Source: Isosphaeraceae bacterium
GTDB taxonomy: Bacteria > Planctomycetota > Planctomycetia > Isosphaerales > Isosphaeraceae
Reading direction: 5' to 3'
Length of the DNA: 43,853 nt
Assembly (NCBI GenBank): GCA_025356475.1
Contig: JANXSX010000040.1
Coordinates: 1-43,853, forward strand
Position numbers and translations under genes: made by a program. Numbering within the stretch: position 1 is the stretch's first letter; each line of letters opens with the position of its first letter. Of this stretch, positions 1-43,853 are shown one piece after another. The notes under the pieces are model-generated. The model had not been told where the DNA came from. It ran no database searches and saw only the letters and a program-made list of their open reading frames with translations.

Positions 1-464
1 GAGAAGGCGACCAATAACTGCTTCCATTGCATAATCAGCCAATCTCGTCCTGCGGGAGTCAGTCGAAGCTTGAGCAGCACGAGTGCGGGATTGCGTTTGA
101 GGGAGTCGCCCAACTTGTAGGCTTCGATCAACCGATGCGTATCCCAATCCGCGCTCATCGCGAGTTCAGCAATCTCGGCCCTTCGTTCGGACTCACTGGT
201 GTGGCAAAGCTCGATCCGTAGCGATGCGGCGACCGCGAGGTTCACCTGAAAGACTTCGACACAAGACTCCGGCTTAAGAGCCTCGCTCCAGATCTGAAAT
301 CTCGCCCTTTGTGCGCTTTCCTGGGTCGGTGGCGTCACAATCGTCGCGGTCATCCCATGCTGGAGCGAGTTTTGGCGAGACTCCGCCTTGCCCTCTTCTG
401 TACGAGGCCCAGTACTGAACGCAGAGTTCCGCCGATTGGCATCAATTTGCTTCTGAGACGACAT
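1..464 (-). CDS. Conserved planctomycete protein, 'QIDANRRNS..STGPRT' family (3' end cut by window)
   Basis: An open frame runs on the minus strand from ATG at 464 to the left window edge without a stop, so at least 154 residues are visible and the C-terminus is missing. It opens MSSQKQIDANRRNSAFSTGP, then RTEEGKAESRQNSLQHGMTA. This basic N-terminal signature (IDANRRN..STGPRT..GK..S..N..HG) is common in uncharacterised planctomycete and other bacterial proteins, often present in many copies per genome. The rest is a helical, charged sequence (SEAERRAEIAELAMSAD-like stretch). A purine-rich GGAAGG lies about 12 bases upstream of the ATG. No catalytic motif is visible and the function is unknown. 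The family signature makes the gene call firm. Confidence 0.8.
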   Translation of the reverse strand, partial: MSSQKQIDANRRNSAFSTGPRTEEGKAESRQNSLQHGMTATIVTPPTQESAQRARFQIWSEALKPESCVEVFQVNLAVAASLRIELCHTSESERRAEIAELAMSADWDTHRLIEAYKLGDSLKRNPALVLLKLRLTPAGRDWLIMQWKQLLVAF

Positions 465-1143
465 GGGAGGATCCTTCCGTAGGGGTTACGCAAACTGGTC
501 CAGCAACCTCGCTGAACCGCATACGCAACCGTTACTCGGAAGATATCACATTATTGACGACAAGGGTTCCGTGATCAGAATATTCCTCGCGGGCTGCCCA
601 GATCACCTTCTGGAGATTCCAAGTTCCGTTTCGCTTCGAGATACCCTACCTGCGGGGCAGCCAAAGGATCCTTTGCGTCGAAGGCCCCGATAACGAATCG
701 CCATATCTCGTGATGTTCGTATTTCCCTTGTCGATCGTCGAACTCGCGGAGCAAGAGTCCTCCTGCGCGTCCGCGAAAAGGTCTTTGTTAAGAATCCTAG
801 AAACTCAAGGGGTTTCGGGTTACAGTCTCTCGTGATACGGCCCTTGCGACTTGAGAAAGTGGTTGTTGTCTTAATACCGATTCACCAAAGAGTGAATCTG
901 TCGGACAAATCCTATGTTCATAAAACTGGTAAAGTCCTGGGGTAGGCGACTCCAAGCCTCTGCAGGCGTGCGAGGGATCGGGGCTTCCAGGAGCCAACCC
1001 CAAGCCATCGAACTTGATCTCCCCATTTGCCATCACGAAACCGGGCTGCAAGCGACCGAGGTCCTCGACGCGGAACAGATCGGGCCGAACCTCCATCGCC
1101 TCGTGTATTCGCCGGGCATGGTCGAAGGCCCGATCCAAGAGGT
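465..1143. other. Intergenic / decayed stretch without a confident gene
   Basis: No convincing gene spans this stretch. On the minus strand an open frame at 797-1138 starts at TTG and begins with a protein-like stretch (AFDHARRIHEAMEVRPDL, then DLFRVEDLGRLQPGFVMANG). It has a stop just upstream of that TTG and a poorly composed C-terminal half, so it is probably the remnant of a minus-strand gene. The plus-strand frames here are arginine-rich shadows. From 465 to 796 no coding, RNA or repeat signal is apparent. Confidence 0.4.
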
Positions 1144-1437
1144 TTCAACGTCCTGAAGCGGTCGGAGTATCTCTGTGTCTGGTTCTACTTCAAGGAGCCG
1201 GGCATAAATCGAGGGCCGGATGGAAACGCAGTCCGTGCCGCCGTGGAACATTTCGGCGGTATCTGCGACGGTGGCGGCAACACGAACATTGTTTTCTCAG
1301 TCCCGGCCTCGTTCGGCTTCCCGGCGGTCGAGGCGTTGTTCAACGAACTCGTCGAGCAGTATCCCGGTTCATCCTGGCTGTTCGGAAACGTCTACGACCC
1401 GTGGAACGAGTTCAAGCCCCTGAGTTGGTGCGAGTAA
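1144..1437 (+). pseudogene. Unknown protein fragment (C-terminal remnant)
   Basis: The frame from about 1144 to the TAA at 1435-1437 reads like a real protein: NVLKRSEYLCVWFYFKEPG, then VRAAVEHFGGI, a GGGNTN stretch and VEALFNELVEQYPGSSWLFG. Upstream in the same frame (from a TTG at 1027) the sequence becomes arginine-rich and looks like the complement of a minus-strand remnant, and no start with a ribosome-binding site is present. I therefore read it as a truncated gene joined to unrelated DNA. The family is not recognised. Alternatively it is a short intact gene with a non-canonical start. Confidence 0.3.
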
Positions 1438-1635
1438 GACAGCTCTGCATAGCGAATGATGGGCTCGGGAATTCTCTGTGAATCATTGTGTATTTCAGAT
1501 GCATCAGTAGCGGCATGACGATTTCACACCGGGTCGCCGTTTGCCGACGAAACTGAGTTACGCCGCGAATAACCTTGTGATATCGGTGATGGTGGAGTCG
1601 GCTCGGGTTCAGAAAGTGGGAGTGGACCGCAGAGA

Positions 1636-1819
1636 GCAAAAAGGGGACCTTCTCCTATTAGATTGCACTAGCCGAGGTCGACACGATCCGTTATTCGATC
1701 TCGCGGCGAACCCCCGCCTGTTACGGAGAAATGGGCCATTGCAACGCCCTCCCGGCTGGGTTAAAGTCGCGTCTTCGACCTCGTCGGAGACTCGAAGCCG
1801 CCAAAACGTCCCCTTTTGC
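1636..1819. repeat. 184-bp element bounded by imperfect inverted repeats (MITE/REP-like)
   Basis: GCAAAAAGGGGACC at 1636-1649 is matched by GTCCCCTTTTGC at 1808-1819, whose reverse complement is GCAAAAGGGGAC. This gives 12-13 bp terminal inverted repeats differing by one A. The interior has no coherent reading frame. The element ends about 20-40 bp before recognisable acyltransferase sequence begins, so it may have replaced the 5' part of that gene. GGGGAC-ended short palindromic elements are typical of REP/MITE families. No second copy is visible in this window, so the call rests on the inverted repeats alone. Confidence 0.4.
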
Positions 1820-1840
1820 CTTACCCAACGAAAATTGTGT

Positions 1841-2422
1841 TACCGGAAAGGAAAAGCCAATCGATTCTTCGCCCGAACTTGGTTGATCAACACGCTATGC
1901 GTCATGAGTCTCATCGTAATCTACCCGATCGCGACGACTCTCATGAGTTCCACACTCTTCGACCGGATTAGCCCGCATACGGGTCGACTTTGGTACACAC
2001 ATCACTAAGATCCGTTTGCTATCGCAGTGATTTTTCTAATCCTTGCTGCCATCAATTCTTCGGCTTTGATTGCCGTCACACTTCGACGGTTTCTCTCCTG
2101 AAAAGTGTTTTTTCCTATCTCGCAAATCTCGTATTCGGCATATCTCCTACATGAAATGTTGATGTTATGGCTCTTTCCGAAGACGGCTCATCTATTCCGA
2201 AACACCCTTGGCGCACATGGCACAATTGCTTTTGCCAGTGTCATCGCCGCCCTGATGACTTTTGGTGGGGCTTCAATACCTTATGTTCTGGTCGAAAAAC
2301 CGAGCATGCGAGTTCGTTCACATCTCCTCGTTCGTCAATTGTGGGAGCCTTTTCGCGAAAAATCGTCGCTTAACGAGGCCTCTAGAACGAGTTTGGAGAG
2401 AACCGGGGCTGGCGAGACCTGA
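1841..2422 (+). pseudogene. Acyltransferase-3 (OafA/YrhL-like) membrane protein, C-terminal remnant with two in-frame stops
   Basis: One reading frame carries the last part of an acyltransferase-3 integral membrane protein. It runs through RFFARTWLINTLCVMSLIVI, then a TM stretch (FAIAVIFLILAAINSSALIAV), then FPISQISYSAYLLHEMLMLW and finally PYVLVEKPSMRVR. The [IL]SYSAYLLH motif and the closing 'LVEKP.MR' are hallmarks of the family, which O-acylates surface sugars. The frame is interrupted by TAA at 2006-2008 and TGA at 2099-2101, and the N-terminal two thirds are absent. The local base composition is more AT-rich than the core genes downstream. This is a dead remnant, plausibly once part of the adjacent glycan cluster. 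Confidence 0.7.
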
Positions 2423-2650
2423 CGACATGTGGCACTGGTGAACATTTCTGGGTTCCAATGGTTGTACTCGACCATTGTCTTAATGCATTCGACGATCCTC
2501 AAAAAACCACGATCCACCCAGGCACATCGGCAAATCGCCGCAAAAACAACACATGCCAATTCTATGTCGACTGTCCTCGGCAAGTTCCGGACACTATTAC
2601 ACTCCCGACCAGTGAACGTGTCCCGTGAGTAGAAACTAATCCGATTAAAA

Positions 2651-4570
2651 TCACTTGTCAATGTGACGGCGAAACCAGAGCTCCAACATCAAAAGTGTCC
2701 ATAACCGATACGCATAGTCGCGTGATCCATTGGTATGCTCTTCAATCATCCGAAGGACGATCTCGGGCCGGAATAGGCCTCGGCCCAGGGCGACTGGGTC
2801 GAGGAGTACCTCGCGAAGTTCGGTCTTGAGCTCGCCGCGGAACCAGCGGTCGAGCGGAACCCCGAAGCCCATCTTAGGGCGTTTGGCAATCGATGGGGGG
2901 AGTAATTCGGCGAAGGCTTCTTTCAAGAGAACCTTCGACCGACCTTCACGGAGGCGAAGCTTGCGATTGATCGGCAACTCCAGGGCCAGCTCGACAACGC
3001 GATGGTCAAGGAACGGGCTTCGACACTCCAAGCTATGCGCCATGCTGGTGATGTCGACTTTGCATAACAGATCGCCAGGCAAATACGTCAAAATGTCAAC
3101 AATTGTCGCCTGGGTAACCGGGTCGCGGTCGGAGGCGGCTCGGAATGCGCGGCTAAGGAAACTGGATGGGTCGGATTCTGTAGGATTTTCACATCCATTC
3201 ACTAGTTGATCGAGAAACGCCTCAGAGTAGAGCGAGAGACGACTTGGCTCATCGAACATCTGCACCCAGCGTAGGTAACGAGCTTGAGCCGGGTCACCCA
3301 CTGCTTCGAGCCAGCGTTTCACTCGCCGAAGCTTGGTTTTGGCCTGCGATGACGCAGGAACCGACCTCGCCAACGGACCGCTCAGGAACCTTCGCGCTGC
3401 CTCCGGCAAGCGATCGACCATCGCAGCCACGGCCACGGCGCGATAGCGATCGTAGCCTGCGAATAACTCGTCTCCCGCATCTCCCGTGAGGGCTACCGTC
3501 ACCTCACGCCGGGTCTCTTGAGCGACGTACCAGGTTGGCAGGGCGGAGCTATCGGCAAACGGCTCGTCGAAGTGCCAGGCCAGACCGGGTAAGGTTTCCC
3601 ACGCTTTGGGCTGGATGACAAAGGCATAATGATCGGTGCCAAGGTGCTCGGCCGCGAGCCGGGCGAATCCGGTCTCATCAAACTTCGGATCATCGAATCC
3701 GATCGAGAACGTTTTTACAGGACGACTCGATGCACGTTGCATCAATCCGACGATAATTGTGGAATCGACCCCTCCTGAGAGGAACGCGCCGAGAGGAACA
3801 TCGGCGACCATCTGCTCCGCAACTGCTTCGGGAAGCAAGGTCTGTAACCGTTCGAGATCTTCCGAATGAGGACGTTCGACCTCGCGGTTCCAGTCGGGGT
3901 TCCAGTACCGTTCGAGTGAGAGCTTGCCCTCGTGCCAGACTGCAAAGTGCGCAGGGGGAAGTTTATGGATTCCTTGGAGAATCGTCGCCGGATGCGGAAC
4001 ATAGCCATACGTGAGATAACGATCAAGCGACTGTGGGTCAAGGGTGCGTGGGACATCGTGTTCGGGAAGGGCGAGCAGGGCTTTCAGCTCACTGGCAAAG
4101 CTGATCCGCGAGCCGTCATGGCGATAAATCAACGGCTTCTGGCCGAGCCGGTCGCGTCCCAGGATGAGTTTGCGGCGTGGGGCGTCCCAGATCGCCAGCG
4201 CGAACATACCCCGGAGCAGGCTGAACATTCCCGGCCCTTCGTCCTCATAGAGGTGGACCAGGACCTCGGTGTCACCTGAAGATCGGAGGGTATGCCCATT
4301 GGCTTCGAGTCGGTGCCGAAGCGCCTGAAAGTTGTAGATCTCTCCATTGAACGCAACCCATACCGTCCCGTCTTCATTTGAGAGAGGTTGGTGACCCCCA
4401 GCTAGGTCGACGATCGAGAGCCGGCGGAAACCGAGGGCGGCATGCTCATCTCGATAGAATCCGGCGTCATCGGGTCCACGATGCACGATGCGGTCGGCCA
4501 TGGCATGGAGATGCGCGTCGTCGATCGAGCGTGAGAGGTCGGTCCAGGCCGCACCACAAATTCCGCACAT
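2651..4570 (-). CDS. asnB: Asparagine synthase (glutamine-hydrolysing) / exosortase-type amidotransferase
   Basis: A 639-residue protein with Cys2 directly after the initiator Met (MCGICG), the nucleophile of class II glutamine amidotransferases. The N-terminal Ntn domain (about 1-200) has the HRGPDD and GEIYN segments. The synthetase domain carries the PP-loop SGGVDS at 265-270 and the 'TGDAGDELFAGYDRY' segment. AsnB makes asparagine from aspartate, ATP and glutamine. Close relatives in polysaccharide and PEP-CTERM/exosortase loci amidate an unknown surface substrate. Length and gene neighbourhood (two GT4 glycosyltransferases upstream, a PEP-CTERM protein nearby) fit that second role, but sequence inspection cannot separate the two. 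It is the last gene of a minus-strand operon, 45 bp after the preceding gene. Confidence 0.92.
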   Translation of the reverse strand: MCGICGAAWTDLSRSIDDAHLHAMADRIVHRGPDDAGFYRDEHAALGFRRLSIVDLAGGHQPLSNEDGTVWVAFNGEIYNFQALRHRLEANGHTLRSSGDTEVLVHLYEDEGPGMFSLLRGMFALAIWDAPRRKLILGRDRLGQKPLIYRHDGSRISFASELKALLALPEHDVPRTLDPQSLDRYLTYGYVPHPATILQGIHKLPPAHFAVWHEGKLSLERYWNPDWNREVERPHSEDLERLQTLLPEAVAEQMVADVPLGAFLSGGVDSTIIVGLMQRASSRPVKTFSIGFDDPKFDETGFARLAAEHLGTDHYAFVIQPKAWETLPGLAWHFDEPFADSSALPTWYVAQETRREVTVALTGDAGDELFAGYDRYRAVAVAAMVDRLPEAARRFLSGPLARSVPASSQAKTKLRRVKRWLEAVGDPAQARYLRWVQMFDEPSRLSLYSEAFLDQLVNGCENPTESDPSSFLSRAFRAASDRDPVTQATIVDILTYLPGDLLCKVDITSMAHSLECRSPFLDHRVVELALELPINRKLRLREGRSKVLLKEAFAELLPPSIAKRPKMGFGVPLDRWFRGELKTELREVLLDPVALGRGLFRPEIVLRMIEEHTNGSRDYAYRLWTLLMLELWFRRHIDK

Positions 4571-4615
4571 GGGTGATTTTCCTTGGCTGAATTCTTCTCA
4601 CGTCGTATCGTTAGG

Positions 4616-5731
4616 CTACCTTGCACACTTGGCATGCGACAGGTCTTCATACAAAGCGGCAAAGCGATCGATCATAACTTGAGCTGAGAACAGAGATTCA
4701 ACCCGGGCTCGACCCGCTAGACCGAGCCTGCTGGCAAGGTTCGGATCTTCGAGAATTTCACGCATGGCTTGGGCCATCGCGGGTGGATCACCGAGCGGCA
4801 CGAGGCGGCCGGTGACTCCATCCACGACCACTTCGGTCGTACCGGGAGCGGCGGTGGCGACGACCGGCTTCCTGAATCGCATGGCTTCGAGAATAACGTT
4901 CGGCAACCCTTCATAAAGACTCGGCAAGACGAGAAGGTCGGCAGCTTCGAGTAAGGTCGGCACATCATCGCGATGACCAAGAAAGTGCGCCAATCCTTTC
5001 AGATTATAAGCAATGGAAGTTGACTGCAATTGTTCACGTAAGGGACCGTCACCGACAATCCAGGTTTGAAGTTTGGGCATCACATGCTGCAACAGATCCA
5101 AGGTCTTGAGCAGGTCGCCGACCGCTTTCTGGGGAGCAAGCCGACCGACGAAGATCGCGACCGGCGTGTCGGGAGCCGCCCCCAAGGTCGCGCGAACTTT
5201 GGCCCGATCGATAGAAGGGGGTTCCTCATCGCCGATTCCCGATGGGATCACCACAAGCTTATCGGCGGGAAGCCCCACCTTATCCTGATAGAAGTCCGAG
5301 ACCGCCTGGCTATTTCCCACGACTCGGTCGGTCCAAGAAGCGAGCTTACGATCGATCCGGAAATGATTAGGTGACTTCCACAAGTCGACGGCCATTTCCG
5401 CAGTGATCACAACCGGAACCTTGGCGAGGTGTGCTGCGATCCGGCCATAGACGTTGGCGGCGAAGATCCAGGTCTGGACGATATCGAACTTGCCACGCTT
5501 GAGGAATCGCGTCAAACGACCTAGCGCGAACGGATCGATCTTCAGGTGTTTGCCGATCAATGTCACGCGAACCCCTGCCGCCCTGAGTTCAGCCTCCAAA
5601 GGGCCAAGCCGGGTAAGGGCGGCCACCTCAACTTGAAACCGATCCTTGGGCAGACCTGCCGCCAAAATCGCCATCTGCTTCTCAGCACCCGAGCGGTCGA
5701 GGGTCGGGATCAGTTGGAGAACCTTGAGCAT
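4616..5731 (-). CDS. Glycosyltransferase family 4 protein
   Basis: A 371-residue GT-B fold glycosyltransferase. The N-terminal Rossmann half opens MLKVLQLIPTLDRSGAEKQM, with the glycine-containing acceptor loop typical of GT4. The C-terminal half has the IFVGRLAPQKAVGDLL donor-binding segment and the E-x7-E motif in YEGLPNVILEAM. GT4 enzymes transfer sugars from nucleotide-sugar donors with retention of configuration, at the cytoplasmic membrane face. I chose the ATG at 5731 because a GAGA-type ribosome site precedes it; an ATG 21 bases upstream (5752) lacks one. It lies between another GT4 gene and the amidotransferase gene, all on the minus strand. The pairing resembles PEP-CTERM/EPS-associated sugar transferases. 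Confidence 0.9.
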   Translation of the reverse strand: MLKVLQLIPTLDRSGAEKQMAILAAGLPKDRFQVEVAALTRLGPLEAELRAAGVRVTLIGKHLKIDPFALGRLTRFLKRGKFDIVQTWIFAANVYGRIAAHLAKVPVVITAEMAVDLWKSPNHFRIDRKLASWTDRVVGNSQAVSDFYQDKVGLPADKLVVIPSGIGDEEPPSIDRAKVRATLGAAPDTPVAIFVGRLAPQKAVGDLLKTLDLLQHVMPKLQTWIVGDGPLREQLQSTSIAYNLKGLAHFLGHRDDVPTLLEAADLLVLPSLYEGLPNVILEAMRFRKPVVATAAPGTTEVVVDGVTGRLVPLGDPPAMAQAMREILEDPNLASRLGLAGRARVESLFSAQVMIDRFAALYEDLSHAKCAR

Positions 5732-5793
5732 GAGATAATTCTCAACATTCATTCAATAAGTGTTGTGTCGTTCCAATATGTGTAGGTTTAACA

Positions 5794-6936
5794 CTAGGGT
5801 GAATATTGATAAATCAGTTCATGAAAGAGGGTGAGGTGTCGACCGGCAACGGTGTCGATCGAGAAGTGGGAACGAACTCGCTCCCGTGCTGTCTGGCCCA
5901 TGATCGCGCCTCGGGAGTGTTCGGCCCATTGTGACAGGATCGCGTCTGCCAGACCAGAATTCGTCTCAAGAGTTGCGAGTAATCCATGCACATGATTATC
6001 AATTAAGCGGAGATTTCCTGGGATCGCTGACGCCACGATTGGGATTCCAAGTGCCATCGCTTCGAGCAAGGCGATGCTCATGCCCTCCTCACGGGAAGGG
6101 AGCACAAAGAGATCGGCATGGCGGAGGAGTCCTGTGGGATCGGTGGATGCTCCCGGGATCTTGACGGAGTCCGCCAATCCGAGACGCGCGACAATGCTTT
6201 CAAGTCCCGGACGTTCGGGGCCTTCGCCCACCAGGGTCAAGCTTGCCCCTGGAAAGCTGGAGATCACGCTCGGCCACTGGTCGATCAGCGAGGTGAGATT
6301 CTTTTCGGGTGCCAGCCGACCGACATATATGGCGCGGGGCGATTTCTGCCAATTGTCACGAGCCTTCCACGCGACTTCGGGAACGGGTACTCCGTTGGGT
6401 AGATCATGGATCTTGGAGTGATCATAGCCAGCCGTTTGTAACTCGGCATGAATCGAAGGTGAGATCGACACGAATGCATCGGTCGTTTTGCAGCGATTGC
6501 CAATGTGCGTACCGAACCGCCCCCAAGCCTGCCACGCGAGGTCGCCGGTCTCCCCTGCCCCCTCCGGACGCAACACGACCGGAATCCCCAGCCTCTTGCC
6601 GACATCCACAGAAACGTAGGCGTCATGCTTGAGCATAGATACATAAATTAGGTCGAAATTTTCTGCAACCAGGTGGCGACGAAGATTTCTCATGTAAAGG
6701 AACGTGCCCAGGAACCGAAGCCGTGAGGTTGCGAGCCGTTTGATGTGAGGAGAGGGTGTTCCCGTTGCCTTGTCGGACTGGCCGTCGTTTTCGACGTTCA
6801 AGCCTGCGGTGAACACCGTGACATCAGCACCTGCCCGCGCGAGTCCCTCGGCCAGATAGCTCATTACGAGTTCAGCTCCGCCGATCTCGGGCGGATAGCG
6901 GCGGCTTACCAGGGCAAGCCGCAAGGCCTTAGCCAT
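5794..6936 (-). CDS. Glycosyltransferase family 4 protein
   Basis: A 380-residue GT4 glycosyltransferase. It opens ALRLALVSRRYPPEIGGAEL, the usual GT4 N-terminal strand plus glycine loop. The C-terminal half has AIYVGRLAPEKNLTSLI and the catalytic acidic motif in SREEGMSIALLEAM. It is cytoplasmic or peripherally membrane-bound and probably adds a sugar to a lipid-linked or surface glycan. Its start overlaps the 3' end of the phosphoribosyltransferase gene by 8 bp (6929-6936), which indicates translational coupling. The next gene in the operon is a second GT4. Donor and acceptor sugars cannot be told from the sequence. Confidence 0.9.
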   Translation of the reverse strand: MAKALRLALVSRRYPPEIGGAELVMSYLAEGLARAGADVTVFTAGLNVENDGQSDKATGTPSPHIKRLATSRLRFLGTFLYMRNLRRHLVAENFDLIYVSMLKHDAYVSVDVGKRLGIPVVLRPEGAGETGDLAWQAWGRFGTHIGNRCKTTDAFVSISPSIHAELQTAGYDHSKIHDLPNGVPVPEVAWKARDNWQKSPRAIYVGRLAPEKNLTSLIDQWPSVISSFPGASLTLVGEGPERPGLESIVARLGLADSVKIPGASTDPTGLLRHADLFVLPSREEGMSIALLEAMALGIPIVASAIPGNLRLIDNHVHGLLATLETNSGLADAILSQWAEHSRGAIMGQTARERVRSHFSIDTVAGRHLTLFHELIYQYSP

Positions 6937-7441
6937 TGTCGAGCACGCCGATATAAGGCAGGTGACGGTAATCGTCGTCGAAGTCGAGGCCGTAGCCGAT
7001 CACAAAGGCATCGGGGATCTCGAAGCCGCAATAGTCCGGTTCGAGCTGGACCTGCTGGCGACCAATCTTCCGCAACAGCACGGCCGTACGGACGCGAAGT
7101 GCACCCCGGTCGGACATTCGCCCCACCAAGGTCGAGAGCGTATGCCCTGTGTCGAGGATATCATCGAGCAGGAGGACATCACGGCCGGCGACGTCAGGGA
7201 GGAAGTCCTCGTTGATTGAGAGCTTGCCCGCAATCGTCGTGGCCCCCTTATAGCTGCTCGCCTGGAGGACAGCCACCCGGAGCGGAAGCTGAATCTCACG
7301 GATCAGATCGGCCAGGAGGACGATACTGCCGGTCAAGATCGCCACAATAGTCAGCGGTCGATCGTGGTAGTCCGCCTCGATCTGCCGACCGAGTTCAGCC
7401 ACCCGATCGCGGATCTGGGCTTGGGTGATCAGGACTTCCAC
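6929..7441 (-). CDS. hpt: Hypoxanthine phosphoribosyltransferase
   Basis: A 170-residue type I phosphoribosyltransferase that converts hypoxanthine or guanine plus PRPP into IMP or GMP in purine salvage. The PRPP-binding motif is VLLLDDILDTGHTLSTLV. The flexible-loop region (LQASSYKGATT) and the C-terminal 'FVIGYGLDFDDDYRHLPYIG' segment are typical of bacterial HPRTs. I place the start at GTG 7441 (VEVLITQAQI), which gives the normal family length. Longer upstream versions add a basic, unconserved leader. It is the first gene of the minus-strand glycosyltransferase/amidotransferase operon and overlaps the next gene by 8 bp. A housekeeping salvage gene heading a glycan operon is slightly unusual. 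Confidence 0.9.
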   Translation of the reverse strand: MEVLITQAQIRDRVAELGRQIEADYHDRPLTIVAILTGSIVLLADLIREIQLPLRVAVLQASSYKGATTIAGKLSINEDFLPDVAGRDVLLLDDILDTGHTLSTLVGRMSDRGALRVRTAVLLRKIGRQQVQLEPDYCGFEIPDAFVIGYGLDFDDDYRHLPYIGVLDNG

Positions 7442-7573
7442 AGGTGCGGGCACCCAGAGCAGAGGGGGTCGGCGAGGGGTTCCAACAAAACAGGCCGCCG
7501 TCACGTTGACGTCGGCCCTCCCCTGTCTGTCTCTCTTTATCATGCCTGAGCCAGGCCGTCGTGCCAAGTCTGC

Positions 7574-8203
7574 TCAGACGACGAGAGGCCGTCTCCGCAT
7601 CCGATAAAGGCCTGCTCGGGCCAATCCCAAAGCTCCGAGTGCGGTCCAGACCGCCAACGAGATTGGCTCGGGAACTTGAACTGCCCCCGGGTTACCTGGC
7701 GTTCCGGAAGATGGGGTCGCATCCCCCTTTGTGGTCTGCTTGTCGAGATTGACGAGACTCAAGCTGCTCGTCGTGGGGAAATAGACCGAAAGGCTCGTCG
7801 GGGTGCTCCCCAAATTGGGATTCGTCTGGAGCGAGAAATTCAGGATGCCCCCCGGCTGGAATCCGCCACCCGAGAAGACTAGGTTCAAGACTTCGTTGTC
7901 CTTACCGCTCGGAAGGTTTACGGCTCCGGAGCCAATCTGGACGGTGCCAGCAAAGCCGGTTGAATCCGAACCAATCGTTAACGGACTCTGAGTCGGGTCG
8001 GCCGGCATGACTGTGGGATTCGCTTGGGTACCCGAGGGACTGACGAGGAGGGTAATCCCCGTAATCGGGGCCGATCCTACAGGATTGTTATTCACGAGCT
8101 TATAGTTGCTCGTGTTGACCATGGGCGATGCGGTTGCCACGCTGGACCATGTGGCGGTGAGCACCGCAATACTGAAGAAACATCGACTTGGACGCAGTTT
8201 CAC
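7574..8203 (-). CDS. PEP-CTERM sorting domain-containing secreted protein
   Basis: A 209-residue exported protein. It starts at GTG 8203, preceded by a strong GGGAGG site 9 bases upstream, and has a signal peptide (basic KLRPSR, hydrophobic core, cleavage near ATAS). The mature part is a low-complexity, beta-rich Thr/Ser/Gly/Pro protein. The C-terminus carries a PEP-CTERM signal: VPEP, a hydrophobic segment (ISLAVWTALGALGLA) and a basic tail RMRRRP. This signal is recognised by exosortases, which sort proteins to the cell surface or exopolysaccharide. No exosortase gene is in the window. The nearby GT4/amidotransferase operon is the kind of locus associated with exosortase systems. Confidence 0.85.
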   Translation of the reverse strand: MKLRPSRCFFSIAVLTATWSSVATASPMVNTSNYKLVNNNPVGSAPITGITLLVSPSGTQANPTVMPADPTQSPLTIGSDSTGFAGTVQIGSGAVNLPSGKDNEVLNLVFSGGGFQPGGILNFSLQTNPNLGSTPTSLSVYFPTTSSLSLVNLDKQTTKGDATPSSGTPGNPGAVQVPEPISLAVWTALGALGLARAGLYRMRRRPLVV

Positions 8204-8318
8204 GGCGGGGTTCCTCCCTGAACGAAACAGACCGACAACCGACCGGACACTGTCCACTCACTCCAGCCCACGACGTGACCAAACTCAGGTCGGCCGAGCG
8301 TGGGGGTCCATGCCGTCG

Positions 8319-8338
8319 TGGTGGAATTCCTACCACCA
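8319..8338. promoter_or_regulatory. Short inverted repeat upstream of the PEP-CTERM gene
   Basis: TGGTGG at 8319-8324 and CCACCA at 8333-8338 form a perfect 6-bp inverted repeat with an 8-base spacer. It sits in the divergent region between the PEP-CTERM gene (minus) and the ECF sigma gene (plus), about 115 bp upstream of the former. It could be an operator or a weak RNA hairpin. No protein can be assigned. Confidence 0.25.
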
Positions 8339-8415
8339 AGGCAGCGATAAGACCTGGGGATGACTCTTGGGGGGAAATCCGTCGAGGTGTGTGATTCGGC
8401 GGGGCGAATTCCTAA

Positions 8416-8442
8416 AGTTGTCGGCGGAACTATGCGACAACT
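8416..8442. promoter_or_regulatory. Operator-like perfect 8-bp palindrome upstream of the ECF sigma gene
   Basis: AGTTGTCG at 8416-8423 and CGACAACT at 8435-8442 are perfect inverted repeats with an 11-base spacer (centre-to-centre distance 19 bases), about 90 bp upstream of the sigma-factor start. The geometry fits binding of a dimeric regulator to adjacent major grooves. Neither a canonical ECF -35 (GGAAC) nor a sigma-70 promoter can be placed with confidence, though GGAAC does occur inside the spacer (8426-8430). Confidence 0.4.
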
Positions 8443-8531
8443 CGGAAAAACCGTCAAGGTCGACTCAAGGCAGTTCCGTCGGCGATCGAATAGGATGAAG
8501 GTGGCTCTCGTCGAAACATCAGGAGGACCGA

Positions 8532-9107
8532 ATGCACGAGGTCGCTAGCGTAGTCGCAACTGACGAGATGCTAGTGCGACTTGCGCGCCAGGGCGATTGC
8601 TCTGCCCGCGAGGAACTCTGTCGCCGACACGTCGGTGTGTCGTACCGCGTTGCTTATCGATTGCTCGGCCATGAAGAGGACGCGAATGATGCCGTTCAGG
8701 ATGGTCTGATCAAGGCGATGCTCCACCTCGACGACTTTGATGGGCGGAGTGCGTTTCGGACCTGGTTGATCAAGATCATGACCAATGCGGCGCTTGATGC
8801 CGGTCGAAAACGGAAGCGGCGGCCCAGTGTGACGATGAGTTCGGTGGACCTTGATGGGCGCGAGCCCGCGACCGAGTCGGACCCTTCCCAACGTCTCCGC
8901 CAAGCGGAACTTCGCCTGGCGCTTGAGGCGGGTCTTAATACCCTCAAGCCTGCGATCCGATCGACCTTCGTCATGTTCGCTGAGGCGGGTCTAACCTACA
9001 GCGAGATCGCGGTTGCCCAGGAAATACCGATCGGTACGGTTATGAGTCGACTCCACTATGCCCGACAGAAGCTACAGACGCACTTGCGGGACCTGGACGG
9101 GATTTGA
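8532..9107 (+). CDS. ECF-type RNA polymerase sigma factor
   Basis: A 191-residue sigma-70 family protein of ECF size. Region 2 (about 12-80) includes the YRVAYRLLGHEEDANDAVQD segment and FRTWLIKIMTNAALD. Region 4 (about 125-185) has LKPAIRSTFVMFAEAGLTYS and the helix-turn-helix recognition part IPIGTVMSRLHYARQKL. It directs RNA polymerase to a specialised promoter set. An excellent AGGAGG ribosome site lies 5 bases upstream of the ATG. The next gene encodes a zinc-finger anti-sigma-like membrane protein and the third a secreted protein, all closely spaced. The signal it responds to is therefore probably in the envelope. Confidence 0.92.
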   Translation: MHEVASVVATDEMLVRLARQGDCSAREELCRRHVGVSYRVAYRLLGHEEDANDAVQDGLIKAMLHLDDFDGRSAFRTWLIKIMTNAALDAGRKRKRRPSVTMSSVDLDGREPATESDPSQRLRQAELRLALEAGLNTLKPAIRSTFVMFAEAGLTYSEIAVAQEIPIGTVMSRLHYARQKLQTHLRDLDGI

Positions 9108-9154
9108 GAAAATCGAATGTTGTGCGGCCCTGCGAGAAACCTGTGAGGATAGCT

Positions 9155-9721
9155 ATGACGTGTCGCGATGCCCAAAACGCACTGCTGCTTCCCAGTGCCG
9201 GCCCAGAACTGGCCGCGCATCTGGCTCGCTGCCCCGGTTGCGCTGAGGTCGCTCGCCAGTCTGCCCATCTCGATACCGTTTGGGCTGCGACCCGCCCCGA
9301 CGAGCCGAATTTCGACCGGGTCTGGGCCCAAGTTGAACCGGCACTGGGCGGTTTTGGGACTACTCTGTCGCTCACCGCCAACAAAACGAAGCCATTTTGG
9401 CGACGTCCCCGGCTCCTGCTCTCGGTCGGTTTGGCGCAGGCTGCCGCTGCGGTCGTGATTGCAGCGTGGGTCTTTGGCCTGCCCACGTGGATCGGTGGCG
9501 ATCCATCCATCCCCCTGATCGCTGACACTCAATCTCCCCCTCCTGGCTATATTGAAGCGGATGAGGGGCAGGTCATGGTGTTCGGCGATGTGCCCCAAGG
9601 CCTGAAGTTCCTTGAGGTTGAGACGCCACTCCTTGCCCAAGAAATTGACCCCTACTACGAGATGCTCATCTGGCTCGAATCTCTGGCGTCCAGCCGGCGT
9701 GAAGCGCTGGCGGTGAACTAA
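9155..9721 (+). CDS. Probable zinc-finger (ZAS) transmembrane anti-sigma factor
   Basis: A 188-residue protein starting at ATG 9155, with GAGGAT four bases before it. Its N-terminus has Cys3 followed by a HLARCPGC element (His-x3-Cys-x2-Cys), the ZAS zinc-binding pattern of ECF anti-sigma factors. A single transmembrane segment (LLLSVGLAQAAAAVVIAAWV) follows, then a C-terminal domain of about 80 residues that is probably extracytoplasmic. The gene order sigma then anti-sigma is the classical arrangement. A TTG overlapping the sigma stop is an alternative start but would add an unconserved leader. The anti-sigma role is inferred from motif, topology and position; the protein otherwise lacks recognisable similarity. 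Confidence 0.75.
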   Translation: MTCRDAQNALLLPSAGPELAAHLARCPGCAEVARQSAHLDTVWAATRPDEPNFDRVWAQVEPALGGFGTTLSLTANKTKPFWRRPRLLLSVGLAQAAAAVVIAAWVFGLPTWIGGDPSIPLIADTQSPPPGYIEADEGQVMVFGDVPQGLKFLEVETPLLAQEIDPYYEMLIWLESLASSRREALAVN

Positions 9722-10182
9722 TGATTACGAATCGTCGACGATTCGGGCTGATCGTTCTCGTTACCTTTAGCTTCTGTTTCAGCTTCGCCGCCCAGTCTCA
9801 GGGTCCAGAGGAGCGTGAAGTCACGTTGACCGGGATCGTCGCAGTCCCCGGGAGCAAGGCGATCGATGCCCAGCTCATGCCGATCGCGGCCCAGTTGCGT
9901 AAGCTCTTGCCTGGACATGGGTTTATGCTCTTGGAGTCGAGAAGCGCGCGTCTGGCGACCGGGAACTCCTTCAAATGCGACTTCAAGAATGGCTACCTCG
10001 CCGAATCCGAGTTGGTTGACTGGGGTGATCCCAACGGTAAGGTGCAGATTCGCTTCACCTTGAGCTTTAAGGGGACTGCCCAGCTTACCACTGTTGTGGT
10101 GACCCCCCCCAACCAGCTTTCGTTTTGTGACAAGAAGCTCGCCGATGGGTCGAGGCTATTGGTCGCTATCGGGGCTCGGTGA
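9721..10182 (+). CDS. Secreted protein of unknown function, third gene of the sigma/anti-sigma operon
   Basis: A 153-residue protein whose ATG at 9721 shares its A with the TAA of the preceding gene (TAATG), a sign of translational coupling. It has an N-terminal signal peptide (basic MITNRRR, core FGLIVLVTFSFCFSFA, cleavage near AAQS). Two cysteines (in SFKCDF and LSFCDKK) could form a disulphide after export. The mature part is beta-rich with a repeated K-V-x-I-R-F-T-L-S-F pattern. No enzyme motif is visible. As the third gene of the operon it could be the sensor ligand or a regulated envelope protein. The last 27 bp overlap the converging gene. Confidence 0.75.
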   Translation: MITNRRRFGLIVLVTFSFCFSFAAQSQGPEEREVTLTGIVAVPGSKAIDAQLMPIAAQLRKLLPGHGFMLLESRSARLATGNSFKCDFKNGYLAESELVDWGDPNGKVQIRFTLSFKGTAQLTTVVVTPPNQLSFCDKKLADGSRLLVAIGAR

Positions 10183-11688
10183 CGGGTTCATGAAGATCTC
10201 GAACAACGACTCACTCTGGGCGGACTTCGCCCTTGGGATCACCTGCGCACCTCGGGCTTCCAGACCCCGCCGGAAATGATCGAGCGTGGTCTCTAGAAAG
10301 TAGAAGTGGGGATTTGCAACCACGAAGTCATCAAGGTCTAGAATCTGGTGATCGACCAAAGGACGGAGCTTCCTCATGCTGATCCAGAGCGTATCTTCTG
10401 TGGGAATCTCGTGGGGGAAGTACACGATCTCTCGACCCAAACGGCTGTCCATCCGGTAGTGAGCCATTGGGAGGAACCGGGTTGCTTCCGCAACCACGAG
10501 GGGTAAGTGATCGTCGGGGAGATCCACGAGAACTTCGGGAATCTCGGGGAGTGGGCTCGTCCAACCGTAGAGATCCCGGCTCCGGGTCACGCTCTGCCCG
10601 TTGAGGATCACAGCCCCTACGAGAAGGACGATCGCGACCGAGCGTGCCTTGAGGATGCCTCGACTCTCAAGGTGACCTACCCCGAAGGCGACCAGCCAGG
10701 CCATTCCCACCAGGCTGGGTAAGGCGTACCGAACTGTGTACCCACCATGCATGATCTTCGCGAGCGCCACCTCAGCCAGCGGCAGAAGGATGAACACAGT
10801 CGCAGCCACAACAAGATGGCGAGGAACGACTTGGGGAGGTTTGCTCGACCTGATCTCCTGGTTCCGACAGCCCCACGACTTGACGATCATCCAGCCAAAG
10901 AGACCAACCACGCCGATGGCTCCAGGCCAGCGAAGTAGCGAGGCGTAGGTCAGGGGGATCGCCGTCCAGGTCGGCTTTGCCCAGAAGTTACCCGAGTATT
11001 GGCGGCCGTTCGCCAGGAGCGGGCCATAGAACAAGAGGGGGATGAAGCCAGCAGCGAATGCAACCCAAACCCAAGGGCTCACTTTCCGCGTCCGCCAAGT
11101 TCGTTCAAGTTCGCCCAGCCCCAGGGGCACGACAAGCAACACGGAATACCAATGGGTCGAGACCCCGGCGGCAAGTGTGATGCCCAGGCCCAGACAGGCT
11201 GCCTTCGACCACGGTCCACCCTCCGTTGCCTCTCTCCACAGCAAGAGGGCCAGGGCAGTCAGCCCCATCCAGAGGCCGTAGGCTCGCGCCTCGTAGGCGT
11301 AAGCGAATCCATAGGTTGCAAGGGGGAGGATCGCAGCAACCCAGGATGCGGATGGCGATAAATCTTTGCTCGCAAGGGACTTCAGGCAGACGATCATTAG
11401 GAGGAACCCTAAAATCGCCGGCAGACGGATGGCGAGATTCGTCTCACCCAAAAGGCCAATCGAGAGGCGAACCGCCAGGAGATGCAACGGCGGAGCAGGA
11501 TCGGGTCCATCACAGAGGCAGGCCCAGAGCGCAGTCAGGCTCGGGCGGCGAGCGACGTATAAGGTCATCAACTCGTCGAACCAAAGCAGCTTGAAATGTG
11601 CCAGCAGGCATGAGACTGCCAGGACAGCGGCGAAGTAGACCAGGAAGAGACCCCTAGGTCGCCGTCGAGCGTCGGGCTGTCGGTGCAT
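10156..11688 (-). CDS. GT39-like integral membrane glycosyltransferase (ArnT/PMT superfamily)
   Basis: A roughly 510-residue polytopic membrane protein. The first TM helix is followed by the catalytic-type loop LWFDELMTLYVARR, then the PAPPLHLLAVRLS segment. These are the acidic-loop and PPLxxL features of GT39/ArnT-like enzymes, which use polyprenyl-phosphate sugars outside the membrane. About ten TM helices follow, then a soluble C-terminal region (from about residue 390). The start at ATG 11688 is preceded by GAGGGA seven bases upstream; a TTG at 11727 would only add an unconserved basic leader. It converges on the secreted-protein gene, with a 27-bp 3' overlap. The acceptor is unknown; surface glycan or protein O-glycosylation are both possible. 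Confidence 0.82.
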   Translation of the reverse strand: MHRQPDARRRPRGLFLVYFAAVLAVSCLLAHFKLLWFDELMTLYVARRPSLTALWACLCDGPDPAPPLHLLAVRLSIGLLGETNLAIRLPAILGFLLMIVCLKSLASKDLSPSASWVAAILPLATYGFAYAYEARAYGLWMGLTALALLLWREATEGGPWSKAACLGLGITLAAGVSTHWYSVLLVVPLGLGELERTWRTRKVSPWVWVAFAAGFIPLLFYGPLLANGRQYSGNFWAKPTWTAIPLTYASLLRWPGAIGVVGLFGWMIVKSWGCRNQEIRSSKPPQVVPRHLVVAATVFILLPLAEVALAKIMHGGYTVRYALPSLVGMAWLVAFGVGHLESRGILKARSVAIVLLVGAVILNGQSVTRSRDLYGWTSPLPEIPEVLVDLPDDHLPLVVAEATRFLPMAHYRMDSRLGREIVYFPHEIPTEDTLWISMRKLRPLVDHQILDLDDFVVANPHFYFLETTLDHFRRGLEARGAQVIPRAKSAQSESLFEIFMNPSPSPDSDQ

Positions 11689-11755
11689 CCTGCCGTCCCT
11701 CGAACCATCCTTTGCCCGTGGGATCAAGCCTTTCCGGGCCCCCAGGCTGGTCGGG

Positions 11756-11785
11756 ACTGTAACAGGTTTTGCATCAAAATGACAA
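11756..11785 (-). promoter_or_regulatory. Candidate sigma-70-type promoter for the GT39-like gene
   Basis: On the minus strand TTGTCA (11785-11780) and TACAGT (11761-11756) are separated by 18 bases, matching 5/6 and 4/6 of the consensus. Transcription would start near 11749, giving a leader of about 60 bases to the ATG at 11688. The pairing is by eye only. Confidence 0.35.
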
Positions 11786-12108
11786 CGGCCGCCGCCCGGC
11801 GTGGTGCCTCGCCAAACGAGGGCACCGAGTGCGGGCGGACGGCCGAGGGCGCGTCCTGGAGACGCCGGTGGACCTCTTGCGAAGCGTCACCGACGTTGAA
11901 AAAGGGACAACGCTTAGCTGGCGTCGGGCCGAATCCCTGGCCCTTCGGTCCCGGACTCGGGCGATCCTTCGCTCGAACCGTCGGGCCGATTCCGATCATC
12001 CTTGGTCAGGCCGGCATCCCACCGACACTAACGACATCGGCTGACTCCATGCCCCGGCTGAAGCCCTTTCCGCGCCGCATGGTGAAGAGTGGCTCGAAAG
12101 CGGGCACC

Positions 12109-12136
12109 TTGCAAACGTGGGGAATTTCGCTAAAAT
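12109..12136 (+). promoter_or_regulatory. Candidate promoter of the aldolase gene
   Basis: TTGCAA (12109-12114) and TAAAAT (12131-12136) are 16 bases apart, matching 4/6 and 5/6 of the sigma-70 consensus. The predicted start near 12143 leaves a leader of about 65 bases to the ATG at 12209. The rest of the gap from 11786 to 12108 is GC-rich and contains no gene that I can support. Confidence 0.45.
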
Positions 12137-12208
12137 TTGTGTCCTGGAGACCTTACGCACCGATTTTCGTCCCTCTTTCGCACTGCCCCCGCAGGGAGCC
12201 TCTTCACG

Positions 12209-13333
12209 ATGGCCACCGCCACCGCCCCAACGACCTTGAGCGCCACAGTGATGCTGTCCAAGGGCCTGACCCCTGGCAAGCTTCGTGGCTTGCAGCGGAT
12301 CAGCAACCCGAATGGCACGCTGAGCATGCTCGCCCTCGACCAGAACAGTTCGATGATCGAGATGGCCGCCAAGGCGCTCAAGGGCAAGGGAATCGACCGC
12401 GAGCCGACCTATGAAGAAGTGGTCGAAGCCAAGCTCGACATGATGCGTCAGATGGCTCCCGCCGCCTCGGGTGTCCTGATCGACGCCTATTACGGAGCCT
12501 GGTCCGCCATCGCCTCTGAAGCGGTCCCCGCCAACAAGGGGATGCTCGTCCGGATCGAGAAGTCGGGCAGCCCCAAGAACAAGGCCGGCGCCCCGATGGC
12601 CGAGTTCGAGCCCGGCATGTCGGTCGAGAAGATCAAGCTGATGGGCGCTGATGCCGTCAAGTTGCTCGCCCCGTTCGAGCCCGGCGAGCCGATCTCGGCC
12701 GAACACCAGTTCGCTGTGATCGAGAATGTTTACAACGAGTGCAAGAAGTATGACATTCTCATGCTTCTTGAGCCGGTCGCGTTCCCGTACAACGGCGAGA
12801 AGAAGACCGACGACGCCTACATCGCCCGCAAGGCGGCCACGGTGATCGAGTCGGCCCGGCAGATCAGCCGATATTGCGACGTTTATAAGGCCGAGTTCCC
12901 CGGCACACTTGGTGTGGATAGCGAAGATCAGCTCAAGGACAACCTCCAAGCCTTGACCGAGTCGAGCGAACGCCCCTGGGTCTTGCTCTCTGCGGGTGTC
13001 GACTATCCCGACTTCTTCAAGCAAGTTCAGCTCGCCATGGAATGCGGCTGCACCGGCGTGCTTGGCGGTCGGGCGTTCTGGAAGGAATATTTCCTTCAGG
13101 ATGGTGCCGAAGCTCGCACCAAGTTCGCCGCCACAACCGGCCTCAAGCGCGTCTCCGATGTTGCCGCCGTCGTCCTTGAACATGGCACGCCCTGGTTCGC
13201 CAAGTACGGCCTGACCAAAGATGATATTCTCTCGATCCGAGCCAGCGAAGGCTGGCACAACCGCTACGCGCCCCAGGCCAAGGCCGCCGGCGGAGCGGGT
13301 GGCCACGTCGTTCGGGCCGGCGAGGTTTATTGA
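12209..13333 (+). CDS. Class I aldolase, tagatose/fructose-1,6-bisphosphate type (LacD-like)
   Basis: A 374-residue protein of the LacD/DeoC-FbaB aldolase superfamily. Recognisable elements are SMLALDQNSSM near the N-terminus, GVLIDAYYGAWSAI, LLEPVAFPYNG, and DVYKAEFPGTLG, where the Lys aligns with the Schiff-base lysine of LacD. The GAD-type strand VLLSAGVDYPDF and the GCTGVLGGRAFWKE phosphate-binding segment follow. It would cleave a ketohexose bisphosphate to dihydroxyacetone phosphate and glyceraldehyde 3-phosphate in central or tagatose metabolism. The start at ATG 12209 has AGGGAG about 10 bases upstream. It has its own promoter-like and terminator-like elements, so it is probably monocistronic. 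Codon use is strongly biased (C/G third positions), as in highly expressed genes. Substrate specificity cannot be read from the sequence. Confidence 0.85.
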   Translation: MATATAPTTLSATVMLSKGLTPGKLRGLQRISNPNGTLSMLALDQNSSMIEMAAKALKGKGIDREPTYEEVVEAKLDMMRQMAPAASGVLIDAYYGAWSAIASEAVPANKGMLVRIEKSGSPKNKAGAPMAEFEPGMSVEKIKLMGADAVKLLAPFEPGEPISAEHQFAVIENVYNECKKYDILMLLEPVAFPYNGEKKTDDAYIARKAATVIESARQISRYCDVYKAEFPGTLGVDSEDQLKDNLQALTESSERPWVLLSAGVDYPDFFKQVQLAMECGCTGVLGGRAFWKEYFLQDGAEARTKFAATTGLKRVSDVAAVVLEHGTPWFAKYGLTKDDILSIRASEGWHNRYAPQAKAAGGAGGHVVRAGEVY

Positions 13334-13348
13334 TTTCTGACACGGAAA

Positions 13349-13387
13349 ATCAGGGGTCTGCCATGCCCACCGAGGCAGGCTCCTGAT
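13349..13387 (+). terminator. Hairpin after the aldolase gene
   Basis: ATCAGG (13349-13354) pairs with CCTGAT (13382-13387), and inside it CTGCC (13358-13362) pairs with GGCAG (13374-13378), leaving an 11-base loop. It lies 16 bp after the aldolase stop. There is no clear U-tract, so it could be a processing or stabilising hairpin rather than an intrinsic terminator. Confidence 0.45.
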
Positions 13388-13523
13388 CTCACAATAGCAG
13401 TGCTGGTTATCGAATCTAAAAGTTATCATAATCCTTCGATAATCACATGAATTGAAACGCTCCTACTGGTCGCCCATTGATCGTATCTCACTAGCCAATT
13501 CGTGTCCGTGTGAGAATCGAACC

Positions 13524-13754
13524 ATGACTCATCAAGCTCTTCTGCGTGAAATTGATTTATGGTCGCTCGAAGATCGTCTGCAACTCTTGGATGAGATTTG
13601 GACCGGGCTTCTCAGCCAAGGCTATGAGCCGTCGCTGACCGATGCTCAGAGGGATGAGATCGACCATCGGGTGGCAGAGGACAATGCCGAGCCGGATGAT
13701 ATCGTCTCATGGGACGAGGTGAAGAGTGAAGCCCTGAAGCGGGCACGAAAATGA
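13524..13754 (+). CDS. Addiction-module antitoxin component
   Basis: A 76-residue protein of the short 'putative addiction module component' family. It has the helical opening SLEDRLQLLDEIWTGL and the conserved tail LTDAQRDEIDHRVAEDNAEP, ending with SWDEVKSEALKRARK. Members bind and neutralise a ParE/RelE-type toxin encoded immediately downstream, and the C-terminal helix usually does the binding. The ATG at 13524 sits after GAGAATCGAACC, a weak ribosome site. The stop codon overlaps the toxin ATG (ATGA at 13751-13754). The antitoxin frame is intact although the toxin frame is not. Confidence 0.85.
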   Translation: MTHQALLREIDLWSLEDRLQLLDEIWTGLLSQGYEPSLTDAQRDEIDHRVAEDNAEPDDIVSWDEVKSEALKRARK

Positions 13755-14050
13755 GCGGCATGCCGCTAGTGATTCGTCGCAAAGCCAGGATCGATTTCGA
13801 CCACGCTTTCGATTGGTACGAAGAGCAGCGGAGCGGGCTCGGGGCAGAGTTCGCGGAGCATCTCCAAGTTGTGTTTGAACGAATCTCGTCAATGCCTGAA
13901 CTTCATGGCATCGTTCATGGTGATGTTTGCAAGGTGCTCGTTAGGCCATTTCCCTATTCCGTTTTCTATCGCATCTGAGGCGGTCAAGTCGTCGTACTGG
14001 CAATCTTTCACAACAAACGCAATCCAAATATCTGAAAAACACGAACCTGA
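13751..14050 (+). pseudogene. ParE/RelE-type toxin, interrupted by two in-frame TGA codons
   Basis: From ATG 13751 the frame gives a toxin-like sequence: VIRRKARIDFDHAFDWYEEQ, then RPFPYSVFYRI, and stops at TGA 13976-13978 after 75 residues. The same frame continues with GGQVVVLAIFHNKRNPNI, the typical C-terminal beta-strand and 'FH..RNP' part of the family. It then meets a second TGA at 14033-14035 exactly where the usual Trp is expected, and ends KTRT at TGA 14048-14050. A full-length toxin would have about 99 residues. The missing C-terminus normally holds active-site residues, so the toxin is probably inactive. Mutation of a glutamate-glycine region and of a TGG codon would explain both stops. 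Confidence 0.75.
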
Positions 14051-14272
14051 TTGAGATGGGGAAGTCCTGCGACATCAGAGAATAGTGCCGCCCTGGGTTT
14101 CGATGGCCCCTGACCATCTGCCCGGAAAGGCGGAAACGACGTCTCATTCTTAATTGGGCGGAATTGTCTTGATTCGCCGTGAGGATTGATTGAAGATCGG
14201 CTCTGGTGCGGCGTTCGCCGAACGTCACCAGGTATTTCGAAAATGCGAAATTGACGACGAAGGAGCAAACCA

Positions 14273-16579
14273 GTGGCAATCATTGATCCGGTCAGAGCAT
14301 TGTGTGCAAGATTAAACGCGGATCCTGTCTGGTCGGCACTGATGACGAAACACGGCATGAACCTCGCGGCACCCGACTTAGCGACGGCGTTACGGGCCCC
14401 CTTGACGATCAAGCGAGACTTGATCGGTTTTGGTGACTTCGCGAATGATGGGGTCCGCGCGATTGAGCCTGGTTCACCGTCGAGGAGCTTGCTGTACCAC
14501 GCGATCGCATCGCCGAACGTGTTGCGTGGTCCGCTGGGGATGCCTCTTACCGTCTTCCCGACGATGGCGGAAATCGACTCCTTGGAGAACTACATCTTTG
14601 GTGTGTCGGCACCAACCCTCCCTCAGATCCAGGCTCGCTTCCCTGGTCAGGCGTTGTCGGTCGTGGTCTTTTCAAGCGAGTACCGACCGGCCTCGCAGTC
14701 AACCCACCGTCGTCATGCTGACCTGGCATTTGCTCGGACAGGGGTTGCCCGTGTTGGCACTCGACCCCCGCGTTTCGTCCCTGAGTTCCGGGGCTTCTTC
14801 CCCGAACTCCCGACCGAGCCGTTTGGAATCGGTGTCTTGCCTGCAAGGTATGTCGCCTACCTCGCGGTGCGCCTGCCGGGCAAGGCCTCGGAGTTTCGAC
14901 CGATGCGTGCGCTCGATAGCGACACGAACCTACAGTTCTGGATACCCGTCCACAAGCTCTTTCCGGGGACTGAGTGTATCGCCGGCCTGAACTTAACGGT
15001 CACCTTCAGCGCAAACCACGTAAACGAGAAGATCTTCCGGGCCCAGACCCTTCTGGGGAACAATCCACCGAATGCCTCACCCTACCGGTTCTCAGACGGG
15101 CTGGCCAAGCTTTCGAGCGACCCGAACCACGGTCCAGGCTGGATCATTCCGACCGATCACCCCCACCTGGTCGCTGAAGCGAAGACACCAGCGGGGGCCG
15201 ATGTGACGTTCACCGTCCCGACCACTCCGGGAAACTGGGCGACCGTTGACCTCTGGGCTCTGAGTCACTCGCAGTCTGGCCCCGAGTATCTCCACGCGAG
15301 GACGGAGGTGCTCGCCAACGGCACTCGTCGAAATCTCAACGATTTCAACAATCCTCCCGACCTGCCGGTCGACCAACGGGTACGAGCCGGTCACTACAAA
15401 TCGCTCCACTATGTCGATTTTACGGCCGATGGCGAGGTCGGAGTCGACTGTCCTCAAGTGCAAGGGGTCGGCGGAGTCTCTGCATCTGCACTCCCTGCCT
15501 ATTCGCTCGTGGCCGCCCCGGATTTCTTCCCTTCCTGTGACCAGAGGGAACTCATCGAGTGGTATCAGTCGAACTCCGTCCCCACGAAGTTGAAGCAGCA
15601 AATCTGGGGCAATCCCAACCCTCCTAGTCCGCTGAGCGACCAGCGATTTCCGGCAAATTTGCAATTTCCGCAACATGTGTTTGACGCGTCGGAAGTCACC
15701 ATCAGCGCAGTGGTCGGGCTCCCTCTGGCCCCTTCCACCAGCCCCACTCCTGGAAGCGATCCGGCCGCGCGCCATTCCCATCTGCCTGACGATGCCGCAG
15801 GTGTATTCTTTCCGGGGTGGGATGTGAGCCTCGACACCCTCGGCGGTGTCCAACATCTCGCCGCGTATGGGCTCGGAAGTCCGTTTCCGGAAGACTCGAA
15901 ACTCTGTGCGGCTCTGAGCACGTTCTGGCCGGCTGTTGCCCCCGACGTTACCCGGACGATGGATACTGCCCCGAATGCCAACTTGTCCGGCACGGTTGCC
16001 CCGCTCACCGATGCGGAGATCGGTCGCGTGGGCAGCTTGCCCTGGGATGGAGTCGCTGGGCCGGAGGAAATCGTCGTGGGGGGTCAGCCTTTTGCCCAGT
16101 ACAACAGCTTCATCCATGCCGATTACGTCATGAACGCACTGGCCGATAAGTTCTCGGTTCGTCTGACGTCTAAGGTCGATTTCCGGGAGTACACCAACCG
16201 GATCGTGGGGCTGATGTACGGCTATCTCGCTCTCGGAGTTGAGCGGACTCACGGAGCCTCGAACCCTGCACTGACGGACTTGCGAGGTGAACGGAAGAAG
16301 TGGGTCCTGCTCTCATTTTCGACGATGGCCGCAGGGAATGCCGAGCTGATCCAGGCGGGCATCGACACCAACACCAGCCCGTCTAGTCCTCTCTACCGGG
16401 CTTCGGTCTTCGTATCAGCCCCGGTTACGATCCCGATGCCCAACTTCAAGAAACGACTGATGCCAATCAACGGTCGGATCGAATTGATCTTAGCCCCCAA
16501 CAATCCGACCGGCCCTATCGTCCTCCTGAAGAAAGTGACCGAGAACAACTGGCGGAAGGGGGTTGTGAAGGTCGTTTAA
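14273..16579 (+). CDS. Large conserved protein of unknown function
   Basis: A 768-residue protein starting at GTG 14273, with AAGGAG seven bases upstream. There is no signal peptide or membrane segment. The N-terminal part contains GFGDFANDGVRAIEPGSPSR followed by SLLYHAIAS. This resembles the segment after the haem site of planctomycete cytochrome-like domains, but no CxxCH is present. Later segments are HRRHADLAFARTGVARVG, FWIPVHKLFPG, DDAAGVFFPGWDVSLDTLGG and KLCAALSTFWPAVAPDVTR. The C-terminus is beta-rich. I do not recognise the family with confidence. It stands alone, with about 220 bp of non-coding DNA before it and a hairpin after it. Confidence 0.8.
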   Translation: MAIIDPVRALCARLNADPVWSALMTKHGMNLAAPDLATALRAPLTIKRDLIGFGDFANDGVRAIEPGSPSRSLLYHAIASPNVLRGPLGMPLTVFPTMAEIDSLENYIFGVSAPTLPQIQARFPGQALSVVVFSSEYRPASQSTHRRHADLAFARTGVARVGTRPPRFVPEFRGFFPELPTEPFGIGVLPARYVAYLAVRLPGKASEFRPMRALDSDTNLQFWIPVHKLFPGTECIAGLNLTVTFSANHVNEKIFRAQTLLGNNPPNASPYRFSDGLAKLSSDPNHGPGWIIPTDHPHLVAEAKTPAGADVTFTVPTTPGNWATVDLWALSHSQSGPEYLHARTEVLANGTRRNLNDFNNPPDLPVDQRVRAGHYKSLHYVDFTADGEVGVDCPQVQGVGGVSASALPAYSLVAAPDFFPSCDQRELIEWYQSNSVPTKLKQQIWGNPNPPSPLSDQRFPANLQFPQHVFDASEVTISAVVGLPLAPSTSPTPGSDPAARHSHLPDDAAGVFFPGWDVSLDTLGGVQHLAAYGLGSPFPEDSKLCAALSTFWPAVAPDVTRTMDTAPNANLSGTVAPLTDAEIGRVGSLPWDGVAGPEEIVVGGQPFAQYNSFIHADYVMNALADKFSVRLTSKVDFREYTNRIVGLMYGYLALGVERTHGASNPALTDLRGERKKWVLLSFSTMAAGNAELIQAGIDTNTSPSSPLYRASVFVSAPVTIPMPNFKKRLMPINGRIELILAPNNPTGPIVLLKKVTENNWRKGVVKVV

Positions 16580-16591
16580 GTTCAGCGAATC

Positions 16592-16616
16592 CAGGGCGGA
16601 AGGTAGAGCCGCCCTG
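16592..16616. terminator. Hairpin between two convergent genes
   Basis: CAGGGCGG (16592-16599) and CCGCCCTG (16609-16616) form a perfect GC-rich 8-bp stem with a 9-base loop in the 58-bp gap between converging genes. It could serve both strands. Neither side has a strong U-tract. Confidence 0.5.
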
Positions 16617-16637
16617 AGTTCGATCCGCGCAATGTTT

Positions 16638-17843
16638 TCAGTCCGCTTTCACCGTGACCTGGGGCGGCTTCGCGTAGGTGGTGTAGGCGTTGCGGATACC
16701 GGCCTTCTCGGTCTCCCCCTCGTGAAGAATGAGCCGATAGCGGAAGCCGATCGACTCGCCTTTAGGGATGGTATAGTCGCCGGACTCTTTGCGACCGAAA
16801 TCTTTGTATCCAAAGGGGTTGGCGGCGAACAATCCGTAGTCGCGGACGTGCCAGGTGGTTGGGTAACGGAAGCTACCGGGTCCGTTGAGGATTGCGATCC
16901 CAACGGTCTTCCCATCTACTGGTCCAGTGTAATCGACCCAGGGAGCGGGTTGGCCCCAGGCCTTCAGGTCGATCTGCCCTTCAGAATTGGTGATCTTGCC
17001 CCCCTTCTTGCTACTTACGTCCATGCTGGTCGGTACCCGGACGCCCAGCATCCCTTCTTTGGTGTCGCCGAACGTGACATCCCCGACCGTCGCGGCGAGC
17101 ACGATGTCGAAGTCGATGACACGTGAGGTCTTGGTCGCGTAGAACCTTACGGTTCGTTCGTCGGTCAGGATCGTCGAGCCATCGGGACCGAGCCAGTCGT
17201 CCGCAGTTCGGATCAGGCCGAGCGCTGGTCCACTCACAACCGCGTAGCGCCTGGTCTCACGGATGTTGCCATGATTGGGGACTTCGGACCAAAAATCGAT
17301 GTTGTTGACCTTGCCATGCGTGAACCAGAACGAGCGCTGATGCGGGTGGTCACGCTTCTCTCCCTCAATGTCCTTCATGGGGAAGGAGCGTGTGTAAAGT
17401 GCTCCGGTCGGCCCATAAAGTGGGAAGTAGTAGGGCTTTGGACCGGCGTCGATGAGGTAGGTTGTCAGAGGTTGGCCGCCGACCGTGACGCTCAGATTCT
17501 TGCCATCGGGGAAGATCTCAACCCCCGTTTTCGTCGGTGCAATCGGGGCGAGGGTTCCGGTCAGAGCTGTACCGGTGAGCGAACTCGGAACGATGACAGT
17601 GAGGCTCGTTTGGCCATTGTCGGTGATCACCTGGGCGGGAAGTGGGTTTCCTCCGCCTTGAAGGGTCAGGCTGTAGGCTCCGGGCGGGATTGGGATGCTC
17701 AGGTCGGTCGAGACGATGACCTCAAGCGTTGAGGACTCTCCCCCTTTGATAGTGACCGTCCAGGTGGGGGCAGCCGAAGCGACTGCTGACCAGGCCACAA
17801 TCGCCAAAGCAACCATGGAAAATCCGCGCAACAGGCCGCTCAT
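16638..17843 (-). CDS. Secreted PmoA-family (DUF6807-like) protein
   Basis: A 401-residue exported protein. The signal peptide is MSGLLRGFSMVALAIVAWSA with cleavage near ASA-AP. A beta-sandwich-like region of about 90 residues follows, then the PmoA-family domain (from about 120) with the recognisable PYYFPLYGPTGALYTRSFPM, DHPHQRSFWFTHGKVNNIDFW and IRTADDWLGPDG segments. 'PmoA' is only a family name. These proteins are abundant in planctomycetes near sugar-degradation genes and are probably carbohydrate-active or carbohydrate-binding envelope proteins; the DHPHxRS histidines are candidate catalytic or metal ligands. It is transcribed divergently from the PrsW gene and may share its upstream region. 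Confidence 0.82.
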   Translation of the reverse strand: MSGLLRGFSMVALAIVAWSAVASAAPTWTVTIKGGESSTLEVIVSTDLSIPIPPGAYSLTLQGGGNPLPAQVITDNGQTSLTVIVPSSLTGTALTGTLAPIAPTKTGVEIFPDGKNLSVTVGGQPLTTYLIDAGPKPYYFPLYGPTGALYTRSFPMKDIEGEKRDHPHQRSFWFTHGKVNNIDFWSEVPNHGNIRETRRYAVVSGPALGLIRTADDWLGPDGSTILTDERTVRFYATKTSRVIDFDIVLAATVGDVTFGDTKEGMLGVRVPTSMDVSSKKGGKITNSEGQIDLKAWGQPAPWVDYTGPVDGKTVGIAILNGPGSFRYPTTWHVRDYGLFAANPFGYKDFGRKESGDYTIPKGESIGFRYRLILHEGETEKAGIRNAYTTYAKPPQVTVKAD

Positions 17844-17992
17844 GTTCTGACTCCGTCTCGAGATGGGAATGCATATACTGAGGTCGTACTCCCACCGGAG
17901 TACGTTTGCAAGAGATCAGCCCCTCGACTGAGGTCAGACGGCCCGGTATCGTGATAATCTCGGACCACGGGTGCGTTGGGGAGGGCTTGGTC

Positions 17993-19459
17993 TTGATCAC
18001 TTTCGAGTGCTCTTGCGGTCGCGAGTTCAAGGCTCGTGAAGAGTATGCCGGCAAGCGGGCCAAGTGTCCCGACTGCGGGTCCATCGTCGCCATTCCCCAG
18101 CCTCCCCCCCCTGCCTTTGACGAAGATCTGGGCGACGACCTGCCGTACGACCTGGCGGATCCCGTCGAACCACCAGGCCCAAATGCGATCGGGTCCACCT
18201 GGGCTGCCAACCCCGACCGATCGGGGTCCCAACCCCCTTCGATGTCGTTCAAACCGCTCGGTCACCAGACTGGGCCCGACTCGGGATCTTCCGGCTCGCC
18301 CAGTTCTGGCAGGCCGGGGTCGACGTGGCATGCCGCTCCTCCCGACCAGGTGGGAGGGGCCCAAACCAAGCTCAAGCGCCGGGACGGCTCCAGTAGATGG
18401 CGACCCTCTGAGGCCGAACGCTCGGGCCGTGACCTGATCTACTGGGTCTTCATCTTCGCGCTGATCCCGCTGGCCGCCTCAATTCTGGGTGGCGACGGCC
18501 CAAATGCCAAAGAGCGGCTTGATAAAACACTCCAGGCGTTGCCCCGCGCCCAAGCCGATCACATCGTCCAACTCTTGAATGACGACAAGAGCGAGTTGAG
18601 CGATGTTCTCGCTAACTTGCCCGACCAGAAAATCGATGCCGATGCTCATTTGCCGGCTACAACCCATGTCCATTGGGCGTACGCTGGGCTTTCCGCCTTG
18701 TTCTTCCTCGTTCTGGTTGGCGCGATGTTCACGAGCGGCTCGGCCCCCCCTTTCAGTCTGGTCAAGGTTGCGCTCTTTACGAGTACGATCGGCATCCTGT
18801 TTCTAACCATTGTGCAGCTTCTCGCACAGTTTTCGGGTCGGGTCGGCATCATTCGCGGTCGCGGATTATTTATGGTTCTTCTTTTAATCATATTCTTGAT
18901 TGGTTTCTCGTACCAAGCCGCTCTCGATCCGGCAAACGGTTTCTGGTTAAGCATGCTGGGCTTCACCTTGGGTGTCGGTCTTTGCGAGGAAGCGTGCAAG
19001 GCACTCCCTCTGCTGTGGCACTTCCGAAGCAATGCGACGCTCGGCTGGCGAGGGGCATGTCTCTGGGGTTTGGCTTCGGGGATTGGCTTCGGAGTCGCAG
19101 AAGGCGTTCTTTACTCGGCGGATCACTACAATGGTGTCGCCACCTTGAACACCTATCTGGTTCGGTTCCTGTCGTGCGTGTCGCTCCACGCGATGTGGAG
19201 CGGAGCGGTCGGTATTTCGCTGGAGAGGAACCAAGAGAATGTGCAGATGGACTGGGAAGATGATTTCTTCAGTTCGTGCATGGGTCTCTTGCGGGTCCTG
19301 GCAGTCCCAGTGATCTTGCACGGACTCTATGATACGTTACTCAAGAAAGACATGGAGATTTATGCCTTGGGTGTGGCGGTCGTCACATTCGGCTGGTTCT
19401 CGGGGACGATCGAAGCCGCGAAGCGACAGGACGAGAATCAGGTGTTCGGGCTGAGCTGA
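17993..19459 (+). CDS. PrsW-family intramembrane metalloprotease with N-terminal zinc ribbon
   Basis: A 488-residue protein. The N-terminal zinc ribbon (about 4-37) has FECSCGREFKAREEYAGKRA and CPDCG. A Pro/Gly/Ser-rich linker to about residue 140 follows, then about eight TM helices. The PrsW signatures are EEACKALPLLWH (E-E-x-x-K) and GIGFGVAEGVLYSADH, with a later LHAMWSGAVG histidine. PrsW proteases cleave membrane proteins, classically anti-sigma factors, within the membrane. I chose TTG 17993, which follows a GGGGAGG site by 8 bases and starts exactly at the zinc ribbon. An earlier TTG at 17906 would add an unconserved leader. It is divergent from the PmoA-family gene. A functional link to the anti-sigma factor 8 kb away is conceivable but unproven. 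Confidence 0.85.
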   Translation: MITFECSCGREFKAREEYAGKRAKCPDCGSIVAIPQPPPPAFDEDLGDDLPYDLADPVEPPGPNAIGSTWAANPDRSGSQPPSMSFKPLGHQTGPDSGSSGSPSSGRPGSTWHAAPPDQVGGAQTKLKRRDGSSRWRPSEAERSGRDLIYWVFIFALIPLAASILGGDGPNAKERLDKTLQALPRAQADHIVQLLNDDKSELSDVLANLPDQKIDADAHLPATTHVHWAYAGLSALFFLVLVGAMFTSGSAPPFSLVKVALFTSTIGILFLTIVQLLAQFSGRVGIIRGRGLFMVLLLIIFLIGFSYQAALDPANGFWLSMLGFTLGVGLCEEACKALPLLWHFRSNATLGWRGACLWGLASGIGFGVAEGVLYSADHYNGVATLNTYLVRFLSCVSLHAMWSGAVGISLERNQENVQMDWEDDFFSSCMGLLRVLAVPVILHGLYDTLLKKDMEIYALGVAVVTFGWFSGTIEAAKRQDENQVFGLS

Positions 19460-19513
19460 AGAAGGTCACGACGACATTGGATCGAGTCCAAGGCCGCAGT
19501 TCCTGCGAATCGC

Positions 19514-20242
19514 TTAATCCAACCGCCTTAATCCTGGCGAGCCGGCTAGCTTGAAGCCGTTCCGCCAATGCCAGAGACAGCTCGGGTGATTCCCCAGTAA
19601 AAATGTGCTCACAAGATGGTGGTATCCGAGCACCCGCAGTTCCTGGACCACTCCGGCCAGGAGCGCGGATCCGATCCCCGAGCGGGTCAGCATCGGGGGG
19701 ACGAAGACCCAGGTCAGGTGAGGTCGACCGACCCTCCGTTGCAGCCAGTCTTGGGGAGGAGGCTCGTGCCAAATGAGCCCGCTCCAGACGTCGTCGAGTT
19801 CCCCATCGGGTGTGATGGTGACCAGCGCAGCTCCGTCGGGGCGACCGTCGTCACCGATGGCAACCATACAAGCCTGTTCAATCAAGGGGCCGTCGCCCCC
19901 GTTTCGGGTCTTCTCGAGGCACTCGCGCGAGGCCTGGTCGCGGTCCTCGTCACCGAGGGACGCAAATGGTTGGACTTGCCAGAACGAGGTAGAGAAGAGC
20001 TGAGGGAAAACCTCCCAGTCCAACGTTTGAAGTCGCCGCACAACCACGGACGGGCTTAGTTCGAGCCCGATCGCCGACTCGAATCTCGCCAGTTCGAGCC
20101 TGGCGTGATATTGCTTCGGTGTGGGAGTCAGCCAAGCCTTGCCGTCAATATATTCGTACTTGTAAGAGACATCACGTGGTAGCTTGTGGAATTGCTCAAT
20201 CGTCATCTTTAGCTTGATTGACCGATACCAACGTTCGTCCAT
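19514..20242 (-). CDS. GNAT-family acetyltransferase with an Uma2-like N-terminal segment
   Basis: A 242-residue protein. The C-terminal half is a GNAT domain: ACMVAIGDDGRPDGAALVTI, then LTWVFVPPMLTRSGIGSALL with the RSGIGSAL acetyl-CoA pyrophosphate loop, and LGNHPSCLWHWRNGFKLAGS. The N-terminal part, MTIEQFHKLPRDVSYKYEYI followed by DGKAWLTPTPKQYHARLEL, resembles the opening of Uma2 (DUF820) proteins. It is too short to be a whole Uma2 nuclease domain. The start at ATG 20242 is followed by the conserved WYRSIKLKMT leader; an upstream start at 20293 overlaps the neighbouring gene. The substrate is unknown. It lies 47 bp downstream of hldE and is probably cotranscribed with it. Confidence 0.82.
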   Translation of the reverse strand: MDERWYRSIKLKMTIEQFHKLPRDVSYKYEYIDGKAWLTPTPKQYHARLELARFESAIGLELSPSVVVRRLQTLDWEVFPQLFSTSFWQVQPFASLGDEDRDQASRECLEKTRNGGDGPLIEQACMVAIGDDGRPDGAALVTITPDGELDDVWSGLIWHEPPPQDWLQRRVGRPHLTWVFVPPMLTRSGIGSALLAGVVQELRVLGYHHLVSTFLLGNHPSCLWHWRNGFKLAGSPGLRRLD

Positions 20243-20289
20243 GGTGAGCTCTTGAGCGAGACAGCTCGAACAATGATCAAAACGAGAGA

Positions 20290-21852
20290 TCACATTGTGG
20301 AGATCGGCTTGCCGACCACGGTGCGAACATTGGGGCCTGCGGGTGCGACCTCGGCCGAGTGGAGGTGGAGGTGGAGGGTCCGGTCAGTCGCTTTCTGGAC
20401 CAGTCCCGTGGTCGAGTGACCCTCGACGAGCGGGATCAGCACCAAGATTCCTCCTGCGGCCTCAACTTCGTCCCGGCCCACAACCTGATCGGGTCGATAG
20501 TCGCCCCCCTTCACAAGGATGTCGGGCAAGATCGACTCAATTAATCGCAAAGGAGTGTCTTCGTCGAAAATCGTCACTGCGTCAACGCACTCCAAGGCCG
20601 CGAGCAGCTCCCCGCGAGCGTCTTCACTGTTCAGTGGTCGAGTGGGACCCTTGAGCCTCCGTACACTCGCGTCTGAATTCAAGCCAACGACTAGGTAGTC
20701 TCCCAGCGCCGCCGCCTGGCTGAGCAGGCGGGTATGGCCCACATGCAAAATGTCAAAACATCCATTGGTGAACACGACTTTGCCACCAGCCGCTTTGCGG
20801 TGTGCCACTTCGGATGCGAGAGTCGTCGAGTCAAGCCGCTTGCCACCGTCATGACGATGATGGTCAAGCAGGTCACGGAGAATCTCTTGGCGTGACAGCA
20901 GCGCGACCCCGATCTTCTCGACTTCGAGCCCACCGGCAACGTTGCCGAGCGCCACTGCTTCCTCGTAGTCGGCTCCGCTTGCGAGACAGAGCCCAACCAC
21001 AGAGAGGACCATGTCCCCGGCCCCGGTAATGTCGTAGACCTGACGAGGACGGGTCGGGATCACCTCAGCACGGCCATCCGCGTGAACCAGGGCCATGCCG
21101 TCGCGGTCGAGCGTGACGATCGCGGCGTCCATATCAAGCTGTTTGACGAGGGCTTTGCCCACTTCGAGTGCGTCCTCGGGTGTATTGATCGTCATCCCGG
21201 TCGCGAGCTGAGCTTCGAGGCGGTTGGGGGTCATGGTGTTGACTCCACGGTACTTGCTGTAGTCGCTCCCCCGGATCGGGTCGGCGAGCACCTTCACTCC
21301 CTGGCGACGACATTCGGTAATCAAAGCGCTCAGGAGTCCTGGCGTGCAGATCCCTTTATCGTAGTCGGAGATCAGCACCAGATCGACCGAACCAACCGCC
21401 GTGTGAAGCCTGCGGATCAAGTTGGCTTCAACGTCGGCTGAGATTGGGTCGCGGGTTTCATAATCGACCCGGATCATCTGCTGAGGATGCCGATCCTGGG
21501 CTCGCCCGATGTAACGCTCTTTGAGAGTGGTCGGGCGATCGTCGAGATCGACGACCAGGTCGATGTTGACCCCGGCTGCGCTGAGCATCGAGCGGACGAG
21601 CCGCGCCTCATCGTCACGACCAACTCCTCCCATCAGGACCACTTCCGCGTCGAGTGCGCGAAGCATGGTCGCAACGCTGGCTGCGCCTCCCATGCGGTGC
21701 TCGCGGGTATCGGCCCTCAACAAGGGGACCGGGGCCTCTTGGCTGATCCGTTCGGCATAGCCCCAAACGTAGCGGTCGAGGATCAGATCCCCTACGACAA
21801 GAATGCGTGGATGGCCCAAGGTTTCGACGCGGCGGATCAAGTGGTGGGCCAT
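20290..21852 (-). CDS. hldE: Bifunctional heptose-7-phosphate kinase / heptose-1-phosphate adenylyltransferase
   Basis: A 520-residue two-domain enzyme. The N-terminal PfkB/ribokinase domain (about 1-315) has [15 protein letters not shown], the MGGAASVA substrate loop and the catalytic DITGAGDMV motif. The C-terminal nucleotidyltransferase domain (about 355-490) has [20 protein letters not shown] (HxGH). Together they make ADP-heptose precursors for LPS inner core or heptosylated surface glycans. The ATG at 21852 is preceded by AGGAGG and fits the family N-terminus; a start at 21933 adds an unconserved leader. The C-terminal tail of about 45 residues after the transferase domain is longer than usual. 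No gmhB or heptosyltransferase is adjacent. Confidence 0.95.
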
Positions 21853-22035
21853 GGTCGCGGGTCCTCCTAACCCAAGTCTGCCTGGGGAGTTCGGCAAGTG
21901 CCGATAGCCTAGCCCCTGGGCCGGGGGCGTCAAGGCGGGTTTCGCAATCCAGGTTCTGACATTGGCGGACCTTGCAGCGCGGTATAGGATGGAGAAGCGA
22001 AGGATAGTCCTTCTCGATCACGGGAGGCTAAGCCC

Positions 22036-22410
22036 ATGGCGACGATCGTACTGGCTGACGATAATGAAGACCTTCGGACGATGTATGCCGACATCCTCCG
22101 CTTTGCGGGCCACGACGTCCATGAGGCTGCAGATGGCGATGCAGCCGTTCAGGCTGTGCGCAATGGGGCCCCAGACCTGCTGATCCTCGATCTCTGGATG
22201 CCCCGACGCAATGGGTTTGAGGTGCTTGGAGTCATTCGGGACGAGCCGGCGTTTGCTCACCTCCCGGTCGCGATGCTCTCCGCGATGGGTGAAGGAGATG
22301 CCCAACTCGAATGCTTTTCCTTAGGCGCAGTGGAATACTGGGTCAAAGGGATGCCGCTCGCCGAACTTTGCGATAAGGTCGAGCACCTGCTGGCCGCCGT
22401 GGTTTGCTAG
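22036..22410 (+). CDS. Single-domain response regulator (CheY-like)
   Basis: A 124-residue receiver domain with no output domain. The acidic pair is D9-D10 (VLADDNED), the phospho-acceptor Asp lies in LLILDLWMPRRNGFEV, the conserved Ser is in VAMLSAMGEGD and the Lys in YWVKGM. GGGAGG lies 8 bases before the ATG. Such proteins relay phosphate from a histidine kinase to a partner. No kinase is encoded in the window. It lies 51 bp upstream of folC on the same strand. Confidence 0.9.
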   Translation: MATIVLADDNEDLRTMYADILRFAGHDVHEAADGDAAVQAVRNGAPDLLILDLWMPRRNGFEVLGVIRDEPAFAHLPVAMLSAMGEGDAQLECFSLGAVEYWVKGMPLAELCDKVEHLLAAVVC

Positions 22411-22461
22411 CGAGCGAGGTCTCCCCCCATTCGATCGGTCGACGAAGCGAGCATCCCCACG

Positions 22462-23847
22462 ATGGCCGACGAATCCCAGTATGCCGAGTCTCTCGAATAC
22501 CTCTATGGTCGGCTGAATTATGAACGCCAAGGGATGCCAAAAAGCACCGCCGAGCTAAGACTCGGGCGAACGCGCCGGCTCCTGAGGCGATTGGGCGACC
22601 CCCAGGATTCCTACCCGATTGTCCATGTGGCGGGTACCAAGGGCAAAGGATCGACCTCGGCGATGCTGGCCGTCGCTTCGCACGCGTCGGGGCGTGTGAC
22701 CGGTCTGTTCTGCTCGCCCCACCTCCATCGGCTTGAAGAACGGTTCACCGTCGATGGTGTTGAAGCGACCGAGGAAGAACTAGTCACATTGACCGAGCTG
22801 GTTCGCCCGAGTGTCGCAGCGATGGACCGGGAATCGGACCGACTTGGACTTCGGCCTTTGACGTTTTTCGACATCACTTGCGCTATGGGATTACTCCACT
22901 TTGCACGGCGAGGGGCGAAGTTGGTAATCCTGGAGGTCGGTCTGGGGGGGCGGCTGGACTCGACAAACTCGATCCGTCCGGCGGTATCTGTCATTACTTC
23001 CATTTCCTATGACCATATGAAGCAACTTGGATCGACCCTGGGGGCGATTGCCGGTGAGAAAGCGGGGATTCTCAAACGCGGTCGCCCCGCCGTGAGCGGA
23101 GTGCGCGGTGAAGAGGCACGATCGGTCATCGAGAGGGTTGCTCAGTCGAGGAAATCTCCACTCCATCAGATCGACGTCGACATTCATTATGACTACATTG
23201 CGCCCTTACGTCCCGTAGAGAAGCCGAGTAGTGGGCATGTTCACGTTTCGACATGGCGGCGAGCCTGGGGGCCCCTCCCCTTGCCTTTAATCGGCCCCCA
23301 CCAGGCTCATAATATGGCGACCGCACTGGCGACCTTGGATGTGCTCGCCGAGCAGGGATTCGAAGTGAGCGAGGCTGACGTCCGGCGCGGATTTCAACGA
23401 TTGAGAGTCCCTGCCCGAGTCGAAGTTCTCGAGGGAAAGCCGTGTTGGGTGATCGACGGAGCCCATAACGTCGCCTCCGCTCAGGCGTTGGCATCAGCCT
23501 TGGAGACGTGCTTTCCCAGCGGTCCCAAGACCCTGGTCTTTGGCACCACGCGGGAGAAAGACTTACATGGTCAGTTGAAAGCGCTTTTACCTCTCTTTGA
23601 AACGATTATTGTCACAAAGTATGTCGATAACCCCCGCGCTGTCCCTCCTGAGGACGTCGCCCAGGCGATTCTCGAAATTGATGGCCGAACTGCGTTGATT
23701 GCCTCCGATCCCTCCCTGGCGATCGAAGTTGCCCTAGGCGAGACCCGCAAGGACGGACTCATCTGTGTCACGGGTTCGCTCTTTCTCGCGGCTGAGACAC
23801 GTGCGATCCTCTTGGGAGAGACGTCAAAGGCACTGCTGACTCGATAA
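22462..23847 (+). CDS. folC: Bifunctional folylpolyglutamate synthase / dihydrofolate synthase
   Basis: A 461-residue Mur-ligase superfamily enzyme. The ATP-binding loop is VAGTKGKGSTSAML, followed by FCSPHLHRLEERFTVDG. VILEVGLGGRLDSTN is the folC signature, with ISYDHMKQLGSTLGAIAGEK after it. The C-terminal domain has VIDGAHNVASAQALASAL. It adds glutamate to dihydropteroate and to folates in the cytoplasm. The window encodes a second folate enzyme, 5-formyltetrahydrofolate cyclo-ligase, at 37.6 kb. It is followed within 35 bp by a set of small membrane-protein genes on the same strand. Confidence 0.93.
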   Translation: MADESQYAESLEYLYGRLNYERQGMPKSTAELRLGRTRRLLRRLGDPQDSYPIVHVAGTKGKGSTSAMLAVASHASGRVTGLFCSPHLHRLEERFTVDGVEATEEELVTLTELVRPSVAAMDRESDRLGLRPLTFFDITCAMGLLHFARRGAKLVILEVGLGGRLDSTNSIRPAVSVITSISYDHMKQLGSTLGAIAGEKAGILKRGRPAVSGVRGEEARSVIERVAQSRKSPLHQIDVDIHYDYIAPLRPVEKPSSGHVHVSTWRRAWGPLPLPLIGPHQAHNMATALATLDVLAEQGFEVSEADVRRGFQRLRVPARVEVLEGKPCWVIDGAHNVASAQALASALETCFPSGPKTLVFGTTREKDLHGQLKALLPLFETIIVTKYVDNPRAVPPEDVAQAILEIDGRTALIASDPSLAIEVALGETRKDGLICVTGSLFLAAETRAILLGETSKALLTR

Positions 23848-23879
23848 GCCAAGGAGGTCACCCGACATGAACGGATACG

Positions 23880-24053
23880 ATGGTGATCTCGCTGACCTTT
23901 CCCTTCTGGATGATCGGTGCAACAATCGTCATGATTGCAGTCCCCCTGGAACCGGGATCCAAGAGGAATATCTGGATCTGGAGGGGCGTGATCCTCGGCG
24001 CGATTGCCTGGAGTCTGTTAATCTTCTTGATAAAAGCAGGTTCAAATCTTTAA
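23880..24053 (+). CDS. Small membrane protein (57 aa)
   Basis: ATG 23880 opens a 57-residue frame with two hydrophobic segments, LTFPFWMIGATIVMIAV and WRGVILGAIAWSLLIFLI, separated by a charged loop (PLEPGSKRN). GC at third positions is about 65 percent, higher than in the overlapping frame. A strong AAGGAGGT (23851-23858) lies ideally before a different ATG at 23867 that opens a hydrophilic frame. I prefer the membrane frame because of its composition, and infer either long spacing or coupling to folC. No family is recognised. Confidence 0.5.
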   Translation: MVISLTFPFWMIGATIVMIAVPLEPGSKRNIWIWRGVILGAIAWSLLIFLIKAGSNL

Positions 24054-24072
24054 TGAGATTCGTCGGATTCCT

Positions 24073-24384
24073 ATGAACGAAACAGGTCGTTCCGTCAAAA
24101 ACGATTCTCAGCTTCAGATTCTTTCGGAAGTTCTCGATCAAGCTCAGCAGGCTCAGGATCAGATCCGACGTCAATTCAACATAGCAACGATGATGGTGAT
24201 GGTGGTCGTGTTAGCCGTGGCGATCGTCCTGAGTCTCTCAAGAACATATTTCGTCCTGGCGATAATCGCGTTCGTTCCCTTGTTCACACTCGTTACGCTC
24301 TGGATCTGGGTCATTAATGATCCAAACTATCGACATAAAACGTTTTGTCTAAGAATGGAGATTCTCTCCCAATGGGAATCTTGA
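24073..24384 (+). CDS. Small two-helix membrane protein (103 aa)
   Basis: A 103-residue protein with a soluble coiled-coil-like N-terminus (SQLQILSEVLDQAQQAQDQI), two TM segments (TMMVMVVVLAVAIVLSLS and YFVLAIIAFVPLFTLVTLWI) and a short cytoplasmic tail. It follows the previous small gene by 19 bp. Its base composition is more AT-rich than that of folC. The function is unknown. The Gln-rich helix next to the membrane suggests oligomerisation, which is an inference. Confidence 0.65.
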   Translation: MNETGRSVKNDSQLQILSEVLDQAQQAQDQIRRQFNIATMMVMVVVLAVAIVLSLSRTYFVLAIIAFVPLFTLVTLWIWVINDPNYRHKTFCLRMEILSQWES

Positions 24385-24443
24385 TCTGGGCACTTGGGAT
24401 GCTCATGGTCGCCCCGTTTCTATTCTTGATGACCACTGGATAA
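24372..24443 (+). CDS. Putative 23-residue single-span membrane peptide
   Basis: ATG 24372 overlaps the end of the preceding gene by 13 bp and opens a 23-residue frame, MGILIWALGMLMVAPFLFLM plus TTG, ending at TAA 24441-24443. It is essentially one TM helix. A GGAG at 24357-24360 lies about 11 bases upstream. It would be the third member of a small-membrane-protein cluster. The frame is so short that chance cannot be excluded. Confidence 0.35.
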   Translation: MGILIWALGMLMVAPFLFLMTTG

Positions 24444-24592
24444 GCAACACATGTGAGTCAAGATTATTTCTGATGTGAATCTGTCGCAGATTCGGTTATG
24501 AACATGTATCGTTTTTTACCATTCAGAACCTCCCTTCTCCACTCCGGAAAGAATATCCACGAACGGCACACACGTTTCGACTCGGGTCTGGG

Positions 24593-24598
24593 TATAAT
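24593..24598 (+). promoter_or_regulatory. Perfect TATAAT -10 element before the zinc-ribbon gene
   Basis: TATAAT occurs at 24593-24598, 41 bases before the ATG of the zinc-ribbon gene. No good -35 hexamer is found at 16-18 bases. The surrounding gap (24444-24638) is AT-rich and carries no other gene that I can support. Confidence 0.35.
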
Positions 24599-24638
24599 TT
24601 GGGGTTGGGTAGAACGGTGGCGAGTTTGGAGAGCGACC

Positions 24639-25166
24639 ATGCAGCGCGTTCGAGTGACCGTCCAGCACAACCCATCTGATCCAACGGACGATCTACGTTG
24701 TGCGGCCCGCGCTCGCCGGGACCTTTGGGCTCATTCTCCGGTCGAGATTGACCCAGACAGCCCGCGGCACGGCACACACCGGGACGAGGAGAAAAACGCA
24801 TTCTTCGAGTTTGCCACGGATCGCTTCGGAGAGGTCCAGCGGGTACTGAAGGAGTATGGGTACGCCGGGAGGGCCGAGGCATTCGTCGTTCAAGACGCAA
24901 AGGGCATAGAGTGCGTTAAGTGCGGATATATCACGCCGAAGTTGGTAACTGTCTGTCCAACCTGTGAGTTCCGTGACATCGCGTGTTGCCCGTACTGCAA
25001 TTCTGAGATCCCGCGTTTGGAGTACATGCCGATCTCCGGGGATCTGTTCAAATGTCCGACGTGCCACAAGCAGGTTCGTCTTCAATTCCAGGATCCGATG
25101 TTTGATGCCAATGACAATTACAAGCAGCCGTTGGTCTTAGTCGTTCCCGAAGAACCGGTGCAGTAA
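24639..25166 (+). CDS. Multi-cysteine zinc-ribbon protein of unknown function
   Basis: A 175-residue protein starting at ATG 24639 (MQRVRVTVQHNPSDPTDD). The N-terminal half is charged and helical and includes FFEFATDRFGEVQRVLKEYG. The C-terminal half has four cysteine knuckles, IECVKCGY, TVCPTCEF, ACCPYCNSE and FKCPTCHKQ, enough to bind two zinc ions in a double zinc ribbon. It ends with a hydrophobic VLVVPEEPVQ tail. The stop is separated by a single base from the GTG of the nucleotidyltransferase gene, so the two form a unit. A nucleic-acid or protein-binding partner role is plausible, but the family is not recognised. Confidence 0.75.
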   Translation: MQRVRVTVQHNPSDPTDDLRCAARARRDLWAHSPVEIDPDSPRHGTHRDEEKNAFFEFATDRFGEVQRVLKEYGYAGRAEAFVVQDAKGIECVKCGYITPKLVTVCPTCEFRDIACCPYCNSEIPRLEYMPISGDLFKCPTCHKQVRLQFQDPMFDANDNYKQPLVLVVPEEPVQ

Positions 25167-25167
25167 G

Positions 25168-25861
25168 GTGCGATACGACCAGGAAGGCCACGTACTCATC
25201 TCACCGCTCGAGTTGCGTGCAATGGCTTTCGACAACCCGGACGCCCTCATCAATCACTGGCTATTACCGGGGACGCCGACGGGGTTTGCTACGTATGCTC
25301 AGTACGCCCGCTTTATCGATTACCTGGCTGATCGGACGGGCATTCACCCCCAACAGTTCCTGTTCCGGGGCAGCACGAAGATCGGCTTCAGCATCTCGCC
25401 CAACCGTAAGCAGCGCAAGACATGGCAGAGCTTCGGCCCCAACTCTGACTTAGACCTCGCGATCGTCGATTCCCACTTCTACGAGACGCTCGACGAGCAG
25501 GTACGCCGGTGGGACCGATTGCCCGAAAATCGTGCCCAAGTCTACCGCTATCGGACCTGCTGTATTCGATCAGTACCAAGACCGGATCGATCAGAAGGGA
25601 CGACATGATTGCTACTGCTTCTTCGACGTCCCCCGGGAGATTGAATGTCTGGCGGGCTTGCACAGAATACTCGACAACGCACCTATCGCTGAGTGCTGCG
25701 TTCATCATTTCATCGGGTTGAAGGCGTTTATCTTTCGGGACCGTTGGGCGATCCATCGTCGGTATCACACGGATCTCGATGCTCTTCGACGCGGCCTGAC
25801 GACAAAAGACGATCCACTTCCTGCAGCCACGGATGCGCCGCTAGCCCCAGACGAACCTTGA
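25168..25861 (+). pseudogene. Nucleotidyltransferase-fold protein, split by a frameshift
   Basis: GTG 25168 opens a frame with the nucleotidyltransferase-type core: FLFRGSTKIGFSISP (GS motif), then FGPNSDLDLAIVDSHFYE (DxD motif). After about VRRWDRLPENRAQVYR the coding potential moves to the next frame. There RHDCYCFFDVPREIECLAGL and FIFRDRWAIHRRYHTDLDAL continue to the TGA at 25859-25861. The shift lies between about 25535 and 25570 and equals a one-base gain. Without it the product would be about 230 residues. The partner is the zinc-ribbon protein one base upstream. The substrate is unknown; the fold is shared by tRNA-, antibiotic- and toxin-type transferases. It is either a pseudogene or a sequencing error. 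Confidence 0.65.
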
Positions 25862-26013
25862 ATCGAATGGACGCGTTCACACCCTGGAGACCCTGGAAAA
25901 CAAGGGGAATGAGATGCAATGGACTGTGCGAAGTGGCCGTTTTTCAGCCCTGAAGCTCAAGAACCCCTTGTTTCAGCTTTCCGTTCCGGGAGCGCGTAGC
26001 GATAATCACCGAC

Positions 26014-26421
26014 ATGAAGAGGATTATGACGATGACCGGCTCATTCTGGATCAAACTGGGGGCGATCTCCGGGTTTTTGGCGGTCACGATGGGGGCATTT
26101 GGTGCCCATGGACTGGAGAAGCAACTGGCAGCCACGGGCCGGGCCGATAACTTTGAGACTGCCGCACGCTACCAGATGTATCACGCCCTGGCGTTACTGG
26201 TCTTGGGGCTCTTGGTCAGCATCGGTAAGCCCAGTACTGCGGCGAATGTGGCAGGTTGGAGCTTCTTCGCGGGTTCACTCATCTTCTCGGTGAGTCTCTA
26301 TATCCTGGCACTTACCGGCGAACGATGGCTAGGCGCGATCACGCCGTTCGGAGGCGTGGGAATGCTCGTGGGCTGGGTTGCCCTGGCGATCGCGGCAGGC
26401 TCAACACAGATGAAGATGTGA
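26014..26421 (+). CDS. DUF423 (YgdD/TMEM256-like) membrane protein
   Basis: A 135-residue protein with four TM helices and the family hallmarks: FWIKLGAISGFLAVTMGAFG, then AHGLEKQ, ARYQMYHALALL and the C-terminal ITPFGGVGMLVGWVALA. It is an inner-membrane protein of unknown function, widely conserved. Starts are possible at ATG 26014, 26026 or 26032; the last follows AAGAGG by 9 bases and best fits the family N-terminus. It converges on the ATP synthase operon across a hairpin. Confidence 0.9.
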   Translation: MKRIMTMTGSFWIKLGAISGFLAVTMGAFGAHGLEKQLAATGRADNFETAARYQMYHALALLVLGLLVSIGKPSTAANVAGWSFFAGSLIFSVSLYILALTGERWLGAITPFGGVGMLVGWVALAIAAGSTQMKM

Positions 26422-26433
26422 TCAAAAATCGAA

Positions 26434-26466
26434 TAGCCCACCTCTTTGAAGTGAAGAGGTGGGCTA
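26434..26466 (-). terminator. 13-bp hairpin ending the ATP synthase operon
   Basis: TAGCCCACCTCTT (26434-26446) and AAGAGGTGGGCTA (26454-26466) form a perfect 13-bp stem with a 7-base loop. On the minus strand it follows the atpC stop by 8 bases and is followed by TTCGATTTTTG, a U-rich tail, so it acts as an intrinsic terminator for the operon. It can also serve the converging DUF423 gene on the other strand, although its tail there is poor. Confidence 0.85.
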
Positions 26467-26474
26467 ACTCTTGA

Positions 26475-26897
26475 TCAATGCGACGCGATTCGAAACAACG
26501 CCCGGGCCCGGGAGATCGCTTTGGCCTTTTCGGCCTGTTCCAGGTCGGTCTTTGCCGTTCGGGCTTGAGCAGTCGCGAGTTCGGTCGCGGCGGCGGGACC
26601 TGAAACGAGTGCGGCGGGGATGGCCCGGCTTGTGAGCACGGTCACCACGTTGTCGCGGATCTGGGCGAATCCGCCATCAATGAAGTAACGCTTGATGGTC
26701 GCGCCGACCCGGGTTCGAAGCTCGCCATAGCCGAGCCGGGCGATCACCGGGGTGTGGCCCGGACAGATACCAAGCTCGCCGTCGAAAGCGGGCAAGGCGA
26801 CGAACTCGACAGCCTCATCGAACAACGTCTTCTCAGGCGTGACGACCACGCACTTGAGCTGGTGGCTCGTATCGGTGCTGATGGTGCCGGTGGACAT
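26475..26897 (-). CDS. atpC: ATP synthase F1 subunit epsilon
   Basis: A 140-residue epsilon subunit with the N-terminal beta-sandwich (LKCVVVTPEKTLFDEAVEFV, ALPAFDGELGICPGHTPVIA) and a C-terminal helical hairpin rich in Ala, Lys and Glu. It is part of the central stalk and couples or inhibits rotation. The ATG at 26897 (MSTGTISTD) fits the family better than the upstream 26915. It is the last gene of the operon. Confidence 0.93.
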   Translation of the reverse strand: MSTGTISTDTSHQLKCVVVTPEKTLFDEAVEFVALPAFDGELGICPGHTPVIARLGYGELRTRVGATIKRYFIDGGFAQIRDNVVTVLTSRAIPAALVSGPAAATELATAQARTAKTDLEQAEKAKAISRARALFRIASH

Positions 26898-27021
26898 CGG
26901 ACGGAAGACTCCCAACAGTGCGTTCAGGATTCGTAGGATGGGCGGAAGAGCCCATCATATTTCAGGCCGGACGCCGGGGGGGAGAAAGCCTGCCCCCCCA
27001 GGGTGTTCGGCAGGAGTCGTC

Positions 27022-28554
<1,533 letters not shown>

Positions 28555-28578
28555 AATCGAGAATCACGAGTAAGTCTG

Positions 28579-29499
28579 TTATTCGAGCGCTGCGGCACCA
28601 CCGATGATCTCGGCGAGTTCGCCGGTGATCTGCGATTGGCGGGCTCGGTTGTAGAGTCGGCTGAGGGCCTTGATCATCTCGTCGGCGTTCTCAGTTGCGC
28701 CTCGCATAGCGACCATTCGGGAGATTTGCTCGCTGACCGCCGCGTCAAGGAAGGTCTTGAACAAGCGAACCTTGAACGAGACGGGGACGATCTCTTCGAG
28801 AATTGACGCAGCGTCGGGCAAGAATTCGTAAGGAACGGGCTCGCCCTTCCTCGTCGATTTCGACATTTCCGCCTGCTTGGCGTGCCGGACCGACTCGACC
28901 ACCTGACCGACCTGAGCGACGCTCATGGGCAGGAGAGTATCGACGACCGCAGTCTGCCGAGCGGCGTTGATGAACCGGGTGTATGCCACGTCGAGGCGGT
29001 CGATCTCGCCACGAAGAAACATGCCGATATACTTGTCGGCAATCGGTTCGACTTCATCGAACTGAGGCTTATCTTCGAACTGAGTGTAAGTGGCGTCGGG
29101 GGTGAGGCCGCGATATTTCAGGAAGACGATACCACGGCGGCCGGCGACCTCGGTCGAGACACTGATCCCATCGGTGTTGGCATCGGTAAGGGCACGAGTC
29201 GCGGCACGGAGGACATTGCCGTTATATCCACCGGCGAGCCCACGGTTACTTGTGAGGACAAGTAGGAGCGACTTCTTGGGCTCGGGCCGGTCTTGAAGTA
29301 ACGGGTGGCTGACGTCACCGGCAGTCGCCCCGAGGTCGGCCACCAGCTCCGCGATCTTGCGGGTGTACGCTTCGGCCTCGGTCGCGCGGTCGAGGGCCTT
29401 CTTGAACTTGGCGGTGGCGATCAGCTCCATCGTCCGGGTGATCTTCTTGATATTCTGGACCGCCTTGCGGCGTTTTACGATCGCACGGGCCTTGGCCAT
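28579..29499 (-). CDS. atpG: ATP synthase F1 subunit gamma
   Basis: A 306-residue gamma subunit. The N-terminal helix is VKRRKAVQNIKKITRTMELI followed by ATAKFKKAL, and the C-terminal helix ends MIKALSRLYNRARQSQITGE with LAEIIGGAAAL, the pair forming the rotor coiled coil. The central LLVLTSNRGLAGGYNGNVLR segment is also diagnostic. CAGGAAA lies upstream of the ATG. Confidence 0.95.
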   Translation of the reverse strand: MAKARAIVKRRKAVQNIKKITRTMELIATAKFKKALDRATEAEAYTRKIAELVADLGATAGDVSHPLLQDRPEPKKSLLLVLTSNRGLAGGYNGNVLRAATRALTDANTDGISVSTEVAGRRGIVFLKYRGLTPDATYTQFEDKPQFDEVEPIADKYIGMFLRGEIDRLDVAYTRFINAARQTAVVDTLLPMSVAQVGQVVESVRHAKQAEMSKSTRKGEPVPYEFLPDAASILEEIVPVSFKVRLFKTFLDAAVSEQISRMVAMRGATENADEMIKALSRLYNRARQSQITGELAEIIGGAAALE

Positions 29500-29699
29500 C
29501 GCTTAGATTTCCTGTCAGGGATACCGGGGGGGTGGCCAGAGGAACCGATGAGGCCCAAGACAACGAGAAAAAACCGGAGAATTCAGAGGTGCCGGAGAGA
29601 TTGAGTTGGCCCGCGACCGGGTGAATAAGGGGGACTTGCTCCCGTGCTCTTCACCCTCCGGTCGTTGACTTTTTCGAATCTCCACCGGCCTTCTTGGAC

Positions 29700-31382
<1,683 letters not shown>

Positions 31383-31973
31383 GCCTCTTCCCTTCGATCA
31401 GGCGATTGCGAATTTGTTCCAGCCGGCTTTTGACCGAGGCGTCGTACAGGTCGTCACCCACCTGAACGACCAGACCGCCGATCAGCGTCGGGTCGGTTTC
31501 GAGCGTCAGAACCGGCGTCGCCTGCAAGAAGCTGGCGAGCCGATCACGTAAAGCGTTGACTTGATGTTCATCGAGAGCGACTGCCGATCGAACCGTCACC
31601 GTACGACGGTTCTGCCGCTTATCCCAGGTCTCCCGGGCGCGTCGAACGATCGAAGTGATCAGGCTCAACCGTCCGTGACGATTCAGGACCCGGAGGAACT
31701 GAACGACGATGGGCAATGTCCGCCCTTCGAACGTCTGGGCCAGAATCCGGTCCTTCTCGTCGGTTCCCAGCGATGGGGAATCAAAGAGGGCCATGAACTG
31801 AGGCTGGCCGTGGACGATGTCGGCCACGATCTCTTCCAGGTCCGAAATTGCAGCTTCGGTGGACCCTTCGCCATCGGCGGCGTTAACGATCGCCTCGGCG
31901 TAATTCCGCGCCAGCTCGGGGGCTGGGTCGTCGAGAACCGTCGCGATCTTGCCGATCGTTTCGACGTACCCCG

Positions 31974-32660
31974 TCATACGCGGCTCCCATTCACCTTGGG
32001 CAGTTCATTCATCGCCGCTTCGACCATGCGGCGATGTTCATCGTCACCTAGGTTGGTCTGGAGAACTTTGCCTGCGACCGCGACAGCCAGATCGGCGGTC
32101 TTGTCCCAGATTTCTCCCAGAGCCTGATCCCGAGCGGTCTCGATCTCACGACGTGCCCGAGCTTCGGAAGCTTCCGCCTCAGACTGTGCTTTCTTGATGA
32201 TCGCCTCAGCGGTTATCGTAGCATCCCGACGCCCTTCGGCGATCAGGGCCGCCACTTCGTCGCGAGCCAGGGCCAACTGACGGCGGTGCTCATCAAGCAG
32301 GCGCTCACTCTCGTTACGCGCTTTTTCGGTATCGAGCAGAACGTGCTCAAAGTGTTCTTCACGACTATTGAGGGCCTGGATCAAGGGCTTCCAGGCGAAG
32401 GTGCGTAGAACCGCCAGCAGGCAGAGGAAGACGACAAGTGTCCAAATCGCCAGTGTTGGCTGAGGTTCCAGAATATTGGGCTGAGCATGAGCACCGCCGG
32501 GTGTGGCGGCATCATGACCGGCTGCGGGAGCGTGCTCGGACGAGGCCGTGGCGTGCGCGGCGTCAGCCTTGGCATCATCGGCCAGTGCCGACCGGCCGGC
32601 GACACCGAAGGCCAGAGCCAAGCCGAGCAGGCAAAGCGCCAGGATCGATCGCCGTGGCAT
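31974..32660 (-). CDS. atpF: ATP synthase Fo subunit b, with an N-terminal signal peptide
   Basis: A 228-residue b subunit. The usual architecture is present: one TM helix (TLAIWTLVVFLCLLAVLRTF, about 69-88) followed by a long Ala/Glu/Arg coiled coil (SEAEASEARARREIETARDQ). It begins with a separate signal-peptide-like segment, MPRRSILALCLLGLALAFGV ending at ALA-DD, and a linker rich in Ala and His (about 30-65). Typical b subunits of about 160 residues start directly at the TM helix. AGAGGA precedes the ATG. Confidence 0.94.
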   Translation of the reverse strand: MPRRSILALCLLGLALAFGVAGRSALADDAKADAAHATASSEHAPAAGHDAATPGGAHAQPNILEPQPTLAIWTLVVFLCLLAVLRTFAWKPLIQALNSREEHFEHVLLDTEKARNESERLLDEHRRQLALARDEVAALIAEGRRDATITAEAIIKKAQSEAEASEARARREIETARDQALGEIWDKTADLAVAVAGKVLQTNLGDDEHRRMVEAAMNELPKVNGSRV

Positions 32661-32764
32661 GGGGGAATCCTCTTCTCAAACAGATCCAGGGGTGTGCCAT
32701 CGAAAGGCGGTGGCCGGCGACCTTTCTAAGGCCGACGGCCCAGGTTCACACAACGGGACCGGAA

Positions 32765-33064
32765 TCAACCGTTGAGGATGAAGCCAACCACGATCAAGGC
32801 GAAGAACGTCACACCTTCGATCAGAGCGGCCGAGATGATCATCGCCGTCTGGACGTTCGCAGCCGTTTCGGGCTGGCGGGCCATGCTCTCGACAGCCGAC
32901 TTCGTCAGGCCGCCGATGCCCATTGCCGCACCCATGATTACAAAGCCAACAGCCAGGCCGCGGGTGTCGGCAAACGGATACTTCACAGTCGTCTGGGCCG
33001 AGGCCGTCGCTGCCGAGAGTGACATCAGGGAGAAGGCCAGTGCGGCGGTCTTGACAAGTTTCAT
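32765..33064 (-). CDS. atpE: ATP synthase Fo subunit c, with an N-terminal signal peptide
   Basis: A 99-residue proteolipid. The c-subunit hairpin is complete: RGLAVGFVIMGAAMGIGGLT, the polar loop ARQPE, and IISAALIEGVTFFALIVVGF with the ion-binding Glu at 83. A signal-peptide-like leader (MKLVKTAALAFSLMSLSAAT, ASA-QTT) precedes the first helix, leaving a mature part of about 76 residues. The Glu is followed by Gly, not Ser or Thr, and the first helix lacks the Gln of Na+-type subunits, so H+ coupling is the likelier reading. GAGGTT precedes the ATG at 33064. Confidence 0.94.
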   Translation of the reverse strand: MKLVKTAALAFSLMSLSAATASAQTTVKYPFADTRGLAVGFVIMGAAMGIGGLTKSAVESMARQPETAANVQTAMIISAALIEGVTFFALIVVGFILNG

Positions 33065-33152
33065 CGGAACCTCAACTCCAGAAAGGGGGATCGGTCTCGG
33101 CCGACATCCGGAAAACGTCACGATGGGTCGCAACCGCGACCGCACCGGTCGA

Positions 33153-33175
33153 GTTGAAAGCCCAAAGCTTTCAAC
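33153..33175 (-). other. Hairpin in the atpB-atpE intergenic region
   Basis: GTTGAAAG (33153-33160) and CTTTCAAC (33168-33175) form a perfect 8-bp stem with a 7-base loop in the 166-bp gap before atpE. In the transcript it lies between the single-copy a subunit and the multi-copy c subunit. A role in raising atpE translation or protecting its mRNA is plausible. Confidence 0.4.
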
Positions 33176-33230
33176 CCGGGTCGGCCACGCCGACCATGAA
33201 CCAGACACGCGACACTCGTTCACACGCCGA

Positions 33231-34109
33231 TCAGTGCGGATGCACCGCCGACCCAATGAACAAGGCCGACAAAAAAGTGAAAATATACGCTTGCAAGAAC
33301 GCGACGAACAACTCAAGCAGGCTCAAGCAAACCACGCCCAAGATACTCGCGGGCATGACAACATAGAACAATCGGCTGTTGTAAACCATCAAAATGAATC
33401 CAAGAATCACTGCCAGAACGATATGACCAGCCATCATGTTCGCAAACAGACGGACCGCTAACACGATATGCTTGATGAACAGGCCCGCGACTTCAATCAC
33501 GAACATCAGTCCCCAAAGACCAGGCTTCAAGAACCGTGGGACGTCCAGGCTCGGCACGATTCCCAACCAGAACCCCGTGACACCCAGTTTTTGTGACCCG
33601 GCAATGATCACCGAGGCCAAGGTCATGACCGCAAGTGTTGCTGTGACGTTGACGTTGCCCGTGGGCGAGGCTCCACCAGGAATGAGGCCCATCAAATTAT
33701 TGAAGAGGACGAAGAAGAACAAAGTCCAGAGGAGTGGGAGGAACTTGTCGGCCGGATGGCGGTACTCAGTCGCCACGGCTGCGGTGGCGTGGCCATGTCC
33801 ATGGACATCATGCCCGTGTCCATGATCGTCGTGCCCCGCACCAATGGCTGGGCGGATGACTTGATCACGTAGGTAGAGCAGGAGCGCTTCAAATGCGTTG
33901 AAGAGCGAACCCTTGGTGACCGATCGCTTGGCGATGTGGCGTGCCAGGGGAACAACGATCACGATGATCAGAAGCGCGGCGACGACTTCCATGACCATGA
34001 ACCGCGTGAGTTGGAACTCACCGATCTTGGGCAAATCCACCTCACCCCAGGGAAATTCCAGGGTGTTGTGATCGATGACGTGATCGAGCGGGCTATGTCC
34101 TTCGGCCAT
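33231..34109 (-). CDS. atpB: ATP synthase Fo subunit a
   Basis: A 292-residue a subunit with five to six TM helices. The essential Arg is in HIVLAVRLFANMMAGHIVLA. The C-terminal helix SLLELFVAFLQAYIFTFLSA is typical. A histidine-rich cytoplasmic loop (HDDHGHGHDVHGHGH, about residues 93-107) lies between helix 1 and helix 2, where most homologues have a short linker. The FNNLMGLIPGGASPTGNVNV segment is conserved. Confidence 0.95.
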   Translation of the reverse strand: MAEGHSPLDHVIDHNTLEFPWGEVDLPKIGEFQLTRFMVMEVVAALLIIVIVVPLARHIAKRSVTKGSLFNAFEALLLYLRDQVIRPAIGAGHDDHGHGHDVHGHGHATAAVATEYRHPADKFLPLLWTLFFFVLFNNLMGLIPGGASPTGNVNVTATLAVMTLASVIIAGSQKLGVTGFWLGIVPSLDVPRFLKPGLWGLMFVIEVAGLFIKHIVLAVRLFANMMAGHIVLAVILGFILMVYNSRLFYVVMPASILGVVCLSLLELFVAFLQAYIFTFLSALFIGSAVHPH

Positions 34110-34177
34110 GGCGGAGACATCTCGCAGGGCTTGACTTGGCTTTGAGCTCGATTTAAGTGGACAACTTTACGGGAACG

Positions 34178-34393
34178 TCACGGCTTGGCCTTGGCAATCT
34201 TCATGAGTTGGGTCATGCCGATTGCGAAGCCGACGACCGACCCGATTAAGGTCGCCAGGGGCGTCGTGCCCAAGTATCGATCCAGATAGGCACCGCCTAA
34301 AGTTGGCAGCACAAATTCCAGACCTAACGTCGTGATCCGAGCCGCCCAATCCATCCCGATCGAAAGCGGCGAGCGCGAACCAGGTCGCTCCAC
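34178..34393 (-). CDS. AtpI/AtpZ-family ATP synthase accessory membrane protein
   Basis: A 71-residue protein with two TM helices: ARITTLGLEFVLPTLGGAYL followed by DRYLG, and PLATLIGSVVGFAIGMTQLM. This is the compact AtpZ/AtpI architecture, often the first gene of atp operons and linked to c-ring assembly or Mg2+ handling. I chose GTG 34393 because GAGGAG lies 7 bases upstream and the length fits. An ATG at 34516 would add 41 residues of unconserved sequence and sit at the predicted transcription start. The stop is 68 bp from atpB. Confidence 0.75.
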   Translation of the reverse strand: MERPGSRSPLSIGMDWAARITTLGLEFVLPTLGGAYLDRYLGTTPLATLIGSVVGFAIGMTQLMKIAKAKP

Positions 34394-34522
34394 GCACGAC
34401 TCCTCAACCAGAGAGAAAAGACAACGCCGGACGGCTCGCACGTTCCATCGCGGCAGGGCGGAAGTCGCAGGCAGTCTGGGTTGACCAGATGAGCCCTGGC
34501 CCATCTGCGAGGCCATGACACT

Positions 34523-34552
34523 GTTTTAACGGGGGACCATCCCAGGTGTCAA
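34523..34552 (-). promoter_or_regulatory. Candidate promoter of the ATP synthase operon
   Basis: On the minus strand a perfect TTGACA (34552-34547) is followed after 18 bases by TAAAAC (34528-34523). Transcription would start near 34516, giving a leader of about 120 bases to the GTG at 34393. If the upstream ATG at 34516 were used, the message would be leaderless. Confidence 0.5.
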
Positions 34553-34580
34553 CACTCTCGATCTGAATTCGAGAAATTTT

Positions 34581-34787
34581 TCACAATGTCCACCTCACCG
34601 GGGGCGAAACCTTGAAAACCCCTGGTTCTTGACAAGTCGGCTCAAAAAGTGTCCAGGACCGGACATAAATTGGGTAATCTCCGGTTGACGGATCGAAGCC
34701 TATCTGATATGACCTTGTCAGCTCGATTTGCCTTTCCCTCACGATCAGATCCGAGTCAGTTAAGGGACCAGTGATGACGGCATGCAT
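34581..34787 (-). CDS. Possible small protein of unknown function (68 aa)
   Basis: ATG 34787 opens a 68-residue frame containing VRERQIELTRSYQIGFDPST and DYPIYVRSWTLFEPTCQEPG. The composition is balanced and not arginine-rich, and the opposite strand is not coding. There is no good ribosome site and no recognised family. It lies in the 667-bp stretch between the start of atpI/Z and the DUF4912 gene. The rest of that stretch holds only the atp promoter and otherwise shows nothing that I can name. Confidence 0.3.
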   Translation of the reverse strand: MHAVITGPLTDSDLIVRERQIELTRSYQIGFDPSTGDYPIYVRSWTLFEPTCQEPGVFKVSPPVRWTL

Positions 34788-35060
34788 GTGGGACAACCTG
34801 GATTCGCCTAAGGTCGGCCTCGCACCGTGAACGATGGTGAGTGGGTCGCCTTTTGTGTTTCTTAGGTGCTCGTTTGCGGGTCGGCCTTGATGGTTCCCGG
34901 ACGAATCCAACTCTGCCTGATCTGACCGAGAACTTGTCGCGTCCGCAGTCCGGGAGGCATGGAGTTTTCCGGATCGGTCCACTCACGGATGAACCACGTG
35001 TTCCTTGTCCCTTTCGCATCTGGCGCAACCGGGTGGCGGGGGGTGACGGAGTGGCTCCGC

Positions 35061-36113
35061 ATGACCGTCGACACACTCAAGGACAGTAATAAGAAGGACC
35101 TGGCCAAGATGGCCAAGGATCGGGGGATTGTCGGTTGGCACGCGATGCGTAAGGATCAATTGATCCGTGCGTTGGTTGTGCCGATGCCCATCCAAAAGGA
35201 GAATCCCAAACCCCCAGCGGTCGAGAAGCCCGCGAATTCATCACACCGCCGGTCCGTGGTGTCCTCGCCGGTCAAGCCCTTGGCGGTCGTTCCGCCCAGG
35301 TCACTCGACCATGGGTGCGTCAAGGATCGGATCATCGCGATGGTTCGCGATCCGTATTGGCTGCATGCCCACTGGGAACTTTCTCGTGGCACGCTGGCCC
35401 GCGCTCAGGCGGCTCTCGGCCAGGAATGGCACACCGCCAAGCCGATCCTCCGGCTGATGGATGTCACCAGCGAGGACACCACCTCTGCCAGTGAACGTCA
35501 TCTCCGCGATATCGACATCCACGGTGGAGTCAGTAACTGGTATATCGACGTCAAGTCACCTCCGAAATCGTATCGGATCGATATCGGTTATCTGGCCAAG
35601 AAGGGCAAATTCTTTCTCCTTGCCAGGTCGAACGTTGTCACCACGCCCAAGGCAGGCTCGTCCGACGTTCTCGATGAGAACTGGACCAGCGTGCAGGACC
35701 AGTGCCAGAAGATCTATAGCCAGTCGGGCGGTCCGAACGACTCGGTGGTCTCCAGTGATCTTCGCGATCTCTTCGAGGAGCGGCTTCGCCGTCCAATGCA
35801 AGGCCTTTCGCTCCAGAGTCTCGGGACTGGAGCGCTCCCTTCGCTCTCGCGTGGTTTTCACTTCGAGATCGATGCAGAGCTGATTGTCTATGGTTCGACG
35901 GAACCCAACGCACGCGTAACCCTCCAGGGTGAGCACGTGCCGATCCGTCCTGATGGCAGCTTCACCGTCCGGTTCAGTCTTCCCGACTCGCGGCAGATCA
36001 TCCCCGCGACCGCCGCCAGCCCCGACGGAGTTGAGGAGAGGACGATCGTGCTCGCGATCGAACGCAATACGAAGGAACTCGAGCCGATGATCCACGATGG
36101 GAATGAACTCTGA
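35061..36113 (+). CDS. DUF4912 protein with a Rho-N/SAP-like N-terminal domain
   Basis: A 350-residue protein starting at ATG 35061 with GGAG 10 bases upstream. The first about 45 residues (TLKDSNKKDLAKMAKDRGIV, GWHAMRKDQLIRAL) resemble the Rho termination factor N-terminal/SAP-like helical fold that binds nucleic acid. A Pro-rich linker follows, then DUF4912, recognisable by KDRIIAMVRDPYWLHAHWEL and NWYIDVKSPPKSYRIDIGYL. The C-terminal 60 residues form a beta-rich part with ELIVYGSTEPNARVTLQGE. Function is unknown; the domain pair is common in bacteria. It ends 24 bp before a very strong terminator, so it is probably the last gene of its transcript. Confidence 0.82.
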   Translation: MTVDTLKDSNKKDLAKMAKDRGIVGWHAMRKDQLIRALVVPMPIQKENPKPPAVEKPANSSHRRSVVSSPVKPLAVVPPRSLDHGCVKDRIIAMVRDPYWLHAHWELSRGTLARAQAALGQEWHTAKPILRLMDVTSEDTTSASERHLRDIDIHGGVSNWYIDVKSPPKSYRIDIGYLAKKGKFFLLARSNVVTTPKAGSSDVLDENWTSVQDQCQKIYSQSGGPNDSVVSSDLRDLFEERLRRPMQGLSLQSLGTGALPSLSRGFHFEIDAELIVYGSTEPNARVTLQGEHVPIRPDGSFTVRFSLPDSRQIIPATAASPDGVEERTIVLAIERNTKELEPMIHDGNEL

Positions 36114-36137
36114 GACGAGTGAATTCATTCGACTCAC

Positions 36138-36185
36138 AAAACAGGGAGATGCCGGTCAAAGTGTTGACCGGCATCTCCCTGTTTT
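36138..36185. terminator. Strong 22-bp intrinsic terminator
   Basis: A perfect inverted repeat, left arm 36138-36159 and right arm 36164-36185, with a 4-base loop (AGTG). The core is ACAGGGAGATGCCGGTCAA with its exact complement. On the plus strand it ends in a TTTTT run, and it follows the DUF4912 stop by 24 bases. The mirror arm ends in a run of A, so it can also terminate on the minus strand. This is the longest perfect hairpin I see in the window. Confidence 0.9.
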
Positions 36186-36463
36186 TGTTGAGAAAGTGAG
36201 ACTCAGCGGGGGATCGTTGAGTCTGCCCCATGTTGCCCAGGAGGATTGCAAAGTCCGTCCCTTCCCGAAAGAGAAAGTCGGGATCGAACTTCGTAACTCT
36301 TCTGCCTGCGGAAGATGCCCAGTTCCCCCAGGCGATTGCTTTGCCTAGAATCGAGAGTGTCGTCAATGACGAAAAGATCAGTAGACTGAACACCACGCTG
36401 AATCCTCGCGTATTGGGATAAGTGGGTTCATGGATCGGATCGATTGAGGGAGCGAATTCAGCT

Positions 36464-37270
36464 ATGAGTCGAGACCTTGCAAAAATCCTGGCCGGTTGGG
36501 AGCACGACCCTGATGAATTCCAGGTTCGCCTCGTCGCAGGCGACGATGGTCGCGAAAAGATCCAAATGCGAATCGACTTAGGGCTCTTACAGATGGAGCT
36601 TGAGGGTCGGCCCGACGGCACAAAACCACATGGCTTCGATACCTTGCTTGAGTATCACATAGCGCGTGCTAAGATCGCCCGCCCCACCGATTCCGAGGAG
36701 CCGTACACCCTCGACGCGAAAGCGTGTACCGGCCTGATGAACGAAGGCGTCCAGTTCTATCACCGGTATTTGGCGTCGTTTCATCTCCAGCGCTACGACT
36801 TGGTGGCTCGCGATACCTCGCGCAACTTGCGACTGTTCGCATTTGTGGTTGAGCATGCCGCTCGCCAGCGAGACAAGGTCCAGTTCGACCAGTACCGGCC
36901 TTATGTAACGATGATGCACTCTCGTGCGACGGGTCTTCAGGCGCTCTCGAAGAACGACCACGTGGGGGCCATCGAGCATATCGACGAGGGGATCGTCGGT
37001 ATCCGGAAGTTCCTTGAGGATTACGACCAGTCGGAGAACGAGGCGGAGTGCATGGAACTCGGGTTCTTGCTCCGGTGGCGTCGGGAGCTGGATCGCGATC
37101 GACCGATCGGTCCCGTTGAGCGTTTGGAGCAGCAACTTGGGGTGGCCGTGGCACTTGAGGAATACGAAGAAGCGGCGAGGCTCCGTGATCAGCTTCAACG
37201 TCTCAAGGGCGACGAGACCGTGAACGCCGGGCCTGAAGGAATTGGGGCACAACCCGTTGATCTGCCTTGA
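36464..37270 (+). CDS. UVR (UvrB/UvrC) motif-containing protein
   Basis: A 268-residue helical protein. The C-terminal 40 residues form a UVR motif, VERLEQQLGVAVALEEYEEA followed by ARLRDQLQRL, which mediates protein-protein contacts in UvrB, UvrC, ClpC and McsA. The N-terminal part (LAKILAGWEHDPDEFQVRLV) and the central helical repeats, with tetratricopeptide-like periodicity, have no named family that I recognise. It is cytoplasmic, with no signal peptide. ATG 36464 follows GAGGGAG at about 12 bases. The gap 36186-36463 contains no supportable gene. The 6S-like promoter starts inside its stop codon region. Confidence 0.78.
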   Translation: MSRDLAKILAGWEHDPDEFQVRLVAGDDGREKIQMRIDLGLLQMELEGRPDGTKPHGFDTLLEYHIARAKIARPTDSEEPYTLDAKACTGLMNEGVQFYHRYLASFHLQRYDLVARDTSRNLRLFAFVVEHAARQRDKVQFDQYRPYVTMMHSRATGLQALSKNDHVGAIEHIDEGIVGIRKFLEDYDQSENEAECMELGFLLRWRRELDRDRPIGPVERLEQQLGVAVALEEYEEAARLRDQLQRLKGDETVNAGPEGIGAQPVDLP

Positions 37271-37295
37271 TTGATGACCGATTTCGGGCTAGACT
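37267..37295 (+). promoter_or_regulatory. Sigma-70-type promoter of the 6S RNA candidate
   Basis: TTGATT (37267-37272) and TAGACT (37290-37295) are separated by exactly 17 bases, each matching 4/6 of the consensus. The -35 element overlaps the end of the UVR-protein gene. The predicted start at about 37303 coincides with the 5' strand of the closing stem of the RNA described below. Confidence 0.6.
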
Positions 37296-37302
37296 TACCC
37301 CT

Positions 37303-37484
37303 GTTCCATCTCGGTGGGATAAGTCTCTGCCATGTTCGCGACAGGCGTTCTTTTGGCGAACCAATGAGCACCCGTTGGGGGCCTATTTCACGGCCGTTCG
37401 GCATGTCCGTTCTGGTCTATGGCTCCCACCTATTAATTGCGGGTTCTCAAAAGCGCTTCAGACGGCATTGCGGTGGAGGTTTTT
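37303..37484 (+). ncRNA. ssrS: Candidate 6S RNA upstream of 5-formyltetrahydrofolate cyclo-ligase
   Basis: About 182 bases between a promoter and a TTTTT run (37480-37484), close to the usual 6S length. By hand it folds as 6S RNA does. A closing stem joins 37304-37316 to 37466-37478 with 12 of 13 pairs, including G-U. An internal bubble carries a side hairpin, GTTCGC with GCGAAC. A long distal stem starts with GAGCACCCGT against GCGGGTTCTC (9 of 10 pairs), then TGGGGGCC against GGCTCCCA (8 pairs). The position just before the fau/ygfA gene is the classical synteny of ssrS. 6S RNA binds the housekeeping RNA polymerase as a promoter mimic and represses transcription in stationary phase. This is a candidate because no covariance search was possible. 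Confidence 0.72.
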
Positions 37485-37536
37485 ACTTCGGCCCTCGCCC
37501 TTCTCGGACTTGTCCGGGACGGACGAGGGCCGAAGT
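37485..37536 (+). terminator. Nested hairpin between the 6S candidate and fau
   Basis: ACTTCGGCCCTCG (37485-37497) and CGAGGGCCGAAGT (37524-37536) form a perfect 13-bp stem. The 26-base interior can form a second short stem (TCTCGGAC with GTCCGGGA). It is followed by CTTTG, so the U-tract is weak. It may terminate or protect the 6S candidate, or modulate fau, whose ATG is 22 bases downstream. Confidence 0.6.
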
Positions 37537-37557
37537 CTTTGATGGAGTCGGGCTCCG

Positions 37558-38124
37558 ATGACAAAACGAGCCCTTCGCAGACAGGTCATCGCCCAAATCC
37601 TCACGATGCAGCCCGTCATTCGATCGGCCCAAGAAGCGGCATTGGTGGCCCTCCTTCCCCAACTCCCTGGGTTTGCCAACTCACGTGTAATCCTGCTTTA
37701 CGCGTCGCATTTCCCCGAGGAAATCGACACCAAGCCGATCATCGACCTCGCTATCTCGCAAGGTAAATTCGTCGTCTTGCCTCGGATCGATCTGACGACC
37801 AGGCGACTTGTCCTTCACCTCGGTGGGGAAACGACCCCAGGGGTGTTGGAGATCCCCGAGCCGTTGGCGACGAATCCGGTCATTGTTCCCAGGCTGATCG
37901 AGTGGGCGTTGGTTCCTGGGGTCGCGTTTGACCGCGCTGGGAACCGACTCGGCCGAGGCGGTGGCTACTATGACAAGCTGCTCCCCGAGCTTCGGGCCGA
38001 GTGCCCGCGCTGGTCCTTGATCCTCGAGCCGCAATGGGTCGAGGCCGTTCCGGTTGAGGCGCATGACATCCGGGTTCATGGGGTGGCGAGCCCCTCTCAA
38101 ATCGTGGAAATCGACCCACGATGA
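37558..38124 (+). CDS. fau: 5-formyltetrahydrofolate cyclo-ligase
   Basis: A 188-residue enzyme converting 5-formyl-THF to 5,10-methenyl-THF with ATP in one-carbon metabolism. It has the N-terminal KRALRRQVIAQI helix, the ILLYASHFPEEIDTKPIIDL segment, the substrate-binding VLPRIDLTTRRLVL strand and the family signature GVAFDRAGNRLGRGGGYYDK. GGAG lies upstream of ATG 37558. Its location after the 6S-like RNA repeats the ssrS-ygfA arrangement of proteobacteria. Confidence 0.92.
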   Translation: MTKRALRRQVIAQILTMQPVIRSAQEAALVALLPQLPGFANSRVILLYASHFPEEIDTKPIIDLAISQGKFVVLPRIDLTTRRLVLHLGGETTPGVLEIPEPLATNPVIVPRLIEWALVPGVAFDRAGNRLGRGGGYYDKLLPELRAECPRWSLILEPQWVEAVPVEAHDIRVHGVASPSQIVEIDPR

Positions 38125-38262
38125 CCACGTGCTGATCCTTGTATTCCGTCGAGCGGTCTGCCGTCTTCCCGGTGGGCTTGGGATCTGCGATAGTTCAATT
38201 GCGACTCACCGTGTCGATACACCCCTCGAGATCAGTTCCGCCTCTCTCTGGGAGTCCCATTG

Positions 38263-39142
38263 ATGCTTCAGAATGGATCATTCCTTGCGGTTCTGCTTCT
38301 GGCCACATCCCTGTTCGCCCAGAGATGTCACCGAGCCCGATGCCACGATTGAGTTGACAGGCTCCGCAGCCCAAAACGCCGATCAGGTTGTCAAGCAGTT
38401 CAGGAGCCTTGACTTTCTCGTCCGGCTCATCCGGAATCCGGATCTCTTGAAGGTCGAAGCATTCAGCGTCCGACCACCGCCCAGGATCGCTGATGATCTC
38501 AGGGAGGCGATTGGGACGAAGATCATCGAGTCGGCAGAGGGGCGCAAAGTTGTGGCCATCACCATCAATGGATTCGACCAGAAGGGTCGATCTATCATCG
38601 CCAACGCTTTGCTCCACACGTTTATCTCGAAGGGTGAGCTCGAGACGGCCAAGCAACAGCTCTCGATATTGGTGCAATCCGATCAGGCATTGCAAAAGGA
38701 TGTCGAGGAACGAATCAAAGACATCAAAGGGGGGAGGGCGGCGGTCGATTTTGATGAGTCCACTCGCCAGTTGATCATTCACGATGTGGTGGCCAAGCTG
38801 CGTGAGATTGAACTCGCCAAGATCGAATTCGAGTATCGGCTGGAACGTGCCATCGTGCTGGGTCCTGGAGGCAGGGCTGAGCCCCTTAAGGAGCAGCTTG
38901 AAATCCTTGCTCGACAGCACAAGCACCTGGCTCGCGAGCAGATCTCACTGACCGAGTCGCCAAGTGCGAAAACCGTTCTGAAACAGCAATTCAACTCAGA
39001 AACACTTTCCGCAGTGCAGCGGGAACAAATTCAACTCCAGAGCCGAATTCGTCTGGCGGAGATTCACGTGAAGCAGCTCATTAAGAGCGATTCGAACACA
39101 GAGTTCAAGGTCCTCAGCCGACCTGCCGCCCCAGTCGAGTGA
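38263..39142 (+). CDS. Secreted Wzz/GumC-like coiled-coil protein, frameshifted after the signal peptide
   Basis: A frame starting at ATG 38263, with GGGAG 8 bases upstream, gives a signal peptide MLQNGSFLAVLLLATSLFAQ. The main frame, one base on, gives DVTEPDATIELTGSAAQNAD and runs about 280 residues to 39142. A single extra base near 38318-38325 (CAGAGATG) reconciles them. The mature part has the chain-length-determinant pattern of paired AITINGFDQKGRSIIANALL (ANAL helix) after a short beta stretch, then a long coiled coil (LVQSDQALQKDVEERIKDIK and later helices). No TM anchor or kinase domain is seen. It may regulate polysaccharide export. Without the shift correction translation from 38273 lacks a signal peptide. 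Confidence 0.65.
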
Positions 39143-39170
39143 TCCCCTACCCGAAGCGATGGAGCGACCG

Positions 39171-39710
39171 ATGTCTCGACTGAGCATAGCTTTGTTCGTT
39201 GTCGGAGTGTTTGGCGTGGTGATCCCCGATCGGGCGAGTGCCCAGGGTTCCGCCGGGGTACAGGTGACGCCGGGCTACGCATTTGATGGCGTGATTCTGA
39301 ACACCGTCCCGGTCGTGACCCATGATCGCCGCTACGTTCGGATCGGGGTGAACCCCAACTTCCAGACGATCGAGGGCTTCCAAAACTTCCCAGGCTCGAC
39401 GGCGGTTGTGGGGGGTGGCGGAGGCGGCGGGGGTCTTCCCGGAGGAGGAGGTGCCGGTGGTGGGGGAATGCGGTCGGTCCCTGGTGGAGTCGGATTTGCC
39501 GGGATGAATGGGCCGGTGGCTGCCCCAACCCCGTTCTATGATCGACCCTTGGCCTCGCTCGCTTCCCCGTTCTATGACCCTGCCCTTCTGCAACCCGAGG
39601 TTGCTGGCACCGCACGATCGAGCAAGCTCCAGACGCTCAAGGCCAAGCGGCGCAAGGGCTTGATCAGCAGGTCGGCGACGGTATCAATCCCCATTCAATC
39701 GAAGAAATAA
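39171..39710 (+). CDS. Secreted glycine-rich protein of unknown function
   Basis: A 179-residue exported protein with signal peptide SRLSIALFVVGVFGVVIPDR, cleaved near ASA. The segment VVTHDRRYVRIGVNPNFQTI resembles the last strand of secretin-type beta domains seen in planctomycetes. It is followed by a poly-glycine run (about residues 83-100) and a basic C-terminus (KLQTLKAKRRKG). The start at ATG 39171 follows GGAG; ATG 39159 is an alternative. It lies 28 bp after the Wzz-like gene. Function is unknown. Confidence 0.75.
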   Translation: MSRLSIALFVVGVFGVVIPDRASAQGSAGVQVTPGYAFDGVILNTVPVVTHDRRYVRIGVNPNFQTIEGFQNFPGSTAVVGGGGGGGGLPGGGGAGGGGMRSVPGGVGFAGMNGPVAAPTPFYDRPLASLASPFYDPALLQPEVAGTARSSKLQTLKAKRRKGLISRSATVSIPIQSKK

Positions 39711-39786
39711 TGTCGTGGCGACGGAGAATCTCACGAATATTGTAAAGGATTGTCAACTCTCCATAGTTCAACGTGAGTCCTTGGTA

Positions 39787-40341
39787 ATGCGAAAGCCCGT
39801 CCGTTGGCAGGTTCCGCTAGAAAGCCTCGACGCCCGGTTGGCTCCCTCGTCGGCGTTGGCAGCGATGCCCGCCGCCGAGGTCTCAGCGCTGGCACGTCAG
39901 TCCTTTGAGGGGCAGTCGCGTCTCAAGGGAGTCATCTCGGGGCACTTCCAGAGTAACGGTGCTTCGGCGGCCGACGCCCCAGACAAGTACACCCTCAGCC
40001 ATGCGTCAGGTTCCATCCAGTACAAGGACAGTCACCTGGGTCTGACGCGGTCCACCCATCTCAAAGGGGCCGTCTACGGCACAGGATTCTCGTTCAAGGG
40101 GCACTCGGTCGGCTCGATCGTTCTGAGATCGGCGGCCGGGAAGGTTACACTCGACCTGACAGGCCCGGAACAAGCTGGATTCCAACCGCCGGCGTCCCAA
40201 TTCCACTATGTGATTCGCAAGGGGTCAGGGACTGGATCACTGGCCGACGCTAGCGGTTCGGGAACCGTCAAGCTGGAGCTTCTGACCACATCGAAGCCGG
40301 ATAGCCTGGCTTCAGGCCGTTTTACGTTCCGATTCGTCTGA
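39787..40341 (+). CDS. Exported protein with planctomycete LESLxxRLAPS N-terminal motif
   Basis: A 184-residue protein from ATG 39787: RKPVRWQVPLESLDARLAPS. This 'LExLExRLAPS' motif heads many planctomycete surface proteins and probably acts in export or anchoring. The rest is beta-rich, with SFEGQSRLKGVISGHFQSNG and a repetitive G-x-G-T-V-K-L-E-L ending at RFTFRFV. An earlier ATG at 39715 would add an unconserved 24-residue leader. No enzymatic motif is seen. Confidence 0.7.
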   Translation: MRKPVRWQVPLESLDARLAPSSALAAMPAAEVSALARQSFEGQSRLKGVISGHFQSNGASAADAPDKYTLSHASGSIQYKDSHLGLTRSTHLKGAVYGTGFSFKGHSVGSIVLRSAAGKVTLDLTGPEQAGFQPPASQFHYVIRKGSGTGSLADASGSGTVKLELLTTSKPDSLASGRFTFRFV

Positions 40342-40449
40342 TCAACGCTCTCTCACGAGTGTCGGCTCGCGACCTGGGCGAGCGACCTCCGCTTTGTGGG
40401 AATTGACGGTACAATGGCGGCGACTGCTTTTCTCAGGAGCTCCGTCGCC

Positions 40450-42348
40450 GTGGGCATCATTCGTCAGCTTTCCGCGTCCGTTATCAACCAGATCGCCGCA
40501 GGCGAGGTCGTGGAACGACCGTCGAGCGTGGTCAAGGAACTGCTCGAAAACGCCATTGATGCTGGGGCAACCCGGGTCGATGTCTCGGTCGAACGGGGTG
40601 GAAAAGACCTCGTCCGGGTCGCCGATGACGGCAAGGGGATGTCGGTCGACGACCTCCCGCTGGCGTTCACTCCGCACGCGACCAGCAAACTTGCCGAGGC
40701 GGATGACCTGTTCCGGATCGCCACCTTGGGCTTTCGAGGTGAGGCGCTGGCGGCCATCGCTGAGATCTCGCGGACCCGCTGCCAGTCGCGGTCGGCCAAC
40801 TCGCCGACGGGAGCAGAGATCACGATTGAAGGGGGCGTCGCTGGTGAAGTTAAGGATTGCGGGTGTCCCCAAGGGACCGTGATCGAAGTCCGGAACCTCT
40901 TCTTTAATACGCCTGTTCGGCGTACCTACCTCAAGAGCGACTCGACCGAGGCTGGGCACGTCATTGAGGTGTTCACCCGGATCGCACTAGCCCATCCGAC
41001 CGTCCACCTCACGTTTCGGTCCGGGGGTAAGACCGTCTATGACCTGCCTGGGGTGACTGGCACCAAAGAGCGGGTCGCAGCCTTCTTTGGCCGTGAAGTG
41101 GCCGACTCCCTGCTCTGGGTCGAGAGCGAAATCGAGGAGATCCACCTCTGGGGTTACGTCGCCCACCCTGCCCAGAGTCGCTCGACTTCCAAAGCCCAAT
41201 ACCTCTTCGTGGGAGGGCGATACGTCCGCGATCGGTCGCTGGGCCATGCCCTTACCGAGGCGTTTCGAGGGCTCTTGATGGTGGGCAGGCAGCCCGTCGC
41301 CTTCATCCACCTGGAGATTCCGCCCGATCAGGTCGATGTGAACGTCCACCCGACCAAGGTCGAGGTCCGGTTCCGCGACGCCCAGCGCATCTATAGCCAA
41401 TTGCTGGCCACGGTCCGGCAAACCTTCCTGCAAAGTGACCTGCACAGTCGGTTACAATCGCCCGCAGTGCCCGAAGTTGTGCCGACGTCCCCTGCCTCGG
41501 CTGGGGGACCTGCTCCTCAGTTTCAGCTCTCGGTGCCTGAGATTCCCGACCGCCAGGCGGTCGCCAGTTGGTTCCAGCCGAGTAAGCCATTCCAGACCTA
41601 CCCGAACCCAGGGTACGCGGGAGGTCCGTCGCTCATCGAGCCCAAGGTTCCCGAATGGGCCAAGTCGCTTCCGCCGGTTCCGACCCCCCGACCTGCCGAT
41701 GATTTTGACGAGTTTGCGTCTGTTTCGGTCAGTCCTCCCGTTACGCCGGAACCCTCTCCATCAAGTCCATTTCGGCTCCCTTCGCGGGCGATCCAGGTCC
41801 ATGACAGCTACCTGGTCGCTGAGACGAACGAGGGGATGGTCGTCATCGACCAGCATGCCCTCCACGAGCGGATCCTGTTTGAAGAGCTTCGCCAGCGGCT
41901 CCAAACCGGAGGCGTCGAGTCCCAGCGTCTCCTGGTTCCCGAGCCGGTCGACCTGACTCCCGCTGAGGCCAATGAAATCGTCGAGCATAAGGAGGTCCTG
42001 GCCAAACTTGGCCTGGAGGTCGAGCCGTTCGGCGGCGGTACGGTCCTGGTCACGAGTCTCCCGGCGATGCTCAAAAGCGTGACCCCCGAGGGACTCGTCC
42101 GCGACCTGGCCGACCACTTCCGTTCGAAGCCGATCCCCCCAACTCCCGACCTGATCCTACAGGACGTGTTGGCAATGATCGCGTGCAAGGCCGCGATCAA
42201 AGCTGGCCAGCGACTTAGCCCCGATGAGATCACCGCCCTGCTCGACCGCCGCCACCTCGTGAATGACGCCCACCACTGTCCTCACGGTCGCCCGACCGCG
42301 TTGGTCTTCTCGAAAGCCGAGTTAGAGAAGCAGTTTGGGCGAATTTAG
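40450..42348 (+). CDS. mutL: DNA mismatch repair protein MutL
   Basis: A 632-residue GHKL ATPase. N-terminal motifs are INQIAAGEVVERPSSVVKEL (with the catalytic Glu), VADDGKGM and ATLGFRGEALAAIAEI. The linker (about 330-440) is Pro/Ser-rich. The C-terminal domain has the endonuclease metal site DQHALHERILFEE (DQHAx2Ex4E), the ACKAAI and CPHGRP elements, so it is an endonuclease-proficient MutL rather than an E. coli-type one. GTG 40450 matches the family N-terminus; ATG 40414 or 40396 would add unconserved residues. AGGAG lies 11 bases upstream of GTG. No mutS is in the window. Confidence 0.95.
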   Translation: MGIIRQLSASVINQIAAGEVVERPSSVVKELLENAIDAGATRVDVSVERGGKDLVRVADDGKGMSVDDLPLAFTPHATSKLAEADDLFRIATLGFRGEALAAIAEISRTRCQSRSANSPTGAEITIEGGVAGEVKDCGCPQGTVIEVRNLFFNTPVRRTYLKSDSTEAGHVIEVFTRIALAHPTVHLTFRSGGKTVYDLPGVTGTKERVAAFFGREVADSLLWVESEIEEIHLWGYVAHPAQSRSTSKAQYLFVGGRYVRDRSLGHALTEAFRGLLMVGRQPVAFIHLEIPPDQVDVNVHPTKVEVRFRDAQRIYSQLLATVRQTFLQSDLHSRLQSPAVPEVVPTSPASAGGPAPQFQLSVPEIPDRQAVASWFQPSKPFQTYPNPGYAGGPSLIEPKVPEWAKSLPPVPTPRPADDFDEFASVSVSPPVTPEPSPSSPFRLPSRAIQVHDSYLVAETNEGMVVIDQHALHERILFEELRQRLQTGGVESQRLLVPEPVDLTPAEANEIVEHKEVLAKLGLEVEPFGGGTVLVTSLPAMLKSVTPEGLVRDLADHFRSKPIPPTPDLILQDVLAMIACKAAIKAGQRLSPDEITALLDRRHLVNDAHHCPHGRPTALVFSKAELEKQFGRI

Positions 42349-42383
42349 AGCCACTCACAGTGAGCAGCTCATCTCCTCATATG

Positions 42384-43450
42384 TTATTGAGGCTTGGTGG
42401 GATCGCTTTTCGCCTCTTGGCCCGGGACTTTGACATCATACGCCACGATCTCGCCAGGCTTGAGACCTTGGGTGATCTCAACCTCCTTGCTGTTGCGAGA
42501 CCCGAGGGTTACCTCCCTCGCCTCGGGCGAAGTCGAGGCTCGTCCTGATCCTACTTTACCAGAGTTGAATAGACTTTGATCCGTTCTTGGGAGAAGACTC
42601 CAGGATTAGGCAAGGGAGCAACTTTGGTTATGACCCCCGTAAAGCTCTCGTTTGGAAACGCATCGACCGTGATTTGAGCTTTTGATTCGACAACAACCTG
42701 GTCGACCAGAGCCTCGCGAACCTTCGTGTTCACGACCATAGGCTTGGTGAGGTCGACCACGCGAAGGATCAACTGACGCTGCCGGACGGTCGCACCCTCC
42801 TCGGTCATTGCCCGTGGATCAAGAACGGATATACCCCCCATGCCCCCAACGGGGACCCTATTCTCATACTTCGCGTAGAGAATCATCCCATCGGCAGGTG
42901 CTTGGATTTTACAGAGTTCGATTTGTTTGAGGTGTTTGGCGAGCCTATCCCTCTCGAGGCTCCAGGCTGCCTCTTTGTTGATCTCCACGTTCTTGGCAAG
43001 TTCAATGTCGACCGTGAGTTCTTTGGTCCGCTTGGAAATTGTGTACTTCTCGAACGTATTCTTCTTTGCCTGAGCGATTGCGAGGGCTTCGCTCTTAGTC
43101 GCGATCATCTCATCAGCGAGTTCTAGGCGATCTTCAAGATCGACTTGGGCAACGATCTCGGCGGCTGTCGTGGGAAGTTTCCCTTTGGGAGCGAGCAGAA
43201 GGTCGAGTTGCTCTCGGGCACGGATCGTCCGATCTCGTCGTGTCTTCGCTTTCTGGATCGCGGTCTCAGTTGTAGAAATCTCCGAGTTCAAGGTATGCAT
43301 ATCGGACTTTGCAATCCCCTGAGAGTACTCCACCATGGCGAGCTCGGCAATCTCTCGACCTAGTTTCGCCCGATTGTAGACCCCCTCGGCGGTCTGCGCG
43401 GCGATCTCTTGGTTCTTGGCGATATCGCGAAGAACGGATTTTGGCTTGAA
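42384..43450 (-). pseudogene. HlyD/MacA-type efflux adaptor, disrupted at both ends
   Basis: The minus-strand frame from about 43450 to the TAG at 42551-42553 encodes the middle of a membrane-fusion adaptor: a long coiled coil (DLEDRLELADEMIATKSEAL and neighbours), then the lipoyl-like CKIQAPADGMILYAKYENRV, and the beta-barrel part VNTKVREALVDQVVVESKAQ. After the stop, a second frame continues with REVTLGSRNSKEVEITQGLK followed by PGEIVAYDVKVPG and stops at 42384-42386. This is the normal C-terminal end, so there is a frame change near 42550-42560. The N-terminus is cut off by the insertion sequence near 43450. A pump partner is not visible. Confidence 0.75.
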
Positions 43451-43458
43451 AGATAGAG

Positions 43459-43511
43459 CTTGCGTCCTGCGAAATGAGGTTAGAACACGACCTCGCCACC
43501 CAGGACGCAAG
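43459..43511. repeat. Perfect 11-bp inverted repeat in the IS left end
   Basis: CTTGCGTCCTG (43459-43469) and CAGGACGCAAG (43501-43511) are exact inverted repeats with 31 bases between them, just before the transposase ATG. They may be a transposase-binding or transcription-blocking subterminal hairpin. Confidence 0.6.
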
Positions 43512-43512
43512 T

Positions 43513-43853
43513 ATGAGCACGGATGTACCCGTACCCACACCACTCGTTATATCGGTTCAATGCGCTCCCAAGAAAGCCCATTGTCCGACCTGCGGCAAAC
43601 TCGGACGACGGAAGCGAACCCTGCAACGAACCGTTCGCACCGTCTCCTACAAGGCCGTCGCTTTCCTGGAAATCACCTACGGCGAGTACCAAGCCCGCTG
43701 TGACTGCTCCACCACCTTCCGCACCACACCCGAGGGTGTCCTCCCCAAGGCCAAGTACGACAGCAAGGTCCGGGACTTGGTGCTCGAACGCATCCTCGAA
43801 GACGGCATGAGCATCGAACGGGTTCTCCAAACGCTCAAGCGGGAGTTCCTCCT
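43513..43853 (+). CDS. ISL3-family transposase, N-terminal part
   Basis: ATG 43513 opens a frame that is still open at the window end, giving at least 113 residues. The zinc-finger region of ISL3-type transposases is visible: APKKAHCPTCGKLGRRKRTL (CxxC), and YGEYQARCDC (CxC). It continues with a helical, DNA-binding-like part, YDSKVRDLVLERILEDGMSI followed by ERVLQTLKREF. The DDE catalytic region lies outside the window. The subfamily is uncertain. Confidence 0.75.
   Translation, partial: MSTDVPVPTPLVISVQCAPKKAHCPTCGKLGRRKRTLQRTVRTVSYKAVAFLEITYGEYQARCDCSTTFRTTPEGVLPKAKYDSKVRDLVLERILEDGMSIERVLQTLKREFL

Follow-up and report, generated by a model that had tools for sequence, protein, structure and literature searches.

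The window, a 43,853-nt stretch of DNA from an Isosphaeraceae bacterium (contig JANXSX010000040.1), carries a gene with a UvrB/UvrC (UVR) motif, a predicted promoter, a structured RNA with a hairpin on either side and the 5-formyltetrahydrofolate cyclo-ligase gene fau, all on the plus strand (Table 1). A first-pass annotation had proposed that the 6S RNA of this organism, a small RNA known for sequestering RNA polymerase, is encoded upstream of fau. The cyclo-ligase gene that it named as the downstream neighbor is substantiated by its Pfam match and starts 75 bases 3' of the RNA.

Table 1. Features of the 6S RNA locus and its neighbors in the window.
Feature	Position	Strand	Remarks
UVR-motif gene (UvrB/UvrC motif)	36422..37270	+	PF02151; its end overlaps the -35 element
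Predicted 6S promoter	37267..37295	+	Direct sequence; recurs in most relatives
5' leader hairpin, UGUUCCAU-CUCG-GUGGGAUA	37302..37321	+	Lies at the predicted start; not covered by the Rfam 6S consensus
6S RNA body	37321..37483	+	RF00013 model positions 1-187
Closing stem, 5' strand (outer part)	37325..37331	+	Pairs with 37472-37478
P2/downstream helix, 5' strand CUUUUGGCGAACC; predicted pRNA template	37350..37362	+	Pairs with 37442-37453
Distal 5' central bubble UGAGcACCCGU; 5' strand of the alternative helix	37365..37375	+	Minimum-energy fold
Shared 3' strand GCGGGUUCUCAAAAG	37439..37453	+	Pairs with the P2 5' strand or the distal 5' bubble
Closing stem, 3' strand (outer part)	37472..37478	+	Pairs with 37325-37331
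Strong hairpin between 6S and fau	37485..37536	+	52 nt, GC-rich; weak T tract CTTTG after it
fau, 5-formyltetrahydrofolate cyclo-ligase	37558..38124	+	PF01812, 115.9 bits, 2.6e-33

The Rfam 6S/SsrS model RF00013 matches 37321-37483 on the plus strand over its full length with a score of 48.4 bits, which exceeds the curated gathering score (46.4 bits) by a small margin of 2 bits. The match is significant, with an E-value of 8.5e-7 when the whole window is compared with all 4227 families and of 2.7e-8 at whole-genome scale. A genome-wide covariance-model search returned the window locus as the single RF00013 match in the 5.9-Mb genome, and a permissive Rfam scan of 37200-37600 (E up to 1) found no family besides RF00013. 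R1, a covariance model built from 30 Isosphaeraceae sequences, scores the window RNA at 140.5 bits, the window sequence being part of its training set. The RNA shares with the 6S family a rod with closing stem, helix P2, central bubble and apical stem that is backed by comparison of relatives, and it occurs as a single gene. It differs in its shorter body, which measures 163 nt compared with 187 model positions and with ~182-229 nt in other aligned families of the class, in an extra 5' hairpin ahead of the closing stem and in a separate hairpin after it. Given a score above gathering, a sole match in the genome and arms that covary across the Isosphaeraceae, the last being a check that the first-pass annotation had itself suggested, its identification stands. 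We conclude that the locus is almost certainly a genuine 6S RNA gene of the known family and ordinary in kind.

The minimum-energy fold contains the three elements that had been described by the first-pass annotation: a closing stem (CUCUGCC../..GGUGGAG), an internal bubble with a small side hairpin and a long distal stem. A 237-nt stretch folds 4.3 standard deviations better than its shuffles, which is partly owed to the hairpin after the RNA. Across 37 aligned relatives, 96.3% of the cells in the consensus structure are paired and 14 of 41 pairs have changed on both sides. The covariation score of 0.234 compares with 0.138 for shuffled and at most 0.081 for slid controls, the shuffles controlling in part for kinship. 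The outer closing stem varies so little in these relatives that most of its pairs are uninformative as to covariation. It is the leader hairpin, together with the inner helix and apical stem, that provides the structural support.

R1 detects the RNA in 42 of 45 Isosphaeraceae genomes, including all 26 of good quality (at least 90% complete, at most 5% contaminated), most of the genomes scanned having been in its training set. Genomes outside the training set (G004, G005, G009, G015 and G039) match at E-values of 4e-16 to 1.5e-32. RF00013 is above its cut-off in only 16 of the 45, so the Rfam cut-off overlooks most Isosphaeraceae 6S copies and a lineage-specific model repairs recall. The expectation that the sequence may be too diverged for a simple similarity search fails for the window copy, which is found, and is correct for most relatives, which fall below the Rfam cut-off. 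A 17-bit RF00013 match in G039 (L038) was rejected as spurious; R1 placed the true 6S elsewhere in that genome. In the class as a whole, R1 matches occur in 162 of 248 genomes (Isosphaeraceae genomes of the sample included), and 94 of the 391 genomes sampled from the phylum have an RF00013 match above the cut-off. A genome study of Thermogutta terrifontis, a planctomycete, reported that it has no 6S homolog and cited the same lack for Pirellula and Rhodopirellula (PMC5673643). A large part of the phylum does carry 6S RNA. Within family f3 of the class-wide search, G308 and G490 have a clear R1 match and g25, g28 and g32 have none with either model; loss or further divergence could account for this patchiness.

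The predicted promoter comprises a -35 element TTGATT (37267-37272), a 17-base spacer and a -10 element TAGACT (37290-37295), with a predicted start at ~37302. It lies where the first-pass annotation had drawn it. The promoter did not rise above the threshold of a stricter generic sigma-70 scan and was judged by its recurrence in relatives instead. The pattern TTG...-17-TANNNT is found at the corresponding place in most of them, retaining both spacing and hexamers.

From the predicted start to 37483 the RNA would measure 182 nt, in agreement with the length of the transcript proposed earlier. Its proposed end in TTTTT is less sure, since the hairpin at 37485-37536 comes next. The TTTTT (37480-37484) directly follows the closing stem, an arrangement seen in many other planctomycetes too; there the T tract may itself be the terminator. 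In the window, the strong hairpin between the RNA and fau means that the T tract may not end the transcript. A 65-nt stretch containing this hairpin folds at -40.4 kcal/mol (z -7.2), and comparable 3' hairpins (z < -2) are found at 32 of 42 Isosphaeraceae loci versus 6 of 27 loci from planctomycetes outside the family. The hairpin is probably a terminator, and the mature 3' end could lie either near 37483 or after the hairpin.

The gene neighborhood is well kept within the family. The order UVR gene, 6S, fau recurs in most Isosphaeraceae loci, with the UVR gene upstream on the same strand and fau ~60-270 bases from 6S. In the window and in nearly all Isosphaeraceae loci, 6S lies directly upstream of fau on the same strand. 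In G006 (L026), 6S and fau are on different contigs, and in G034 (L103) ~1.2 kb lie between 6S and the fau domain of a reading frame of ~400 codons. The arrangement resembles that of many Proteobacteria; ygfA/fau adjoins 6S in Proteobacteria and some Firmicutes (PMC9130861; PMC7641849). Outside the Isosphaeraceae, the fau profile found no match within ~1.5 kb of 6S in 30 loci of the phylum or in 20 loci of the class, and in all 14 genomes from other families that possess fau it is unlinked to 6S, lying on a separate contig or at a great distance. The conserved placement ahead of fau, as first annotated, thus applies within the Isosphaeraceae and does not extend to the other planctomycetes sampled. 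Because fau is unlinked there, descent from the proteobacterial ssrS-ygfA arrangement does not follow; the Isosphaeraceae linkage may be independent, or old and lost elsewhere. Two loci of family f94 (L084, L086) have a UVR gene directly upstream of 6S and lack fau there, and the UVR-6S linkage may therefore be older than the 6S-fau linkage. No PF01812 match was found in 12 of 28 planctomycete genomes, compared with 11 of 14 control genomes that have one, so many genomes of the phylum may lack fau.

The closeness of fau to 6S in nearly all Isosphaeraceae, the weak T tract of the hairpin ahead of it and the dicistronic ssrS-ygfA transcript of Escherichia coli (PMC7641849) would also suit a structure that acts chiefly in cis, as a leader of fau whose 3' hairpin is a regulated terminator, instead of a free-standing RNA. 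In other planctomycetes, however, the same RNA stands away from fau (linked in 0 of 14 genomes with fau, and in 0 of 30 phylum loci within 1.5 kb), which argues for an RNA independent of fau and makes the leader reading exceedingly improbable. The RNA could act both as a 6S RNA and as a fau leader. The hairpins that flank the body, together with the central bubble, recall Ms1 of Actinobacteria, a structural relative of 6S with further short hairpins at both of its ends (PMC9130861). An Ms1-like RNA would bind core polymerase rather than holoenzyme. This too is very improbable, as the window RNA matches 6S alone in Rfam at E up to 1 (release 15 of which may hold no Ms1 model), its body of ~163 nt falls well short of the ~300 nt of Ms1, and its neighbors are the UVR-motif gene and fau, the latter as for some 6S genes, rather than the HAD hydrolase/oxidoreductase of Ms1 (PMC9130861). 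A 6S RNA remains the preferred reading of the locus.

The 5' side of this 6S RNA carries a feature of its own. The Rfam match begins at 37321, and 37302-37321 is thus an extra 5' hairpin and not part of the closing stem. Most Isosphaeraceae have ~23-31 bases between the -10 element and the closing stem, and these contain a small hairpin. An anchored 6-bp version is common to 34 loci from 17 genera, with 202 of 204 cells paired versus 180 on average and 190 at most after swaps of the 3' arm (kinship partly controlled); four of its pairs have changed on both sides in the 37-relative alignment. The hairpin is absent in genera g18 (most clearly in L003) and g5, where the -10 element is near the 6S start. 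An inverted repeat at the predicted start could alternatively be a DNA palindrome, an operator to which a regulator dimer binds, and such a role would be compatible with a 6S RNA in the remainder of the locus. Many of the pairs are G-U (T-G occurs, for example, 11 times at the second pair and 5 times at the third), which breaks the symmetry of the DNA while keeping the RNA helix, and loop length ranges between 4 and 6 bases. These features favor an RNA hairpin and leave an operator unlikely. The RNA hairpin probably guards the 5' end or guides trimming, 5'-end protection being our likeliest guess. We tentatively speculate that the Isosphaeraceae have a variant 6S RNA that retains the 5' hairpin, and perhaps the 3' one, when mature, with altered stability, processing or polymerase preference, the fau linkage being secondary and independent of the proteobacterial one; this is possible though doubtful.

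The central part of the RNA appears to be able to form two competing helices. P2 pairs the 5' strand at 37350-37362 with GGUUCUCAAAAG in the window and covaries phylum-wide (A-U to G-C, C-G to U-A), with variants such as GAACC/GGUUC, GAGCC/GGCUC and GAGCU/AGCUC. Among 105 sequences, 24 P2 cells have changed on both sides compared with at most 10 in 500 shuffles (kinship partly controlled), and an alignment-free test of own against swapped strands gives z -14.2. The alternative, collapse-type helix pairs UGAGcACCCGU with GCGGGUuCUCA in the window. A column count on a plain MAFFT alignment, in which the 5' bubble is poorly aligned, gave 63.1% paired cells with shuffles reaching 63.4%. The helix was therefore judged by the alignment-free swap test with control windows in place of the column-wise count. 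Across 85 sequences, its own strands beat swapped ones with z -7.6 to -10.4 (kinship partly controlled), whereas control windows lie between -2.9 and +3.4. The swap test, on which the case for this helix depends, makes it likely though not proven. In L097 and L163, all three strands have changed together (GAGCU, GCUCG, CGAGCUC). P2 and, likely, the collapse-type helix thus appear to be maintained across the phylum as mutually exclusive partners of one shared strand.

The retention of both helices matches the expectation for release driven by a product RNA (pRNA). A helix formed upon collapse of the central bubble is known from Bacillus subtilis 6S-1 and Aquifex aeolicus 6S (PMC8876501). As in these RNAs, the distal 5' bubble of planctomycete 6S can pair with the P2 3' strand, and this helix seems to be evolutionarily maintained; the proposed planctomycete rearrangement differs in being supported by sequence comparison. 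The predicted pRNA start base in relatives is often C, like C40 of B. subtilis 6S-1. The covariation of the two helices supports the idea of a pRNA-driven switch conserved in another phylum and, together with the lineage-specific hairpins and the low Rfam recall in Isosphaeraceae, lends the locus modest interest.

Family membership, the conserved arms and the maintenance of P2 and its competitor are read from sequence, and on this basis we infer a course of transcription, polymerase binding, pRNA synthesis and release. The housekeeping promoter would direct an RNA starting near 37302, whose rod-like body, as expected of a 6S family member, would mimic an open promoter and capture the RNA polymerase holoenzyme that contains the primary sigma factor, probably once growth slows down. 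Upon regrowth, the polymerase would take the 5' bubble as template for a short pRNA. This pRNA is predicted to begin opposite U37365, which we take to be the start by analogy with U44 of E. coli, and to run back through GAACC, beginning with AUUGGUUC. Its synthesis would open P2, and the freed 3' strand CGGGUUCUC could then pair with the distal 5' bubble in the collapse-type helix, releasing the polymerase. The 3' hairpin would probably terminate the RNA with some read-through into fau. A side hairpin UUGG-CGAA-CCAA (37350-37365) is present in the minimum-energy fold and near-invariant in Isosphaeraceae, and the predicted pRNA would bear the complementary hairpin UUGG-UUCG-CCAA.
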